Assembly (NCBI GenBank): GCA_002702705.1
Contig: PABH01000049.1
Coordinates: 62,001-126,000, forward strand
Origin: Anaerolineaceae bacterium
GTDB taxonomy: Bacteria > Chloroflexota > Anaerolineae > Anaerolineales > Anaerolineaceae
Direction: 5' to 3'
Length of the DNA stretch: 64,000 bases
Shown: in pieces, positions 1 through 64,000 of the stretch
Layout of the letters: each line of letters opens with the position of its first letter
How positions within the stretch are numbered: the first letter of the stretch is position 1
The notes under the pieces: model-generated
What the model was told of the DNA's origin: nothing
Seen by the model: the letters and a program-made list of their open reading frames with translations, nothing else
Databases searched by the model: none
Program-made: the position numbers and the translations under genes

Positions 1-783
1 GTGGTAACCAGGGAACAATGGCCAGGTTTTCTGCCATGACTTTTAATTCTTCAGACCGGACCGGATCCGATTCATCTTCAGCCAGGGTTAAGCACAAGGT
101 CCTATATTTTTTGGCCAATTCTTTTGGCAATAAGGACGCAGTCAGCATGGCTCGTAACTGCGCTCCTTTGTTTCCTTGTTTTTCGTCAGGGGTGAGCGCT
201 GTATATTTTTCTTGTAGATCCTGATGGATGCCCAACCAACCTACTGCCAGTACGCGGGCATAATCCGGAATGAGGTGCCCGCTGGTGGGACCGGCGTTCC
301 CATAACCGTGATCGTGAAACCACAATAAAGCTGCCCGAACACCGTTTTTGCCTTCAATGCGGTTTAAGTAGTCACGCGTTTGTTTTTCATCCAGACAGGC
401 GGAGGTCATGATATTAAACCTTGCCCCTGCAATCAGGTCACCCGGCAGCATTTCCTGCGGCAGATAATTCACCATCACCTCTTTTACAAACCAGGCACGA
501 CGTTCGGGCAGGGACCAATTCCAAAAATCGGAATCCAATTTCACAGGTAAAGCTGTTTGTTTAAATGAAGAGCGGAAAGTCCTTAAAAAGCTGTAGGTTT
601 CCGGTACGATGTGAAAACTACCTTCTTCGTATTGAAAATCCCAGGGTGTGCCTGTGGTCCAGGCGGTATATTCATTATTCCACTTACGCTTTACACCCAA
701 AAAATAATAATCACGCAGCCACTGAATGCGAGGAGAAAGGTTTTTGGTTTGTTTAATACCAAAAGCTGAAACGGCTGTTTCCA
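1..783 (-). CDS. Glycyl radical enzyme, pyruvate formate-lyase-like, N-terminal part (cut by window edge)
   Basis: The first 261 residues of a large enzyme that runs off the left edge; the region is open to base 1. The start is fixed by a GGAGG five bases before the ATG at 783. Residues 45-170 resemble the PFL-like domain of glycyl radical enzymes: an FNIMTSAC stretch near 113-120 and HDHGYGNAGPTSGH at 147-160 followed by IPDYARVL, the family pattern G-H-x(3)-D-Y-x-x-V-L. These enzymes use a backbone glycyl radical made by a separate SAM-radical activase to cleave C-C, C-N, C-O or C-S bonds under anoxia. The active-site Cys and the glycine loop lie outside the window, so the substrate cannot be named. 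It sits 84 bp downstream of a FadR-type regulator on the same strand, which probably controls it. No activase is visible. Confidence 0.72.
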
Positions 784-867
784 TACAAACCTCCTTTAAA
801 GAACCTAATCAATTGTTATATAAAAAAAGGGTAATGGTTTGAAATAACCGATAAAATCCCCGCTGGA

Positions 868-1602
868 TTAAGCCAGGGGGAGGATGGACAAAAGATGTTT
901 TTCACCATGCTGCAGCATTTGTGACATAACCGCCGCAGCCTGATCCGGGTCCTGGTTTTCAATGGCGGTTAATAACTGTTGGTGAAAATCAACCAGTTCA
1001 TCAGCGACCAAACCGGATGGATACGCTCGATAAAAAGCTCCGGCCAGGTTGGTATGTACTTGTTTTAAGGAATTGAGGATCAGGGCATACATCAAGTTAC
1101 CCGAGGCAGCGGCAATTAATTGATGGACATTAAAATCATAGGTTACCAGTGCCGGGATATTGGATGGGTTCAGCGATTTGCGTTCGTTCACCAGTGCTTT
1201 AAATTCCATCAAGTCTGCTTCACTGCGGTTAAGCGCCGCCAGCCGGGCGGTTTCAGTTTCTATTAATAAACGGGCAGCAATCAGACTGGAAAGTAACTGC
1301 GGCTGATAAACCCCGTCTTTGTGTTGGATAAGGGTCATTAATAAAGCAATTGATCCATCTCGCCGAAAATCACACACAAAAACACCCCGGCGGGGTTCGA
1401 TTCGCACCAATCCTTTGGCATCCAATGTAACAATGGCCTGGTGCAAAACTGGCCGGCTGACGCCTAATTGGGCTGCCAGGTCCCGCTCTGAGGGCAGTCG
1501 TTCCCCCGCTTCAAAAACGCCGGAAACGATCAAGCCTTCCAATTTTTGTACACACGCATCCTGCAAACTGACGGATTGGATTGGATCAATTCTTCTGCTC
1601 AT
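868..1602 (-). CDS. FadR-type GntR transcriptional regulator
   Basis: A 244-residue regulator. Residues 14-78 form a GntR winged helix (RLPSERDLAAQLGVSRP is the recognition region), and residues 95-225 form an FCD ligand-binding domain with Asp156 and His160 in the usual metal-site spacing D-x3-H. The start at 1602 is chosen because AGGAG lies four bases before the ATG; an upstream TTG at 1674 falls in the -35 box of its own promoter. FCD regulators typically sense small organic acids or sugar acids and repress the neighbouring catabolic genes. The next gene downstream on the same strand is the glycyl radical enzyme, so control of that enzyme is a reasonable inference. Ligand unknown. Confidence 0.9.
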   Translation of the reverse strand: MSRRIDPIQSVSLQDACVQKLEGLIVSGVFEAGERLPSERDLAAQLGVSRPVLHQAIVTLDAKGLVRIEPRRGVFVCDFRRDGSIALLMTLIQHKDGVYQPQLLSSLIAARLLIETETARLAALNRSEADLMEFKALVNERKSLNPSNIPALVTYDFNVHQLIAAASGNLMYALILNSLKQVHTNLAGAFYRAYPSGLVADELVDFHQQLLTAIENQDPDQAAAVMSQMLQHGEKHLLSILPLA

Positions 1603-1644
1603 AAAACTCCTCTTAATCTGGTAAAACCACCAGCCACTAAAAAT

Positions 1645-1674
1645 AGTATACAAAAATAATCGGGGTAGAGTCAA
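1645..1674 (-). promoter_or_regulatory. Promoter of the FadR-type regulator, with possible operator
   Basis: On the minus strand TTGACT (1674-1669) and TATACT (1650-1645) are separated by 18 bp. The -10 box sits inside the near-palindrome TTGTATACTA (1653-1644), which is placed where an autoregulatory GntR site would be expected. The operator reading is inference. Confidence 0.5.
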
Positions 1675-1851
1675 GTAGAGAAAATTTTAAATAGCATTCG
1701 CTGCCAATTGGACTTGGTTGATGTTTACGATTATTGTTTATGCTATTAAAGGTTGGTAATCTCTTTTTAAATTAAAGGAATATACAATTTACCCTTTATA
1801 ACGAGGTTGTTTATTTATAATAGGGATACCTTAAATTTATAAAGAGAAATC

Positions 1852-3216
1852 ATGAAGACAAAGATTAAAACCCTTCTATGTTTATCCGTACCATTCTTAA
1901 TCGTTCTTTCTTCTTGCACAAGTGCAGGCAATGCGTCACAACCTGCCCCGATTGTGGTACCAACAAAAGAACAATCGAGCACTTCCACAAACCCGGTTAT
2001 GACACCAACGAAGTCCCTGTCGAGCCCCGAACAAACATCCGGTCTCCCTCTCGGTTTGACCTACCAGCAACCGGATGGTAACCGTGTGGTTCAAGGCGAG
2101 GGCGGCTCAGAAGAAATCACTGTTGAAATTCAACTGGCTGGCAAACCGATGTGGTTGGTCAGTCTGCCTTATCAAGAAAAATCAGTATGGTACGTCGCGT
2201 TGGAGGATAGCAGCGGACAGGCCTTTGAAATTGAGGGTGAGGATGTATTTCAGATATCATTGGAGACGATGGACTTACCCGCAGGCCAACCACCTGTTTT
2301 GAAAACTACAGTTGATGGGGTGGCCTTACTACCGCAGCCGGAAGATGGCGCTCTTTTCAGCCACCCAATTCTCTTAAACGATGGGAGAATGGTTTATCTA
2401 TCTGGTGAGGGAGACTTAATTACCATTCACAATGAAGGAAAAAACCGCCTTGAAGTGAATGCCCTGCCGGATGCTCGTGTCTTGTCGGATGGAACGGGAA
2501 GGGTGTTGCTTTTATCTGGCCCAACCGAAAATTATCCCCATGATGTGTTGGGCGATGCCATTGAGGCCAGTTCCATAACCCTGGTGGACTTTAATCAGGA
2601 CCCGGCCGAAGTTTCTGTGATTGAAGTACCGGCTGGTGAAGTGATTGAAGGCATCAGTCCACTCTGGGTTGACCTGGATGGTGACGGCAGCCGGGAGATC
2701 GTGGTGACCCAGAGCAACGACAAAAATGGTGCTCGATTGGTGGTTTACCGCGAAGACGGCAGCCAAATGGCGAGTGGTGAGGCGATTGGTTTGGGTTTTC
2801 GTTGGCGGCACCAATTGGCTGCTGCCCAGTTTGTCAGTGGGGGACCTCTTGAAATTGCCGTCACACGTACGCCGCATATTAGCGGTGTGGTGGAAATATA
2901 CCAAATCAAGGGCGATCAATTGGAAATCGTAACATCCTTAAGCGGATACAGCACCCACAGAATCGATTCACGTAACCTCGATTCTGCGCTGGTAATGGAT
3001 TTAAACGGTGATGGCTTGCCTTCGCTTGTAGTACCTGACCAGGAGAAAAATCGACTGGTAGCCCTTCAAATGAACGGAGGGGAATTAAAACCGGTCTGGT
3101 TTGCAACATTACGAGGAAAACTCATCACCAATCTAAGTGCTGTTTCCAGCGGGGATGGAATTTGGTTGGGCGCAGGGACGACTGAAAACACGTTAAAATT
3201 GTGGTTTTTTCGGTAA
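1852..3216 (+). CDS. Lipoprotein with FG-GAP/VCBS-like repeats
   Basis: A 454-residue exported lipoprotein. A hydrophobic signal ends in VLSSC, so Cys22 is the likely lipidated residue, followed by a Ser/Thr/Pro-rich linker (residues 23-65). Two calcium-binding-like DLDGDG / DLNGDG motifs occur near residues 273 and 384 within FG-GAP-type beta-propeller blades (DxDGDGxxEIVV). A short purine-rich sequence AAAGAGA precedes the ATG, and a TATAAT at 1816-1821 may be its -10 box. FG-GAP proteins usually bind ligands or surfaces outside the cell; no catalytic motif is visible. No operon partner: the next gene is 330 bp away. Confidence 0.75.
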   Translation: MKTKIKTLLCLSVPFLIVLSSCTSAGNASQPAPIVVPTKEQSSTSTNPVMTPTKSLSSPEQTSGLPLGLTYQQPDGNRVVQGEGGSEEITVEIQLAGKPMWLVSLPYQEKSVWYVALEDSSGQAFEIEGEDVFQISLETMDLPAGQPPVLKTTVDGVALLPQPEDGALFSHPILLNDGRMVYLSGEGDLITIHNEGKNRLEVNALPDARVLSDGTGRVLLLSGPTENYPHDVLGDAIEASSITLVDFNQDPAEVSVIEVPAGEVIEGISPLWVDLDGDGSREIVVTQSNDKNGARLVVYREDGSQMASGEAIGLGFRWRHQLAAAQFVSGGPLEIAVTRTPHISGVVEIYQIKGDQLEIVTSLSGYSTHRIDSRNLDSALVMDLNGDGLPSLVVPDQEKNRLVALQMNGGELKPVWFATLRGKLITNLSAVSSGDGIWLGAGTTENTLKLWFFR

Positions 3217-3543
3217 AAAGCATCAGGTTATTGTGAACGACTCGCACAAAAATCAGGGAAAAATGTTGTAATTTGAACGAAGCGCTTGATGATATTTATC
3301 GTTCATTGGAGATTATTTTTTTTGTAAAATTTTCTAGGTGCAATCAAGTAATCCTAAACATTGGGACAGTGGTACTTCGTCTTTATCGGCCTACATAACT
3401 AATCCTTTGGCTGTTTATCTTTTTTTGGTTGTGACTATAATCAACAGATGTGCCTAATTTCTGATTTACTTAATATGCTTTGTTGTGCTAGAGAATATTT
3501 ACCTTAACAATTAGGCCTTAAAAAACTTATTCGAGAGGTATAT
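3217..3543. other. Intergenic region without a recognised feature
   Basis: AT-rich spacer of 327 bp. A TATAAT at 3436-3441 could be a -10 box for the cupin gene, but no convincing -35 element is found. No gene, RNA or repeat was recognised. Confidence 0.5.
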
Positions 3544-3873
3544 ATGGAAATTGATAATATTCCGTTTGGAATTACCGATTGGAAAAAAATAGAACCGACA
3601 GAACATCCGGGGAAAACTGGTAAAGCGTTATGGTATACGCAGCAATTTGGAAATATCCGGGTACGACTGGTCGAATACTCACCCGGTTATTTTGCAAATC
3701 ATTGGTGTTCCAAAGGTCACATCCTGTTTTGTGTAGAGGGCGAACTACATACAGAGCTTGAAGATGGCAGGAAGTTTATCCTGACTCCGGGCACCAGCTA
3801 CCAGGTTGCAGATAACGCCGAGCCCCACCGTTCTCATACCCCCAGTGGAGCAACACTATTTATTGTTGATTAA
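3544..3873 (+). CDS. Small cupin protein (DHCW-motif type)
   Basis: A 109-residue single-domain cupin. The motif NHWCSKGH at 52-59 matches the position of the DHCW motif for which this small family is named, with Asn replacing Asp. It is followed by the cupin core GELHTELEDG and the second box with His95 and His98. Such proteins bind one metal ion in a beta-barrel; substrates of the family are not known to me. GAGAGG lies six bases before the ATG. It stands alone, with the SRP RNA gene downstream. Confidence 0.8.
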   Translation: MEIDNIPFGITDWKKIEPTEHPGKTGKALWYTQQFGNIRVRLVEYSPGYFANHWCSKGHILFCVEGELHTELEDGRKFILTPGTSYQVADNAEPHRSHTPSGATLFIVD

Positions 3874-3968
3874 GGTTTTGGAAAATTATTATTTATAGGT
3901 TTATAAAACAAGAAACGATCATTTTACCGGTGGTCTTATTTGTTTGTTATGTTGTCTAAAACAAATCA

Positions 3969-3998
3969 TTGACAGAAGTTACTGCTGTTTGGTATCCT
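3969..3998 (+). promoter_or_regulatory. Promoter of the SRP RNA
   Basis: A perfect TTGACA at 3969-3974 and TATCCT at 3993-3998 are separated by 18 bp. The predicted start falls at about 4006, exactly at the 5' end of the SRP RNA fold. Confidence 0.65.
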
Positions 3999-4006
3999 TT
4001 ATGCGT

Positions 4007-4108
4007 CTGGGTGGGGCCGGCGCGGCGGAAACCTTCGAACCCCGTCAGGTCCGAGAGGAAGCAGCGGTAAGGAGGTCCTTCTGGGTGCCGCCGGGAACCC
4101 TGCCCGGA
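4007..4108 (+). ncRNA. ffs: Bacterial small SRP RNA (4.5S RNA)
   Basis: The conserved domain IV core is visible: GTCAGGTCC, a GAGA tetraloop, then GGAAGCAGC and GGTAAGG (4044-4072). It is flanked by long complementary arms, a 5' G-rich arm (about 4008-4027) and a 3' C-rich arm (about 4086-4107) ending in CCCTGCCC. This is the RNA that binds Ffh and directs membrane proteins to FtsY and the translocon. Ends are set by the pairing arms and may be off by a few bases. Confidence 0.95.
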
Positions 4109-4186
4109 TATTTTTATTAAGAATGGCGGAAAGTGTTGTGCGGCAAGCCCAAAGGGCAAAGGAAAGAAGCCGCATTTTTATAAATT

Positions 4187-5086
4187 ATGAGTGAAAAACC
4201 CCCCGTATGTAGTTATGAAGGCTCCGATTACCAGACTTCTTTTTGGGAAAAAGGCGGCCGGGCTTATGAAGACGCCTGTGAAGTGATTGCGCTGAAACGG
4301 CTGATGCCAACCCAGGGTAAGTTATTATTGGAACTGGGGGCTGGTGCCGGTCGAAATACGCCGCGTTATACCGGTTATGAACGGATTGTATTGTTAGATT
4401 ATTCGCGCACCCAGCTGGAGCAGGCTCAGGCAGCTTTAGGGCAAGATGAACGGTATATTTATGTTACTGCCGATGCGTATTGTTTGCCTTTTGTGGAAGG
4501 TTTGTTTGATGGAGCCACCATGATCCGCACCCTACATCACATGGCGGATGCCCGCTTGGTTTTGGAACAAGTGCGGTCAGTCCTGCAACAAAACGCGGTT
4601 TTTATTTTGGAATTTGCCAACAAACAAAATATTAAAGCGATTATTCGTTATTTGTTACGAAAACAAAGCTGGAGTCCCTTTTCTCCGGAGCCTGTTGAAT
4701 TTGCAGCCTTAAACTTTGACTTTCACCCGGCTACGGTGCGGTCCTGGCTGCAGTTAGCAAAATTCACCGTTGAACGACAGTTGACCGTTTCTCACTTCCG
4801 GATTGGTTTTATCAAAAAGATCGTTCCGTTAAAAATCCTGGTTTGGTTGGATAGTATGGCCCAATTAACCGGTGAAGCATGGCAGTTAAGCCCCAGTGTT
4901 TTTACGCGTAACCGCGCCGTGGGAGCCAGCTCAATGGCAGTGCCCGGCAGCTTTTTTAAATGCCCCGCTTGTGGTAACCCCTTAGAAGATACACCACCCC
5001 GGTTGGTTTGTTCAAAGTGTGGACAAATTTATCCGGTTAAAGATGGCATCTATGAATTCCGCTTGGATGTTTTAAATTCTAAATAA
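4187..5086 (+). CDS. Class I SAM-dependent methyltransferase with C-terminal zinc ribbon
   Basis: A 299-residue protein with a Methyltransf_11-type Rossmann fold: motif I LELGAGAGRNTPRY near residue 47, an acidic end of strand 2 (VLLDYS) and the post-motif region PFVEGLFDGATMIRTLHH. The C-terminus (about 262-290) has two Cys-x2-Cys pairs, CPACGNP and CSKCGQ, as in Trm112-like zinc ribbons. No clear ribosome binding site was found, so the start is the first ATG in frame. The gene directly follows the SRP RNA. Substrate unknown; a small molecule, lipid or quinone is as likely as a protein. Confidence 0.8.
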   Translation: MSEKPPVCSYEGSDYQTSFWEKGGRAYEDACEVIALKRLMPTQGKLLLELGAGAGRNTPRYTGYERIVLLDYSRTQLEQAQAALGQDERYIYVTADAYCLPFVEGLFDGATMIRTLHHMADARLVLEQVRSVLQQNAVFILEFANKQNIKAIIRYLLRKQSWSPFSPEPVEFAALNFDFHPATVRSWLQLAKFTVERQLTVSHFRIGFIKKIVPLKILVWLDSMAQLTGEAWQLSPSVFTRNRAVGASSMAVPGSFFKCPACGNPLEDTPPRLVCSKCGQIYPVKDGIYEFRLDVLNSK

Positions 5087-5122
5087 TAATCAAACGCTGC
5101 GTACGCAGCGTTCGATTATTAT
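5083..5122. terminator. Bidirectional terminator hairpin
   Basis: A 19-bp inverted repeat (AATAATAATC arm, CGCTGC/GCAGCG core around GTAC) lies between two converging methyltransferase genes and overlaps both stop regions. T-runs follow on the plus side and A/T-rich sequence on the other, so it can serve both genes. Confidence 0.75.
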
Positions 5123-5853
5123 TTTTTCTCTACAACCCAAAAATGGGATAATCCAAAAATTTGAAGCGGGGTTTTTTCTAAAAATTGCAAAACCGCACGT
5201 AAGACTTTGCCCAGGGCCGGTTTACGATGGATGATATTATCATACGCACCAAAAATAATTTGCTGTTTTATGATGGTGACCGGTAAATCTTTAAATTTCT
5301 TTTTCAGGTCACGACGGGTATAAACCTCAACATGGGGCGCCAGTTTGTCGCGCCATTTGCGGGGCAGGTAATTGATGAAGGGGATGTTGCCAAATTTGTA
5401 GTTCCCCCGCCAATACAAACCGTGTGTTTCGAATGGATATCCCCGGTTGGGGCAGAATAAAATCAATCGGCCGCCGGGTTTTAACGTGCGAATCATTTCT
5501 TGCACGGCCAAATTATCGTTTTCAACATGCTCCAGCACCTCGTTACTGAGGATGAGATCAAAACTATTTTCAGGCATGGGAAGATATTCCCCCACCCCGC
5601 ACAGCACCTGATTAACGCGGGTTTTGGTTTCCCGAGTTCGTTCCAGTTCCACATCCAAACCGATTGCTTGTTTGGCATCGACCGCCAAACGAGAGAGATA
5701 AGCCCCCAACCCGACCCCGTTTTCAAAAACAACGCCGGATAGCCGTTCTCCCGCTGCCTCTTGGATCATCTTTAAACGCCGTTCCTGCCCTGCGCGCCAC
5801 ACGTAGGAAGGTTCGCCACGCAAAGCGGCTTTATCGGAATGGGTAGTTGTCAT
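5119..5853 (-). CDS. Class I SAM-dependent methyltransferase
   Basis: A 244-residue methyltransferase: a variant motif I (VFENGVGLGAYLSRLA), acidic strand 2 (GLDVELERT), then SFDLILSNEVLEHVENDN and LKPGGRLILFCPN, typical of the Methyltransf_11 group. The ATG at 5853 is preferred because AAAGGA lies nine bases upstream; a TTG at 5877 would include that site in the coding region. Its C-terminal half has a basic, hydrophobic stretch resembling lipid- or sugar-modifying methyltransferases, but the substrate cannot be assigned. It converges on the 4187-5086 methyltransferase. Confidence 0.8.
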   Translation of the reverse strand: MTTTHSDKAALRGEPSYVWRAGQERRLKMIQEAAGERLSGVVFENGVGLGAYLSRLAVDAKQAIGLDVELERTRETKTRVNQVLCGVGEYLPMPENSFDLILSNEVLEHVENDNLAVQEMIRTLKPGGRLILFCPNRGYPFETHGLYWRGNYKFGNIPFINYLPRKWRDKLAPHVEVYTRRDLKKKFKDLPVTIIKQQIIFGAYDNIIHRKPALGKVLRAVLQFLEKTPLQIFGLSHFWVVEKK

Positions 5854-5877
5854 AAGGATTGTTTCCTTTAATTTCAA

Positions 5878-6436
5878 ACGTTAAAATCTGCACCAATCCT
5901 ACCATAGGTACCATCACCCTGCAATTGTTGTTTATACTTGTTATTTACACTTGGTGCTGGTTGGATTTTTTCGAGATATGGCGAACCAATAACCTTGGCG
6001 CTCCTTTTTTATTGGGTTTGTGGGCATCTTTTTGGTAATTTTGGACCATTGTGCTTAGGGGTATCCCTTCATTATAGTTTGCTTCAGTCGTTTCTACTGG
6101 GAAGAGCTGTGAGTCGGGCAAACGGCGTTACTTGCCAATGAGCAAAATAAAACAAAAACCACTCCTTCTTAATGACACAATGGTTTGCCGGGAAAACTGG
6201 ACCTTACGTTTCATTTACCGCTATTTCGAGTTTAATTGGCTAAATGGGGATTCTCTAAGGAAAAATCTCGGTTTTAGCGTAATCACCTGGTCACCTGAAC
6301 AGGGCGTTTCTCCTGATTTTGGGCAGGAAAAAACTCTTCCCAATGTTGAGGAATGAAATCGTGCTTTTCTTTATACTTCAGAAACGCGGTAAAACGTTAG
6401 TTGTTATTTATATATTCATTTAAGGAGAAAAAATCG
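5878..6436. other. Intergenic region with one dispersed-repeat copy
   Basis: AT-rich spacer of about 560 bp. It holds one degenerate copy of the AGATTGCTTC-type repeat (6078-6178). Short open frames here lack ribosome binding sites and any recognisable sequence and are not called. Confidence 0.55.
6078..6178 (+). repeat. Dispersed repeat, GCTTCAGTCG ... CTCCTTCTTAATGACA type, copy 1
   Basis: It begins with TTTGCTTCAGTCGTTTC and ends with CTCCTTCTTAATGACAC, the same ends as copies at 7386-7495 and 7741-7851. The ends resemble the common bacterial intergenic sequence GATTGCTTCGCTCGCAATGAC split by a variable middle. Confidence 0.6.
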
Positions 6437-7297
6437 TTGTTAGAAGATAAATTTAAATTTTTGGATTTGGAACAAATTATTCAACTGCAAAGCAAGCCGG
6501 AACCATTTACCCCTGGTGAACCTTTATTTTGGGATGACCCATATATTTCGCAGCAAATGTTATCTGCCCATATTAATCCGAATAATGACCTTGCCAGCCG
6601 CCGGCCGGAGAAAATTGAACGTTCGGTTAACTGGTTAATCAGTCAGATGAATTTATATCAAAATAGTAAACTCTTGGATTTGGGGTGCGGCCCGGGTTTG
6701 TATGCCGCCCAATTCGCAAAAAAGGGGATTCAGGTGACAGGTGTCGATTATTCCAGGCGGTCAATTGATTATGCCAGGCAAGTGGCTCAAGAAGAAAATC
6801 TCAACATCACTTACCATTATCAAAATTATCTGACGTTTGATGAACGGGAACAATATGACGCAGCCGTGTTAATTTATGGTGATTTTTGTCCTTTATCACC
6901 TTCTCAACGAAGCCAACTGCTTAAAAACATTAAACAGGCGCTTAAACCGGGTGGTTATTTTGCATTGGATGTAACAACACCCCATCATCGAAAGAAATAT
7001 GGTGTGAAAAATGGGTGGTACGCTACGGATAAGGGTTTTTGGAAACCCGGTCCACATCTGGTTTTGGATGAAGGTTTTGATTACCCTGACCAGGATATCT
7101 TTTTAGATCAGTCCATCGTGGTTGAACCCAACCACAAAATCTCCGTCTACCGTAATTGGTTCCAGGATTACACAAAAGAACGCATCACAAAGGAATTGGC
7201 AGCCGGTGGATTTCAGGTTGAAGGTGTTTGGAGTGACTTGATGGGTACACCTTATGCGGAAGATACGGATTGGATTGGTGTCGTAACGCGGATATAA
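6437..7297 (+). CDS. Class I SAM-dependent methyltransferase
   Basis: A 286-residue protein with motif I LLDLGCGPGLYAAQFAKKG near residue 86, strand 2 GVDYSRRSIDYAR and a LKPGGYFALDV post motif (Methyltransf_25 type). The start is taken as the TTG at 6437 because AAGGAG ends nine bases before it; another TTG at 6401 has no such site. The C-terminal half (about 190-280) carries an additional strand-rich region with many Trp/Tyr/Asp residues. It is flanked on both sides by spacers filled with the same dispersed repeat. Substrate unknown. Confidence 0.82.
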   Translation: MLEDKFKFLDLEQIIQLQSKPEPFTPGEPLFWDDPYISQQMLSAHINPNNDLASRRPEKIERSVNWLISQMNLYQNSKLLDLGCGPGLYAAQFAKKGIQVTGVDYSRRSIDYARQVAQEENLNITYHYQNYLTFDEREQYDAAVLIYGDFCPLSPSQRSQLLKNIKQALKPGGYFALDVTTPHHRKKYGVKNGWYATDKGFWKPGPHLVLDEGFDYPDQDIFLDQSIVVEPNHKISVYRNWFQDYTKERITKELAAGGFQVEGVWSDLMGTPYAEDTDWIGVVTRI

Positions 7298-7385
7298 AAA
7301 AACGATCCGGTCAATTAAAAAAACATTTAAACAATTCGTTTCTTTAAGCATGCTATATCGCGGATTGATTGAAACTTTCCTCTGA

Positions 7386-7495
7386 ATCTCAGCAGATTGC
7401 TTCAGTCGCTTCTTTTGTGGCATGCTTAAATGCTTGGTTAGAAAGGCACCGTTTAAAAAAGGAAGCTCTGGTAAACCCGCTCCTTCTTAATGACA
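7386..7495 (+). repeat. Dispersed repeat, copy 2
   Basis: It begins AATCTCAGCAGATTGCTTC and ends GCTCCTTCTTAATGACA. It is the best match to copy 1 at the 3' end (15 identical bases). Confidence 0.65.
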
Positions 7496-7740
7496 AGATA
7501 AAATATTGGTTTAGATTTAACCCTGTGTTATCAAGTGACCATGTGTCATCAAGTGATCCTGTGTCATCGCGAAGCCGCGGATTTTGCTGGGAAATTTTGC
7601 TAAACAGAAAGAATATTAACGTGAAGCGGTTGTTTTTCGAGAGAAGCGGCTGTGGCGATCTAAAATCCCGGGAGTGTACGATCCTTTTGAGTATCCGGCA
7701 TCCAGGTGTTTTTTAATTATCCAATCTCACTGGATACATA

Positions 7741-7851
7741 ATCTCAATAGATTGCTTCAGTCGCTTCAACTTGAATGTTTTAGCGAATTTGGCAAAACGG
7801 GAAACCCGTGAAACGAGAAAACATGCCAAAACTGCTCCACCGCAATGACAC
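7741..7851 (+). repeat. Dispersed repeat, copy 3
   Basis: It begins ATCTCAATAGATTGCTTCAG and ends GCTCCACCGCAATGACACC, closer to the widespread bacterial form of this sequence than copies 1 and 2. Confidence 0.65.
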
Positions 7852-7886
7852 CATAGAATACATTTTAGTAAGTTTTGGTATGGGCT

Positions 7887-8147
7887 TTAAGGTAAATAGT
7901 CTTTATACCAATTACAAGCTAAATCTTTCCATTCTGGATTCATAGCGTTAACCAATGCTTCTTTCTTTTTCCGTGAACCTGCTTTGATTTGTTTTTCTCG
8001 AGCGATAGCGTCGTTAATATACTGAAATTCTTCATAGTAAACCAAATAGATTGTTTTATATTTGGATGTAAAACGGCTTCCCCCTTGGAAACGGTGGTTC
8101 GTATACCCTTCTGAAGAGGTTGTTGGTTAAGCCAGTGTAAATTGCAG
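7887..8147 (-). pseudogene. GIY-YIG nuclease-like gene, frameshifted and 5'-truncated
   Basis: Read on the minus strand, IYTGLTNNLFRRVYE (the GIY-YIG core) continues, after removing one extra C in GAACCACCG near 8097, into HRFQGGSRFTSKYKT, then LVYYEEFQ, AREKQIKAGSRKKKEAL and NPEWKDL. These are the conserved blocks of the UPF0213/YhbQ-like GIY-YIG family. The N-terminal strand and any start codon are missing, and the reading runs directly out of the stop codon of the methyltransferase upstream. With a truncation and a frameshift it is almost certainly dead. Such small genes are often multicopy in environmental genomes. Confidence 0.8.
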
Positions 8148-8151
8148 AAGG

Positions 8152-8859
8152 TCAGGCGGGCTTAATGGCCCAATGAATGGCAACCGTATTAAACATATAG
8201 CGCTTAAAATTGACCTGTTCAAAACCGGCAGCGGTCAGGTGTTCTGCCAATGCCTCTGCGGATAAAAAGTTCTCGGTTGTTTCTGGTAAATAAACATAGG
8301 CATCCCGGTCTCCGGTTAGTAAATTTCCTAAAAATGGAATAACCCGGTGCATATGAAAGTTGATGAAAGGACTGAGTAGAGACTTTTTGGGTTTGGTGGT
8401 GTCCAGCGAAACAAAAACACCACCCGGTTTTAATACCCGCCATTGATCTCTTAAGGCTTGATCCAGATCGACGACGTTCCTTAATAAAAAGCCGGATACA
8501 ACCGCATCAAAGACATTGGATTCAAAAGGAATATGTAATGCATCCGCAGCGGAAAAGTCCAGTTTCGGTCCAGGGCGTTTTTGTCCGGCTTGCATCATAC
8601 CCAGGGTAAAATCTGCGGCGGTGATGTGTGCCTGTGGATATTGGCGGACGGCTTCGGCTGCCAGGTCTCCGGTTCCGGCACCCAGGTCTAACAGGTGCCC
8701 GTCCGAGGGTAGGTCTGTCTTTCGGATCACGATTTTCCGCAGCCGAACATCCATTCCACCCGTCATAAGCCGGTTCATTAAGTCATAACGAGGGGCAATG
8801 CGCCCAAACATATCTTGTACGGCACGGGCACGTTCTTCAGGGTTAACGGTAGGATTCAT
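8152..8859 (-). CDS. ubiE: Demethylmenaquinone methyltransferase
   Basis: A 235-residue UbiE/MenG family enzyme, which C-methylates demethylmenaquinone with SAM in the last step of menaquinone synthesis. Family marks are FGRIAPRYDLMNRLMTGG near residue 18, motif I LLDLGAGTGDLA near 56, the FLLRNVVDLDQALRD block and LKPGGVFVSLDTTKP. Length is normal for the family. The start overlaps the end of the histidine kinase gene upstream by 17 bp, so the two are cotranscribed and probably translationally coupled, an unusual pairing. No other menaquinone gene is in the window. Confidence 0.9.
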   Translation of the reverse strand: MNPTVNPEERARAVQDMFGRIAPRYDLMNRLMTGGMDVRLRKIVIRKTDLPSDGHLLDLGAGTGDLAAEAVRQYPQAHITAADFTLGMMQAGQKRPGPKLDFSAADALHIPFESNVFDAVVSGFLLRNVVDLDQALRDQWRVLKPGGVFVSLDTTKPKKSLLSPFINFHMHRVIPFLGNLLTGDRDAYVYLPETTENFLSAEALAEHLTAAGFEQVNFKRYMFNTVAIHWAIKPA

Positions 8860-10537
8860 TGGAATTGGGTACCCAGGCTAGGATGGTAGTGCCTTGATTT
8901 GGTTCGGAGGTGAATTCAACATCTCCGCCTGCGTTTCGGGCACGGGTTTGCATATTGGCTAGGCCATGACCAATACTCATTTTTTTCTTTTCAAATTCAA
9001 AACCACGGCCATTGTCGCTGACTTCCAGCAAAGTACGTTCCGGCGTTTTCCACAAGGTAATCTCTACATTACGTGCTCGAGCATGTTTGGCAATATTTGC
9101 CATCGCTTCCTGGCAGATGTGGAAGAGGGCAATTGCTTTGCTCTCCTCAAGATTGGGAAAACCATCCGTTGGACCGGACAAACTGATTTCCAGCAGAGTG
9201 TTTACTCTCAGTTCGTTGACTAAACGTTGAATGCCGTTCATCAGACTCTCATCATGCAGCTGGCGCGGACGCAAATCCATAATATAGGTCCGAAGGTCGC
9301 GGATGACGCCATTCAAATCAGAAATGGATTGTTCAATCCGCTGATGAGCTGCGTCAGTATCCTCATTTAATAAAAGGCGGGCATGTTCTAAGGTTAAGCC
9401 AACCGCATAAATGGATTGGATAATGCCGTCGTGCAGGTCCATCCCGATCCGTTCTCTTTCTTCGAGAATGGCTAAACGACGACCCTGTAAGTTGAGACGC
9501 ATGTTTTCGATGCCGGTGCCTACCCAGGAACTGATGGCGGCCAGATACTGCATTTCAAGATCGTCTAATGGCTGCGGGTGGCAGGTGGCGACACACAATA
9601 CACCCAGGGTTCCCCGGCGGCCATGCAGCGGTAAAACGGCTAACTGACGGAAACCGAGGGTGGTAACTTCTTCGTTTAGTTCACAGTTATCATCATCGCA
9701 GGGCAGGTCTAACAATCGCGGCATACCGTCTTTGGCGGTAACGCCGACATATCCCTCCCCTAATTTAAATTTATCGCTGCGCCATAAACGATTAACCAGA
9801 TCACCACGATGTAATACCAGGCTCAGTTTGCGTTTGTCCTCATTCATTAAGAAAAACTCACCTACTTCCAGACGCAGGTAAGCCAGCAGTTGTTTGAGTG
9901 CTTTTTCAAGCACCTCATCAATATCGGAGGATGTGGCTAATGTAGAAGCGAGTTCGTTTAATAAGGCCAGGTTTTCATTACGGCGGGTTAAGGTGCGGTC
10001 TCGTTGAATTAATCCACGGTACATGCGGGCGTTGGAAATGGCCACGGCGGCATAAGCAGCCAGGGTTTCAATCACCATTTGATCGTCTTGGGTAAATTCT
10101 TTCCCGTTTTGTTTGTTGGTCAGGTAGATTTGTCCCAAATTACGATCTGTCAGCCGGATGGGAACTCCCAAAAAAGAAGCCATATCGGGATGGCCCGATG
10201 GAAACCCGGCACTGCGGGGATGTTTTTTTAGATCGGGCAAACGAATGCTGTGATCAGACCGCATTAACTCACCGATCAGACCAAGTCCCTTAGGGGGATG
10301 GGGCATTTTTTTGATCTCAGCCGGTGACATGCCAATTGGGATAAACTGCTCTAATTCCCCGTTTTCATCTGTCACCCCAACCGCTGCGAATTGTGCATCA
10401 ACTTGTTGACAGGCCACCACAGCGATTCGTTCTAATAAGGAGTCAAGCGACGTATCCTGCACCAATTCAAGACTGGCCTGATGTAAGGCAATTAAACGTT
10501 GTTCCAGTTGTTCGCGGGTTAAAGTCGGCATACTCAT
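8843..10537 (-). CDS. GAF-domain sensor histidine kinase (NarL/LiaS-partner type)
   Basis: A 564-residue soluble kinase. Two GAF domains (about 20-165 and 190-340) are followed by a HisKA_3 dimerisation domain with the phospho-acceptor motif ERERIGMDLHDGIIQS and a GHKL ATPase domain (FHICQEAMANIAKHA as N box, DNGRGFEF as G1). Such kinases phosphorylate NarL-type response regulators; none is next to it. The second GAF carries a Cys pair, CDDDNC, which could respond to redox or metal, but this is conjecture. The ATG at 10537 is preferred to a TTG at 10558; neither has a good ribosome binding site. Its 3' end overlaps ubiE. No membrane segments. Confidence 0.88.
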   Translation of the reverse strand: MSMPTLTREQLEQRLIALHQASLELVQDTSLDSLLERIAVVACQQVDAQFAAVGVTDENGELEQFIPIGMSPAEIKKMPHPPKGLGLIGELMRSDHSIRLPDLKKHPRSAGFPSGHPDMASFLGVPIRLTDRNLGQIYLTNKQNGKEFTQDDQMVIETLAAYAAVAISNARMYRGLIQRDRTLTRRNENLALLNELASTLATSSDIDEVLEKALKQLLAYLRLEVGEFFLMNEDKRKLSLVLHRGDLVNRLWRSDKFKLGEGYVGVTAKDGMPRLLDLPCDDDNCELNEEVTTLGFRQLAVLPLHGRRGTLGVLCVATCHPQPLDDLEMQYLAAISSWVGTGIENMRLNLQGRRLAILEERERIGMDLHDGIIQSIYAVGLTLEHARLLLNEDTDAAHQRIEQSISDLNGVIRDLRTYIMDLRPRQLHDESLMNGIQRLVNELRVNTLLEISLSGPTDGFPNLEESKAIALFHICQEAMANIAKHARARNVEITLWKTPERTLLEVSDNGRGFEFEKKKMSIGHGLANMQTRARNAGGDVEFTSEPNQGTTILAWVPNSNESYR

Positions 10538-10618
10538 AAGTTTTAATCGCCAATCCAATGGTAATGATTAATTTTACTTGAATTTGTCCGAATTCGCCAA
10601 TTTATAAAAATGGAAAGT

Positions 10619-10674
10619 AACCACGAAGAGAAAAAAGTAACCACGAAGACCACGAAGAATCACGAAGAAAAAAG
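10619..10674 (+). repeat. CCACGAAGA short tandem-like repeat
   Basis: AACCACGAAGAG, AACCACGAAGACC, ACGAAGAATC and ACGAAGAAAA follow one another. This CACGAAG pattern is a common low-complexity intergenic repeat in environmental bacteria. Confidence 0.6.
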
Positions 10675-10682
10675 CAGAGAGA

Positions 10683-10888
10683 GTAGGTTGGGCAAGCTTA
10701 GTAATCAAAATGGTTTTTCGCAAAATGAGAATCAACTTTACGGCGATTTGTTAGCCACGTGCCCAACAAAAAACATAAAAACGCACGAGAGGGAGGAAGT
10801 AGGTTGGGCAAGTTTAGTAATCAAAACGTTTTTTCGCAATAAAAGAATCAACTTTTCGGTGATCGGGTAGCCATGTGCCCAACAAAAA
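10683..10888 (+). repeat. TAGGTTGGGCA element, two units
   Basis: Each unit of about 90 bp starts GTAGGTTGGGCA and ends TGCCCAACAAAAA, so the ends are inverted copies of GTTGGGCA. The interiors share CAAAATGAGAATCAACTTT-like sequence. Same family as the arrays at 32106 and 45953. Confidence 0.8.
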
Positions 10889-11031
10889 AACAATAAAATA
10901 CACGAGAGCAGGTTGGGCAAAGTTTGCATATCAGGTAGGATTTTTGTAAAAGAGTAATTGATTTCACAGCTAATCCATCTGTTTAAAACCACACAGAAGA
11001 TCAGAAGTACAGAGAAAAAAATACACTTTCC

Positions 11032-11784
11032 TTAAATCTTCTCTGCGATGATCAAAAAACGATGGGTGAACGTTTGAAAATAACCATTTTCAAGAATATG
11101 CTGGTGTAACTGTTTCAGCTTATCGATTGACTGCTGCACATCGAAGCCGGGAATTTGCCACTCGATCACTTTTAAATAATATACCACCGCCCCAATATCC
11201 AAAAAACGATTTTCCGGAAAAGCTTCCTGTTGAGTTTTGATATTCAACTGGGCAGCCTTTAATCCATTAACCGCTGCTAACAAATCCCAATCCGCATATT
11301 GAAGGTTTATTCCCGGTGCCAAGAATTGGTTGAGGGTTATATTATCCCGACCACCGACCTGCTGGGTGATAAATAACCCGCCGGGTTTAAGGATGCGGTA
11401 AATCTCCTTCGGGTCAAACGATTCATGGCGGTTGATCACCAGATCAAAACGTTCGTCCGGAAGTGGTAATTTTTCGCCATCATTCAGGGTATGCACTCGG
11501 ATACCTAATGGCTCCAGGCGTGCTTTTGCGATTTTGATATTGGGTGGATAGGCTTCGGTTGCCTGTGTGTCGGCGGGCAAATTTAGTAAAGAAGCCAAAA
11601 ATTCACCACCTCCCGTACCCATATCCAATAACGAGTTGGCAGCCGACAAAAACCCCAATACGATTTGGCGGTAATCCCAGGGCGGGGCATCCTCGATTAA
11701 CCGTCCCTCCAGCCAGGAAAAATCCCAACCGGAAAAATGAGCGGCTTCTGCGGCTTGAATCAGTTCAGAAAAATCGTTGGTCAT
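11032..11784 (-). CDS. Class I SAM-dependent methyltransferase
   Basis: A 250-residue enzyme with motif I LLDMGTGGGEFLASLL near residue 54, the DERFDLVINRHESF segment and LKPGGLFITQQVGG, as in methyltransferases that act on small molecules. The ATG at 11784 lies three bases after the stop of the gene upstream, so it is the last gene of a three-gene operon (13629 to 11032). Its operon partners are secreted proteins of unknown function, which gives no hint of the substrate. It could equally be a tellurite-resistance-like or quinone methyltransferase. Confidence 0.82.
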   Translation of the reverse strand: MTNDFSELIQAAEAAHFSGWDFSWLEGRLIEDAPPWDYRQIVLGFLSAANSLLDMGTGGGEFLASLLNLPADTQATEAYPPNIKIAKARLEPLGIRVHTLNDGEKLPLPDERFDLVINRHESFDPKEIYRILKPGGLFITQQVGGRDNITLNQFLAPGINLQYADWDLLAAVNGLKAAQLNIKTQQEAFPENRFLDIGAVVYYLKVIEWQIPGFDVQQSIDKLKQLHQHILENGYFQTFTHRFLIIAEKI

Positions 11785-11789
11785 AGTGG

Positions 11790-12503
11790 TCAAGGTGCGT
11801 CAAATTGTGCACAGGGATCGTAGACCGGGGTTGGTATGGGTGGCAGGTCCGCCGCGGGGAGCACTTGTAAAACATCCGTTGTGAACTGCTGGGCCGGGAT
11901 ATCAAAATAACGAGGAGTATTATTCTCGTTGTTCAGTATTAATCGCAGTTCTTCCGCAGATTGAATGGTGAGGGATCCTTGCGGCTGTGGGTCATAAATG
12001 GTCTGGAAAATGTTTAAATCGGGGATCGAAACAATAACAATACCCTGATTTTTATCTTCCAGCAGACTACCGCTGTATACTTCGGTTTCAAGCCCGTTGA
12101 ACATTCCGCGCCACATATTTTGAATTTGATAACCCTGGGGCATCAAAAAATCTTCCCGCACCGTCAGAATGCCCAATGGTCTTTCTACCGGTTGTACATC
12201 CAACTGAACCCGATTGGCGCAAATTTCCTGTAAGGATTTTTGCGGTTGGCTTTGGGCGGTAGCCTGCACACTTAATTTATATTCCAGCGCGTTGATCTTA
12301 CTATCCAGGCTTTTTTGTTGTTCTGTATTGTTGGTGCTGTTGCGCTGTGTTTTAAGCTGATCCAGCACGATCTGGTTTGGATCGGCTTGCGGAATGGGGG
12401 TAATTAACTTTTCAGCTTCGACTGCCGGGGCCTTTTGTGAAAAGACAAATACAGCAAAAAGGATCAAAATGAAAATCCCGAGAAAACTTAATTTTTTGGT
12501 CAT
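11790..12503 (-). CDS. Unknown exported protein with coiled-coil segment
   Basis: A 237-residue protein that I do not recognise. Residues 1-25 form an uncleaved anchor or signal peptide (LSFLGIFILILFAVFVF). Residues 45-75 are rich in Gln, Lys and Asn and could form a short coiled coil (DQLKTQRNSTNNTEQQK). The remaining globular part contains Pro- and Gln-rich segments and ends PVYDPCAQFDAP. The start at 12503 is set by AAGGAG six bases upstream and lies 10 bp after the stop of the preceding secreted protein, so they are in one operon. No catalytic motif is apparent. Confidence 0.7.
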   Translation of the reverse strand: MTKKLSFLGIFILILFAVFVFSQKAPAVEAEKLITPIPQADPNQIVLDQLKTQRNSTNNTEQQKSLDSKINALEYKLSVQATAQSQPQKSLQEICANRVQLDVQPVERPLGILTVREDFLMPQGYQIQNMWRGMFNGLETEVYSGSLLEDKNQGIVIVSIPDLNIFQTIYDPQPQGSLTIQSAEELRLILNNENNTPRYFDIPAQQFTTDVLQVLPAADLPPIPTPVYDPCAQFDAP

Positions 12504-12513
12504 TGGTTTCTCC

Positions 12514-13629
12514 TTACGGCCAATCAATATCGGTCATATAGGGGATCGTAGATTGAGCGGTTTCAGGGCGGGCATTGATGGCGTTGTAAAGCTGATACCA
12601 GGCTTCTACTGGTGTGTTATCGGTATAGGAACAACCTCCTCCGCAAGCCTGCAATTGTGTCATTGCGCTCAGGAAATACATCTTTGAGTAGCCAAGATCA
12701 ACGCCAACTTTACTGAGGTTTGCCCATTGGTTTGCATGTGCCCCACTGGTGAGGTAAATTTCAGGAATTGGCCAGGCAGGTTGAACACCCCAAGCTGTAT
12801 AATGTGCTTTTTTGGGTGTCCAATCATAATAAAGATCCTTATTCGGATCAGGTGCAACGGCTAAATTTATACTTGTGTCACAACCTTCACAAGCACCATA
12901 GTTGTAATAAATGTAAACACCCTGGTCGTAATCATTAAATCCATTTGCCCAGGCATGACTTATGGTGGCATAATTCCAGGCTAATTCAATATCGTTGGCT
13001 CCGGCAATGCTGACTTGTCCGGCGAACCCCTGTTGAATGACCCAATTGGATACATCTTTAACCATAAGTGCCCAGGCTTTGCCGTGGTTATATGCCCTGG
13101 TTTCAGTACAAAACCAACTTCTCGGAGAACAAACCCCGGAAATATAATAAGCAAAATTACTGGTTCCGATGCCTAATTCTAGTTTTGACTCACCATCATT
13201 AGCAAGCATAAAACCTTGGATAAATTGTTTTGTATACGTGGTTATATCATTGATGCTGGCTAAATCGTACTCAGGCTCATGTAATAAAAGAGTGCCATAT
13301 TGATCATCTTCTCCCCAAGGCTGCCCAAAATCGAGAATTAATAATTGATCCTGCCGTCCAGGAGGTTGGGTAATGGCGGCTGCTTGTAAACCCTTGTTAA
13401 ACATGCCATTGCCCAAAACACTGGTTGGTGTGACATACCAGGATGTGCTGTAGTATGCTGGCGGGGCTGCAGGAGGCGGTGGAACCGGTTTAAAAATAAG
13501 CGGCAGATAAGATAAATACGGTGGTGAATCTGCCTCAACTTGTGGATCTTCAGTATTTGCGAAAACCGTCCCACTCATCACGACACTTAAAATCAAAAGG
13601 ATGGGAAGTACTAATTTTATTTTTAACAT
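12514..13629 (-). CDS. Unknown secreted protein with an N-terminal YLPLIFK segment
   Basis: A 371-residue secreted protein, first in its operon. A signal peptide (1-24, ending TVFA) is followed by YLSYLPLIFKP and a Pro-rich linker at about 39-60. Its YLPLIFK resembles the C-terminal tails of the giant secreted proteins in this window but sits at the N-terminus here. The globular part has alternating LLILDFGQPW, LELGIGTSNF, VSIAGANDIELAWN and IYLTSGAH segments, which suggests a TIM-barrel of the glycosidase type with Asp/Glu at strand ends, though no family could be named. It has six Cys, in close pairs (CSPRSWFC, CEGC, CGGGC), compatible with disulfides. Confidence 0.75.
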   Translation of the reverse strand: MLKIKLVLPILLILSVVMSGTVFANTEDPQVEADSPPYLSYLPLIFKPVPPPPAAPPAYYSTSWYVTPTSVLGNGMFNKGLQAAAITQPPGRQDQLLILDFGQPWGEDDQYGTLLLHEPEYDLASINDITTYTKQFIQGFMLANDGESKLELGIGTSNFAYYISGVCSPRSWFCTETRAYNHGKAWALMVKDVSNWVIQQGFAGQVSIAGANDIELAWNYATISHAWANGFNDYDQGVYIYYNYGACEGCDTSINLAVAPDPNKDLYYDWTPKKAHYTAWGVQPAWPIPEIYLTSGAHANQWANLSKVGVDLGYSKMYFLSAMTQLQACGGGCSYTDNTPVEAWYQLYNAINARPETAQSTIPYMTDIDWP

Positions 13630-13655
13630 GGGGAATTAAAACCTCTATTTTTTGA

Positions 13656-13684
13656 AGTATAGCAAGAATCCCACTGAAAGAACA
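13656..13684 (-). promoter_or_regulatory. Promoter of the 13629-11032 operon
   Basis: On the minus strand TGTTCT (13684-13679), a 17-bp spacer and TATACT (13661-13656) preceded by TGC, an extended -10. It is 27 bp upstream of the first start codon. Confidence 0.5.
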
Positions 13685-13776
13685 GGTTGTTTTTTGGATC
13701 GGTTAGGGGATTGTAAGCCAATTAAAGTTGAAAGGTGAAAAGTTTAAAAAATACAGATCTGTTTCGCTTGAAGTTC

Positions 13777-13830
13777 AGATACCCGAAGGCGCACGCTGTT
13801 GTTTCGCTTCGCTCGTTATGACAGTTAAAA
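13777..13830 (+). repeat. Fragment of dispersed GCTTCGCTCG repeat
   Basis: It includes GCACGCTGTTG, TTTCGCTTCGCTCGTTATGA, the same ends as in the copy at 40387-40535. Confidence 0.5.
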
Positions 13831-14302
13831 AACGGATCGTTATCAAAAACACAGGTTGTTTTAGGGATTCTTCCTTACAAAAATCTCGGTTTTGGAACGT
13901 AACCCGACCTTGAAATTCTTGGATTTGTGTAAGCATATTTGCAAAGAACAACAGGGAAAAGATGAGGCTTTTGGGAAGAATCATCTCAAGGTCTGCTCTT
14001 TATAAGCCTGATTATAGATTAGCAGATGTATTATGTATTAGCACTGGTTCACTGCGGGTTGAATATAATAAAACTAGCTGTTCAAACAACTTGATTTTAT
14101 TTTCACCATTCTGTATGATTAAGATAATCTTTTATCCCCTTTTCCCGTGGGGAGATTCATTTTACCGATTGTGGTTTTCGGTTTTGAGGTGCAGTATTTG
14201 ACCACAATAAAACAGTATCAAACTTTTTCTACTTTTTCTTGACAAAGGTTTATTTTTTAATCCTTTGTTATTTATCGTTTAATTAATTTATTGGTGAGGA
14301 GG

Positions 14303-14340
14303 CAAACGAATAACCCGTATCAACCTGATACGGTTGTTTG
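14303..14340 (+). promoter_or_regulatory. Leader hairpin upstream of the subtilase
   Basis: CAAAC ... ACCCGTATCA-ACC-TGATACGGTT-GTTTG forms a long hairpin with one bulge. No T-run follows, so it is not a simple terminator. It lies about 135 bp before the start codon. Confidence 0.4.
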
Positions 14341-14473
14341 GCTATGTTATTCTAAAAATTTTCGTCAAAGGAGGTGCATAAAAGAAGAATTTTTACGGCT
14401 GCAAGGCAAACGGTTTGTCTTGTATTAAGTTTCTTCAATTTTGCAAAAAAAATTAGGTGGAGGCAGAATTAAA

Positions 14474-17400
14474 ATGAAGAAGAATATCTTCAAGATTTTT
14501 GCGTTATTAATGATTTTAGCCATGGTTGTTGCACCAGTGAGTGCCACACCAACGGCTAAAGGTGTCGGTCCGGACGATCTCTCCCCAGTAGATCCTTCGG
14601 AAGTTGTTGCTCGACATCCATATCCCGATGGTGTTGATAAAGCGATTAAAGATGGAAACGGTCCAGCACGGTTTATTATCCAACTGGAAGATGCGCCATT
14701 GGCTGTTTATGATGGCAGTTTGGATGGACTTAAAGCAACAAGCCCCTCGGTAACTGGAGCTGCTAAGTTAGATGTCAAATCTCCTGAAAGTAAAGCATAT
14801 CTTTCTTATCTTTCAACAAAACAAATCAATACTGTAAAAAGTATGGAAAGTGTACTTGGTCGTTCTATTAAAGTTGCTTTCCAATATCAGGTGGGGCTGA
14901 ATGGTTTTGCAGTTGAATTATCCCCAGAAGAACTGGAAGTTGTTGTTCGACAGGTAAGCGGAATTGTGAGCGTAGAGCGTGAAAAAATTCAGCAGTTGGA
15001 TACGGATGTTGGCCCAACGTTTATTGGTGCACCAGCCATTTGGAATGATTCAACTGATGCTACCAAAGGTGAAAATATGTTGGTTGGTATCATTGATAGT
15101 GGTATCAATTTTGACCATCCCTCTTTTGCAGAAGTAGGCCCAGTTGATGGTTATGTTCATGAAAACCCACTGGGTGCAGATACCTTTTTAGGTGTTTGTG
15201 ACCCGACAAATACAGACCAATATGATGCCAGTTATGTTTGTAATAATAAGTTGATTGGTGCTTACTCTTACGTAACTACAGATAGCTACGAACTCTACAC
15301 ACCAGAAGATTCTGGTGGTCACGGCTCCCACACCGCCAGTACAGTGGCCGGGAATGTGGTTGAAGCAACCATGGAAAAACCAACCTTAGATGAAACCCAA
15401 ACCATTTCCGGTGTGGCACCCCATGCCAACATCATCGCTTATGATGTTTGTTATGAAGATTCAGGCGATGGTGGTTGTGGTGGCGCAGCGATTAATGCAG
15501 CTATTGAGCAAGCGATTATCGATGGTGTTGATGTCATTAATTTTTCCATCTCCGGTGGGGCAGATCCATACGGTGAATCAACGGAACAGTTATTCTTAAG
15601 CGCAACAAATGCGGGTGTTTTTGTTTCGACCTCTGCAGGGAATAATGGCCCTGACCCGGAAACAACAGGTCACCGCTCTCCGTGGTTAATGTCTACCGCA
15701 GCCAGTACCCATAACCGTACCTATATTAACGGACTTGTTGATATGACCGGTGGTGATACGGCTGCCCCGGCAGATATTGAAGGAAAAGGTTTTACCAGTG
15801 GTGTTGGTCCATTACCAATTGTTTATGCTGGTGATTACGGGAATGCCCTTTGTTTAGGCCCTGAAGATAGTGGTGCTTTTAATACAGGAACCGACTTCAC
15901 CGGACAAATTGTGGTCTGTGACCGCGGTACATCTGCCCGTGTTCGTAAAGCGGAAGTTGTAGCAGCTTTAGGAGCGGAAGGTTATGTCTTGGCTAATGAT
16001 TCAGCCAGTGCTGATGCATTAGTCGGTGACGCTTATGTTATTCCTGGTGTGCATATCACCTATGATGATGGTGTTGTTTTAAAGGCCTGGATGGCTTCAG
16101 GTACTGGGCATACAGCCACCGTGTTAGGCGCCACTCGGGACACAAGTGCCAGCAATGGCAATATCATGGCCGATTTCAGTTCCCGTGGCCCCAACGGCAC
16201 GATTGATGTCTTAAAACCGGACGTAACTGCTCCTGGTGTAGATATTTGGGCGGCTGTTAATTCACCTGTCCCCGGTGTGGGAAACCCCGAATACGATTTT
16301 TATTCCGGTACATCCATGTCCAGCCCGCATACAGCTGGTGCAGCTACGTTGTTAATGTCGTTGCACCCGGATTGGACACCAATGGAAATTAAATCAGCGC
16401 TGATGTTAACAGCGGTTAACCCCGGTATCTTAAAAGAAGATGCTACTACCCCTGGTGATGCCTTCGATTTTGGTGCTGGTTTAATCCAAGTTGATCTGGC
16501 TACAAAAGCCGGTTTGGTAATGGATGAATCCACCGCAGATTTTTTGGCTGCCAATCCGGCAGATGGTGGTAATCCACAGGACTTAAACCTGGCCAGTGTT
16601 TATAACTCATTATGTCTTTCTGAATGCAGTTGGACACGAACGGTTACAAATGCATTGGATGTTGAAACGGATTGGACAACAAATGTCGTTGAACCAACGG
16701 GTGTTACAATCAGTGTTCTGCCAGCTACCTTTACATTAGCGGCTGGAGAATCTCAGACTCTAACTATTACAGCCAATGTAGATTCTGCCACAGTTGGTGA
16801 TTGGTATTTTGGTGATGTGCAATTTACGGAAGATTCCTCACTGGCTCCTGCGTCTCATATACCGTTAGCTGTGAAACCATCTTCCGGAGTTCTTCCTGAA
16901 AAACTAACTATCAATACCCGCCGAGATGCCGGTTCCAAACTGGTAGAAGATCTTCAAGCCATTGAAATTACAGATTTCACCGCGGAATATTTTGGTTTAG
17001 CTAAAGGCGCCGTCAGTGCGTTTAGTTTGGCAGAAGATCCCACCAACGGAGCAATATATGACGATCTCAGTCAGGTATTCTATACAACTGTTGTTGTTGG
17101 TGCAGATGCAGTCCGCTTGGTAGCCGAAATCACAGATACCCTCTCTCAAGATATGGATTTGTTTGTTGGTTTGGATACCGGTGATGGCATCCCACAAGAA
17201 TCCGAAGAAGTTTGTAGAAGTGCTACCGGTGCTGTATTTGAATACTGCGATATCATGGATCCTGTGGCTGGCACTTACTGGGTGTTAGCACAAAACTGGA
17301 CCTCATCCGATGTTGGTGTTGAGGATGATATTGAAATGGTAGTAGGTGTTGTGACTAGCGATCAAAACAATATGCAGGTCACTGGCCCTGATACAGTAGC

Positions 17401-19024
17401 AAAAGGAGATTTGTTTGATATTCGTTTTTATTGGGATGATACCAATTTTGAAGCTGGTGATTATTGGTACGGTGTCTTCAGTTTAGGTGCCGATGCCGGT
17501 AATCCGGGCAATATCGGGCAAATCCCAGTAGATTTTCATCGTTTGGCTGATGATGTGACCAAAACGGGTGCAACACAAGCAGCACCTGGTGACGAAGTAA
17601 CGTTCACCATTACAATCCAACCCAATGTGTCTGGTGAAGATTTGATTTATACGATCAGTGATGTGATTCCGGATGGTTTGGAATTGGTTCCGGGTTCCGT
17701 AACTGGTGGTGCAAGTGCTGTCGGTAACCGTATTTATTGGTCCGGTATCATGAAAGGCACTTCAGTTTATGTACTCTCAACAAATGCAGATGATGCTATG
17801 TGTGATACCCCATTCGGTGGTTATGTTGATTTGGAAGGATTTGGTATAACCGTAAATCAACCTGACATTGAAGGTGATACAGATGTTTGGGAGATACCGG
17901 CTCTTGGTGATCCATTCTACTTCTTTGGCGATGCCTATGATTCTGTAGGCTTTAGTGATGACGGCTTCCTGATCTATGATCCTGCCAATAATTATGGTGG
18001 TGCTCCTTGGAATCCACAGGCGTTGCCAGATCCGGATGCCCCCAATAATGTTGCTGCTTTCTTGTGGCAGGATATGGAAATTGCTTATGACGCAGCCACA
18101 AATCAGGGTGTTACAATTGCTAACTTAACTTCAGGTGGTGTACCATCTGCAAGATTGATTGAGTATGATGATATCTATCTCTATGGTGATCCAACATCAA
18201 CCTTTGATCTGGAAGCCTTTGTGTACTATGGTGTTGATGATACCCCAGGTGCTTACGAGATGATCTTTGCTTATGATAATCTTGTTGGTGATATGAGTGT
18301 GGCAACCATTGGACTAGAAAATGCTTTAGCTAATGAAGCCTATACTTTATTAAACGCTGGTGATGCCTCAACAGTTATTTCAGATGGTTCCGTTGTTTGT
18401 GTAGATTTTTCTGGTCCGACAACGCCGTATGAAATTACATATCGAGCGGTTGTAACTGGTGAAGTTGGTGATACAATCACCAATGTTGTTGATCATTCCG
18501 TTTTTGCAATTGGTTATCAATCTGATCAGGCAAGCATGGATTTGGATGTGATCGATTATGGTGATTTAACCACAACTTTAGCTGGTCCTTACAGAGCTTT
18601 TGAAGAAGCACCCTTCAGTGTAACAATTGAAAATCCAGTTACTGGTGGAATGTACCCCCATGCACAACTGCAATATCGTATCAAAGATATCGATTTGGAC
18701 TATATTGTTTCTTTTGAATATGAAGAATTTGCTGTAGCTGATTTAGGCTTAGAGCCAAAAGCCCCAGCAATGTGGGTTGATGTGCCAATGTTCCAGGACG
18801 GTGATGATGTCGTCGGTTATATTGGATTGGAAAACGGATATCCAGTTTATCCAGATTATAACGAGACGATTAACCTACGCATTGTTATTGCTGCGCACGG
18901 TGAGTATGAATTTGATTTCCAATTAGTTGATTTGGATGAAACGATTCCTGTTGATTACATCGCAGAAGTCAGTCAATCCGCCTTCTTTACTGGACATATT
19001 TTCATGCCTCTCATCTTCAAATAA
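14474..19024 (+). CDS. Secreted subtilisin-like (S8) serine protease with PA domain and beta-sandwich domains
   Basis: A 1516-residue exported protease. A signal peptide (ends VSA near 25) is followed by an I9-type propeptide (about 60-180) and an S8 domain with Asp208 (VGIIDSGINF), His283 (GGHGSHTAS) and Ser614 (SGTSMSSPHTAG), the intact triad. A PA domain (about 430-550) is inserted before the Ser, as in lactocepin-like cell-envelope proteases. Then come Fn3-like and DUF11-like domains (near 1030-1085) and acidic beta-rich modules. The last residues are IFMPLIFK, a tail also seen on the other giant proteins. The start at 14474 has GGAGG ten bases upstream. Role: extracellular protein degradation. 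Followed by a strong terminator. Confidence 0.93.
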   Translation: MKKNIFKIFALLMILAMVVAPVSATPTAKGVGPDDLSPVDPSEVVARHPYPDGVDKAIKDGNGPARFIIQLEDAPLAVYDGSLDGLKATSPSVTGAAKLDVKSPESKAYLSYLSTKQINTVKSMESVLGRSIKVAFQYQVGLNGFAVELSPEELEVVVRQVSGIVSVEREKIQQLDTDVGPTFIGAPAIWNDSTDATKGENMLVGIIDSGINFDHPSFAEVGPVDGYVHENPLGADTFLGVCDPTNTDQYDASYVCNNKLIGAYSYVTTDSYELYTPEDSGGHGSHTASTVAGNVVEATMEKPTLDETQTISGVAPHANIIAYDVCYEDSGDGGCGGAAINAAIEQAIIDGVDVINFSISGGADPYGESTEQLFLSATNAGVFVSTSAGNNGPDPETTGHRSPWLMSTAASTHNRTYINGLVDMTGGDTAAPADIEGKGFTSGVGPLPIVYAGDYGNALCLGPEDSGAFNTGTDFTGQIVVCDRGTSARVRKAEVVAALGAEGYVLANDSASADALVGDAYVIPGVHITYDDGVVLKAWMASGTGHTATVLGATRDTSASNGNIMADFSSRGPNGTIDVLKPDVTAPGVDIWAAVNSPVPGVGNPEYDFYSGTSMSSPHTAGAATLLMSLHPDWTPMEIKSALMLTAVNPGILKEDATTPGDAFDFGAGLIQVDLATKAGLVMDESTADFLAANPADGGNPQDLNLASVYNSLCLSECSWTRTVTNALDVETDWTTNVVEPTGVTISVLPATFTLAAGESQTLTITANVDSATVGDWYFGDVQFTEDSSLAPASHIPLAVKPSSGVLPEKLTINTRRDAGSKLVEDLQAIEITDFTAEYFGLAKGAVSAFSLAEDPTNGAIYDDLSQVFYTTVVVGADAVRLVAEITDTLSQDMDLFVGLDTGDGIPQESEEVCRSATGAVFEYCDIMDPVAGTYWVLAQNWTSSDVGVEDDIEMVVGVVTSDQNNMQVTGPDTVAKGDLFDIRFYWDDTNFEAGDYWYGVFSLGADAGNPGNIGQIPVDFHRLADDVTKTGATQAAPGDEVTFTITIQPNVSGEDLIYTISDVIPDGLELVPGSVTGGASAVGNRIYWSGIMKGTSVYVLSTNADDAMCDTPFGGYVDLEGFGITVNQPDIEGDTDVWEIPALGDPFYFFGDAYDSVGFSDDGFLIYDPANNYGGAPWNPQALPDPDAPNNVAAFLWQDMEIAYDAATNQGVTIANLTSGGVPSARLIEYDDIYLYGDPTSTFDLEAFVYYGVDDTPGAYEMIFAYDNLVGDMSVATIGLENALANEAYTLLNAGDASTVISDGSVVCVDFSGPTTPYEITYRAVVTGEVGDTITNVVDHSVFAIGYQSDQASMDLDVIDYGDLTTTLAGPYRAFEEAPFSVTIENPVTGGMYPHAQLQYRIKDIDLDYIVSFEYEEFAVADLGLEPKAPAMWVDVPMFQDGDDVVGYIGLENGYPVYPDYNETINLRIVIAAHGEYEFDFQLVDLDETIPVDYIAEVSQSAFFTGHIFMPLIFK

Positions 19025-19045
19025 ACACTTAACCTAGTTCCACAG

Positions 19046-19082
19046 CAGGTGAGCCCGTAACAGGTGCTCACCTGTTTTTTTT
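19046..19082 (+). terminator. Terminator of the subtilase gene
   Basis: CAGGTGAGC and GCTCACCTG form a 9-bp stem followed directly by eight T. Confidence 0.88.
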
Positions 19083-19083
19083 C

Positions 19084-19112
19084 TTGACCTGGCCCCTGGA
19101 TAAATCTATAAT
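19084..19112 (+). promoter_or_regulatory. Promoter of the 19149 secreted protein
   Basis: TTGACC (19084-19089), 17 bp, TATAAT (19107-19112). It starts two bases after the T-run of the preceding terminator, so the two giant genes are separate units. Confidence 0.75.
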
Positions 19113-19148
19113 TTTTAGACAAATGATATCCAGTATGGAGGCGGCAGT

Positions 19149-22100
19149 TTGGTTAAAAAAATGGGTTTGTTGATTTTTGGAATCGTATTTCTTTTTCTGC
19201 TGGGGCAAACACAGGCAGCCGCTCAGTACGGAGCCCAACCCCTGCCGGTAATCCGCTATGCCAACCGCCACGACACATCCTCTCCACTGCTTCAAATGGC
19301 ACAGCAAATGGCAGCCCAACCGGATTTGGCTTCACCCACCGTTTTACCTAAATTTCAGCTGCCGCTTTCCACTAGCGAGGACAACAAATCATCCCTGGAT
19401 GCAGCCTTGCAGTCCGTGGTGTATGATGCCGGAATGCCTGTTCCGCTCACCAATTTTAATGGGTTGAGCAACGTGAACGGGGTGCTGCCGCCTGATACAC
19501 AGGGTGATATCGGGTATGATCCGCTCACCGGAACAAAGTACTACGTGCAGTGGGTTAACCTCTCCTTCCAAATTTGGGATGTGACCAATCCGAGCAACCC
19601 GAACGCTTTGGTGGGTCCGGTGAACGGCAATGCCTTGTGGAGTGGTTTTGGCGGGGCTTGTGAAACCATCAATGATGGTGACCCGATTACCCTGTTTGAC
19701 CCGCTGGCCAAACGTTGGATGATGAGCCAATTTGCCTTGCCTTATTACCCCTCCGGGCCGTTTTACCAGTGTATCGCCATTTCCCAAACCGCCGACCCAA
19801 CCGGTGCCTGGTACCGGTATGCTTTTGTGGTGCACGAAACCAAAATGAACGATTATCCGAAGTTCGGCGTCTGGCCGGATGCGTATTATATGAGTGTGAA
19901 CCAATTCCAAAATTCCAGCTGGGCTGGGGCCGGGGTGGTTGCATTTGAACGCGAAAAAATGCTTTCCGGGCAGCAAGCCCGGATGGTGTATTTTGACCTG
20001 TATGCCGTTAATCCCAATATCGGTGGTTTATTACCGGCGGATTTGGATGGTTTAACTTCGCCGCCGGAAGGGCTGCCGGGTTTGTTTGCCTCGGTGGATG
20101 ACGCAAGTGGGATTGGTCCCCTCGATTCGATCCGTTTGTGGGAGTTTGATGTGGATTGGGCAACACCGCAAAATGCCAGTTTTGGTAACCCTTCGGGGAG
20201 TGATCGGGCGATTGCCAATGCCTACTTACCTGTTACCTCATTTAACCTGATGCCCAGTATATATTATGCCGTTCCGCAGTTCAACACTACCGTTAAATTA
20301 GATCACATCGGTGACCGGGCCATGTACCGCCTGGTATATCGTAATTTTGGCGATTACCAATCCCTCGTCTTTAATCACACGGTCAAAGCGGACGGTACCG
20401 ATCGTGCCGGAGTGCGCTGGTATGAACTGCGTAACAGCGGAACAACGTGGACGATTCACCAACAAAGCACTTTTGCACCGCCAGACGACTTATACCGCTG
20501 GATGGGTTCAGTGGCAATGGACCACGATGGTAATCTGGCCTTGGGTTATTCCCTGTCGGGCACTACGCGGTATCCCTCGATTGCGGCTACTGGAAGGTTG
20601 TCAGCCGATCCTTTGGGTGAGATGACTCTCGGGGAAACAATTTTAATGGAGGGAGGAGGGTACCAGGCCCATTCTGCCGCGCGTTGGGGGGATTACAGTA
20701 TGATGGCGGTTGACCCTCTGGATGACTGCACCTTTTGGTATACCAATGAATATCTGCCAGTATCCAGCTCTACCGGATGGGTAACCCGGATCAGCGCTTT
20801 TCGATACCCAACCTGCAACAGCGGCCCATCCGGTGAAATTCAAGGCGTAATTCGTGATGTAAATACAGGAACATCAATTTCCGGCGCTGTGGTTCAGGTT
20901 GGTAGTTATCAAACGGTGAGCGGCAGCGAAGGAAATTATGTTTTGGCTGTACCGGTTGGAACCTATCAGGTTGATGTAAGCAAAGAGGGGTATCAGCCGG
21001 AAACGGTAACAGGAGTGGTGGTTAGTGATGGGGCCGTAACGACCCTGGACATTGATTTAACCGTTTTGCCCACGGTTTTGATGCATGGTCTTGTTTTTGA
21101 TGGCAGCGGTCATGGCTGGCCTTTATATGCCAAAATCACGGTTTCCAGCAGCCAGAGTGATCAGGTTATTTATACCGACCCATTTACGGGGATGTACCAG
21201 ATTTCTTTATATCAAGGCCAATCCTACACCTTTATGGTGGAAGCAGTTTTGCCAGGGTACCAGCCGCTGATTTTTGATCGAACGTATTCCACAACTGATC
21301 AACAAGAAGATATCAGTTTATCCATAAACCAACAAATCTGTTCCGCACCCGGTTATGGTTGGGCTGGTGGCCTGGCAGAAAGTTTTGATTACCCGACCAT
21401 ACCGGATGGCTGGCAGGTGACAGATAACGCTGGCACTGGTGCGGTGTGGACATTTTCGCCCACTCGAGACAATCTCACCGGCGGCAGTGGTAATTTTGTG
21501 ATCGCTGACAGTGATAGCGCCGGTTTTGTAAACATGGATACCAGTCTGGTTTCACCCAGTGTCGATTTAAGCGGGGTTAACGAGGTTGTACTCAGTTTTA
21601 AGACGGATTATTATCATTTTTCGGTGAATGAGTTTGCAAGAGTAGAACTTTCGATTCAACATAACGATTGGGAAACCATCTGGGAAAAATCGGGCGGCAG
21701 TTACCGCGGACCGGTGACGGAGACGATTGATATTTCCGCCACTGCGGCCAATCAATCGGATGTGCGGTTGCGTTTCCATTACGGTGGGGCTTATTTTTCC
21801 TGGTTTTGGCAAATTGATGATGTTTATATGGCATCCGAGTGTGAGATCATTCCGGGCGGGATGGCAGCGGGTTTGATCTATCAGGCGGATACACTTGATC
21901 CGTTGGATGGTGTTCAGGTGGTGAACGAAGCGGGTTTAATCACCAGCAGCTTCACCGATACCGAAGATCCGTTAACCGCCGGTGTTTATTTCTTGTTCCA
22001 GCCTATGGAAGGGGTTTCCGAATCACATGATTACACGGCGTTGGGTGATACAGTTTACCCTGATTTGCAGCAGTCACTGCTTGTTTTGGCAGATCAAGTG

Positions 22101-23324
22101 AACCGGCTGGATTTTCCTTTGGGTGGCGGTTTATTAACAGTAACCCCGCAGGAGCTTTTTGTTTCCATCACTTCCGATACCATCCACCAAGAAACTTTGG
22201 AATTCCTTAACAGCGGCTCCACACCGGTGACGGTCAACCTGGGTTCAACGCTAGCGGATTCGGTTTATCAAAGTGCGGTTATAGAAGAGCCCCACAACAT
22301 CGTGAAACCATTCAAACAAGCAGCCCTGACCACCGAAAAATTAAAATTGGAGGCTGGCCCGGTTTACCCACCTTACGGTTTCGTTTCTCTTTTATCCGAA
22401 TGGCATTCCGGGTTAAAACAAGCCTGGGCGGTTTTGCCAAATGAAAATCAAGTGTGGGTAACCAGCCCGGGTGAGGGTTGGATGGGTAGTAATGCTTTGT
22501 TTTCTTATGATCATAACCAAACTTTGCCATCTTCCCGTCTCAACTTTAGCTGGCAGCCGCTGTATGGCCCGGCTGACCTGGCCTGGGATCAAAACCACCA
22601 AACGGCCTGGATGATGAACATCCATGATTCCAACCAATATTGCATTTACGCGATTAACCTGCAAACCGGCCAAACGGGTGAAATGATCTGCCCCAACAAC
22701 AATGGTTTTGCGAATGCCCAGCGCGGTTTGGCGTATGATCCGGTCAGTGATACCTTTTTCGCTGGCGGCTGGAATGACGGCATGTTGTACCGGTTCAACC
22801 GCCAAGGCGAAATTCTACAGGCGGTGTGGTTACAGCAGCCCATATCAGGCCTGGCGTATCATCCGGTTACCAAAAAATTATTTGCTATCACCAATGAGGC
22901 CAGCACCCGACTGCTGGTGTTTGATACCGAATCCGGAATCGCCCCGCTGGGTGAAATGGATTTAAGCGGTGTACTTTCTCCTTACGGCGGTGCAGGCCTT
23001 GAAATTGATTGTGACGGCATGTTGTGGGCGGTAGATCAGTCGGATGGACGGGTGATTCAATTGGATGTGGGCGAACCAGCGTCCGTTTGTTCCGTTTTGG
23101 ATGTTGGGTGGTTATCGTTTGTCCCCCAAACCTTTTCTGTGGCAGCAAACAGCCAAACCACAGCATCAGTCCAGTTTAATACCAGTGGTATGGCCCCAGG
23201 AATTTATCATGCTCGCATTCAAATTGGCGAAGACACCCCTTATATGGTAGATGATGTATCGGTAAATCTGATTGTGGATGCCCATTTAATAAATTGGATC
23301 TATTTGCCACTGATTGTGCGATAG
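19149..23324 (+). CDS. Giant secreted multidomain surface protein
   Basis: A 1391-residue exported protein. The TTG start is chosen because GGAGG lies seven bases before it and the next ATG is too far. A signal peptide (1-25) leads to an N-terminal domain of about 500 residues containing PPDTQGDIGYD and YVQWVNLSFQIWD, a pattern I know from many uncharacterised secreted bacterial proteins. Then follow a carboxypeptidase-regulatory-like domain (about 564-637), a choice-of-anchor-J/MAM-like jelly roll (about 737-893, ending WQIDDVYM), a second regulatory-like domain and a propeller-like region (about 1060-1330). The last residues are WIYLPLIVR. No catalytic motif was found; adhesion or polymer binding is inferred. 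It has its own promoter. Confidence 0.85.
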   Translation: MVKKMGLLIFGIVFLFLLGQTQAAAQYGAQPLPVIRYANRHDTSSPLLQMAQQMAAQPDLASPTVLPKFQLPLSTSEDNKSSLDAALQSVVYDAGMPVPLTNFNGLSNVNGVLPPDTQGDIGYDPLTGTKYYVQWVNLSFQIWDVTNPSNPNALVGPVNGNALWSGFGGACETINDGDPITLFDPLAKRWMMSQFALPYYPSGPFYQCIAISQTADPTGAWYRYAFVVHETKMNDYPKFGVWPDAYYMSVNQFQNSSWAGAGVVAFEREKMLSGQQARMVYFDLYAVNPNIGGLLPADLDGLTSPPEGLPGLFASVDDASGIGPLDSIRLWEFDVDWATPQNASFGNPSGSDRAIANAYLPVTSFNLMPSIYYAVPQFNTTVKLDHIGDRAMYRLVYRNFGDYQSLVFNHTVKADGTDRAGVRWYELRNSGTTWTIHQQSTFAPPDDLYRWMGSVAMDHDGNLALGYSLSGTTRYPSIAATGRLSADPLGEMTLGETILMEGGGYQAHSAARWGDYSMMAVDPLDDCTFWYTNEYLPVSSSTGWVTRISAFRYPTCNSGPSGEIQGVIRDVNTGTSISGAVVQVGSYQTVSGSEGNYVLAVPVGTYQVDVSKEGYQPETVTGVVVSDGAVTTLDIDLTVLPTVLMHGLVFDGSGHGWPLYAKITVSSSQSDQVIYTDPFTGMYQISLYQGQSYTFMVEAVLPGYQPLIFDRTYSTTDQQEDISLSINQQICSAPGYGWAGGLAESFDYPTIPDGWQVTDNAGTGAVWTFSPTRDNLTGGSGNFVIADSDSAGFVNMDTSLVSPSVDLSGVNEVVLSFKTDYYHFSVNEFARVELSIQHNDWETIWEKSGGSYRGPVTETIDISATAANQSDVRLRFHYGGAYFSWFWQIDDVYMASECEIIPGGMAAGLIYQADTLDPLDGVQVVNEAGLITSSFTDTEDPLTAGVYFLFQPMEGVSESHDYTALGDTVYPDLQQSLLVLADQVNRLDFPLGGGLLTVTPQELFVSITSDTIHQETLEFLNSGSTPVTVNLGSTLADSVYQSAVIEEPHNIVKPFKQAALTTEKLKLEAGPVYPPYGFVSLLSEWHSGLKQAWAVLPNENQVWVTSPGEGWMGSNALFSYDHNQTLPSSRLNFSWQPLYGPADLAWDQNHQTAWMMNIHDSNQYCIYAINLQTGQTGEMICPNNNGFANAQRGLAYDPVSDTFFAGGWNDGMLYRFNRQGEILQAVWLQQPISGLAYHPVTKKLFAITNEASTRLLVFDTESGIAPLGEMDLSGVLSPYGGAGLEIDCDGMLWAVDQSDGRVIQLDVGEPASVCSVLDVGWLSFVPQTFSVAANSQTTASVQFNTSGMAPGIYHARIQIGEDTPYMVDDVSVNLIVDAHLINWIYLPLIVR

Positions 23325-23668
23325 AATAACGTTAAATCAGGGGTAACTTTTTTGTCTTCGTTACTAAGAAACCGTTTTTTGAAACGTGAGATTTTGGAAA
23401 ATAACCTGTAAAACAAGAGCCCGATCTCAATTGGCTCTTGAAAGAACAGAAACCAGCTTTACCCTACGGGTACAAGGTGCCCTACGGGTACAAGGTCTGC
23501 GATATCCCTGTCCGCGAGAGTCCCCGACCTCGAGATTTTTGGATAAAAGGATAATCAGTGGGCGAATGTTGCCAGATTAACAGCGTATTTTATTTGCAAG
23601 GATGTAGCTCGAGGTCTGCTCTTTCCGCTTTGGGTGAAAATTAACCACGGAAATGAACAAAGAGCAAG
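23325..23668. other. Intergenic region with hairpin and short repeats
   Basis: 344 bp. It holds a hairpin with arms CAAGAGCC / GGCTCTTG (about 23412-23441), possibly a terminator though no T-run follows, an 18-bp direct duplication of CCCTACGGGTACAAGGT (23462-23496), and a CTCGAGGTCTGCTCTTT sequence (23608-23624) shared with 13986 and 30577. No gene is supported. Confidence 0.55.
23462..23496 (+). repeat. Two direct copies of CCCTACGGGTACAAGGT
   Basis: Copies at 23462-23478 and 23480-23496 are identical and spaced by 18 bp; each contains the palindrome CCCTACGGG-like core. Confidence 0.85.
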
Positions 23669-24676
23669 TTAATTTACCCTGGGCCAGTGGTATAAGATAT
23701 TCTCGGTCAAAAGTCGTTGGTTCAGGTTGGCGTTCAATTGATCCAGTGCCATTTCCAACCGCTGCATCTGGGCCAGGGCTTCTTCTAGGGTGATCTGATT
23801 GGCCACCTGGCGGGTGAGTCCGTTAAACTGCACATAGGTCAGCGGCATTTCGGAACCACCGGCTGTCAGAAAAATGTCCCGCCATAGGTTTAACCAGGTG
23901 ATATAGATCGTACGCAGGTTTTCTTTTGTGTTTGACTTTTTGCGGCGGTCTGTGATTTTTTCAGCGTAATTAAAGCGGTCCTGGTTACCCTGCCGCAGCA
24001 GTTCAAAACTATCTTCCAGCCAGATATGCAGCTGTTCCAGCGATTCGGGATCAACCATGTATTGGTGTGCCAACCCAATCCGTCCATTGGTAAGGTGGGC
24101 CAGCTCGAAGGCCAGGTCGGTCTCTACATGCCACAATTCTTGTAAGGTTTGGTAAAGGGTTTCGACTGGCATTGGACGCAGCCTTAAAATCTCACAACGG
24201 GAGACGATGGTCGGTAATAAATTCTCCACCGAGTCCACAGTCAAAAATAGAATCACCTTATCTGGCGCTTCTTCCAGCGTTTTTAAAAGTGCGTTTTGTG
24301 CACTGGCATTGGCTTCCTGAAAGTTTTTAAGGATGGCAATCCGGTATTTGGCCTCGTAAGGTGACAGTGATAAACTGCGTTGTAATTCCCGGATCTGATC
24401 CACCTTAATATTACTGCTGTCTTCTTCTGATTGAACAATTGATAGATCAGCCTGCTGCCCCTTTTCGATTTGTTTACACAGACGGCAGGTTCCGCAGGGT
24501 AAACCTGGTTCCGGCGGCTGGATGCAGTTGATGGCCTGTGCAAACCGGACCGCCAGGCTGCGCCTTCCGATACCCGGTGCACCGCTGAACAAATACGCAT
24601 GCCGGACGCTGTTTTGTTGAATATGTTTTTGAAGAATTTGGGCTGCCCATTCGTGCCCGATGATTTGCCAATCCAT
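23669..24676 (-). CDS. holB: DNA polymerase III delta' subunit
   Basis: A 335-residue clamp-loader subunit of the AAA+ fold. The N-terminus MDWQIIGHEWAAQILQKH is typical. The P-loop is GAPGIGRRS with Arg in place of the usual Lys, consistent with a delta' that does not hydrolyse ATP. A zinc module CGTCRLC follows (near 62-68, with an upstream Cys), then NALLKTLEEAP and the sensor-1-like STIVSRCE-type segment (TIVSRCEILRLRP). The start at 24676 matches family N-termini; an upstream in-frame ATG at 24712 would add 12 unusual residues. It helps to open and load the beta clamp at the replication fork. It lies alone between two giant secreted-protein genes. Confidence 0.9.
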   Translation of the reverse strand: MDWQIIGHEWAAQILQKHIQQNSVRHAYLFSGAPGIGRRSLAVRFAQAINCIQPPEPGLPCGTCRLCKQIEKGQQADLSIVQSEEDSSNIKVDQIRELQRSLSLSPYEAKYRIAILKNFQEANASAQNALLKTLEEAPDKVILFLTVDSVENLLPTIVSRCEILRLRPMPVETLYQTLQELWHVETDLAFELAHLTNGRIGLAHQYMVDPESLEQLHIWLEDSFELLRQGNQDRFNYAEKITDRRKKSNTKENLRTIYITWLNLWRDIFLTAGGSEMPLTYVQFNGLTRQVANQITLEEALAQMQRLEMALDQLNANLNQRLLTENILYHWPRVN

Positions 24677-24714
24677 GTTCAGAATTCTAGCGTAGAAGGG
24701 TGGTTTAATCAAAC

Positions 24715-24748
24715 AGAACCCGCCCAGTAAAATTACAGGACGGGTTCG
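24715..24748 (-). terminator. Hairpin after the repeat-protein gene
   Basis: Arms GAACCCG and CGGGTTC enclose GTAAAATTAC, itself self-complementary. On the minus strand it is followed by TTCTGTTTGATT, a weak T-tract. Confidence 0.55.
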
Positions 24749-24767
24749 TTTAAGGGGAAAGATGGAA

Positions 24768-27700
24768 TTAACGGAGAGTCATCGGTAAAAAGATGAAAAA
24801 GTTACCGGTGATTGGATCATTTTCTTCCACAGTGATTGTCACGATCACAATTTCACTAAATAGTTCACCATCGGAAGCGCGGTAGCTGAAAACGACCTCA
24901 CCGCTGTAATCGTTTGGCGCGGCATATTCAAAAGAACCATCCGTGTTTAACGTCAGGCTGCCAAACGCCGGAGAACTGCTGGTGATACTGGTAAGGGCAT
25001 CCCCGTCCACGTCCATGTCATTTTCAAGTACCCCCGGATCAGACACGGTTAATGTTTCCCCAGCTTTGACTGTATAAGATTCCGGACTCGCTTCCGGTGC
25101 GTCATTTAATGGCTGTACCGTGAACGTGATGACAGCCGCTTGGCTGGTGTCGATAGAATCGCTGGCAGTAAAGGTAATCGAATCGGAACCAAAATAATTG
25201 GGGTCGGGAGTATAGTGGTAACTTGTGTCCACCTGAGTCAGGCTGCCGTTAGTTGGTTGTTCGATTACTTCAAACAGCAATATATCATTTTCCACATCCG
25301 TTGCGGAGAGGTCAAACACCAGACTGCCATCTTCATCCAGCGTTAAATTCTGTGCAAGGGCAGTGGGGGCATCGTTGATGGAGTTAATTGTAATTGTTAG
25401 GCTGTGTCCCATGTTTTGGTCCACACCGCCGTTGGCTGTTCCACCATCATCAGACAGCAAAATCGAAAACTCAGCTGTCCCAAAAGCATTTTCCGCTGGG
25501 GTGAAGGTCAGGTTACCGCTGGATGAATCGATTTCAGGCAGTACATCAAATAAGTCTGCCCCTGTAGTAGCTTGGAGGGAGAAAGCCAGCGCCTGACCGG
25601 TTTCATTGGGCTTCCCGGCATGTATATCTGTTGCCCAGGCTGGTATGGTTACCTCTCCGGCGTCTTCATCGACCATAACCGCTTCACCAGGCGTAAAAAC
25701 TGGTGCGTCGTTAACAGGGGTTATCTCGATTTCGAAAGTTTGGATTGAAGATTGATTTTCACCGCCATTGGCCGTGCCCCCATCATCGGATAAAGTAACT
25801 TCAACAGTGGCGGTGCCAAAAGCCTGCGGAGCTGGTGTGAAAGTTAATGTTCCGTTTGTTTGGATGACGGGTTGTGTTTCAAACAATCCAGGCTGATCTA
25901 CAACCAATTGGAATTGCAGTGTTTGCCCGGATTCATTGTCCGGGCCGGCCGAAATATCCGCTGCCCAATTGGTTTCTATGAAGGCTGCGCTGTCTTCCAA
26001 AACGGTAAGATTACTCCCGGCTGAAAAACTGGGTTTGTCATTCACCGTGTTGATGGTGATTTGGATGGTATGGCTTTCACTGACATCCAAACCGCCGATA
26101 GCCGTGCCGCCATCATCTTGTATATATACGTCAAATTCGGCGAGACCAAAAGCATCCGGTGATGTTGTGAAGCTTAAATTTCCGGTTGCTGCATCGATAG
26201 CTGGTGTAACACTGAACAGGCTTGCACCCTGGGTGACAGATATTACAAAGTTAAGTTCCTGCCCATTTTCGAGGCTGTTCCCGGCTGTGAAGCCGGTTGC
26301 CCAATCCTCGATGGTGACCAGACCAGCATCTTCATTTATAGTGACATTTTCACCGGGAATAAAATCCGGGGCATCATTTATCGGGTTAATTTGGATGGTT
26401 AAATTGTGGGAAACACTGGTATCGACCCCACCTGACAAAGTGCCGCCGTCATCACTGAGTGTCACCGAGATGGTTGCTTCCCCAAACTGGTCTGCCGCTG
26501 GGGTAAAACTGAGGTCCCCGCTTGACGCATCAATCTCCGGCGCTGCACTGAAGAGATCACTGCCTGCGGTGACCAAAAGATGAAAGGTTAAGGCCTGATG
26601 ACTTTCATCTTCCGCACCGGAAAACATATCCGTTGCCCAGGCGGGAACCGTTTGTGGGCCGGCATCTTCATTGATGGTGATATTTTCGCCGCCTGTAAAA
26701 CAGGGTTGGTCATTAACAGCAGTAATTTGAATGGTCAGGTTGACAGACGATCTGGTATTGGCCCCATTGTTTTCAACACCGCCATCATCGGACAAGGTCA
26801 CTTCCAGCACTGCGGTTCCATTTTTGTCTGCAGCTGGTGTAAAAGTCAAATCACCGGTAGTGGAATTTATGGCAGGTGCCGTGGTAAACAAATCGCTGCC
26901 GGAGGTGAACGTCAGATCAAACAACAGGGTTTGCCCATTTTCATCCGGTGCACCTGGATCAATATCTGAAGCCCAGGCAGTTACGGTTTGGGCACCGGCG
27001 TCTTCATTCACTGTCACATCATCACCAGCGGTAAAGGTGGGTGCGTCATTGACTGGGTTGATCTGGATCGTTAATTCGTGCGAAATACTGGTGTTTTCCC
27101 CGCCACGTAGTACCCCGCCGTTATCGCTTAACACGACCGAAATGACGGCCGTCCCGTTTTTATCTGCGGCTGGTGTAAAGGTCAGATCACCGCTGGTTGC
27201 GTTGATGGTTGGTCCGGTGCTGAATAAATCACTGCCCGAGGTGATGGTCAGACCAAACGTTAATATTTGTTCGCTTTCGTTCTCTGCGCCGGGGTTTATC
27301 CCTGTCGCCCAGCCAGATACGGTTTGCACTCCGGCGTCTTCGTTTATCGTCACATCATCACCAGCGGTAAAGAAAGGCGCATCGTTAACCGCCTCTACCG
27401 TGATGGTAACCGTTGCGCTGCTGCTGTTTGCCTTGCCATCATTGGCGTAAAAAGTGAAAGAATCCTCACCGTAAAAATTAGTATCTGGTGTATACGACCA
27501 TTCATTGGCTGAATCCGTTGTGAGGGTACCGTGCTGTACGTCTTGATCCAGATGATAGGTTAACGGATCTTCTTCACCGTCCACCGCGCTGAGGGTGATG
27601 GAAAATGACGTATCTTCGTTGGTGGTGACAGTTTGACCGGAAGCAGTCGGTGCAGTGTTTACCGCCAAACCCAAGTTCTGATTATTGTTTACCAAACCAC

Positions 27701-28730
27701 GGGTATGAAAAGCAGGCGGCTGCCAGGTGAAATCGGTGTACTTTACACCCCGCCCGGAAAGCTGGAGAGATAAATCATCCCCTGATGTGTATTCAACTAC
27801 TCCAATATTTTCACTTCTCAATCCATTCGCTAATCCATCTTGTGCAATTATGATGCCTCCATAACTTAAAAATTGTACAACTTGATTTTGAGCATTTATT
27901 AATGCAAAACCCTCAAAGGTACTATCTAAGTCGCCAGTTAAAAAGTTTAATGTACCAAAACTATCTTGTTGATTTGGTATGAAGCCGCTAAGGAGAACTG
28001 TTTTTCGTACTTTTTTATCAATTTTATAGTAAATTAAAATTTTCCAATTTTCTAAAGAATAATCTGCTGGACCAACAATTTCAATCCCTTCGTTTAATGA
28101 GTTGAAAGAATTGATATGATTTATTTCATTAATAAATACCTCACCAAAATATTGGCCGGTATTAACAGCACCAAAGGTTTCTTGTGCAGCGGCTTGCCAG
28201 GTAAAGTCAGCATAGGTCTTTCCCAGGCCGCTTAACTGCAGGGAATACCCTTCCGGGTCCGCACCTGTTTCAGAAACACCAATATTGGTGCTGGTTAAGC
28301 CAGTAGCCGGGCCATCCGCCGCGGTGAAACTGCCTTCATAACTCAGGAACATGGCTACGCTGGTATCCGGCTTGACCAATGCCAGGCCGCTCGGGCTGTC
28401 ATTTAACAAACCGGGGGTTTCCACCACCACCTGGCCATACCCGCTGGTGGTATCCGGGATGATGGTGGTCAGGTTGATCGTATCGTAAACCAGGCCCGTC
28501 CCGCCGTTGTATAAAACCAACTGCCAACCGGACAGATCGGTACCGCTCGGTCCGGTTAGTTCCACCTTTTGACCGACATCATCCCCGCTGTTATCATAAT
28601 GGATCTCGTTAATAAAAACAGTGCCATCATTAACATACGCCATAACGGCTTGGGGTTCTGAAAACAGGCATACCAAAACCAACAATCCAATCAGCGTGAT
28701 TAGATTAACAATACGAAATACATTTCTCAT
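24768..28730 (-). CDS. Giant secreted repeat protein: lamin-tail-like domains plus cadherin/tandem-95-like repeats
   Basis: A 1320-residue exported protein. The start at 28730 follows a GGAGGAAGGA site; an ATG 15 bases earlier lies within that site. A signal peptide (ends VMA) is followed by two lamin-tail-like domains (about 35-185 and 190-350, each with a DFTWQ end motif), one tandem-95 domain (about 360-455, NEDTSFSITLSA), six modules of about 105 residues (about 455-1120) sharing NEDAG, GDLTFTPAAD and LSDDGGT, and two further tandem-95/cadherin-like domains. The protein ends FFIFLPMTLR. The modules are Asp-rich and probably bind calcium. Adhesion or surface-layer function is inferred; no enzyme motif is present. 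A hairpin-rich leader precedes it. Confidence 0.88.
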   Translation of the reverse strand: MRNVFRIVNLITLIGLLVLVCLFSEPQAVMAYVNDGTVFINEIHYDNSGDDVGQKVELTGPSGTDLSGWQLVLYNGGTGLVYDTINLTTIIPDTTSGYGQVVVETPGLLNDSPSGLALVKPDTSVAMFLSYEGSFTAADGPATGLTSTNIGVSETGADPEGYSLQLSGLGKTYADFTWQAAAQETFGAVNTGQYFGEVFINEINHINSFNSLNEGIEIVGPADYSLENWKILIYYKIDKKVRKTVLLSGFIPNQQDSFGTLNFLTGDLDSTFEGFALINAQNQVVQFLSYGGIIIAQDGLANGLRSENIGVVEYTSGDDLSLQLSGRGVKYTDFTWQPPAFHTRGLVNNNQNLGLAVNTAPTASGQTVTTNEDTSFSITLSAVDGEEDPLTYHLDQDVQHGTLTTDSANEWSYTPDTNFYGEDSFTFYANDGKANSSSATVTITVEAVNDAPFFTAGDDVTINEDAGVQTVSGWATGINPGAENESEQILTFGLTITSGSDLFSTGPTINATSGDLTFTPAADKNGTAVISVVLSDNGGVLRGGENTSISHELTIQINPVNDAPTFTAGDDVTVNEDAGAQTVTAWASDIDPGAPDENGQTLLFDLTFTSGSDLFTTAPAINSTTGDLTFTPAADKNGTAVLEVTLSDDGGVENNGANTRSSVNLTIQITAVNDQPCFTGGENITINEDAGPQTVPAWATDMFSGAEDESHQALTFHLLVTAGSDLFSAAPEIDASSGDLSFTPAADQFGEATISVTLSDDGGTLSGGVDTSVSHNLTIQINPINDAPDFIPGENVTINEDAGLVTIEDWATGFTAGNSLENGQELNFVISVTQGASLFSVTPAIDAATGNLSFTTSPDAFGLAEFDVYIQDDGGTAIGGLDVSESHTIQITINTVNDKPSFSAGSNLTVLEDSAAFIETNWAADISAGPDNESGQTLQFQLVVDQPGLFETQPVIQTNGTLTFTPAPQAFGTATVEVTLSDDGGTANGGENQSSIQTFEIEITPVNDAPVFTPGEAVMVDEDAGEVTIPAWATDIHAGKPNETGQALAFSLQATTGADLFDVLPEIDSSSGNLTFTPAENAFGTAEFSILLSDDGGTANGGVDQNMGHSLTITINSINDAPTALAQNLTLDEDGSLVFDLSATDVENDILLFEVIEQPTNGSLTQVDTSYHYTPDPNYFGSDSITFTASDSIDTSQAAVITFTVQPLNDAPEASPESYTVKAGETLTVSDPGVLENDMDVDGDALTSITSSSPAFGSLTLNTDGSFEYAAPNDYSGEVVFSYRASDGELFSEIVIVTITVEENDPITGNFFIFLPMTLR
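25363..27390 (-). repeat. Six tandem cadherin-like coding modules
   Basis: Modules of about 315-350 bp encode repeated NEDAG ... TFTPAAD ... DDGG sequences. The neighbouring copies near 26700-27390 are the most alike at DNA level (shared GGTGTAAAGGTCAGATCACC-like stretches), which suggests recent duplication or conversion. Confidence 0.75.
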
Positions 28731-29075
28731 TCCTTCCTCCTCCATGAAAGAAACAACAATGCAGACGCATCGTGCTATCTGATTTAAAAAAACTAAGTGA
28801 GAGTGAGTTTGTTAAGGCTTCTGCTACGGATAAAGTGTATCCCCCGTGATGAAATTTCCTTGTAGCAGGGGTGGATACTTAATATTAACATAAGTAGAAA
28901 AAAAGACAAAACAAAAAAGCGTGCCAGTTTTAGAAAAGTTTTATTTAAGTTTTGTTGAAATTATTCAGAAGTTGGCACTTCAAAAAGGTTACGATTATTT
29001 GACTAAACGGAGTGATTTTGTATAATTCAATACACTTAAATCAAAGAGGGCAAAATCCACATTGGAGGTAAGCGA
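28731..29075. other. Divergent spacer with inverted repeats and a promoter
   Basis: 345 bp between two divergent genes. GTATCCCCC (28837-28845) can pair with GGGGTGGATAC (28868-28878), and CTGCTAC (28821-28827) with GTAGCAG (28862-28868). The two pairings interleave, so they form either a pseudoknot or alternatives. A plus-strand promoter is at 28999-29026. Confidence 0.55.
28999..29026 (+). promoter_or_regulatory. Promoter of the dioxygenase-like lipoprotein
   Basis: TTGACT (28999-29004), 16 bp, TATAAT (29021-29026), 50 bp before the start codon. Confidence 0.75.
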
Positions 29076-29621
29076 ATGAAAAAATGGCTGTTTTCCCTGA
29101 TTCTTGTTTTGTTGGCCGGTTGTATCAATCAAAGTATGGTCGAAAAGCCCTCAAACAACATACTCCGATTGGTAACTTCCGAGGAACCCGGCACGCCGTT
29201 AACGATCAATGGGGTAATCCTCGATCAAATAACCAACAAACCAATCCCAGGGGTTGAGATTTATCTTTACCAGGCGGATGACGGCGGAAATTATTCACCT
29301 GCCGACCCGGCTGATGAATCCACTGCCAGACTGCATGGTATTGTATGGACGGATCATGACGGAAAATTTAGCCTGCATACCATTTTGCCCGGTGAATATG
29401 ATGAAACCCAAGACGGCAACCGTCATATTCATATTGAAACCATTCAGGCGGAAGGGTATCAGGATAAAGGCGGCTTAATTTTATTCGATCATAATGTGAA
29501 TGCCAGCGTGCGTACCTGGGCATTAGATAGTGGATTTGGGTATATTATTGAAGTTAAAGAAAATGAACAGGGCGTTTTACACGGGCAGTTGGAAATCAAA
29601 CTGGAACCAAAAGATACCTGA
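29076..29621 (+). CDS. Intradiol ring-cleavage dioxygenase-like lipoprotein
   Basis: A 181-residue lipoprotein with lipobox LLAGC (Cys16). Residues 40-165 have the beta-sandwich pattern of the intradiol dioxygenase C domain: GVILDQITNKPIPGVEIYLY, then TDHDGKFSLHTILPGEYD and RHIHI. All four non-haem iron(III) ligands expected for protocatechuate 3,4-dioxygenase have counterparts: Tyr73 (GGNYSP), Tyr108 (PGEYD), His117 and His119. An exported, lipid-anchored form would act outside the membrane, for instance on plant- or humus-derived catechols. The host looks anaerobic, so a role in oxygen-dependent cleavage is uncertain and binding or a different chemistry is possible. GGAGG stands eight bases before the ATG; the gene has its own promoter. 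Confidence 0.8.
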   Translation: MKKWLFSLILVLLAGCINQSMVEKPSNNILRLVTSEEPGTPLTINGVILDQITNKPIPGVEIYLYQADDGGNYSPADPADESTARLHGIVWTDHDGKFSLHTILPGEYDETQDGNRHIHIETIQAEGYQDKGGLILFDHNVNASVRTWALDSGFGYIIEVKENEQGVLHGQLEIKLEPKDT

Positions 29622-29676
29622 AAAAGTTTTTAAAACCTTCCCTTTTTGGGGGATTATGATAAAATATGGTTCGCTT

Positions 29677-29752
29677 GGGGGCGTGGTGTAGTGGCTAACA
29701 TGCGGCCCTGTCAAGGCCGAGATCGCGGGTTCGAACCCCGTCGCTCCCGCCA
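29677..29752 (+). tRNA. tRNA-Asp (GTC)
   Basis: A full cloverleaf of 76 nt: acceptor GGGGGCG pairs with CGCTCCC (one G-U), D arm present, anticodon GTC in CCTGTCAAG, T loop GGTTCGAACCCC-type, and a genome-encoded CCA end. GTC reads Asp codons. Confidence 0.97.
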
Positions 29753-29759
29753 AGTAAGA

Positions 29760-29790
29760 GACCTTCGTGAAAACGGAGGTTTTTTTGTTT
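29760..29790 (+). terminator. Terminator of tRNA-Asp
   Basis: ACCTTCGT-GAAA-ACGGAGGT hairpin followed by seven T, eight bases after the tRNA CCA end. Confidence 0.85.
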
Positions 29791-29914
29791 AAGGTGCGAC
29801 GCACTTGGAGTAAGATCACCCTATGTTCATAGTTTATGAAGAACCTTAAAGCCTTCTCCCAATGGAGTAGGGGGGTAGATGAGAGAGGAATCGGGTGTCG
29901 AATTTGCTGATTTG

Positions 29915-30370
29915 TTATTCTTTTTTATTCTTAACCCTGCTGTCCCGCCAAGCCCGCCACGCCCCGCTTGACCATAAGGCCCAGAGCACCAACACAGGCT
30001 GAAACAGAAGGCGGATGCCACGAGTCAGGTCGGAGTTCAGTCCAAAGGCGTCAATGCCGTTGAGGTACTGGGCGATATTGCCGGGGAAGATGGCGATAAA
30101 AAAGGAGGCCGTGACCCAGCCGAAAAGAACGCGGTATTTGGGCAGTACCAACAACGCCGCCCCCAGGGAGATTTCGACGATCCCGGATAAAATCACCACC
30201 AGATCAGGTTCAAGTGGTATCCAGCGCGGCACCTGTGCTAGAAATTCCACCCGGGCAAAACTGAGGTGGCTGATCCCCGCAAACAGCAGGAATAAACCCA
30301 GCAGGAAACGAAAAATGGTTTGCAGCGTGCTGGTTTTTTTGGTTGTTGGGGTTAAAAGTTTTGTTATCAT
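29915..30370 (-). CDS. DoxX-like small membrane protein
   Basis: A 151-residue protein with four hydrophobic segments (about 20-40, 57-77, 83-100, 118-135). It has the DoxX/DoxD-like pattern FRFLLGLFLLFAGISHLSF at the first helix and IVEISLGAALLVLP. DoxX-type proteins are found in redox and stress settings, but the role of this one is unknown. AAGGTT precedes the ATG by six bases. It is a single gene converging on the tRNA-Asp terminator. Confidence 0.82.
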   Translation of the reverse strand: MITKLLTPTTKKTSTLQTIFRFLLGLFLLFAGISHLSFARVEFLAQVPRWIPLEPDLVVILSGIVEISLGAALLVLPKYRVLFGWVTASFFIAIFPGNIAQYLNGIDAFGLNSDLTRGIRLLFQPVLVLWALWSSGAWRAWRDSRVKNKKE

Positions 30371-30787
30371 GGGGCAACCTTTTTATGGTTCGAATAAGTT
30401 AATGTTATTTGATGATATAGACTAATCATAACAAGTTTGTGATTGTTCAGCGTAACGTATTCCTCCCGGTGGTGAAATTTGTGTTAGTTCTAACAAAAGT
30501 CAGCCCACCGGGTGGTTTGAATTAATGGGGAATTCTTGGCTGTATTGGTTGAACCTTATCGTAACAAATGGTGTAAAGAGCAGACATCGAGCCGTATCCT
30601 TAAAAACGTAGAATTTCGTAAATTGAATTTTAAGAATAGATTGATTTTTTTACTCAAAATCTCAAGGTCGGAGAACATTCCCCCCAAGTTATTTGACAAA
30701 ATATCGTTCACTTTGAATGATTGTGGGTGATTCTTTTGACTGTAGCTCGCTGATGATTTGCCAAGAAGTTAAAAATATAATCCAGGT
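30371..30787. other. Intergenic region with an inverted repeat and a dispersed sequence
   Basis: About 420 bp. It holds the inverted element CCTCCCGGTGG / CCACCGGGTGG (30462-30515) and AAAGAGCAGACATCGAG (30577-30593), the reverse of a sequence at 23608-23624 and 13986-14003. No gene is supported. Confidence 0.5.
30462..30515. repeat. CCTCCCGGTGG inverted-repeat element, copy 1
   Basis: Arms CCTCCCGGTGG (30462-30472) and CCACCGGGTGG (30505-30515) surround a 32-bp AT-rich centre; one mismatch. A second copy is at 32698-32752. Confidence 0.65.
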
Positions 30788-30829
30788 TTGAAATGTACAC
30801 CGACGGGATTATACTAAAGTATATATACT
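30788..30829 (+). promoter_or_regulatory. Promoter and palindrome upstream of the MFS transporter
   Basis: TTGAAA (30788-30793), 16 bp, TATACT (30810-30815). A perfect 12-bp palindrome AGTATATATACT (30818-30829) covers the expected transcription start and could be an operator. Confidence 0.5.
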
Positions 30830-30879
30830 AAAACAAATCCCATTGGCAGGGTTTCGTGACCTGCAAAAAGTGTGCATAA

Positions 30880-32109
30880 ATGAGTAAAACCAAAAAAGCT
30901 ACCATTAAAGACCTGCCGCGTAACGTGTGGGCCGTCAGCCTGACCAGTTTTTTTATGGATATTTCCAGCGAAATGGTCATCAATATTTTGCCGCTTTTCC
31001 TGGCAAATGTGCTCGGTTTACGGACCAACCTGATAGGCCTAATTGAAGGTATCGCGGAAGCAACCGCCAGCATTCTGAAGTTGTTTTCGGGTTGGTTTTC
31101 GGATAAGATCGGGGGGCGCAAGTGGCCTGCCGTGGTGGGGTACGGTATTTCTGCCCTTTCCAAACCCTTCTTTTATTTTGCCAACACCTGGGGGGTGATT
31201 GCCGGGGCGCGTTGGGCAGATCGAGTAGGGAAGGGCATCCGCACTGCCCCGCGGGATGCACTGGTAGCGGATTCGATCAAAAAAGAACAGCGTGGGTTGG
31301 CGTTTGGTTTTCATCGCGCAGCCGATACGGGCGGGGCGGTTTTGGGTTTGTGTATCGCCTTGTTGATCACATGGCTGGCGCAGAAAAAATCGGTGGCCCT
31401 CAACCAAAACACTTTTCAAACAATTGTTTTGATCAGTATTATCCCGGCGGTATTGGCAGTGTTGTCGCTCATCTTCATCGCCAAAGACACACCGCGCAAA
31501 ACGGGTAGTAAAGCGCCCAGTTTTGCCTTTAAAAGCCTGGGCAAACCCTTCATGGTGTTTATGATGATTGTTGCCATCTTTGACCTTGGTAATTCATCGG
31601 ATGCCTTTTTGGTGTTACGGGCGCAGGAACGCGGGCTGAGTGTGACAGGCATTCTTGGGATGTTGATCACCTTTAACCTGGTATATACCCTCATCTCCAC
31701 CCCAGCTGGCGCTTTATCTGACCGCATCAGCCGCCGCAAGTTGATCATTGGTGGCTGGCTGTTTTATGCTGTTATTTATTTTGGTTTTGGTCTGGCGCAA
31801 ACCAGCACCCAGATTTGGATTCTGTACACCGTGTATGGCTTGTATTATGGGTTAGCGTATGGTACTAGCAAAGCCTTTGTGGCCGATCTGGTACCCGAAC
31901 ATCTGCGCGGTACGGCTTACGGCACCTATAACGGCATCCTGGGATTAATCGATTTTCCGGCTTCCCTGATTGCAGGTATCCTCTGGCAGGGCAGTGGTGC
32001 CTGGACGGGTTTTGGCCCCTCCGCACCATTCTTTTTTGGAGCTGTCTTGGCTCTCCTCGCCAGTGTTTTGATGCTCCTGTGGCCGAAAATCTTAAAAAAT
32101 GAAATGTAG
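30880..32109 (+). CDS. Major facilitator superfamily transporter
   Basis: A 409-residue membrane protein with about 12 hydrophobic segments. The loop 2-3 signature is present as GWFSDKIGGRKWP, and its second-half counterpart as GALSDRISRRKLIIGG. The segment ADRVGKGIRTAPRDALVADS after helix 4 is typical of a family of uncharacterised MFS exporters. The N-terminal residues are basic and cytoplasmic. The substrate is unknown; drug or metabolite export is the usual guess. The stop codon TAG is the second to fourth base of a GTAGGTTGGGCA repeat, so the repeat array begins inside the gene end. A weak ribosome binding site precedes the ATG. Confidence 0.88.
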   Translation: MSKTKKATIKDLPRNVWAVSLTSFFMDISSEMVINILPLFLANVLGLRTNLIGLIEGIAEATASILKLFSGWFSDKIGGRKWPAVVGYGISALSKPFFYFANTWGVIAGARWADRVGKGIRTAPRDALVADSIKKEQRGLAFGFHRAADTGGAVLGLCIALLITWLAQKKSVALNQNTFQTIVLISIIPAVLAVLSLIFIAKDTPRKTGSKAPSFAFKSLGKPFMVFMMIVAIFDLGNSSDAFLVLRAQERGLSVTGILGMLITFNLVYTLISTPAGALSDRISRRKLIIGGWLFYAVIYFGFGLAQTSTQIWILYTVYGLYYGLAYGTSKAFVADLVPEHLRGTAYGTYNGILGLIDFPASLIAGILWQGSGAWTGFGPSAPFFFGAVLALLASVLMLLWPKILKNEM

Positions 32110-32580
32110 GTTGGGCATGGATTGAACAAACGCTCGTTTGTTTGCAAAATGAGAATCGATCAAACGATAGAATGATCACCAAGTGCCCAACAAAAAGTAG
32201 GTTGGGCAAGGAAAAAATAACCAGCAACAAGTTTGCAAGCTGAGAAATAATTAAACAGTGGAATGATTGCTAAGTGCCCAACAAAAAATAGGTTGGGCAC
32301 GGAAAAAATAACCACCGAATGTTTGCAAAATGAGAAACAATCAAACAGTAGAATGATCGCCAACTGCCCAACAAAAGTAGGTTGGGCAAGGAATAAATAA
32401 CAAGCAACAAGTTTGCAAGCTGAGAAATAATCAAACGGTGGAATGATTGCCAGGTGCCCAACAAAAGTAGATTGGGCACGGATTGAACAAACGCTCGTTT
32501 GTTTGCAAAATGAGAATCGATCAAACAATAGAATGATCGCCACGTGCCCAACAAGAAAAGGTTGGGCATCTTAATAATGA
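32106..32580 (+). repeat. Array of five TAGGTTGGGCA elements
   Basis: Five head-to-tail units begin at 32106, 32197, 32288, 32376 and 32466, each 88-93 bp, from GTAGGTTGGGCA to TGCCCAACAAAA, followed by a partial sixth at 32560. Units 1 and 5 share an interior with ACAAACGCTCGTTTGT, units 2 and 4 share CAAGTTTGCAAGCTGAG; unit 3 is intermediate. The alternating pattern suggests duplication of a two-unit block. Confidence 0.9.
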
Positions 32581-32697
32581 TTTATTGAAAAATTGAAATT
32601 GTTCTTAATTAAATGCAAACAACCTTATAAATACCTCCGGGATGGTAGATAGGTTAATAATGCTGCCTTGCTTTTTACCTCCCGGAGGAGAACGAAT

Positions 32698-32752
32698 CCC
32701 TCCCGGTGGTTAATATGCATTCTACACGATCATAAGTTAAACCACCGGGAGG
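32698..32752. repeat. CCTCCCGGTGG inverted-repeat element, copy 2
   Basis: Arms CCTCCCGGTGGTTAA and TTAAACCACCGGGAGG are almost perfectly complementary (one bulged A) around a 23-bp centre. Confidence 0.7.
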
Positions 32753-32799
32753 TTGGTTTTGAAACCAACCTGAATTGTAAAATGATGATTCGTAAAAAA

Positions 32800-32890
32800 C
32801 GTTGGGCATTTTAACAATGGTGATAATCCTTCACCATTGTTAATGCGCAAAAGAAGTAGTTGGATTGTCAGGCCATGCCCAACCTACAAG
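32800..32890 (-). repeat. TAGGTTGGGCA element downstream of the helicase gene
   Basis: GTTGGGCA at 32801-32808 and TGCCCAACCTAC at 32876-32887 are the inverted ends. Read on the minus strand it starts with GTAGGTTGGGCA 13 bp after the helicase stop codon. Confidence 0.65.
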
Positions 32891-32904
32891 CATTAAAAAT
32901 CGTC

Positions 32905-34392
32905 TTATCCTCGTCGTCTGCTTCGCCGACCGGACGTTTTCCCGGAACGGGTTTCAGAGCCCCGAGGACGGCTTTGCGGTTTTTCACGTTCTTCGGTTGC
33001 AGTGGGCATATCGGACGCGTAAAAGGTTTCTTTGTAAAAATCGTCCAGCAGCATTGCCAATAGATTCCTGCCATCCTCGTCTTCAGCCAACTGTCCTGCC
33101 AGCGGTAGGAAACGTTTCATCCGTTCCGTAAGCAAATTGTCTCGTTCTCGCAAACGTGATTCCAGCAGGGTAATCGCTCGTTCGGAAACAACCTGCTGTA
33201 CTTTTTCGTCATCGGGCAGAGGGCGCTCTTCAATTTCAAAGGCATGCCGTTTGGCAATCCGCAGCAGATCACTGCGTTCCAAGATGTTGACCAATGTCAT
33301 CGCTGTACCACTGGCACCTGCTCTCCCGGTTCTTCCGGCCCGGTGAATATAAGCTTCCGGGTCTTCCGGCGGTTCGTATTGGATGACATGCGACAGGTCA
33401 GGCAAGTCAATCCCACGGGCGGCGATATCGGTTGCGACCAAAAATCGCAATGCACCACGGCGTACTCGGAAGAGCACCTTTTCGCGGGCTTTTTGAGAGA
33501 GGTCGGAGGTTAAAAAGTCTGCGTCATATCCGAACCGTTTTAATACAGTCGTAACGTACTCGACATGCAGTTTGGTATTACAAAATATGATAGCGGACAG
33601 TGGGTTTTCTACTTCGATGATACGTACCAGGCTGCGGTCTTTGTCCATGCCGGGCACGGTGTAATAAACATGCTCGGTTTCGGTGACATGAATATGGTCA
33701 CTGCTGAGGTTAATAAAGCCAGGATCACGTAAAAACTGGTTGGTCAGGCGCATCACCTGCGGTGGAAAGGTGGCGGAGAACATATAGGTACTGATCTGGT
33801 GATCCGGCAGGTAACCTTTTACGCGGCGCATATCCGGGTAAAAACCCATCGAAAGCATATGGTCGGCTTCATCAAAGATGAGGTATTTTAAATGGTTGAG
33901 TGACAAGGAACGGCGTAAAAGATGATCCAAAATGCGGCCTGGTGTACCGATCACGATGTGTGCGCCGGCTTTAAACGCATCCAGTTGGTCACGGTATCCC
34001 ACACCGCCATAAACAGCCACGGACCGTACTCCGGTTTTTTTACCTAAGATTTCCGCTTCGGTGGCGATTTGTAATGCCAGCTCACGGGTTGGTGCCAAGA
34101 TCAGGGCTTGGGTTGCGTTTTCCAGCGGGTTGACCATTTCCAACATCGGCAGCAGGTAGGCCCCCGTTTTGCCACTGCCGGTGCGGGATTGAATCATCAT
34201 ATCACGCTGCGAAAAAATATATGGGATCGCTTTAGCCTGAACGGGCAGCAGTTCTTTCCACCCGGCAAGGGCAGCGCCTTCTTGCAGTTTTTCAGGTAGA
34301 TCGGCTAAGCTGGCTTCTGGCAGTCTATTCAGTTTATCCTGATTTTCAGGATTCTGATCATTGTTTTCATTACTTCGGGATTGGTTTTCCAT
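32905..34392 (-). CDS. DEAD-box ATP-dependent RNA helicase
   Basis: A 495-residue helicase. Motif I is SRTGSGKTGAY, Ia PTRELALQ, II DEAD (FDEADHMLSMGF), III SAT, V-VI ARGIDLPDLSHVIQYEPP and HRAGRTGRAG, in the normal order. The N-terminus (1-30) is polar and low complexity, and the C-terminus (470-495) is rich in Arg and Gly, as in RNA-binding tails of CshA/RhlE/DeaD proteins. It probably helps ribosome assembly or mRNA decay in the cytoplasm. It is a single gene with a weak ribosome binding site. Confidence 0.92.
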   Translation of the reverse strand: MENQSRSNENNDQNPENQDKLNRLPEASLADLPEKLQEGAALAGWKELLPVQAKAIPYIFSQRDMMIQSRTGSGKTGAYLLPMLEMVNPLENATQALILAPTRELALQIATEAEILGKKTGVRSVAVYGGVGYRDQLDAFKAGAHIVIGTPGRILDHLLRRSLSLNHLKYLIFDEADHMLSMGFYPDMRRVKGYLPDHQISTYMFSATFPPQVMRLTNQFLRDPGFINLSSDHIHVTETEHVYYTVPGMDKDRSLVRIIEVENPLSAIIFCNTKLHVEYVTTVLKRFGYDADFLTSDLSQKAREKVLFRVRRGALRFLVATDIAARGIDLPDLSHVIQYEPPEDPEAYIHRAGRTGRAGASGTAMTLVNILERSDLLRIAKRHAFEIEERPLPDDEKVQQVVSERAITLLESRLRERDNLLTERMKRFLPLAGQLAEDEDGRNLLAMLLDDFYKETFYASDMPTATEEREKPQSRPRGSETRSGKTSGRRSRRRG

Positions 34393-34579
34393 ATTGGGTT
34401 TACTTTCTAATTACTTTATCTTCTTGTAATTGTAACGTGTTATTGGACAATGAGAAAGCAGAACCGTATGACCCTCTCAGGTTTTCTATGAGCCACGCAT
34501 CATAATTTTTGTTTTTCAGCCTGCAAAATACCGTGTAGGAACTATGCCATTAACGATCCTTAAAGAACTCATAACAAAA

Positions 34580-34613
34580 TTGACTAGACTGCTTTCAATC
34601 GCTATCCTATAAT
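34580..34613 (+). promoter_or_regulatory. Probable glgC promoter
   Basis: TTGACT at 34580-34585 with TATCCT (34603-34608) at 17 bp. A TATAAT overlaps at 34608-34613 but at 22 bp, so the first -10 is preferred. Confidence 0.45.
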
Positions 34614-34659
34614 AATACATATCATTCATTCAATTTATTCAGATATTCCGGAGGAAACG

Positions 34660-35946
34660 ATGGCATCCATGGACAAGGTATTGGCGGTTATTTTAGGTGG
34701 TGGGCGCGGCAGCAGATTGTTACCATTAACCTTACAACGTTCTAAACCGGCGGTCCCAATCGCCGGTAAATACCGGCTGATTGATATTCCGATCAGCAAT
34801 TGTATTAACTCTGGCATCTACAAAATTGCAGTATTAACCCAGTTTAATTCAGTCTCCCTGCATCGCCATATCACCCGCACCTACCAGTTTGACACCTTCC
34901 ATACAGGTTGGGTGCAGATTTGGGCAGCGGAACAAACAACCCTTACCGCGGATTGGTATCAGGGTACAGCCGACGCCGTGCGTAAACAGTTGTTTGAAAT
35001 TAAATCAGCACGTACACCGTATGTCTTAATCCTGGCGGGTGACCATCTTTACCGTATGGATTATGAAAAAATGACTGAATTTCATATTGAAAACGATGCC
35101 GATATCACGGTGGCGGTCCAGCCGGTTCATAAAAATGACGCTGATCGATTTGGCATCTTAAAACGGACTGAAAATTATGAAATTTCCCGTTTTGCCGAAA
35201 AACCCACCGACCCCGATGTATTAGCAGATATGGTCAGCCGGGATGATCCGGATTATCCTTTCCTTGGTTCGATGGGAATTTACCTGTTTAAGACGGAAGT
35301 TTTGTTTGACATGCTGCAAAAAACAGATTTTGAAGATTTTGGCAAACACGTTATTCCGTATGCTTTGGAATCCAGAAAGGTATTTGGTGCTGACTTTACA
35401 GGGTATTGGGAGGATATTGGGACCATTCGTTCTTTTTATGACACCAATCTGGCCTTAGCTGGACCGGATTCACCTTTTACCTTCTTTGATCAGACCAGTC
35501 CTATCTATTCTCGGGCACGTTATTTACCCGGTTCAACGATTGAAAACTGCAGTATGGAACGGGTGTTATTAACAGATGGATGTTGTATCCATAATGCCGA
35601 GATCCGCCACAGCGTGATTGGTTTACGCAGCCAAATTCGATCAGGTGTGCGTATTGTGGATACGATTATGATGGGTGCCGATTATTATGACCGCGATTCA
35701 GCCTGTACCGACCTGGAAGAGGATGATTCCTCCGGCTTTGTTCCCCTGGGTATTGGCAACGGGACCAAAATCGAAGGCGCGATTTTAGATAAGAATGTTA
35801 GAATTGGGCGAGGCGTCACCATTCTGCCCTTCCCGCGTGGCACGGAGTTTGAATCTGAATTGTATTATGTACGGGATGGGATCGTTGTTATTCCGAAAAG
35901 CACAACCTTACCAAATGGTATGTATATTGGTCCTTCACACGATTAG
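34660..35946 (+). CDS. glgC: Glucose-1-phosphate adenylyltransferase
   Basis: A 428-residue enzyme making ADP-glucose from ATP and glucose-1-phosphate for glycogen synthesis. The N-terminal nucleotidyltransferase domain has the pyrophosphorylase signature ILGGGRGSRLLPLT, then KPAVPIAGKYRLIDIPISNC, and LAGDHLYRMDY with the metal-binding Asp. The C-terminal part (about 300-425) has hexapeptide-type left-handed helix sequence (AEIRHSVIG, IEGAILDKNVRIGRGV). GGAGG lies five bases before the ATG. Length is normal. It has its own terminator; glgA/glgB are not in the window. Confidence 0.96.
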   Translation: MASMDKVLAVILGGGRGSRLLPLTLQRSKPAVPIAGKYRLIDIPISNCINSGIYKIAVLTQFNSVSLHRHITRTYQFDTFHTGWVQIWAAEQTTLTADWYQGTADAVRKQLFEIKSARTPYVLILAGDHLYRMDYEKMTEFHIENDADITVAVQPVHKNDADRFGILKRTENYEISRFAEKPTDPDVLADMVSRDDPDYPFLGSMGIYLFKTEVLFDMLQKTDFEDFGKHVIPYALESRKVFGADFTGYWEDIGTIRSFYDTNLALAGPDSPFTFFDQTSPIYSRARYLPGSTIENCSMERVLLTDGCCIHNAEIRHSVIGLRSQIRSGVRIVDTIMMGADYYDRDSACTDLEEDDSSGFVPLGIGNGTKIEGAILDKNVRIGRGVTILPFPRGTEFESELYYVRDGIVVIPKSTTLPNGMYIGPSHD

Positions 35947-35964
35947 ATATAAATCACTGTAAAC

Positions 35965-36001
35965 CAAAAAAATGAGTGGGTTAAAACCGCTCATTTTTTT
36001 A
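35965..36001 (+). terminator. Terminator of glgC
   Basis: AAAAAATGAGTGG-GTTAAAA-CCGCTCATTTTTTT, a strong stem with T-run, 20 bp after the stop. Confidence 0.9.
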
Positions 36002-36045
36002 AGGGGAATTCAGCCATTATTGATCAACCTTGAGGAGAATTATTT

Positions 36046-38895
36046 ATGACACCAACCAAAGGAAATCAGCCAACCGCTGACCAACATGAATTAAGTGTTT
36101 TCTGGCATGCACTCAGTACGCAGGAAACGCTTGAATCATTACAAACTCATTTAGAGCACGGCTTAACCGATCAGGAAGTTGAACAGCGCCTTAAGAAGTA
36201 TGGCCCGAATCAGCTGGAAGAAAAAGAAGGCACTACGTTTATACAGATGGTGATAAGCCAGTTAAATAATTTTGTGGTCATCTTGTTAATCGTAGCGGCT
36301 ATTGTTTCTGCCATATTGGGAGAATGGATTGATGCTTCCGCCATTATTGCGATTGTGGTTCTAAATACGGTGATGGGTGTTGTACAGGAAAATCGCGCTG
36401 AGCAAGCATTGGCGGCATTAAAAAAGCTGGCAGCGCCGGATGCCCAGGTATTACGTAATGGAAGGCGTGTGTCTGTTCCTTCTCCGCAGTTGGTGCCCGG
36501 TGATATTGTTTTTCTGGAAGCAGGTTATTTCATTCCCGCGGATGTGCGCCTTTTGGAAGCTATTAATTTACGGGTAGAAGAAGCCGCCTTAACCGGAGAA
36601 TCCGTGCCTGTGCAAAAAAATGCAGGTGAGATTTTCAGCGCGGAAGCTTCTTTGGGTGATCGCAAAAACACGGCTTTTATGGGTACCACCGTTTCTTATG
36701 GACGTGGGCGGGGCGCAGTAGTTTCTACCGGCATGCGTACTCAATTGGGGATGATCGCCAGTATGCTGCAATCCGTTGAAGATGAACAGACCCCCTTACA
36801 GCGTCGTCTCGATCAATTAGGAAAAACCTTGGGTTGGGCTGCTTTAATCGTATGTGGTATCGTGCTGCTGGCTGGTTTGCTGCAGGGTGGTGATTTGCTG
36901 GAAATGTTTATGGTATCAGTTAGCCTGGCGATTGCAGCAGTGCCGGAAGGACTGCCTGCAATTGTAACCATCAGTTTGGCATTGGGTATGCGAGAGATGA
37001 TTAATCGCCATGCCCTAATCCGAAAACTTTCTTCCGTGGAAACTTTAGGTTCTGCGACCGTGATTTGTTCTGACAAAACTGGTACCCTGACCCAAAATGA
37101 AATGACGGTGACACGCATCTGGTCTGATGGGCAATTTGTGGAAGTTACGGGTCGAGGATACAAACCGGAAGGGGAATTCCTGGTTGATGAAAAACCGGTT
37201 GATTTACAAACCTACCAATCCATATTAACAACACTTTGGGTAAGTGCGTTAAATAATGATGCTTATTTGGAAAAAACCGAACTGGATGGTGAACCATCCG
37301 GTTATCGTATCATCGGTGACCCTACCGAAGGGGCTTTGGTGGTGGCCGCGGCGAAAGCAGGCGCGCATCAAAGTGTTTTAAATGAAGATTATCCACGTGC
37401 TCAGGAGATTCCATTTGATTCGGTGCGTAAGCGGATGGTTACCATTCATGCCATTGAAGATCCACATCGTGAGGATGCTTCACCATTTGTAGATCAATCG
37501 GAACGTCAACATTATGTGGTGGCGGTAAAAGGTGCGCCGGATATTGTGTTGAATCTCTGTTCACAATACCAGACGATCGATGATAAACAACAACCATTAA
37601 CCGAGGAAAAGAAAAAAGAGATCCTTGCTGCCAACGATGAAATGACCGGCGGTGCCCTGCGGGTTTTGGGTGTGGCGTATCATGTGGTGAATGTCCTTCC
37701 TGATCAAGTAAATGGGAATTTATTGGAAAAAGATCTCATATTTGTTGGCCTGATGGGCATGATTGATCCGGCCCGTAAAGAAGTGCAGCCGGCTTTAGAG
37801 CTTGGGCGAGGTGCTGGTATTCGCACCATTATGATCACCGGAGATTACCCCAACACAGCCCGTGCTATTGCGCAGGATATTCAATTATTACAGCCAGGTC
37901 ATCAGGTTTTGACGGGCGCCAACCTGAACGATATGAGCGATGAAGCACTGCAAGAAGCGGTTAAAACGACCGATGTGTTTGCCCGTGTTTCCCCGGAACA
38001 TAAAATGCGGATCGTGGATGCCTTACGGGCCAATGATGAAGTAGTGGCAATGACAGGGGATGGTGTCAATGATGCACCGGCCATTAAACGTGCTGATATC
38101 GGTGTGGCAATGGGTATTACCGGTACCGATGTTGCCAAAGAAACAGCGGATATGGTGCTGACGGACGATAATTATGCCAGTATTGTGGCCGCGGTTGAGC
38201 AAGGCCGTATTATTTATTCGAATATCCGGAAATTTGTGTATTATCTTATTTCCTGTAATATGGCCGAGATCATGATTATCTTTTTGGCGACTGCTTTTGG
38301 ACGCTTTTTATATCCTGCGGCTGGCGGTGAGGTTTTATCACCCTTAACGCCCATCCAGCTATTATTGTTAAACCTGGTGACGGATGGAGCCCCTGCCCTG
38401 GCATTGGGCACCGAAAAAGGCGATCCTGATATTATGGATCAGAAACCACGCCCCACAAAAGAACCCATTATTAACCGCTATATGTTATCCGGTGTTGTTA
38501 TTCAAACCATTGCAATTACCGCGGTGACCCTGGTCGCATACGGCATCGGGTTAAGGCATGATCGTGTTTTTGCCGAAACGATGGCTTTTATCACCCTGTC
38601 TGCATCCGAACTGCTGCGGGCTTACACCGCCCGGTCGGAACGGTACCCGGTATTAAAAATTGGCTTGTTTAATAATAAGTGGATGAATTACGCTGTAATA
38701 TCCTCATTAGCCTTGTTATTGCTGGTAATTTATTTGCCGTTCTTTAACACCATATTTAATACGGTACCTTTGGGCTGGACGGAATGGAAGTTGATTTTGC
38801 CCTTATTAATTGTGCCTTCCATTGCGGCAGAAATTGCGAAGTACTTTGTCACCTGGCGGCAAAACCAGGCCAAATCAACAAAAGTGGTTTCGTAA
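36046..38895 (+). CDS. Calcium-type P-type ATPase (P2A-like)
   Basis: A 949-residue cation pump. Order: N-terminal cation-ATPase domain (HALSTQETLESLQTHLEHGLT), actuator motif LTGESVPV, transmembrane helix 4 with AAVPEGLPAIVTISLALG (the calcium-site PEGLP), phosphorylation site Asp343 in CSDKTGTLTQNE, a nucleotide-binding domain with KGAPDIVLNLC, hinge MTGDGVNDAPAIKRADIGVAMG, helices M5-M6 with NLVTDGAPALALG, and a C-terminal helical domain. It resembles bacterial PacL/LMCA1-like pumps that export Ca2+ or related ions. GAGGAG precedes the ATG by seven bases. A large hairpin and the riboswitch array follow. Confidence 0.93.
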   Translation: MTPTKGNQPTADQHELSVFWHALSTQETLESLQTHLEHGLTDQEVEQRLKKYGPNQLEEKEGTTFIQMVISQLNNFVVILLIVAAIVSAILGEWIDASAIIAIVVLNTVMGVVQENRAEQALAALKKLAAPDAQVLRNGRRVSVPSPQLVPGDIVFLEAGYFIPADVRLLEAINLRVEEAALTGESVPVQKNAGEIFSAEASLGDRKNTAFMGTTVSYGRGRGAVVSTGMRTQLGMIASMLQSVEDEQTPLQRRLDQLGKTLGWAALIVCGIVLLAGLLQGGDLLEMFMVSVSLAIAAVPEGLPAIVTISLALGMREMINRHALIRKLSSVETLGSATVICSDKTGTLTQNEMTVTRIWSDGQFVEVTGRGYKPEGEFLVDEKPVDLQTYQSILTTLWVSALNNDAYLEKTELDGEPSGYRIIGDPTEGALVVAAAKAGAHQSVLNEDYPRAQEIPFDSVRKRMVTIHAIEDPHREDASPFVDQSERQHYVVAVKGAPDIVLNLCSQYQTIDDKQQPLTEEKKKEILAANDEMTGGALRVLGVAYHVVNVLPDQVNGNLLEKDLIFVGLMGMIDPARKEVQPALELGRGAGIRTIMITGDYPNTARAIAQDIQLLQPGHQVLTGANLNDMSDEALQEAVKTTDVFARVSPEHKMRIVDALRANDEVVAMTGDGVNDAPAIKRADIGVAMGITGTDVAKETADMVLTDDNYASIVAAVEQGRIIYSNIRKFVYYLISCNMAEIMIIFLATAFGRFLYPAAGGEVLSPLTPIQLLLLNLVTDGAPALALGTEKGDPDIMDQKPRPTKEPIINRYMLSGVVIQTIAITAVTLVAYGIGLRHDRVFAETMAFITLSASELLRAYTARSERYPVLKIGLFNNKWMNYAVISSLALLLLVIYLPFFNTIFNTVPLGWTEWKLILPLLIVPSIAAEIAKYFVTWRQNQAKSTKVVS

Positions 38896-38920
38896 AAGAT
38901 CATACGCAAGGGTAACACAA

Positions 38921-38971
38921 CCTCTCCCTGGTTTAAAAACCTATGGAAAGCGCTTTTAAACCAGGGAGGGG
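38921..38971 (+). terminator. Large hairpin after the P-type ATPase
   Basis: CCTCTCCCTGGTTTAAAA and TTTTAAACCAGGGAGGGG form an 18-bp stem with a 15-base loop; a T-run comes 14 bases later. It is likely the 3' end of the ATPase message. Confidence 0.7.
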
Positions 38972-39005
38972 ATTCTGGTGGATATTTTTTTAAGATTTTG
39001 TTCTA

Positions 39006-39034
39006 TTGAATTTGTATAGACAAGTTGTTATACT
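39006..39034 (+). promoter_or_regulatory. Promoter of the riboswitch array
   Basis: TTGAAT (39006-39011), 17 bp, TATACT (39029-39034). The expected start at about 39041 is at the base of the first aptamer, so no coding sequence precedes it. The same CTATTGAATT and GTTATACT blocks recur at 40193-40223. Confidence 0.75.
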
Positions 39035-39036
39035 GT

Positions 39037-39127
39037 TTCAAAGGCAAACTTATCGAAAGGTAAGGACGCAAAGCCACAGGATCTAAGGTCTATTGGTTTA
39101 GACTAGGATAGCCGTGCTGCCTTTGAA
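39037..39127 (+). ncRNA. c-di-GMP-I (GEMM) riboswitch aptamer, module 1
   Basis: The module has the GEMM-I hallmarks in order: GGCAAAC, a GAAA tetraloop hairpin, GGACGCAAAGCC, CAGGATCTAA, a variable hairpin (GGTCTA ... TAGACT), then AGGATAGCC and GTGCTGCC. P1 is closed by CAAAGGCA with TGCCTTTG (8 bp). Known aptamers of this class bind cyclic di-GMP and usually precede motility, adhesion or secreted-protein genes. Here no such gene follows on this strand. Confidence 0.85.
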
Positions 39128-39210
39128 AAGGCGAAACTGAGCGAAAGCCAGTGGTGCAAAGCCAGAGGATCTAACGCCCTGATCAGGCAAGGATAACCGT
39201 GCTGCCCGTT
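39126..39210 (+). ncRNA. c-di-GMP-I (GEMM) riboswitch aptamer, module 2
   Basis: It follows module 1 without a gap: GGCGAAACT, GAAA loop, GGTGCAAAGCC, AGAGGATCTAA, a short hairpin (CGCC/GGC), AAGGATAACC and GTGCTGCC. There are changes at GGACGC (GGTGC) and at AGCC (AACC), so ligand binding may be altered. Confidence 0.75.
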
Positions 39211-39300
39211 TAGAACGAGTATGTTTCCGTTCCGGAGAGAAACCCGGACAAAAACCAAAGATCTGTTGTCTACTAATGACAAAGGTTCGAGGAACGCTCT
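39211..39300 (+). ncRNA. Degenerate riboswitch-like module 3
   Basis: GAGAGAAACCCGGACAAAAA, then CCAAAGATCTG, hairpin TTGTC-TACTAAT-GACAA and AGGTT align with the P3, GATCTAA and P2 parts of modules 1-2, but the GCAAAGCC and GCTGCC core is lost. GTTCC (39229-39233) and GGAAC (39291-39295) may close it. Probably a decayed copy or a linker. Confidence 0.45.
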
Positions 39301-39308
39301 AAAAGGAA

Positions 39309-39375
39309 AGGGCAAACTTATCGAAAGGTAAGGACGCAAAGCCAGGGGTCTGCCGGATAGCCCAGCTGCCAAAGA
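39309..39375 (+). ncRNA. c-di-GMP-I (GEMM) riboswitch-like aptamer, module 4 (shortened)
   Basis: The first 34 bases from GGCAAAC to AAAGCCA (39310-39343) are identical to module 1 (39042-39075). The variable hairpin is cut to GGGGTCTGCCGGATAGCCC, and GCTGCC closes the core. The terminator begins 10 bases later, so this module could control termination. Confidence 0.7.
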
Positions 39376-39380
39376 AGAAT

Positions 39381-39428
39381 AAATATCGCCCCTCTTCTCT
39401 TTTTAATGAAGGAGGGGCGATTTATTTT
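39381..39428. terminator. Terminator after the riboswitch array
   Basis: ATCGCCCCTC (39384-39393) and GAGGGGCGAT (39412-39421) form a strong stem followed by TTATTTTAATAT. AT-rich flanks on the other side also allow it to end the minus-strand lipoprotein gene. Confidence 0.85.
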
Positions 39429-39446
39429 AATATCCTTGCCGGAATT

Positions 39447-40073
39447 TTATTCCGTTATCATCATTTCAGACATATTGTCTTGAAATTCAGCCAGAATTTG
39501 ATCGAGTGTCTCCTGAGTCATACCGGCTTGCTGCGCGCTTTTAACCATATTTCCTAGATAGTTTTCTACGTGAAGGCATTGGGTTTCTAGATCTTTTAAA
39601 GCCTCTGCTGCTGTTATCTCCTGTTCGGACCACTGATCTACCACAGCCAACAATGCGGCCAGGCGATTTTGTAAACCGTCTTTGTATCGTGTTACGATCG
39701 GATCATTGGGATTCCATTCCGCGAAGGCTGCTTTCACGCCGCTTAATAGGAGGCCTTCCGTAAACAACTCACCATACGCGGCTTCATCGGTGATTAAGTC
39801 TGCTTGCTGGCGGCTGGCTGTATCGGTCATCATTGGACAAACCGCATACATGATCAAGCCACTCGAAAGAGCAGGCTGCCAAATATTCTTTAATTCTTCC
39901 TGCAAATTGATATTAATTGCCGTTGGTGATGGAACAATTGGTTCATCCAAGTTGTTTTCGGTAGGTGTAGGGATTTCTGATGGATTCGTGGGTGCAGCTT
40001 GATAAGTAACTGGTTGGCAAGCTGCCAAGATCAACACGAAAAATATAATTAGTCGATTACGTAAATGTTTCAT
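39447..40073 (-). CDS. Unknown lipoprotein
   Basis: A 208-residue lipoprotein with lipobox LILAAC (Cys19) and a Pro/Thr-rich linker to about residue 50. The mature domain is helical and rich in Ala, Glu and Gln (for example RYKDGLQNRLAALLAVVDQW), with two Cys (CPMM and CLHV). I do not recognise a family. The ATG at 40073 gives a normal signal peptide; an ATG at 40091 would add six residues. It converges on the orphan riboswitch array and shares its terminator. Confidence 0.7.
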   Translation of the reverse strand: MKHLRNRLIIFFVLILAACQPVTYQAAPTNPSEIPTPTENNLDEPIVPSPTAININLQEELKNIWQPALSSGLIMYAVCPMMTDTASRQQADLITDEAAYGELFTEGLLLSGVKAAFAEWNPNDPIVTRYKDGLQNRLAALLAVVDQWSEQEITAAEALKDLETQCLHVENYLGNMVKSAQQAGMTQETLDQILAEFQDNMSEMMITE

Positions 40074-40194
40074 TGGGTCAGTTAACTCCATTGTTTTTTA
40101 TTTATGTCTGGAACTACTAATTGTACCAATAAAAATATCATTATTTTCCATCTTCCTATTTTGTTTATTGTTGACAAACTAGATGGATGTACTA

Positions 40195-40223
40195 TTGAAT
40201 TAAGCCCACCAAAAAGTTATACT
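40195..40223 (+). promoter_or_regulatory. Promoter of a candidate small RNA
   Basis: TTGAAT (40195-40200), 17 bp, TATACT (40218-40223), with the same flanks CTATTGAATT and GTTATACT as the riboswitch-array promoter. Confidence 0.6.
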
Positions 40224-40229
40224 TAGAAA

Positions 40230-40326
40230 AATTCAATTCAAGAAAGCCGTCTAAATTCAATTAAATACCGTTACTACTATTGGTAATTAACACCCAACCT
40301 TATGATGGACGGAAGGGTGTTTTTTA
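40230..40326 (+). ncRNA. Candidate small RNA of about 95 nt
   Basis: It lies between the promoter at 40195-40223 and the terminator at 40290-40326. CCGTC (40248-40252) can pair with GACGG in the terminator loop, a possible switch. No family is recognised and no open frame of note is present. Support is only promoter plus terminator. Confidence 0.4.
40290..40326 (+). terminator. Free-standing terminator hairpin
   Basis: ACACCC ... GGGTGT stem with inner CTT/AAG pairs, followed by TTTTTTAT. There is no plus-strand gene upstream for more than 1.3 kb. Confidence 0.75.
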
Positions 40327-40386
40327 TTCTAAAGAATTTAGTTAAGTTAACCTGAATTTTGGATATTTATCCAATTTACTGGAGAG

Positions 40387-40535
40387 TCATTGCGAGCGAA
40401 GCGAAGCAATCTAATGGCCTTGTGGCGAGCGTACCCTTGCTTTCTAAAAAGCTAGAGAAAAGGATACCCAAATGGGGCACACTGTTGCTTCGACCCCCAG
40501 GGGGGCAAGTCCCCTAATTGGGTCTCGCAATAACA
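40387..40535 (-). repeat. Dispersed GCTTCGCTCG repeat, copy 4
   Basis: It begins TCATTGCGAGCGAAGCGAAG, the widespread bacterial form, reverse to copies 1-3, and ends GGGTCTCGCAATAACAA. Confidence 0.65.
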
Positions 40536-40577
40536 ATAAAGAGCTTTAACAAACCTGATATTAAGTTAAAAAGGATA

Positions 40578-41747
40578 ATGAAAAAAACAAAAAAAACATT
40601 CTGGGTCATTTTGCCCATTATCGTGATGATTGGCGGTTTGGGTTTTGGTCTGCGCAGTTACGCTCAGCATACGATGCTTGTCGATTTTGATGAGCCCACT
40701 TATATCAATATCGCTTTGGATTACGCCAATTTTATTCGGGATGGGGATTATAAGTGGATTGCTTGGTATGACCAAAATGCGGAACATCCTATTCTGGGTA
40801 AGCTGGCTTACGCCGCTATGTTGTTAACCCAACCTCAGGTAGAAGACCTGGGGGAGAAAGACATCATGTGGTTAAAACCGGTTTACCCCGATGGGGCACG
40901 GTATGTCTACAGCACCCGTTTGGTCGCTGTAATTTTTGGTTCGCTTACGGTGGTGGTATTAGCCATTCTGAATCCATTGGCAGGGTTACTGTTAGCTATT
41001 CAAAATACGGCTATTCATTACACCAGTACGATTTATCTGGAAGCATTACCGGCTTTGATGAGTACCTGTGCTGCCTTTTGTTATGTAAAATGGTTACGAA
41101 CAAAACCTAAAAAACTTGAAACACCATCTTATCACCCAACCGATCTTTGGTTTTACACATCTGGTATGTTTTTGGGTTTAACAGCCGGTTCAAAATATGT
41201 TTATGCACTGGTTGGGATTGCAATTGGTATCGACTACCTATGGCGATCTTTAAAGGACCGGAAAAACTGGAAATATTCTCTATTCAAGATTATTGGTTGG
41301 GGCTTCATTACGATTGGTTTCTTTTTTATATTTAATCCCATCTTATGGCCTCATCCCATCCAACGTTTGGTCGATTCGATCATTTTTCATAAAAACTATG
41401 CTCAATCCGAGTTTGTGGTGGTCCGTACCAACCATCCTTGGTGGCAGCCTTTTGTGTGGCTGGTCTCACAAAATCCACGTTATCACCCGGCTTTTTTCTT
41501 CAACCCGGATCTTGTCATTTTGATCCTATCTTTCATTGGGTTACCATTCACCTGGAAAAAGAACCGTGTTTTTGCTATTTGGTTGATTCTCTCCCTTGTT
41601 TTTTTGTTGGTCTGGCGCACCAAATGGCCGCAGTATATTATGATTCTGGTAACGCCGCTCTGTCTTTCCGCCGCAGTTGGGTTGCAGAATATTTTTTACA
41701 GGTTGAGTGTTTATTTAAACAGAAAGAGCAAAAAAACAGCTGTTTAA
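40578..41747 (+). CDS. GT-C type membrane glycosyltransferase (PMT/ArnT-like)
   Basis: A 389-residue protein with about nine to ten hydrophobic segments. The first loop has VDFDEPTYINIALDYANF, the Asp-Glu motif that GT-C enzymes use for metal or catalysis, and AEHPILGKLAYA, the typical H-P-P-like continuation of PMT_2/GT39 proteins. Such enzymes transfer a sugar from a polyprenyl-phosphate donor to proteins or lipids on the outer side of the membrane. The ATG at 40578 is chosen with AAGGA just upstream; a more distal in-frame ATG at 40518 lies in the dispersed repeat. The last residues are basic. Acceptor unknown. Confidence 0.82.
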   Translation: MKKTKKTFWVILPIIVMIGGLGFGLRSYAQHTMLVDFDEPTYINIALDYANFIRDGDYKWIAWYDQNAEHPILGKLAYAAMLLTQPQVEDLGEKDIMWLKPVYPDGARYVYSTRLVAVIFGSLTVVVLAILNPLAGLLLAIQNTAIHYTSTIYLEALPALMSTCAAFCYVKWLRTKPKKLETPSYHPTDLWFYTSGMFLGLTAGSKYVYALVGIAIGIDYLWRSLKDRKNWKYSLFKIIGWGFITIGFFFIFNPILWPHPIQRLVDSIIFHKNYAQSEFVVVRTNHPWWQPFVWLVSQNPRYHPAFFFNPDLVILILSFIGLPFTWKKNRVFAIWLILSLVFLLVWRTKWPQYIMILVTPLCLSAAVGLQNIFYRLSVYLNRKSKKTAV

Positions 41748-41845
41748 ACAAGCAGTCTCTTGCTCTTCAATTTTATTAAATTTTAATAAAAGGGTTTATT
41801 TTTTCTTTTTAAAACAACGAACAGAAAAACTTGATAAGTTTCGTT

Positions 41846-42919
41846 TTATGCAGCCTGTAACGCATCAGAAGCACAGCGGGAAAGACATAAACCGCACTGC
41901 GTACAGCGTTCAACGTGAATATGAATGGATTTATCTTCCAGGTAAAGTGCTTCATACAGGCAGCTTGTAACACAGCGGTTGCAGCCGGTGCAGTTTTCCG
42001 GTACCAAACGCGGCGGCGCACTCATCACGGTTTCATTGTTTCGTAATGCCAACCCTTGAATTTCGCTGATGGATTGATAGTTGTGGCTTTCCATCCATTT
42101 TGTGAATTCATTGGCGATTTTGCCATACACACTTTGCCCGCGGGTGATGGCAGCCGTACAAACCTGTACTGCGCTGGCACCGGCCATCAGGTATTCCACA
42201 ACATCAGTCCCGCGCGAAACGCCACCCACACCAATCACGGGAATATCCACAGCCCGGGCTACATCATACACAGCCCGTAGGGAAATTGGCTTAAGTGCTG
42301 GGCCGGAGATCCAGCCATACCCCTTGCCGCCCATCCATAAGCGACCCCCATTTTCAATATCAATTCCTAATGCCGGACCAAACGAATTGCCACACACAAT
42401 CCCATCCGCTCCCGCTTCCTGGGCTGCTAATGCCGCGGACTGCACATCACGAAATGGGCTTAACTTCACCATCACCGGTACATCCACGGCTTCTTTGGCA
42501 GCCCGGATGGCATCTTGCATTGGACGCGGATCACTGCCAACATAATGTGTACTTAATTCCAGCGCATCAGCAAAAGGTTTTACTTGGGGTGCCAGTTTGG
42601 CGATGTCATCCGCGACATATCCCAGACTGACAATCAAGGGCAATCCGATTTTGCGCGCTTCCGGAAGCTCAAAATTTATCCAGTTTTCCGGCGGCAGTTC
42701 AGACCATAATTCCGCATTCAGAAAGTGGTTTTTTAAATCCGCCATATTTGGATGGGGAATGACAGCCGCAACGGAAGAGATCGTTTTTGCAACCAAAGCA
42801 GCTGCGCCGCCTTCGGCGCAATCCCGAAGCGCTTTGGCATCCATTACATTTGGGCCAGCCGCAGGCATGACGGGATGAGACAATTTCATTTGCCAGAGAT
42901 TTACAGTTGTATTTGTCAT
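41846..42919 (-). CDS. Dihydroorotate dehydrogenase-like enzyme with C-terminal ferredoxin domain (PreA-like)
   Basis: A 357-residue FMN TIM-barrel protein: MPAAGPNVMDAKALRD at the start, VMVKLSPF, DGIVCGNSFGP and IPVIGVGGVSRGTDVVEYL (phosphate-binding). A two-cluster ferredoxin domain follows (CTGCNRCVTSC and CTQCGLCLSRC, about 310-350), as in PreA of dihydropyrimidine dehydrogenase. It might reduce pyrimidines or oxidise dihydroorotate; the catalytic base (Cys or Ser) cannot be fixed by eye, so the choice is open. No PreT or PyrK partner is adjacent. The ATG follows AAAGG-TTCCCCC. Likely cytoplasmic. Confidence 0.85.
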   Translation of the reverse strand: MTNTTVNLWQMKLSHPVMPAAGPNVMDAKALRDCAEGGAAALVAKTISSVAAVIPHPNMADLKNHFLNAELWSELPPENWINFELPEARKIGLPLIVSLGYVADDIAKLAPQVKPFADALELSTHYVGSDPRPMQDAIRAAKEAVDVPVMVKLSPFRDVQSAALAAQEAGADGIVCGNSFGPALGIDIENGGRLWMGGKGYGWISGPALKPISLRAVYDVARAVDIPVIGVGGVSRGTDVVEYLMAGASAVQVCTAAITRGQSVYGKIANEFTKWMESHNYQSISEIQGLALRNNETVMSAPPRLVPENCTGCNRCVTSCLYEALYLEDKSIHIHVERCTQCGLCLSRCASDALQAA

Positions 42920-43055
42920 GGGGGAACCTTTAAGGAGGGGAATCAGTAAAAAACAATCTTACCTTAAACCTTCCCATCCGGGTAGAGTTGTCTGACAATT
43001 TAAATTATTCAGAAACTACTTCGACCTCATACCAAACTTCTCTCTGATTAATCCA

Positions 43056-44948
43056 TTAGCGGTCTCGCCGCATAAAGCCGTTTAACATGCTACGTTTTTT
43101 CTCCGGTTCGGGAGATTTTTCCGTTGGCAGCGGCGGCAAAACCATGCCATTTTCGGTACTGCGGAACTGCATGGCATATAACCGCGCATACAATCCATTC
43201 AAAACCATTAATTCTTCATGGGTACCGATTTCTATGATCTGCCCGTTTTCAATAACGGCAATCCGGTGTGCTACTTTGATGGTGCTCAAACGATGAGCTA
43301 TGATGACCGTGGTGCGGTTTTGCATCAAGCGTTCCAACGCATCCTGTACCAATTCTTCCGATTCGTTATCTAACGAACTGGTGGCTTCATCCAGCAGGAG
43401 AATACAAGGGTCTTTCAGGATCGCACGAGCAATTGCAATACGTTGGCGCTGTCCACCGCTCAGGTTCATGCCGCGTTCTCCCACCATGGTTTCATATTGG
43501 TTGGGCAGATCAAGAATAAACTGATGCGCGTTGGCTGCTTTTGCGGCATCCATCATTTCCGCTTCACTGGCATCCAGGCGGCCATAAAGGATATTCTCAC
43601 GAATTGTGCCGCCAAATAAAATTGATTCTTGCGGAACAATCCCAATCTGATCTCGCAGGCTTTTTTGGCTGATCTGACGCAAATCGACCCCGTCAATCCG
43701 AATTGACCCGGATGAAGGATCATAAAAACGCGGAATGAGGTTAAAGATGGTGCTTTTTCCAGCCCCGCTCGGACCAACCAATGCCAGAATTTCTCCGGCC
43801 TGTACTTTCAGGGAAATATCCTTTAAAACCGGAGCCTCTTCTTCGTAGTGAAATGAAACCTGGTCAAGGGTAATTTTTCCATCAATTTGGGATAAGGTAA
43901 CGGCATCGGGTGCATCTTGAATGCTGGAGCGAATATCCAATAATTCAAATACACGCTGCACACCACCGACTGCCGTGCGCAGTTGGCCATATAAACCACT
44001 TAATCCCCCCAAACTGGCAGCGATTGAAATGCCATAGATCAAAAAACCGGCAATAGCCGCCAGGGTTAATCGTCCGGCAATTACTTCCCGTCCACCATAC
44101 CACATGATGGCAGCGATGGAAGCAAAACCCAAGAAGGACATAATCGCCATAAAAAAGGCATTATAAACGGCGATTCGTAACGATGCCCGGAAGGTTTTAT
44201 CCATGGCTTTATGATAACGAGCCGCTTCAAAAGCTTCTCGCCCAAAACTCTTGACTACTCGTATAGCTTGCAAACCTTCTTCTGCTACCACGGTAGAGGC
44301 CGCTAATTGATCTTGAACTTCGGTGCTGGCTTTTTCCACCCGCCGGCCAAACACCACTGCTACTACAATTAAGACTGGCACCAAAGCCAGAATAAACAAA
44401 GTCAAACGTGCGTTCATGCTGAAGACAATCACCACTGAACCGACCAGTGTGATCACCTGACTTAATAATGAGGTCAGGTTGTTGGTGAGCATGGTGCGCA
44501 TCTGGGTCACATCACTGGAAAGTCGGGAAACCACATCACCTACCCGTCGAACCGCAAAAAAATCTAGAGACAAACTTTGCAAATGGGTAAATAATGCGGT
44601 GCGTAAATCAAAAACAATATGTTCCCCTACATACGCTAACAAATAGGATTGTAACGAAGAAAAACTAGCCTGAAACAGGAACAGAATCACCAACACGATA
44701 GCCAGCAGGTTCAACTGGTTGTACTGTTGAGTTTTGGTCACCGAATCCAAAAGGCGCACAATCACCAACGGGAAAGCCAAACCCAAACCGCTGGAAATCA
44801 GCAGGGCAACAATTGCCAAAAACATTCTGCCTCGGTAGGGTTTCAAATACGCAAATAACCGATTCCAATTAACGGATTTTAATGAAAATGCAGGTACGTT
44901 TTCATCCCCCATTTCGGGTTTACGGCGGCGGCTGGAAGGTCTTCTCAT
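43056..44948 (-). CDS. ABC exporter, fused membrane and ATPase domains (MsbA-like)
   Basis: A 630-residue half-transporter. Six membrane segments (about 40-330) are followed by a nucleotide-binding domain: Walker A GPSGAGKST, Q loop VPQESILFGG, signature LSGGQRQRIAIARA, Walker B CILLLDEATSSLD and switch IIAHRLS. It works as a homodimer or with an unknown partner; single-gene exporters of this type move lipids, drugs or peptides. A basic Arg/Lys-rich N-terminus (RRPSSRRRKPE) is unusual but not diagnostic. AGGAG lies nine bases before the ATG. Confidence 0.93.
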   Translation of the reverse strand: MRRPSSRRRKPEMGDENVPAFSLKSVNWNRLFAYLKPYRGRMFLAIVALLISSGLGLAFPLVIVRLLDSVTKTQQYNQLNLLAIVLVILFLFQASFSSLQSYLLAYVGEHIVFDLRTALFTHLQSLSLDFFAVRRVGDVVSRLSSDVTQMRTMLTNNLTSLLSQVITLVGSVVIVFSMNARLTLFILALVPVLIVVAVVFGRRVEKASTEVQDQLAASTVVAEEGLQAIRVVKSFGREAFEAARYHKAMDKTFRASLRIAVYNAFFMAIMSFLGFASIAAIMWYGGREVIAGRLTLAAIAGFLIYGISIAASLGGLSGLYGQLRTAVGGVQRVFELLDIRSSIQDAPDAVTLSQIDGKITLDQVSFHYEEEAPVLKDISLKVQAGEILALVGPSGAGKSTIFNLIPRFYDPSSGSIRIDGVDLRQISQKSLRDQIGIVPQESILFGGTIRENILYGRLDASEAEMMDAAKAANAHQFILDLPNQYETMVGERGMNLSGGQRQRIAIARAILKDPCILLLDEATSSLDNESEELVQDALERLMQNRTTVIIAHRLSTIKVAHRIAVIENGQIIEIGTHEELMVLNGLYARLYAMQFRSTENGMVLPPLPTEKSPEPEKKRSMLNGFMRRDR

Positions 44949-45101
44949 ATTGTTTTTCTCCTGTTTGAATCATACCAGCGCCTTCTACCAAGTGCGAGAA
45001 ATTGTATGCAGATTGATCCTCCAACTCGCCTAAAACTTAACGCGCTGGCCATTCAATCCAGGAATTTTTACCCCTCAAACCATCCCACAAGCTCGAATCA
45101 T

Positions 45102-45130
45102 TTGACGCTTTTGGCTTTGCTGTGTAAACT
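45102..45130 (+). promoter_or_regulatory. Promoter of the nitrilase-family gene
   Basis: TTGACG (45102-45107), 17 bp, TAAACT (45125-45130), 30 bp before the start codon. Confidence 0.6.
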
Positions 45131-45159
45131 GAATACATTGTCGTTAATGGAGGATTCGT

Positions 45160-45939
45160 ATGCAAATTGATCTGTTTGCCGCTCAATTTCCGGTAACTTT
45201 ATCACTTCAAGATAACCTGAAACAAATGCGATCCATGCTGGAAGGCCTGCCGCCGCAGAGTTGGGTGGTATTTCCGGAAGGTTCGTTATCCGGTTACGCC
45301 TACGATTTATCCTTTTTAAAACAATTAAACGCGCAAAATTTGCGTTTGGCGTTAAATGAATTACAGGGGTTGGCGCGAGAAAAAGAACTTTACATCTGGT
45401 TTGGCAGTTTGTGGAACAAAGATATCCGTTGGTATAACATGACTTTTGGTTTAACCCCTTCCGGACAGCGCTTCACATACCGCAAAGTTAATCTGGCAAA
45501 TGTTGAACGCGGCGTCATCACCCAGGGGGATACACTTTCTGTGCATATCGTCAATACCAATCAGGGCGAAGTGCCGGTTGGTATCCAAATTTGCCGCGAA
45601 TTACGGCACCCGGAACAGTGGCGCTGGCTGGCTGTAAAAGGGGCACAGGTCTTCCTGCACACGGCTTTTGCCATTAATGATCCGGGGGTGTTACCGGTTT
45701 GGCGTTCGCACCTTGTCAGCCGGGCTGCCGAAAATCAACGCTTTGTGGTCAGCGTTAACAGCACCGGTATGAGCGGTCAAAACAGCCCAACTACCGTCAT
45801 TGCCCCCAATGGACGCATCATTGGCGAATTACCACCCCATGTCACCGACCGTTTACATGTTCGCCTGGATCTTTCGCTCACAGATGACGTCTACGTAAAA
45901 CAGACTCGCCGTGAATTGGTTAAGGTGACAGGGAATTGA
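45160..45939 (+). CDS. Carbon-nitrogen hydrolase (nitrilase superfamily)
   Basis: A 259-residue amidase or nitrilase-like enzyme with the complete triad Glu40 (FPEGSLSG), Lys109 (YRKVNL) and Cys145 (GIQICREL). The second Glu position is in the VERGVI stretch. Known members hydrolyse amides (for example omega-amidase, N-carbamyl amino acids) or nitriles; the exact substrate cannot be told. GGAGG lies six bases before the ATG. It stands alone between an ABC exporter and the end of the aro operon, and a TAGGTTGAGCA repeat begins 13 bp after its stop. Confidence 0.9.
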   Translation: MQIDLFAAQFPVTLSLQDNLKQMRSMLEGLPPQSWVVFPEGSLSGYAYDLSFLKQLNAQNLRLALNELQGLAREKELYIWFGSLWNKDIRWYNMTFGLTPSGQRFTYRKVNLANVERGVITQGDTLSVHIVNTNQGEVPVGIQICRELRHPEQWRWLAVKGAQVFLHTAFAINDPGVLPVWRSHLVSRAAENQRFVVSVNSTGMSGQNSPTTVIAPNGRIIGELPPHVTDRLHVRLDLSLTDDVYVKQTRRELVKVTGN

Positions 45940-45952
45940 TATACCCACAGGG

Positions 45953-46149
45953 GTAGGTTGAGCAAAAACTGGATTAAATCTAACTTCTTTTCAAATTAAT
46001 ACGGTAAAAAATTTCCGTTGTTTGCAACGTGCCCAACAGGAACCCACGATTATCATAAATTGTTGGGCATGTGGCTGTTCATGTTAAACACCAGTTATTC
46101 ATATTTTCCTAGAGAAGGAAGTTGGTTAATGAGACCTTGCCCAACCTAG
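45953..46149. repeat. Two TAGGTTGGGCA elements in opposite orientation
   Basis: The left unit runs from GTAGGTTGAGCA (45953) to GTGCCCAACAGG (46040). The right unit, on the minus strand, runs from TAGGTTGGGCA at 46148 to TGCCCAAC at 46064. The right unit overlaps the aroQ stop codon (46146-46148), which is the TAG of the repeat. Confidence 0.75.
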
Positions 46150-46592
46150 ACTTCGCTTATCATTTCTCGTAAAGCGCGTAACCCAAGCACATAGGAATAC
46201 CAGCCAAACCCGGCAATCGTTCCTTTGCATACGGGACCAATCAATGACCTGTGGCGGAATTCTTCCCTGGCCTGGGTATTGGAAAGATGAATTTCAATGA
46301 CCGGAATCGAAATGACTGCTATCGCATCGCGCAGCACCACGGAGGTGTGGGTATAGCCGCCCGCATTAAACAATACACCGCCGGCCCAATCATCCGCCTG
46401 TTGGAGCGCCGTCACCAGTTGGCCTTCCCCGTTAAACTGCTGACAGGTTACTTCGAGATCCAATTCCTGGCCCAAATCCACCAGGGCTCGATCAATTTCA
46501 GCCAACGTTTTTACCCCATAAATACCCGGTTCGCGTTTTCCTAATAAATTTAGGTTCGCACCATGTAAAACCAAAACCTTTTTTTTCATCAT
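46146..46592 (-). CDS. aroQ: 3-dehydroquinate dehydratase, type II
   Basis: A 148-residue dehydratase of the dodecameric type II family: VLVLHGANLNLLGKREPGIYG with the catalytic Tyr25 in the flexible loop, FNAGGYTHTSVVLRDAI, and IEIHLSNTQAREEFR with the His base. It converts 3-dehydroquinate to 3-dehydroshikimate, step 3 of the shikimate pathway. The ATG overlaps the aroB stop by four bases (ATGA), so the proteins are coupled; a second ATG three bases later could also be used. It is the last gene of the aro operon, and its TAG stop is part of a dispersed repeat. Confidence 0.96.
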   Translation of the reverse strand: MMKKKVLVLHGANLNLLGKREPGIYGVKTLAEIDRALVDLGQELDLEVTCQQFNGEGQLVTALQQADDWAGGVLFNAGGYTHTSVVLRDAIAVISIPVIEIHLSNTQAREEFRHRSLIGPVCKGTIAGFGWYSYVLGLRALREMISEV

Positions 46593-48181
46593 ATCCCTTC
46601 CTGCTGGCAGCCTTCTTCCACCTGCAACCCGGTTAATACGGTTCGGACCAGACGGGGGTTGACCTCATATCCTGTTCTGGCTTCTCCTACCCGCAGCGGC
46701 AAAGCAAACCGAACCACACCGCCGGATCGTTTTTTGTCATGCTGCATAACCATCATCACTTTTTCCAAATCCATACCCGCCGGGATACACACCGGCAGTC
46801 CCACTTTCACCAGGGTCTCAAAAATATCCGTAACCAGATTATCCGCTAAAACCAGCCCCATATCTTCCGCAAGCTGTGCTTCCGCTAACAATCCCAGGCC
46901 CACCGCTTCGCCATGTTTTAACTTAAAATCGGAGACCAATTCCAAGGCGTGCCCGATGGTGTGCCCTAAATTAAGCACTGCCCGGCGCCCTTGTTCCAGT
47001 GGGTCTTCACAGATGATCTTAATTTTAACCGCCATTGCATCTGTCACCAACCGCGTCAGATTAAACTGCCAATCTCCAGCGCATAATTGAAATAAATTTG
47101 GATCGGCAATCAGGCCGTGTTTGATAACTTCTCCCATACCATTGCGTAATTCAACGGCAGGCAGGGTCTTCAGGCAGTCAGGGTCAGCCAGAATTAAACG
47201 CGGGGCATGGAAAGCCCCAATCAGATTTTTACCAGCTGGTAGGTCCGCCCCGGTTTTTCCACCCAGTCCGGCATCCACCATCGCCAGCAAAGAGGTGGGG
47301 CAGACCACCCAGGATACACCGCGTTTGTAGGTGGCGGCGGCAAACCCCGCCAGGTCACTTACCACTCCTCCGCCCAGCGCCAACACCGTGCTGCCGCGTT
47401 CCAGGCCTGCATTTAAAAACGCTTGCCAGATTTTTTCGACCGTATCAATGGTCTTAAATGCTTCACCAGGGTTAAGGGACACAAAAGCAGTGGTATAACC
47501 GGCTTGTTCAAGCGAAGTAAGCACCACCTTGCGGTAGTGGGCTGCCACATTGCGGTCGCTGACCACCACCACCGGACCCTTTAAACCGTATTGTTTGCAA
47601 TATGCACCCACCTCAGCCAACAGGCCCGGCTTAACGAAAACGTCATAACCGCTGCCCATTCCGGTCACATGGAATAAACCCAAATGGCGCTGCACAAGGT
47701 CAGCCGCTTCCGTGATGGAGAGAGTTTTTACATCAAGCGGATCAAAAGACTGGTAATGTGCAGTCCGTTTCTCCAGCAAGGACTTTAATTTTTGCGGCAA
47801 GTTGTCTGCTATCAAGGGTCTTTTTGTGTCTGCTGTTTTTAATCGATTCAGCAAAGTTTCCTCGCTGGCCATCAGGCATACAATTTGCCCGTTCTGGTTA
47901 ACCAAACGGCGGTTTTCTCCATTTAACAATGCACCGCCGCCCAGTGCAACCACACTTCCTGTGTTATCTTGAATAATTTCTTTTAGGGCCGCAGTTTCCA
48001 GAACACGGAAGGCTGCTTCTCCTTCGTTTTCAAATAATTCGGGAATGGATCGGTTAGATCGATTTTCGATCCAAACATCCAGATCGACAAAATCACGATT
48101 TAACTTCTGAGCCAATATTTTTCCCACACTGGTTTTTCCGCTGCCGGGTGGGCCATAAAGAAAGATTGTTTTTGGATTCAT
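46589..48181 (-). CDS. aroKB: Bifunctional shikimate kinase / 3-dehydroquinate synthase
   Basis: A 530-residue fusion. Residues 1-165 are a shikimate kinase (P-loop GPPGSGKTS at 10-18, DLDVWIENRS for shikimate binding, VVALGGGALL). Residues about 185-530 are 3-dehydroquinate synthase (ALGGGVVSDLAGFAAATYKRG for NAD, LNLGHTIGHALE with metal-binding His, KHGEAVGLGL). It performs steps 5 and 2 of the pathway with one polypeptide. Start 48181 follows GGGAGG and overlaps the aroC stop by four bases. The order kinase-synthase is opposite to the reaction order, so channelling between them is not obvious. Both active sites look complete. Confidence 0.95.
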   Translation of the reverse strand: MNPKTIFLYGPPGSGKTSVGKILAQKLNRDFVDLDVWIENRSNRSIPELFENEGEAAFRVLETAALKEIIQDNTGSVVALGGGALLNGENRRLVNQNGQIVCLMASEETLLNRLKTADTKRPLIADNLPQKLKSLLEKRTAHYQSFDPLDVKTLSITEAADLVQRHLGLFHVTGMGSGYDVFVKPGLLAEVGAYCKQYGLKGPVVVVSDRNVAAHYRKVVLTSLEQAGYTTAFVSLNPGEAFKTIDTVEKIWQAFLNAGLERGSTVLALGGGVVSDLAGFAAATYKRGVSWVVCPTSLLAMVDAGLGGKTGADLPAGKNLIGAFHAPRLILADPDCLKTLPAVELRNGMGEVIKHGLIADPNLFQLCAGDWQFNLTRLVTDAMAVKIKIICEDPLEQGRRAVLNLGHTIGHALELVSDFKLKHGEAVGLGLLAEAQLAEDMGLVLADNLVTDIFETLVKVGLPVCIPAGMDLEKVMMVMQHDKKRSGGVVRFALPLRVGEARTGYEVNPRLVRTVLTGLQVEEGCQQEGI

Positions 48182-49353
48182 GATTCCTCCCACCACACAA
48201 ATTTTTGCTCTTGTAACAGTAAATCTTCCAATCGAGTTTTTCTTAAATTTTCAAAGCGAGGTTTCATTTCTTCGAGGGAATCCCCGCCTAATTTTTCGAT
48301 TAAGGCATCTGCCAGCACAAAACAGGTCATGGCTTCCAGGATCACTACCGCACGCGGTACCGGACAAAAATCGGAACGTTCATAAACGGTTTCAGTTTCC
48401 TGTCCGGATGCCAGGTTTACCGTTTGTTGTGGTTTGAGTGTGGTGGCGATGGGTTTCATTGCAACCCTTAACCATAACGGTTGACCGGTGGTCATGCCGC
48501 CTTCCAAACCACCATCGTGGTTCGTGGGGCGTACCAGAGTACCGTTTTCCAATAAGATCGGGTCATGCACGGCTGTGCCGGGAAGCGCCGCGTTCTGAAA
48601 GGCATCCCCTATTTCAACGCCCTTCATAGCTTGCACACTTAACATGGCTGCTGCCAATCGGGCATCCAGGCGGCGGTCATACTGCACATACGAACCCAAA
48701 CCGGCCGGCAGACCCAAAGCAAATACCTCAATCACCCCACCCAGGGTATCTTTGGCCTGCATGATATCTTTTACCGTTTTTTGCATGGCCTGGTCTGCAT
48801 CAGGATCGGGGCAGCCGCTGAGGGCTTCCTTACCCAACAAAAACCGTTCTTCAAATGTATACCGACTTAAATCAGCCTGTACGGCTCCAATTGCGCTAAC
48901 GTAACCACCGACTTGAATATCAAACTGCGCTAATAACTGGCGGCAAACCGCTCCCACTGCCACTCGTGAAGTGGTTTCCCGGGCGGATGCACGTTCCAAT
49001 ACCGGGCGGATATCGTCAAAACCATATTTCACCAGACCACTCAAATCCGCGTGGCCTGGCCGTGGGGTGGTGTAACTGTCGATTTCCTTTCCCAACCAGC
49101 GGCGGTGATCCCGGTTCTCCACCACCAAGGTGATCGGTGCGCCATTGGTTTTGCCGCCCATTACTCCGGAGAGAATGTGCACCTGGTCTTTTTCGATGCC
49201 CATCCGCCCACCAGCCCCCAATGATTTCTGGCGGCGTGCCAGATCCTCGTTGATTTTTTCCACCTGCAGTGGTAACCCTGCTGGAATACCTTCCAAAATT
49301 GCTGTCATTTGCGGACCGTGTGATTCACCTGCCGTTAAAAAACAAATCGCCAT
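48178..49353 (-). CDS. aroC: Chorismate synthase
   Basis: A 391-residue enzyme that makes chorismate from EPSP with reduced FMN. Family signature GESHGPQMTAILEGIPAGLP at 8-27, the RPGHADLSGLVKYGFDD region, ASARETTSRVAVGAV and GGMTTGQPLWLRVAMKP. Length is at the upper normal range. Two bases separate it from the aroE stop. It is in the middle of the aro operon, and its end overlaps aroKB. Confidence 0.97.
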   Translation of the reverse strand: MAICFLTAGESHGPQMTAILEGIPAGLPLQVEKINEDLARRQKSLGAGGRMGIEKDQVHILSGVMGGKTNGAPITLVVENRDHRRWLGKEIDSYTTPRPGHADLSGLVKYGFDDIRPVLERASARETTSRVAVGAVCRQLLAQFDIQVGGYVSAIGAVQADLSRYTFEERFLLGKEALSGCPDPDADQAMQKTVKDIMQAKDTLGGVIEVFALGLPAGLGSYVQYDRRLDARLAAAMLSVQAMKGVEIGDAFQNAALPGTAVHDPILLENGTLVRPTNHDGGLEGGMTTGQPLWLRVAMKPIATTLKPQQTVNLASGQETETVYERSDFCPVPRAVVILEAMTCFVLADALIEKLGGDSLEEMKPRFENLRKTRLEDLLLQEQKFVWWEES

Positions 49354-49355
49354 TT

Positions 49356-50219
49356 TTATTTTTCCTCCAACCCCAGTTTTCGTTTTACCGCTGATTCCAT
49401 CGTTTGCACGGAAGGCTTTTTTCCCGTCCAGGCTTCAAATGCCAAAGCAGCCTGATAAACCAGCATCCCCAATCCACTCAACGCCAGATTTCCTTGTGAC
49501 TTTGTGAATGTCAACAACGCTGTTTGGATGGGATTGTAAACCAGATCATATACCACCAAACCCGGCGGCAGTGTTACATTGTTTGTCAGTGGGCTTTCAT
49601 TAATATTGGGAAACAAACCGATGGGGGTTGTATTTACCATCAGTTTAAATTTGTTCAAAAAAGAGGATTTTTGGATTGCATCCCATAAAGAAGTACTCAC
49701 ATTCGGAAAACCAAGTGTCTCCACCAGGTCCTGTGCCTGTGCCAGGCGGCGCGCGACAACATTCACCTGCCAACCCTGCTCGGCCAGGGCAAATACCACT
49801 GCTCGAGCCGCCCCGCCTGCACCCAACACCAGTGCCTGTTGGTGAGGCATTACACTTTCCGGCACAAACCGTACCAGGTCCAGCCAAAAACCGGGGGCAT
49901 CGGTGTTTTCACCAATTAAACGGCCATCTTTGTTATATACCGTGTTCACAGCCCCAATTGCCTGTGCCGAAGGGGTTAATCCATCCAGGTAAGGTAAAAC
50001 GGTCTGTTTATAGGGAATGGTGATATTAATACCATCCAATTCACCGCTGCGAACTTGATCCAGCACAAGTGCTAAATTTTCCATTTGCGGCAGTGGCAGT
50101 AAACGATAAATACCGGTCAATCCGGTTTCGGTTAGTGCGGTTTTATGCAGTAGGGGTGAAAAGCTGTGTTCCAGTGGATACCCCACTAATCCCAGCCGCC
50201 AAATTTTTTGTGGTTTCAC
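49356..50219 (-). CDS. aroE: Shikimate dehydrogenase
   Basis: A 287-residue NADPH-dependent enzyme that reduces 3-dehydroshikimate to shikimate. Marks: LVGYPLEHSFSPLLHKTAL at 11-29 with the shikimate-binding SFSP, GINITIPYKQTVLPYLD with the catalytic Lys, GENTDAPGF with Asp, the GAGGAARAV nucleotide loop and MVNTTPIGLFP. The start overlaps the aroA stop by four bases. It shares the operon with all other pathway genes. Confidence 0.96.
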   Translation of the reverse strand: MKPQKIWRLGLVGYPLEHSFSPLLHKTALTETGLTGIYRLLPLPQMENLALVLDQVRSGELDGINITIPYKQTVLPYLDGLTPSAQAIGAVNTVYNKDGRLIGENTDAPGFWLDLVRFVPESVMPHQQALVLGAGGAARAVVFALAEQGWQVNVVARRLAQAQDLVETLGFPNVSTSLWDAIQKSSFLNKFKLMVNTTPIGLFPNINESPLTNNVTLPPGLVVYDLVYNPIQTALLTFTKSQGNLALSGLGMLVYQAALAFEAWTGKKPSVQTMESAVKRKLGLEEK

Positions 50220-51535
50220 AAGGTTACTCCCATTTCTTTTAACATCTCAAAAAAACATGGAAAGGATTGGGTGACCATATCCGCCCCTTCTACCGTTACA
50301 CCATTTTCGGACGCTAACCCAGCCACTGCCAGTGACATGGCCAGACGGTGATCCCCTCGACTATGGCCGCTGCCGCCCGGTACTTTTCCCGTTCCACGGA
50401 TCACAAATCCATCGGGCTGTTCTTGAATTTGGACCCCAATCGCTGATAATTGTTGGCATAGTTCCTGAATGCGGTCCGATTCTTTATAACGCAGTTCCAA
50501 CGCATCCCGAACCACCGTTTCACCTTGAGCGTAAGCAGCCGCGACGGCAAAGACCGGAAATTCATCAATCATCCGTACCACCTCATCCCCGGCAACTGTA
50601 GTTCCGGTTAAGGCACTGCTAATGACCCGAATAGAACCGATCGGTTCTCCAGCTATTTCACCCGTAATTTCCATCTCAATTTTCGCACCCATTTTCTTTA
50701 AAACATCCAGTAAACCCGTACGTCTGGGATTCAGCCCAACCCCTTCCAGGTGTAGTTCGGAATCCGGTGTAATTAAAGTGGCGACAATCAAAAATGCCGC
50801 GGCGGACATATCGCCAGGTAGTCGGATGTTAAGTGGTAACAAAGGTTGGGTAATGGGCTGCATGGTTACACTTAACCTATCCACAAAAAGCGGAACACCC
50901 ATCGCTCGTAATAATCTTTCGCTGTGGTCGCGTGAAGGTCCAGGCTCGATAATTGTCAGATCCTGCCCAGCTGCTAATCCAGCCAATAACACACAGGTCT
51001 TAACCTGCGCACTGGCTTGTTGTAAATGGATCGTGCCGCCTTTTAATTTTATACCCTGGTTTCGTTTTTGAATCACCAACGGGGCAGTTCCTTCAGGGCT
51101 GGCTTGAATTTCAACACCCATCATTTGCAGTGGTTCAACGATACGCTGCATGGGACGTTTTCTGAGCCCATCGCTGCCGTCGAGGGTAACCTGGATTCCA
51201 CAGGCCGCCATTGCCCCTGCCATCAGCCGAATGGTGGTGGCAGAATGTCCACAGTATAAGGGCAATGTGGGGGAAGTAAACCCGTCCAGGCCCTTGCCCT
51301 CAACGGTTAAAACCGTTCCATCCAAATGCCATTTCACACCTAACTTCTCCAGTGCGGTTAACATGACCTGGGTTACGCCCGAATCAAGAAAATTACTGAT
51401 GCGGCTTTTACCTTGTGCTAAAGCAGAAAACAAGGCTGCCCGGTGGGATAAAGATTTATCACCCGGTAAAACCAGGTCGGTTTGTTGATTAAATAAAGCA
51501 AATAAGTGCTTGGATGGAGGAATAAATACGTTCAT
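50216..51535 (-). CDS. aroA: 3-phosphoshikimate 1-carboxyvinyltransferase (EPSP synthase)
   Basis: A 439-residue enzyme that joins PEP to shikimate-3-phosphate; it is the target of glyphosate. Marks: LPGDKSLSHRAALFSALAQG at 23-42, YCGHSATTIRLMAGAMA, RPMQRIVEPL and DEFPVFAVAAAYAQGE with the catalytic Asp, then GDHRLAMSLAVAG. The loop normally reading N-S-G-T-T has C-G-H-S-A-T-T, the pattern of class II enzymes. The start overlaps tyrA by four bases. Confidence 0.96.
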   Translation of the reverse strand: MNVFIPPSKHLFALFNQQTDLVLPGDKSLSHRAALFSALAQGKSRISNFLDSGVTQVMLTALEKLGVKWHLDGTVLTVEGKGLDGFTSPTLPLYCGHSATTIRLMAGAMAACGIQVTLDGSDGLRKRPMQRIVEPLQMMGVEIQASPEGTAPLVIQKRNQGIKLKGGTIHLQQASAQVKTCVLLAGLAAGQDLTIIEPGPSRDHSERLLRAMGVPLFVDRLSVTMQPITQPLLPLNIRLPGDMSAAAFLIVATLITPDSELHLEGVGLNPRRTGLLDVLKKMGAKIEMEITGEIAGEPIGSIRVISSALTGTTVAGDEVVRMIDEFPVFAVAAAYAQGETVVRDALELRYKESDRIQELCQQLSAIGVQIQEQPDGFVIRGTGKVPGGSGHSRGDHRLAMSLAVAGLASENGVTVEGADMVTQSFPCFFEMLKEMGVTL

Positions 51536-52401
51536 GAGGATAAATGTTCCTTTGTGATGATGTCCTGGTGTTGTTCTTTGCCGGTGGTTAATACTTTGTT
51601 TAAGCTGTCAAAGTTCTCATTTTCCAATAGATTCCTGACAAGATCCAATTGTTTGGAAAATTGCTCCAAAACAGACAAAACCTGTAAGCGGTTGGTTTTT
51701 AAAATATCAGCCATCATTTGTAAAGAAGAACTCGCCAGGCGGGTGGTGCTTAACCAGCCCGTAGCGGTTAAAGGGGCTGCCTCTTGTGGGGTAATGCCTG
51801 CCATTAAATTTGCTAATAAAAAGGGAAAATGACTGGTAATAGCTGTTATATGGTCATGGGTTTCCGCGTCCAACCACAGCGGTTTTGCCCCAATGTTCAC
51901 AGCAATCGCTTCTGCCAGCTGAATTGAAAACGGTTTTGAATTGGGCAAATTGACCAACACAAATGGGCTGCCATGAAATAGATCCGCTTCCGCGTTTTTT
52001 AACGTAAATTCTGTTTTTCCACACATCGGGTGGCCGCCAACTGCCGAAAACTGATTGGGCATTTGTGCCAAGGCCTGGCATACCTGCTGTTTGGTGGATC
52101 CCAAATCGATCACAACAGCCCCTTCTGGTTTCCAATCGGGTAAAGACTCGATCAACTTTAAGATAGTTAACACCGGCGTTGCCAGGATAATTACATCCGC
52201 CTGCGGTAATATCTCTTGAGGTGAATCGCTGATCAAGTCAACAATCTGATGTTGGGTTGCGAAACGAATTGTCTCCGGGTTTTGATCTACCGCCAGAATT
52301 TTCTGACAGGTACCACGTAAGGCCAGTGCTAATGAGCCGCCCATCAGGCCTAACCCGATGATGGCGATCTTTTGTTTGCTGAGATCAAAACCGGATTCCA
52401 T
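51532..52401 (-). CDS. tyrA: Prephenate dehydrogenase
   Basis: A 289-residue NAD-dependent enzyme that makes 4-hydroxyphenylpyruvate from prephenate. N-terminal GLGLMGGSLALALRG (Rossmann), VIDLGSTKQQV, SAVGGHPMCGKTE with the catalytic His, and HDHITAITSHFPFLLANL in the helical C-terminal dimer domain. There is no ACT domain, so feedback control would have to rest on other enzymes or the leader. Start and the preceding stop share one base (TAATG). Its presence in the operon matches the Tyr-rich leader. Confidence 0.95.
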   Translation of the reverse strand: MESGFDLSKQKIAIIGLGLMGGSLALALRGTCQKILAVDQNPETIRFATQHQIVDLISDSPQEILPQADVIILATPVLTILKLIESLPDWKPEGAVVIDLGSTKQQVCQALAQMPNQFSAVGGHPMCGKTEFTLKNAEADLFHGSPFVLVNLPNSKPFSIQLAEAIAVNIGAKPLWLDAETHDHITAITSHFPFLLANLMAGITPQEAAPLTATGWLSTTRLASSSLQMMADILKTNRLQVLSVLEQFSKQLDLVRNLLENENFDSLNKVLTTGKEQHQDIITKEHLSS

Positions 52402-53438
52402 TAGGCTTTTCCAACTTTTGAGGGTGCGATGGATCGTCCGACTGCTTCACTAATCATACAAACCTGCTGAATCATTTCCTGGAATCGTTCCGGTGTTATG
52501 GATTGACCGCCGTCAGAAACGGCTTCCTGCGGGCGGGGATGCACTTCTACGATCAATCCATCCGCACCAGCGGCAATTCCCGCCCGGGCAATGGCGGTAA
52601 CATAACGCCAGTTACCGGTGCTGTGGCTGGGATCCAATACCACGGGCAGGTGGGTTTGTTCTTTTAGTACCGGAATGGCATTAATATCGGTAGTATTCCG
52701 GGTGGAGGTTTCAAAGGTACGGATACCGCGTTCACATAACATCACCTGCCTGTTGCCGTGTGAAAGAATGTATTCTGCTGCCATTAATAGTTCCTCTACA
52801 GTCGCTGACATACCGCGTTTGAGCAGAACCGGTTTCATCGCTTCCCCTGCAGCGTGTAGCAAAGCAAAGTTTTGCATATTGCGGGCGCCAATTTGTAATA
52901 CATCCGCATATTTAGCAACCAGTGGTACCTGTTCCGGCGACATGGCTTCGGTCACAATGGGCAGCCCGGTTTTTTCTCGGGCTTCCGCCAGATATTCCAG
53001 CCCTTCTTCACCCAGACCCTGAAAGGAATAGGGCGAGGTGCGGGGTTTAAATGCTCCTCCGCGCAGGGCATGTCCGCCAGCTTCTAAAACCGCCTGGGCA
53101 GTTTCCATAATTTGGGAACGGCTTTCCACCGCGCACGGCCCAGCCATAATCACAACACCCTCACCGCCCATCTCCACACCATCCAGTGGAAAGGAAGAAC
53201 TCTGAGGAATAAACTCACGCGAAGCAATTTTATATGGGCGGGAAATCGGAATGATGCGTTCAATTCCTTGTACGTGTAAAAAATATTCACGCTGCACTTT
53301 GCGGGTATCTCCCACAATGCCGATAACGGTATGCTCTTCACCTTGAGAAAGATGCGCATCCAATCCCCAGTTTTTGATTACTTCCACCACTTCGTTAATT
53401 TCTTTTTGCGAACATTCGCCTTTCATTACGATCATCAT
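52401..53438 (-). CDS. aroF: 3-deoxy-7-phosphoheptulonate synthase (DAHP synthase, type I-beta)
   Basis: A 345-residue enzyme that condenses PEP and erythrose-4-phosphate, the first pathway step. Residues 1-75 form a ferredoxin-like regulatory domain ([20 protein letters not shown]), as in the Thermotoga enzyme that is feedback-regulated by Tyr/Phe. The TIM barrel starts near 95: [48 protein letters not shown] and DPSHSTGNW with metal-binding His. GAGGTG precedes the double ATG. The gap to aroH is 19 bp. Confidence 0.95.
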
Positions 53439-53457
53439 CAGGACACCTCTTTTACCA

Positions 53458-53832
53458 TTACTGATTTGAATTTGATAAATCCGGCCTTAAGCTTTCAGCC
53501 TCACCTAAATAAACATGTTGAATTTCCACCTGGCTGCGGTCCGTGTTCCAATGGAGCAACACCCGGATGCACATTGGTAAACCATCCGGTACGGGAATTT
53601 CCTGGGTGCATAACAACGGTACCGACTGCCAACCCAATTGGCGGGCTGCTTTGGCGGGGTAGGCAGCATTCAGATCGGGTGTTACCGTAAACCAGGCACT
53701 GGCAATTTCTTCCGGCTGCAAACCAGGATTACTATTTACCATTTTGCCTAATAATTCACGGGTGGCAGTCAGAATGGTTTGTTCCGTATTTTCTGTTACT
53801 GTTGTTGCTCCACGAATTCCTCTAACCGGCAT
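53458..53832 (-). CDS. aroH: Chorismate mutase, AroH (Bacillus) type
   Basis: A 124-residue monofunctional mutase that rearranges chorismate to prephenate. The active-site residues known for the Bacillus subtilis enzyme are at the same numbers: Arg7 (VRGIRGATT), Glu78 (CTQEIP), Arg90 (MCIRVLLHW), Tyr108 and Arg116 ([13 protein letters not shown]). The start at 53832 follows GGAG by five bases; an in-frame TTG at 53853 falls in the attenuator's U-tract region. It is the first structural gene of the aro operon, directly behind the terminator of the leader. Confidence 0.95.
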
Positions 53833-53850
53833 AAAAACTCCTTTTTTAAC

Positions 53851-53880
53851 CAAAAAACGCGAGGCCGTTTACCTCGCGCT
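53851..53880 (-). terminator. Attenuator terminator of the aro operon
   Basis: On the minus strand CGCGAGG-TAAACGG-CCTCGCG is followed by TTTTTTGG. This 7-bp GC-rich stem with U-run precedes aroH by about 20 bp and overlaps the pairing partner of the antiterminator. Confidence 0.92.
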
Positions 53881-53941
53881 GGTTTCTTTTGAAAAAATTA
53901 CCTGCTTAAGCGCTACAAACGGCGTCCTGAGTTTGGGAGCC
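53864..53941 (-). promoter_or_regulatory. Mutually exclusive leader pairings (pause hairpin and antiterminator) of the aro operon
   Basis: Segment 1 (53941-53935, GGCTCC) pairs with the start of segment 2 (53927-53921, GGACGCC, one bulge). Segment 2 (53923-53909, GCCGTTT and GCGCT) pairs perfectly with segment 3 (53880-53864, AGCGC and AAACGGC). Segment 3 is also the 5' half of the terminator. This is the 1-2 / 2-3 / 3-4 logic of amino-acid attenuators. Confidence 0.88.
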
Positions 53942-53983
53942 GTAAAAATAATAAGCAATAAATGTGGCGGAAAATGTTTGCAT
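53906..53983 (-). CDS. Aromatic leader peptide of the aro operon
   Basis: A 25-codon frame starting with ATG at 53983 and ending TAA at 53906, with AAAGG about nine bases upstream. Residues include Phe4, Phe8 and the run Tyr11-Tyr12-Phe13-Tyr14 (codons 53953-53942). The run ends at the base before attenuator segment 1, where a stalled ribosome would mask it and favour the antiterminator. It would make the operon respond to charged tRNA-Tyr and tRNA-Phe. Too short to function as a protein. Confidence 0.85.
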   Translation of the reverse strand: MQTFSATFIAYYFYGSQTQDAVCSA

Positions 53984-54002
53984 AAAATTAAACCTTTAGA
54001 AC

Positions 54003-54030
54003 ATTGTAACGCCGGATCAGAAAATGTCAA
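54003..54030 (-). promoter_or_regulatory. Promoter of the aro operon
   Basis: On the minus strand a perfect TTGACA (54030-54025), 16 bp, TACAAT (54008-54003). The expected start at about 53996 leaves a very short 5' end before the leader ATG. Confidence 0.8.
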
Positions 54031-54162
54031 GCAGAAATATATAAACTAGATAAGCCTTTATGTGATTTTGCTGAAATTGTTAAAAAGTTCATCTACATTA
54101 GCGTGTTATTCAATTATTTTGGCGTGCTTTAAGGACTGGTTTATTCACCAAGCTCACCTGAA

Positions 54163-54191
54163 TTGACCCGGCTGCCCGCTATGAGTACAAT
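54163..54191 (+). promoter_or_regulatory. Promoter of the 54198 histidine kinase
   Basis: TTGACC (54163-54168), 17 bp, TACAAT (54186-54191). The start codon at 54198 is seven bases after the -10 box, so the message would be leaderless. Confidence 0.6.
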
Positions 54192-54197
54192 CTAATC

Positions 54198-56372
54198 ATG
54201 CTTCATCAACTTACCGCTCTTTCTGATTCCAAACGTCTGCGCCTCTTAATGGTTCTATTTCTGGCGCTTTACGTCAGCTGGATACTATGGGGCAGTGATC
54301 AACCGTTAGAGCAAATCTGGATTGGCCAGTTTACTTTGCTGTTTACCAGTGCTTACAGTCTTTACCTGGCCTGGACCAAAGAACAATCCAATACCAACCC
54401 GGCTTTTACCAAAACCTGGGGTTGGATTCGGAATGCGTTTTTGGTCTGGTTGTTTTATGATTTGTTTTTTATTTTCGGTACCTTAAACCTGCTGCCATTT
54501 TCTGCGGTTTATATCACCAGCGGCTTATTTCTAATCGGCAGTGTGTGTTTATGGATTGGTTTGTTTCGTTCTCCCATCCAAATCCGCTCCGTTTATGGAA
54601 AAACGCGCCTCCTGCTGGATACTACCCTGACTTCAGCCGCGTTGATTACTTTGATGTGGTTAGCTTTTTATAAATCTTTCTTAAATATCACTTCTTTTGA
54701 ACAAGCGCTTTGGTTTAGTTTCATTACAGCAGACCTGATAACAATCCTTATTTTCATTAACCTGTTTTTATGGGGAGACATAAAACAAGAATTTACGAAT
54801 ATTGGCTGGATGATTTTTGGTTTTGTTGCCTTCTTTTTTAGTGATTGGGGTTTTCTTTCCCAAAACGTGATCACGCCCTATCGTTTGGGTAGTTTTATGG
54901 ATATGGGCTGGGTTTTTGGCGGTTTGTTTTTTATTTTTGTTTTACAAAACCCAAATCTTTTCCAGGACCCCGAATTAAATGGTTTTTGGGGAAAAAGTTT
55001 ACCCCGCGTTCAATCCTTGCTGCCAATTCTTGCGGTAATTGTTTTGGGTTGGTATGCCTTATTAAACTGGCAGTTAATGGGCACAGTGGAAATTGTGGGG
55101 CTTTGGATCACGCTTGCTTTAGGTTTAGGGCTTCTTGTCCGCCAGGGTTTGGTTGCTGGTGAAATCAACTTGGCACGGTATGCTCAGTTGGTGAACAGTA
55201 TCGCAGAACCCGCTTTCATTTGTGACAGCAGCGGTTTCCTCATGATGGTCAATCCGGCATTATTGGAAATAGGCGGTTACCATAAGCAAGATGTGCTCGG
55301 GTTCCCGTTGGGAAAAATTTTTCAATTTCGTGAACAAGAAGATACCTGGTGGATGCAAATTTTACATGATAAAAACGATAATAAATTCATGGGCAGTGAA
55401 CGTGAAGTTAACCTGATCCGTAAAAATAATGAAATTATCCCAGTTATGTTGTCCCTACGCCCGGTTCAAAGTGAAAATTTACAATATTTAGCAATCGCTG
55501 GAACAGCCCATGATCTGCGGATCCAAAAACTTCAGCAAAGCGAAATTCAAAGCGCCTACGACGAAGTAGCTCAGGCGCAGGATGCCTTGCGGCGGTTAAA
55601 TGCGGGGCTGGAACAATTGGTAAACGAAAAAACAGCTGATTTACAAAAAGCTTACCAACAACTTGAAGAACAAAATAAACAGCTCCAGCAGTTGGATCAA
55701 ATTAAATCGGATTTTGTCTCCCTGGTTTCCCACGAATTACGGGCACCGCTTACCAATATCCGGGGTGGTATCGAGTTATTGTTATCCGGTTATATTCAAG
55801 ACCCCAACCGTGTCAATTCCACACTGAGTCAGGTACAGGCCGAGATTTTGCGTTTATCCCAGTTTACTGAAACCATCCTTGACCTTTCCGCTCTGGATGC
55901 CAACCGTTTGCCGCTTTACCTGGAACCCCTTAATTTGACGACTGTGGTTTATTCGCTGCGCCAGCATTACCAACATTCCCAGCAAGCAGAACGTATTATT
56001 TGGGATGTATCTGTTGATACGCCACCCATTCTTGCAGACGAAAAAGCCCTTCATTCAATTTTATTCCATATTCTCGATAACGCCCTCAAATATGCGCCGG
56101 CAGGAGAGATTACACTTTCCGCAGTACCGGAAGCCAATCAATTGTTAATTTCCGTATCGGATCATGGTCCAGGTATTCCGCAGGAGGCACTGCCGTTTTT
56201 ATTTGACCGGTTTTATCGGGTTAATATGGCTGATGCCCAGACCATTTATGGCCATGGATTGGGTTTATATATGGTTCGCCGTTTTACGGAAGCCATGCAT
56301 GGCAGTGTTAGTGTAAAAAACAACCCACAAGGCGGTGCTGAGTTCATGATTCGCCTGCCGATTGTTACTTAA
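54198..56372 (+). CDS. Membrane-bound PAS sensor histidine kinase
   Basis: A 724-residue kinase. About ten hydrophobic segments fill residues 15-325. A PAS domain (about 330-430, NSIAEPAFICDSSGFLMMVN) is followed by a coiled coil (about 460-505, QLEEQNKQLQQLDQ), a HisKA domain with phospho-acceptor SLVSHELRAPLTNIRGG and a HATPase domain with N box HILDNALKYAP, G1 DHGPGIP and G2 YGHGLGLYMV. No ribosome binding site is visible, consistent with a leaderless message. The OmpR-type regulator that follows (66 bp downstream) is the probable partner. The stimulus is unknown; the polytopic sensor suggests a membrane or lipid signal. Confidence 0.9.
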   Translation: MLHQLTALSDSKRLRLLMVLFLALYVSWILWGSDQPLEQIWIGQFTLLFTSAYSLYLAWTKEQSNTNPAFTKTWGWIRNAFLVWLFYDLFFIFGTLNLLPFSAVYITSGLFLIGSVCLWIGLFRSPIQIRSVYGKTRLLLDTTLTSAALITLMWLAFYKSFLNITSFEQALWFSFITADLITILIFINLFLWGDIKQEFTNIGWMIFGFVAFFFSDWGFLSQNVITPYRLGSFMDMGWVFGGLFFIFVLQNPNLFQDPELNGFWGKSLPRVQSLLPILAVIVLGWYALLNWQLMGTVEIVGLWITLALGLGLLVRQGLVAGEINLARYAQLVNSIAEPAFICDSSGFLMMVNPALLEIGGYHKQDVLGFPLGKIFQFREQEDTWWMQILHDKNDNKFMGSEREVNLIRKNNEIIPVMLSLRPVQSENLQYLAIAGTAHDLRIQKLQQSEIQSAYDEVAQAQDALRRLNAGLEQLVNEKTADLQKAYQQLEEQNKQLQQLDQIKSDFVSLVSHELRAPLTNIRGGIELLLSGYIQDPNRVNSTLSQVQAEILRLSQFTETILDLSALDANRLPLYLEPLNLTTVVYSLRQHYQHSQQAERIIWDVSVDTPPILADEKALHSILFHILDNALKYAPAGEITLSAVPEANQLLISVSDHGPGIPQEALPFLFDRFYRVNMADAQTIYGHGLGLYMVRRFTEAMHGSVSVKNNPQGGAEFMIRLPIVT

Positions 56373-56387
56373 TTTTATTGATATAGT

Positions 56388-56416
56388 GAATGAATTTGGG
56401 CATGTTGTGCTAAAAT
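56388..56416 (+). promoter_or_regulatory. Promoter of the response regulator gene
   Basis: TTGATA (56388-56393), 17 bp, TAAAAT (56411-56416). It suggests the regulator can be made independently of the kinase. Confidence 0.5.
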
Positions 56417-56438
56417 GTGAGAGAGGGAGAATGGTTTT

Positions 56439-57116
56439 GTGAAACAAAAAATCTTGTTGGTTGATGATGATAAAACCTTATTATCCTTTTTAAAAGAATT
56501 CCTCAGCGCTAAGTTTGAGGTTTTTACTGCTTCTTCGGGGCAGGATGCGCTGCGGAAAGCCTATGGAGAACAGCCTGTAATCGTCATCCTGGACGTGATG
56601 ATGCCCGGTATGGATGGTTGGGAAGTGACCGCTCGCTTACGGGAACTCTCGACTGTGCCGATCATTTTACTGACCGGAAAAACTTCCGAGGCCGATAAAC
56701 TGCGCGGTTTCAGCCTGGGTATTGACGATTACGTCACCAAACCTTTCTCTTTTGCGGAACTGGAAGCGCGCATCCAGGCTATTCTTAACAGGGCAAAACG
56801 CCGCACCGGGACCCTGGAAAATATCGTCATAAGTGATGAACTGGTAATTGATATCAACCGCCGTGAAGTACGCCGGAACGATGAACCGATTTCCTTAACC
56901 CCAACCGAGTTTCGGTTGTTGGAAACTCTAGCAAAAAAGCAGGGCAAAGCTGTTTCGGAAGAAACCCTCACCCGAAAAGTATGGGGAGAGTATCGCAGTG
57001 AGGATTCCACTGTGCTGCGGCGTTATATCTGGTCCTTACGCGCAAAAATTGAACATGATCCCGCCAATCCGCGCTGGATTGTGAATGTGCGTGGTTATGG
57101 ATATATGCTCGAATAA
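56439..57116 (+). CDS. OmpR/PhoB-type response regulator
   Basis: A 225-residue regulator. The receiver domain has Asp9-Asp11 acidic cluster, phosphorylated Asp52 (ILDVMMPG), Thr79 and Lys101 (TKPFS). The DNA-binding domain is a winged helix (about 130-225) with SLTPTEFRLLETLA, VSEETLTRKVWG and WIVNVRGYGYML. GTG is the start, with GAGGGAGA nine bases upstream. It probably controls genes elsewhere; none in the window shows clear direct-repeat sites. Confidence 0.94.
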   Translation: MKQKILLVDDDKTLLSFLKEFLSAKFEVFTASSGQDALRKAYGEQPVIVILDVMMPGMDGWEVTARLRELSTVPIILLTGKTSEADKLRGFSLGIDDYVTKPFSFAELEARIQAILNRAKRRTGTLENIVISDELVIDINRREVRRNDEPISLTPTEFRLLETLAKKQGKAVSEETLTRKVWGEYRSEDSTVLRRYIWSLRAKIEHDPANPRWIVNVRGYGYMLE

Positions 57117-57122
57117 ATCTTT

Positions 57123-58685
57123 TTATTCCTCGTAAACCCATTCCTCGAACAAAGCGGTTAGGTCACAAGCGCATGTTTCCTCTGCCAGCTGCCGGAATCC
57201 TTCGGTCGTAGCAATTTTCCATTGGTAGGTTTCCACATAGGTGCGCATAAAAATATCAAAGGTTCCTCTACCCATGGTGTCGCGCAGTTCCATCAAAAAA
57301 TATGGGCCGCGGCCGTAAATAATCGGGGAATAAGAATTATCAAAATAGTCAATTGCTTCCATCCCAATCGGAATTGTTTCACGATCAACACGTTTCCAAC
57401 GAGAATCCCACGAGGTGCGATACTGCACGGCAGCAGGCAAACCATAGGTGTCTTCATAATAGACTCCGGTTACAAACTGGGTCACCGATTCATCAATCCA
57501 GGGTTCCAAAACTTGATCATTACCAACCAGGTTGTAGAACCACTGGTGACCAACTTCATGAGCAATCACCGATTCCAAATAGGTTTTATTGTTGGCGGAT
57601 TCATCCAGACGATACAAGTCTAGTGCGATACCGGTTATTCCTGGATATTCAATACCCAACGCTTGCATGGGGGAACTGATCACATCAAATTCGGTATAAG
57701 GATAATTCCCATATCGTGTGCTGAAGACGGACAAAGCCGTTTCCGCAAAGTTCAGAGCCAATTCTCCGGCATCTTCAAACTCGGGGAAGGTATAACTGTT
57801 AACCGTGACTTCGCCGATCTGTCCTTGCCATTTTTGAAAACTGCTGCTGCCCGCTAAATAAAAATCACGTGCAGGTCCAGCCGAAAACAATGCGACTTGT
57901 TTGCCTTCTTCGACCGTGTGTTCCAGTTCGATACCCGAAGTTACCAGGATTAATTCTTCAGGTGCAGTAACTTCTACCAAATAAAACGCCGCATCGGAAT
58001 AACTCAGATCACCCACCGGTACTGGTTTCTTGGCGTGCCAGCCAGTATCATCATACACCGCCAGGGTAGGAATAAATGTATCCAGCACCAACACCCCATT
58101 AAAATAACCAAATAAGCCGTAATTTCCCCCCATAACCGTTGGTATGCTGCTTGTAAAATCCAATGTAACAAATGCGGTTTCTCCGGGATTTAAACTTTCT
58201 GGTAAGTTGATTTCAAGAATGGTATTATCTGCCAGGTAAGCCCAATCGGCTTGCACATCATTAATTAATACTTGAAACACATCCAACGCTGCCCCTTGAT
58301 AATTGGGGTAGAGGTGAAAATAAATTTTATCCAAAATAACGGATTCCTGGTTCACAAAGCGCAAATCCAACCTGCCGTCAAATTGGGATAAATTGTTAGC
58401 CACGGTTACCCAAACATGATATTCATTAAAATTTGCTAATTCCACTAAAACCGGTTGTTGTTCTTTTATTAAACCATCCAAATAATACTGGCTTTCTCCC
58501 CACGCGAATCCGTCTTGATCCGGATTGTTTTGAACAGGTTGTGTTTCCTCGGTGGGTATATCGGTATTTGTTACCTCAACCATGGGTTCCGGTGTTGATG
58601 CCGGCATCGTTTTATCCGGTTTAGGGCTGGTGCAAGCGGATAATAATACAATACTTACCAATAAAGAAACGATTATTTTTTTCAT
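57123..58685 (-). CDS. M1-like (gluzincin) metallopeptidase lipoprotein
   Basis: A 520-residue lipoprotein with lipobox LLSAC (Cys18) and an acidic, Thr/Pro-rich linker. It ends in a gluzincin peptidase domain: AHEVGHQWFYNLVGND followed 18-19 residues after the second His by WIDESVTQF, giving the zinc ligands His, His, Glu and the catalytic Glu. The M1 N-terminal beta domain (about 60-260) is present, but the GAMEN exopeptidase motif is seen only as GIEYPG, so aminopeptidase activity is uncertain. The lipid anchor places it outside the membrane. Start at 58685 is preferred over 58694. Its stop is six bases from the response regulator stop; the two genes converge. Confidence 0.85.
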   Translation of the reverse strand: MKKIIVSLLVSIVLLSACTSPKPDKTMPASTPEPMVEVTNTDIPTEETQPVQNNPDQDGFAWGESQYYLDGLIKEQQPVLVELANFNEYHVWVTVANNLSQFDGRLDLRFVNQESVILDKIYFHLYPNYQGAALDVFQVLINDVQADWAYLADNTILEINLPESLNPGETAFVTLDFTSSIPTVMGGNYGLFGYFNGVLVLDTFIPTLAVYDDTGWHAKKPVPVGDLSYSDAAFYLVEVTAPEELILVTSGIELEHTVEEGKQVALFSAGPARDFYLAGSSSFQKWQGQIGEVTVNSYTFPEFEDAGELALNFAETALSVFSTRYGNYPYTEFDVISSPMQALGIEYPGITGIALDLYRLDESANNKTYLESVIAHEVGHQWFYNLVGNDQVLEPWIDESVTQFVTGVYYEDTYGLPAAVQYRTSWDSRWKRVDRETIPIGMEAIDYFDNSYSPIIYGRGPYFLMELRDTMGRGTFDIFMRTYVETYQWKIATTEGFRQLAEETCACDLTALFEEWVYEE

Positions 58686-58838
58686 ACCAACCATCCCAAA
58701 TCAATTTGCCAACTGTTTTTTCTGCTTTTAAAAATACGACAAGGATTTTTCTTATGGTAACATCAAGCCCATTAAAAATCATCCTCCATCTGTTTTATTT
58801 TATAAAGTTTCTGCCTGATTTAATGGGAAAATTCCAGA

Positions 58839-58867
58839 TTGAAAACAGTCCAACTGTTATGTATAAT
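58839..58867 (+). promoter_or_regulatory. Promoter of the GntR-LacI regulator
   Basis: TTGAAA (58839-58844), 17 bp, TATAAT (58862-58867). The -10 box is in the centre of the large palindrome. Confidence 0.8.
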
Positions 58868-58885
58868 TATAACAGTTGGACTGTT
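58844..58885. promoter_or_regulatory. Double operator at the GntR-LacI promoter
   Basis: The 17-bp arms AACAGTCCAACTGTTAT and ATAACAGTTGGACTGTT are perfect inverted copies around GTATAATT. Each arm is itself a dyad, AACAGT-CCA-ACTGTT (58844-58858) and AACAGT-TGG-ACTGTT (58871-58885). Two 15-bp operators thus lie 27 bp apart and flank the -10 box. Confidence 0.85.
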
Positions 58886-58902
58886 CTTTTATGGTTTCTC
58901 CT

Positions 58903-60024
58903 ATGAAAAATATTTTTTCCCATTTTTATATCGATCCTGAAAATCCTTTACCGATTTACAGTCAATTAGGAAAACAAATTTCCTGGCTGATTATTAATGG
59001 TGTTTTAAAAGAGGGTGACAGTCTTCCTTCTATCCGTTCATTCGCAACAAATTTGAACATCCACATGCATACTGTTCGCTTGGCGTACCAGCGATTGGAA
59101 GAAGATGATTGGATCAAAACATATCAGGGTGTTGGCAGTATTGTTTTACCTTTTGATCCGGGAAAAAAAATACCGAAATACTCCAATCCAACCAATACGA
59201 TAGGGATTGTTTTGCCGGATTTTAGTGAATTTTACGCTCCTGTTTTAAAAGGATTGGAAGTGGGAGCAAATCAACTGCATGCATTACTACTTACAACACA
59301 GACATATGATGATTTTGATTTGACTCTTAAAAAGGTAATCCAGTTGATTGCAAAAGATGTTGATGGACTGATTATCGTTTCATCCCCCAATCTTTTTTTG
59401 GAACGTTTTTTTGCACCGGAAAAAATTCCACCGGTTGTATATGTTGATTCCCCGGATGTTGGTGATGAGTTAAATGCCATTTTATTGGATTCTTATCAGG
59501 CCGGATATCAGGCAACAGAACACCTGATAAAACATGGCCACCAGGACATTGGCATCGTGAGCTGTCTATTGGAATGGCCAAATGTTGAACCTTGTTACCG
59601 GGGATATAAGGATGCTATTCGCAATGCAGGTTTACCGATCATGGAAGATCATCTGCGTATTGTTCCAGGTTTTGAGGTCAACTTAGGTTATCAGGCCGCA
59701 CAATCTTTTTTTCAGGGGAAAAAAAGACCCACGGCCATTTTTGCAATAGCAGATATTCTTGCAATTGGGGTTATGCAGTTTTTAAAACAACATGGAAAAA
59801 AGATTCCTCAAGATTGTGCCGTAATTGGATATAACGATATTCCATCGGCGGCCCTGATAGAACCGGCGTTAACGACAGTCTCAGTGCCTAAATATGAACT
59901 GGGACAAAAAGCTATATCTGTTTTGGCCCAATTAATTCAAAAGGAGGAGGTTTTACAAAAAAAAGTGATACTTAAAACCCAATTGGTTCTTCGAGAGAGT
60001 TGTGGGTGTTTGTATACTACTTGA
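58903..60024 (+). CDS. GntR-LacI chimeric transcriptional regulator (AraR-like architecture)
   Basis: A 373-residue protein. Residues 8-85 are a GntR winged helix (PLPIYSQLGKQISWLI, SLPSIRSFATNLNIHMHTVR). Residues 95-370 are a periplasmic-binding-like LacI effector domain (GIVLPDFSEFY, AIFAIADILAIGVMQFLKQHG, VIGYNDIPSA, TTVSVPKYELGQ). This is the AraR arrangement; such regulators sense sugars. Starts are possible at 58891 and 58903; neither has a ribosome binding site. Two operators overlap its promoter, so autorepression is likely. The GDSL-like lipoprotein follows 44 bp downstream and may be in the same unit. Effector unknown; a Cys-rich end (RESCGCLY) resembles LacI family ends. Confidence 0.9.
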   Translation: MKNIFSHFYIDPENPLPIYSQLGKQISWLIINGVLKEGDSLPSIRSFATNLNIHMHTVRLAYQRLEEDDWIKTYQGVGSIVLPFDPGKKIPKYSNPTNTIGIVLPDFSEFYAPVLKGLEVGANQLHALLLTTQTYDDFDLTLKKVIQLIAKDVDGLIIVSSPNLFLERFFAPEKIPPVVYVDSPDVGDELNAILLDSYQAGYQATEHLIKHGHQDIGIVSCLLEWPNVEPCYRGYKDAIRNAGLPIMEDHLRIVPGFEVNLGYQAAQSFFQGKKRPTAIFAIADILAIGVMQFLKQHGKKIPQDCAVIGYNDIPSAALIEPALTTVSVPKYELGQKAISVLAQLIQKEEVLQKKVILKTQLVLRESCGCLYTT

Positions 60025-60068
60025 CCATTACAGAAAACAATCAGGCTTCTTAAAAAGGAGTTGAAGCC

Positions 60069-60848
60069 ATGAAAATCAAATTATTTATATTTTCGTTAAT
60101 GTTTAGTTTTGGGTTAATTCTTTCAGGCTGTCAGTCGGAGGACTTAACAAAATTAGATGAATGGGATGTTGTTATTATTTCAGCCTCAAATGGATGGGGT
60201 ATTGGTGAACAAATGAAGCCAATGATCGAAGAAGAATTGGGCATTGATGTTAATATCCACGATTTTGCAATTGGATCATTGAGTGCGGTTGATGTATTGG
60301 CGGGTTTTGAAGGTACAACACCAAATGCAAATCTTGAAAAGTTAAAAAAGATTATTCCTGATGCCGAAATGATTGTGTTATTTGTTGATCCAGAAGATAT
60401 CACGACTTATGAATCAAGTCTTTGGGATCAATGTTTTATGGGGATGACCATAGAAAATAATGATGGTTGTGGTTCAGATAAACTAGGAAATTATGATGAA
60501 GTTTTATCAAAAATCTATGATCATATCTTCACACTTAAAGGGAATTCTCCTGTGATTATTCGTGCACTTGGTTTTTATAATCCCCTTATTTCCGATTGGA
60601 AAAAAGTTGACAGCGTGGATACATGTAACCAATGTTGGTTAACTTTTAATGAAGAAATCCGAAAGGTATCTGAAAATTATAATATTCCGTTTGCGGATGT
60701 GTGGACAACGTTCAATGGTGAAAATCATTTGGATGACCCCCGTCAAAAAGGATATATCCTCGAAGATGGACAACATTGCACTGATTTAGGTGCTAAGGCA
60801 CAGGCGGAAACAATTTTAGCTTTAGGATACGAACCCATTAAACCCTAG
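60069..60848 (+). CDS. SGNH/GDSL-like hydrolase lipoprotein
   Basis: A 259-residue lipoprotein with lipobox LILSGC (Cys21). The fold pattern fits SGNH hydrolases: a first block with IISASNGWGIG (Ser40 as the possible nucleophile), NIHDFAIGSLSAVDVL with block-II-like Gly, and the last block EDGQHCTDLGAKA carrying the Asp-x-x-His pair. The block III Asn is not clearly seen, so activity is likely but not certain. Such enzymes remove acetyl or acyl groups from polysaccharides or lipids outside the cell. AAGGAG stands nine bases before the ATG. Its regulator lies upstream in the same direction. Confidence 0.75.
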   Translation: MKIKLFIFSLMFSFGLILSGCQSEDLTKLDEWDVVIISASNGWGIGEQMKPMIEEELGIDVNIHDFAIGSLSAVDVLAGFEGTTPNANLEKLKKIIPDAEMIVLFVDPEDITTYESSLWDQCFMGMTIENNDGCGSDKLGNYDEVLSKIYDHIFTLKGNSPVIIRALGFYNPLISDWKKVDSVDTCNQCWLTFNEEIRKVSENYNIPFADVWTTFNGENHLDDPRQKGYILEDGQHCTDLGAKAQAETILALGYEPIKP

Positions 60849-60851
60849 CGA

Positions 60852-61751
60852 TTATTTTGGCACAATCACATTGAGGGACTGCGGGTTGATGCAGATATTT
60901 ACCGGCGACTTTCCCCACATTTCACCATCGGCTTGAGTGGATTGTGGTGGATCACTTTCGATTTTAATTGATTTGGCCTGCCAATGTTGAGCCTGCCCTT
61001 TTTTCTCTGAGCCCCGAGCCACAGATGCCGCCAGTGAAAACAAACCCAGTAAATCCATTTGCCGGATGACAAATACATCCAGTAAACCATCATCAATCTT
61101 AACTTTTGGATCAAGGGTGATGCCAGGTACACCAAAATAACCGGCATTCGCAATCAGACAGGTTAATCCCTGGCATTCCATTTCTTTATCGTCCAGAACG
61201 AGGTGGTATTGTGCTTCTTTGGCTCCGCCCAAAGCCTGAATAGCCCCCATGATATATGCAAAGATGCCGTAATTTTCTTTTAATTCCCGGTCCGTGCCTT
61301 CCAGCATGTTGGCTTCCAGTCCGACCCCGGCCCGCAGCGTAAACGCCGGCAAGTTGGGGTCGTCACTACAACCCACATCAATTTTATGAATGCGATACTG
61401 CTCCGGTTTCGTAATCAACTCGCAGGCTTGCTCTAAGTTTTGAGGAATACCTAATTCCGCAGAAAGAATATTTCCCGTACCCCCCGGTAAAATTGCCATC
61501 GGGATATCTGTGTTCTGCAATCCACTGGCGACCTCCATTACCGTCCCGTCACCGCCGTAAGCTGCTACGATATCCGCGCCACCCTGAATTGCTTTTTCAA
61601 CGAGACGGGTTCCATCCCCACGATCTTTGGTGATACTGACATCCCAATCATATCCAGCTTTTTTGAAGTGTTGGTTAAAAACACGCAGGGGAGGGTTTTT
61701 AATCCCAGCTGCGGGGTTTAATATGATATGGATATTCTTTAACGGTTGCAT
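60852..61751 (-). CDS. Diacylglycerol kinase-like lipid kinase
   Basis: A 299-residue protein of the DagK/YegS/LCB5 family. Marks: ILNPAAGIKNP at 11-21, GGDGTVMEVASGL near 66-78 (nucleotide binding), LPGGTGNILSAELGIP near 88-103, and a C-terminal beta-sandwich with DDGLLDVFVI. It phosphorylates a lipid such as diacylglycerol at the membrane face with ATP. The start ATG has GAGGATGT upstream. It converges on the GDSL lipoprotein with a gap of only 3 bp and no visible terminator. Confidence 0.9.
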   Translation of the reverse strand: MQPLKNIHIILNPAAGIKNPPLRVFNQHFKKAGYDWDVSITKDRGDGTRLVEKAIQGGADIVAAYGGDGTVMEVASGLQNTDIPMAILPGGTGNILSAELGIPQNLEQACELITKPEQYRIHKIDVGCSDDPNLPAFTLRAGVGLEANMLEGTDRELKENYGIFAYIMGAIQALGGAKEAQYHLVLDDKEMECQGLTCLIANAGYFGVPGITLDPKVKIDDGLLDVFVIRQMDLLGLFSLAASVARGSEKKGQAQHWQAKSIKIESDPPQSTQADGEMWGKSPVNICINPQSLNVIVPK

Positions 61752-61876
61752 ACATCCTCTTTATTTGATTATAAGGTGTATTGTTAGGAATGGGTTAATA
61801 TCATATAAACTAAAAACAAGTATTTTTTAGCACTTTATGATAGATTATTAACACAGTTTTTCCTGAGGAGAAGAAT

Positions 61877-63535
61877 ATGAAACCAGCCATAAAGAGGGTG
61901 ATTGTTTTTATTTTGTTTATCGGTATTACGCTCGGAGCTTATTTTTTAGCGACAGGAATTACGGATTCGATTTACGCTTATCGTTCCCCGCTCAAAGAAA
62001 ACTCACCCCCTTCCGCTGACCCGTTGGGTGAGCCCATGGCAAGGAAAGTGGTTTTTGTATTAATTGATGCGCTCAGATACGATACTTCCCTAAATGCGGA
62101 CATCATGCCAACGTTAAATAACCTTCGTTCTCAAGCCGCATATGCCCGTACTTCTTCTCAAACCCCGTCCTATTCAGCGCCGGGTTATTCCGTTTTGTTT
62201 ACCGGAGCCTGGCCTTATTTAAGTGATGGTCCTGCTTTTAACCTGGACTACGACGATATACCCGCCTGGACACAAGATAATCTTTTTACTGCCGCAAAAC
62301 GTAATGGATTAAATACGGCTGCTTCCGCATATTATTGGTTTGAAAAATTAATTCCAGCGGATTCTCTGGATGTTGGGTTTTTTACCGCTGGTGAAGATCA
62401 GGCTGCGGATCGAGAAGTCGTGGACGCAGCGTTACCCTGGATCCGAAGTAATGATTACCAATTGATATTGATCCATATTGATCAGGTGGATTATGCTGGT
62501 CACCATGAAGGGGGACCAGCCGGTCCAAATTGGGATACCGCTGCCAACAGGGCCGATTCCTTATTGGCCGAAATTTTGTCAGCACTTGATTTGGAACAAG
62601 ATGTCATCTTTGTTGCTTCCGATCATGGACAGATTGATGCCGGTGGGCATGGTGGACAGGACCCTGTTACCCTGGTAGAACCATTTGTCCTGGCTGGAAA
62701 AGGCATTACACCCGGTGATTACGGTGATATCTTAATGGTGGATATTGCACCTACCCTGGCAGCAGTTCTGGGCACCAATATTCCCGCAGCAGCCCAAGGC
62801 CAGGTTTTGGTGGAGATGTTATCCGGATTACCAGAGACGGTGTCTGCTGCCCTGCCGCAAGCAATTTTGGCACAGCAGCAGGGTCTGTTAAAAACCTATG
62901 AAACGGCGATGGGTATCACCACCCCGACCCAAATCACAGATCAAGATCAAATCGTGTTGTTAACCCAACAACAAATCGAAAAATACAGCAGCCAGCGCTT
63001 AAGCCGGGAAAGAATATGGCGCTTAATCCCCACGTTGATCGTGCTGGCAGGCGTTTTTTGGCTGTTGAAAAAGAACAGCCAAAAAGGGGATATTAATCTG
63101 CTGTTAGGTGCGGTTACATACACTGTTTTATTTCATCTGATTTATTTTGTGGTGCGCGGTAAGGTATATTCATACAGTGCCATCATCAGCCAGAGTGAGT
63201 TAATTGTGGTGAATGGGCTCATTGTTTTGATCTTAATGACAGCCATCTGGTATGGATTTGCTCGCTGGATGAAGTGGTTTGAGCAGGGAAAAACACTGCT
63301 TTTAGATCGTTCTTCTCGTTTGTTTTTTGTCACCATCTTCCTTACCTCTTTACCCGTACTTGTTCATTTCGTGTGGAATGGGCTGTATGTCGGTTGGACC
63401 TTACCTGTTCTCGGCATTCATTACATCGCCTTATTGAGCCTGCTTCAGATCATGTTTTTGGCAGGTGGTGCTTTATTAATTTACCTTGGTTTGATGGTGT
63501 TTTTTGACAGAAAAAATGAAAGGCTTACAGCATGA
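61877..63535 (+). CDS. Membrane phosphodiesterase of the alkaline phosphatase superfamily (PIG-N/ENPP-like)
   Basis: A 552-residue protein. One N-terminal membrane helix is followed by an extracytoplasmic catalytic domain and four C-terminal helices (about 375-545). The metal and nucleophile pattern fits type I phosphodiesterases: VFVLIDALRYDTS with first Asp, Thr/Ser in SSQTPSYSAPGYSVLFTG, IHIDQVDYAGHHEGG and ASDHGQIDAGGHGG. The architecture resembles enzymes that add or remove phosphoethanolamine or phospholipid groups. GAGGAG lies seven bases before the ATG. The next gene, a glycerophosphodiesterase, overlaps by four bases, so both may act on glycerophospholipid breakdown. Confidence 0.85.
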   Translation: MKPAIKRVIVFILFIGITLGAYFLATGITDSIYAYRSPLKENSPPSADPLGEPMARKVVFVLIDALRYDTSLNADIMPTLNNLRSQAAYARTSSQTPSYSAPGYSVLFTGAWPYLSDGPAFNLDYDDIPAWTQDNLFTAAKRNGLNTAASAYYWFEKLIPADSLDVGFFTAGEDQAADREVVDAALPWIRSNDYQLILIHIDQVDYAGHHEGGPAGPNWDTAANRADSLLAEILSALDLEQDVIFVASDHGQIDAGGHGGQDPVTLVEPFVLAGKGITPGDYGDILMVDIAPTLAAVLGTNIPAAAQGQVLVEMLSGLPETVSAALPQAILAQQQGLLKTYETAMGITTPTQITDQDQIVLLTQQQIEKYSSQRLSRERIWRLIPTLIVLAGVFWLLKKNSQKGDINLLLGAVTYTVLFHLIYFVVRGKVYSYSAIISQSELIVVNGLIVLILMTAIWYGFARWMKWFEQGKTLLLDRSSRLFFVTIFLTSLPVLVHFVWNGLYVGWTLPVLGIHYIALLSLLQIMFLAGGALLIYLGLMVFFDRKNERLTA

Positions 63536-64000
63536 CAACGACTTTAATCCATCACGCAGCGAACCGGCAGGGTCTATTCCCGGTGGGATCCCTGGCTGCC
63601 CTTCAAGATTGCGTCTCTGCGGGTGTGCGCTGGGTAGAGGTTGATTTAATTCCATTAGCAGATGGTGATTTTGTTTTATTACATGATCCTGATTTAACCA
63701 CCGCTTCAAATGGAATTGGTTCCGTCATCGAAAAAACAAAAGCGGATTTAAGCGGTTTGTTTTACCGTCAAACGGACGGGTCTATAAGTCCCCATGCTTT
63801 GAGTACGCTGAGTCAGTTGGTGTCTTGGGTAAAAAACCAGGATTCACCGACCCAAATCCAACTGGATCTAAAACCCTATGCCCCATTAACCATCCCTGTT
63901 TTGGAATCATTATTAAAACACCTTCGTCCAATCCAAGAACGGGTATTAATCAGTTCTGTGGCTGATTGGGCTGTGCGTCTCTTGTTTCACCTTGAGCCAA
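63532..64000 (+). CDS. Glycerophosphodiester phosphodiesterase, N-terminal part (cut by window edge)
   Basis: The first 156 codons run off the right edge. Marks of the GDPD fold: LIHHAANRQG at 5-14 (HRG in most members; here HHA), WVEVDLIPLADGDFVLLHDP at 36-55 with the Glu-x-Asp metal ligands and catalytic His-Asp, and IQLDLKPY near 113. It should hydrolyse glycerophosphodiesters to glycerol-3-phosphate and an alcohol. The start ATG overlaps the phosphodiesterase stop by four bases (ATGA), showing an operon. The replacement of the first HRG Arg by Ala-Ala is unusual. Confidence 0.82.
   Translation, partial: MTTTLIHHAANRQGLFPVGSLAALQDCVSAGVRWVEVDLIPLADGDFVLLHDPDLTTASNGIGSVIEKTKADLSGLFYRQTDGSISPHALSTLSQLVSWVKNQDSPTQIQLDLKPYAPLTIPVLESLLKHLRPIQERVLISSVADWAVRLLFHLEP

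Follow-up and report, generated by a model that had tools for sequence, protein, structure and literature searches.

A candidate stand-alone RNA gene of fused c-di-GMP-I aptamers in the Anaerolineales

Positions 39006-39428 of the window, the 64,000-nt stretch of Anaerolineaceae DNA analyzed here, contain three c-di-GMP-I aptamers and one eroded domain, arranged head to tail between a promoter-like element and a strong intrinsic terminator (Table 1). Our preferred reading, tentative and at just under even confidence, is that the locus encodes an autonomous RNA of ~385 nt, that it belongs to an Anaerolineales family of fused-aptamer RNAs, and that this RNA most likely acts as a c-di-GMP buffer, as proposed for merRNA. 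Computation supports the identity of the modules, their fusion, covariation in the ring-type members of the family, the layout of promoter and terminator, the changing neighbors, and the lack of a visible termination platform.

Table 1. The window array and its surroundings
Feature	Position	Strand	Basis
Cation-transporting P-type ATPase gene, upstream neighbor	36046-38895	+	ORF call
Long inverted repeat behind the P-type ATPase gene	38921-38971	.	Sequence; only sub-threshold Rfam matches
Promoter-like element TTGAAT-17-TATACT, extended -10	39006-39034	+	Motif scan; comparison with relatives
Module 1, c-di-GMP-I aptamer	39033-39124	+	RF01051, 71.6 bits, E = 1.2e-13
Module 2, c-di-GMP-I aptamer, fused to module 1	39120-39209	+	RF01051, 44.2 bits
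Domain 3, eroded or replaced module	39209-39303	+	Sequence and comparison with relatives; variable there
Module 4, c-di-GMP-I aptamer, P1b shortened	39301-39373	+	RF01051, 69.3 bits; RF03167, 65.7 bits
Intrinsic terminator, hairpin and U-rich tail	39385-39428	+	Hairpin of -22.0 kcal/mol
Putative lipoprotein gene, convergent neighbor, outside the RNA	39447-40091	-	LAAC lipobox-like motif, by eye

Modules and boundaries of the window array

All three aptamer modules exceeded the RF01051 gathering cut-off of 35 bits, in line with an earlier note on this DNA that had likened modules 1, 2, and 4 to this class and had drawn their borders within some 8 bases of the RF01051 matches. The stretch of 34 identical nucleotides that the note had seen in modules 1 and 4 is present. 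Module 4 also matched RF03167 (c-di-GMP-I-GGC) at 39302-39374, above the cut-off of 59 bits, and this was the match retained by the scan. In module 1, an extended P1 pairs 39036-39044 with 39120-39128. Modules 1 and 2 have 5 nt in common, which leaves no room for an expression platform between them; module 2 is absent from the cmscan listing. The junction between the two (G000:C51:101068-101161) scored 64.9 bits with the junction model described below, of whose training set it was a part. Domain 3 had been called degenerate, a fair description: its region (39210-39300) gave no Rfam match at E values up to 10, its end arms (39209-39217 and 39295-39303) can pair with one mismatch, and an inner hairpin lies at 39266-39282. 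Folding of the 384-nt array RNA gave a z-score of -2.40, with 1 of 100 shuffled sequences folding equally well. The only plus-strand reading frames of at least 20 codons within this RNA are two nested ones of 36 and 21 codons.

The window genome (5.9 Mb in 74 contigs) has five RF01051 matches, three of which make up the array. The other two (L035, G000:C62; L038) are a spaced tandem, its aptamers separated by a terminator, and this tandem precedes a gene for a putative secreted protein.

The promoter element proposed earlier is present, and a similar one occurs at the equivalent place in relatives of the window array; as a motif alone it is at chance level, with four promoter-like motifs found in the region and 4.1 expected from shuffled sequences. 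The strong terminator noted earlier reaches pair probabilities of 0.93-1.0 when the RNA is folded. Being palindromic, it could at the same time serve the convergent gene, whose product had no Pfam match. On the 5′ side, the inverted repeat is, judging from its sequence, probably the terminator of the upstream ATPase gene, and it would insulate the array on that side. The next plus-strand gene starts at ~40578, i.e. 1.15 kb further on, and the adjoining gene is on the minus strand, as had been noted; the array of the window is thus not the leader of a same-strand gene. An intergenic, repeat-like stretch was seen at 40380-40545 (GTCATTGCGAGCGAAGCGAAGCAATC), with similar strings in L049 and L056. 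Elsewhere in the window, the bacterial small SRP RNA and a tRNA were found at 4009-4108 and 29677-29749, respectively.

A family of fused arrays with two architectures

RF01051 matches were found in 46 of 101 genomes (that of the window and 100 relatives), and several of these matches overlap head to tail. For such fusions, a junction covariance model was built from 33 training junctions, each running from the second half of one aptamer into the first half of its successor. Fused junctions known at that stage, most of them in the training set, scored 55.9-91.8 bits and all other matches at most 52.9 bits; junctions of G020 and G029, which lie outside the training set, scored 55.9-67.8 bits. 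A cut at 55 bits is not entirely clean: a true array (L179, genome G640) reached 52.7 bits and one junction of G512 52.6 bits, whereas L166 (G508, 55.8 bits) was recognized on inspection as a false match, namely one lone aptamer followed by a gene whose product resembles a secreted protein.

The model was run on class, order, and phylum samples of Chloroflexota. In the class sample, 12 of 396 genomes scored at least 55 bits, all from the order of the window. In the order sample (Anaerolineales), 80 of 400 genomes matched at E = 1e-7 or better, representing 29 of 130 genera, and the carriers fall into families f1, f8, f9, f12, and f14. Fused arrays are thus present in ~76 of the 400 order genomes (76 with at least 55 bits, minus G508, plus G640); 58 of these carriers were fetched and inspected and 18 count uninspected, and 21 of the 80 carriers at E = 1e-7 were left unfetched. 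The phylum sample yielded matches in 13 of 400 genomes (12 at 55 bits or more), again all in Anaerolineales. In total, 60 loci were fetched as fused arrays, leaving 59 after removal of L166. When six relatives were scanned for an Rfam family covering the whole unit, only single-aptamer matches and tRNAs were returned. At L164, an inverted copy of the 3′ part of the array lies at the contig end and folds back on it, probably an assembly artefact.

Two architectures occur in the family: chains of the window type and rings of three aptamers. Eight window-type chains were seen (window, G005, G638, G667, G751, L203, L206, and L209). In these chains, a promoter block with TTCTATTGA is followed by modules 1 and 2, which are fused through CTGCCTTTGAAA (missing from L203), and then by a variable middle domain, the last module, and a GC-rich terminator. 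Behind the terminator of L209 lies a long tandem repeat of a GATTCGT unit. Identities were computed from six aligned arrays, with gap columns counted as mismatches and with L164 (palindromic contig end) and L203 left out. Between genomes, modules were 64-87% identical, promoter segments 49-77%, terminator segments 30-51%, and outer flanks 16-47%. For the window and G005, modules 1, 2, and 4 shared 78%, 87%, and 76% of positions, the promoter 49%, the middle domain 52%, the terminator segment 51%, and upstream and downstream flanks 36% each. Between two genera, the corresponding values were 69%, 79%, and 64% for the modules, 57% for the promoter, 37% for the middle domain, 30% for the terminator, and 27% and 16% for the flanks.

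These comparisons bear on the possibility that the array is a relic, i.e. the decaying remainder of a tandem riboswitch whose gene has been lost. The eroded module 3, the shortened P1b of module 4, and L203, which apparently lacks part of modules 1 and 2, would fit such a history; we nevertheless regard it as very improbable, given that modules 1, 2, and 4, unlike the outer flanks, are conserved from one genus to the other, that promoter and terminator stay in place, and that arrays are spread over five families of the order. A target gene missing through misassembly was considered and rejected: comparison of the locus among relatives places different genes beside the array instead of one missing target.

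The rings pack three modules into 266-376 nt (mean 279 nt, 43 rings). This set was defined by two junctions and a length of 230-400 nt; L054, at 614 nt, fell outside it, as did L175 (198 nt), a ring of two modules. Thirty-nine of the 43 rings were aligned (L051, L056, L192, and L202 being left out by choice), and RNAalifold found, unprompted, an outer helix joining the 5′ and 3′ ends of the ring. In the consensus structure, 49 of 60 pairs had changed on both sides, and 95.0% of cells were paired, compared with 80.3 ± 0.4% in shuffles (none of 500 as high) and 21-45% when slid, without correction for kinship. The outer helix itself was 93.3% paired, with double changes in 6 of its 8 pairs in these 39 rings, likewise uncorrected for kinship.

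The outer helix was also assessed by permuting its arms. In 47 arrays (43 distinct arm pairs), 295 of 387 possible pairs formed, compared with 235.4 ± 7.3 in permutations (0 of 10,000 reached the observed value; kinship uncorrected). This set left out five window-type arrays as well as L053, L064, L173, L167, L171, L174, and L179. A test on 40 arrays that included the last four gave 240 of 342 pairs against 199.0 ± 7.3, again with 0 of 10,000 permutations. In these four arrays the first module was unrecognized and pairing was poor; the later set of 47 adds arrays with longer A-runs. The helix arm lies further upstream in L174 and L179, is weaker in L167, and was found to be lacking in L171. 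A best-helix search over wide flanks was too noisy to recover the helix. Upstream of the outer helix, 42 of 47 rings have a promoter-like element (match of 9/12 or better) that stops 3-9 nt short of the helix, in a scan that accepted a -10 ending 2-14 nt away; at random positions in the same loci, the count was 28 of 1880. Of the exceptions, L182, L187, and L188 reach a score of 8, and L054 and L175 lack the element. The outer helix is absent from the window-type arrays, and all structure statistics concern rings only; the two forms may therefore differ in function.

Expression platforms and neighboring genes

Fused arrays were compared with isolated c-di-GMP-I aptamers from the same group for signs of a switching terminator. 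Pairing of the aptamer 3′ strand with the 5′ arm of the terminator (antiterminator score of at least 14) was found at 21 of 28 isolated sites and in 0 of 48 fused arrays (Fisher test, p = 4e-13). The cut-off of 14 was set post hoc, and cut-offs from 12 to 18 keep the contrast (p = 1e-6 to 4e-13). Terminators were sought within 100 nt of fused arrays and up to 160 nt from isolated sites. With a wider terminator window, one fused array, L172, with an AT-rich ‘terminator’ at +90, scored 16; the narrower window behind the counts given here excludes it. The comparison omits L166, L053 and L064 (contig ends), L173 (3′ end unrecognized), and L054, L192, and L200 (end mis-set), which retained 53 fused arrays, five of them without a terminator according to the script. 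For the isolated class, 17 of 45 sites (some spaced pairs contributing both aptamers of a locus) were without a terminator by the same script. In the folded RNAs, predicted terminator formation had a median of 1.0 in the 48 fused arrays and 0.78 in the isolated class, for which 22 of the 28 terminator-bearing sites were used; two fused arrays (L171 and L187) had terminators predicted not to form. These tests covered platforms of the terminator type.

Neighboring genes change from array to array. Mechanical ORF calls, some of them maybe spurious, gave 29 protein clusters downstream, where 55 arrays had an ORF, and 33 upstream of 59 arrays (L166 excluded). The largest downstream cluster encodes RuvB (assigned by Pfam on one member) and comprises 21 arrays, all from family f12, in which ruvB lies 3′ of the array on the same strand, in 20 cases at a distance of 46-207 nt (e.g. 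L055-L063); within f12 alone, it is the next gene in 21 of 37 arrays with a called ORF. We also noted that L176, L177, L189, L193, L201, and L202 keep a common HlyD-like upstream cluster with another downstream ORF. Among window-type arrays, upstream genes vary as well. The next gene in G638, G751, L203, and L206 encodes a lactate/malate dehydrogenase (Pfam run on that of G751). In G005, the closest window-type relative, a gene for a PAS-GGDEF-EAL protein (Pfam; L037:5847-8279, minus) follows 147 nt behind the array on the same strand as the array. This protein is likely to be a c-di-GMP enzyme, and a link of the G005 array to c-di-GMP metabolism is possible.

Such neighbors raise the question of whether the arrays are tandem riboswitches acting in cis, with control of the next gene exerted through or beyond the terminator. 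The 21 ruvB loci, the GGDEF-EAL gene past the G005 terminator, and the dehydrogenase gene of the four window-type relatives speak for it, as does the orientation of the first downstream ORF (37 on the same strand and 14 opposite among 51 callable fused arrays); compared with isolated aptamers (39 and 5), this orientation gave p = 0.07 and is by itself weak evidence. Against a cis role stand the lack of antiterminator pairing at a score of 14 or more in all 48 fused arrays with a terminator, the variety of next genes, the convergent next gene in the window, and the window terminator arm, which has no better partner in the array than expected by chance (445 of 500 shuffles reach it). Overall, we consider cis control rather unlikely for the family, although such a role is possible for the arrays before ruvB in f12 and before the GGDEF-EAL gene in G005, and these count against a purely stand-alone one. 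The idea of a stand-alone unit, already raised in the earlier note, is supported for the window array, which is kept in relatives while both neighbors change, has a terminator without a better partner, and precedes no constant gene.

The same note had also suggested that the array might switch transcription running antisense to the lipoprotein gene. Antisense-acting riboswitches as described in passages of PMC9943018 are convergent with a gene, like the array of the window, whose convergent neighbor lies 74 nt past it, and c-di-GMP is given there as the class with the highest antisense tendency. Unlike those cases, the window array showed no sign of regulated read-through: a strong terminator separates it from the lipoprotein gene, and no ligand-dependent bypass of that terminator was found. 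The next ORF is convergent in only 14 of 51 arrays, and the lipoprotein gene clusters with no other array's downstream ORF. The suggestion is not supported by these results, and we give antisense control very little credence.

Function, relation to known RNAs and ligand identity

In passages of PMC3627812, merRNA of Bdellovibrio bacteriovorus is described as a stand-alone RNA of 445 nt with a c-di-GMP riboswitch and is proposed to be a c-di-GMP reservoir. According to these passages, it contains one riboswitch, its massive expression was measured, it is not conserved outside the Bdellovibrio lineage, and the model is called ‘yet to be validated’. The arrays resemble merRNA as putative stand-alone c-di-GMP RNAs with no conserved ORF behind them, and they differ in having several fused aptamers and in forming an order-wide Chloroflexota family.

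Under the buffer reading, transcription would begin at module 1, run through the three c-di-GMP-I aptamers and the eroded domain, and stop at the terminator independently of ligand. Each RNA would bind up to three cyclic dinucleotides and would thereby hold c-di-GMP as a buffer or reservoir, as proposed for merRNA. With the aptamers fused, each transcript would offer more sites for the ligand, and binding may be cooperative. Against this reading, a c-di-GMP sink of this kind would need very high expression.

The main rival to the buffer is a trans-acting regulatory RNA, in which the aptamers form a scaffold gated by c-di-GMP, so that a site for base-pairing or for protein binding is either exposed or hidden. 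We consider this a real possibility, clearly less probable than a buffer. The array is autonomous and conserved, and most carriers in the order sample have their junction matches in one place (G550, G593, G633, G670, and G755 have matches on a second contig). Moreover, linkers are conserved in the rings and their modules differ in identity, which exceeds the needs of a plain sink. On the other hand, domain 3, which would be a natural seed site, is poorly conserved in window-type arrays, with the 37% identity between genera given above.

Among multi-aptamer RNAs, the Bc3-5 type has three c-di-GMP-I aptamers in one RNA, as in the window array. There, every aptamer has a platform to itself and thus makes up a full riboswitch, and the RNA is set in the 5′UTR of cspABCDE, whereas the window array has fused modules without platforms of their own, a single terminator, and no constant target. 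Glycine tandem riboswitches have, like the array, several aptamers without separate platforms, but unlike it they end in one switching platform before a gene. Such glycine tandem aptamers are named in a passage of PMC4759541. A survey of tandem c-di-GMP-I riboswitches listed 347 doublets and 12 triplets; in its passages, these tandems are gene-control systems of the same aptamer class as the array, with multiple expression platforms (PMC9481103). The text of that survey does not contain the strings Anaerolin-, Chloroflex-, or Bdellovibrio, and its passages on tandems mention neither a stand-alone nor an outer-helix form. A Chloroflexi-1 motif from Chloroflexus aggregans appears in a listing within PMC2864571. 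Already known are c-di-GMP-I aptamers as a class, riboswitches in tandem and in triplet form (PMC9481103, PMC4759541), merRNA as a stand-alone RNA, and antisense-acting riboswitches (PMC9943018). In open-licence PMC literature, we found no description of stand-alone fused multi-aptamer c-di-GMP-I RNAs, of the outer helix, or of the distribution in Anaerolineales.

Riboswitch aptamers are nearly always gene leaders, and a family of aptamer-only RNA genes would break this pattern. If conserved throughout an order, it would show a second messenger being handled by a free RNA, as a buffer, reservoir, or trans regulator, and it would offer many natural copies in two architectures for testing the idea put forward for merRNA.

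As to the ligand, c-di-GMP is probably made in this organism, judging from 41 GGDEF matches in the window genome, and all three aptamer modules of the window carry G at the selectivity position. In the rings, the first base of the GGC element (columns 17, 118, and 220 of alignment A2, 39 rings), which we take to correspond to G20 of Vc2, is A in 25 of 39 first and 31 of 39 second modules, but G in 32 of 39 third modules. Passages of PMC9262584 and PMC9481103 give Vc2 G20 as the selectivity position. It is here that cGAMP-type aptamers, with A, and c-di-GMP-type aptamers, with G, can be told apart. The first two ring modules may therefore not prefer c-di-GMP, and the ligands may differ between modules. 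One could thus picture the Anaerolineales RNA as three distinct cyclic-dinucleotide aptamers fused into a wheel that is closed by the outer helix, reads a pair of signals or the ratio between them, and acts either in trans or as a buffer; we deem this unlikely. If true, it would make the RNA a signal-sensing RNA gene and not a riboswitch.

Module 2 of the window-type arrays (39126-39206 in the window) combines a constant GGTGCAAAGCC with either GATAACCG or GACAACCG, which differs from the class consensus. Perhaps these sequence departures alter binding. The exact pattern of module 2 was found in seven records, all from metagenome assemblies and all titled Chloroflexi or Anaerolineaceae, a family that the NCBI taxonomy places within Anaerolineales.
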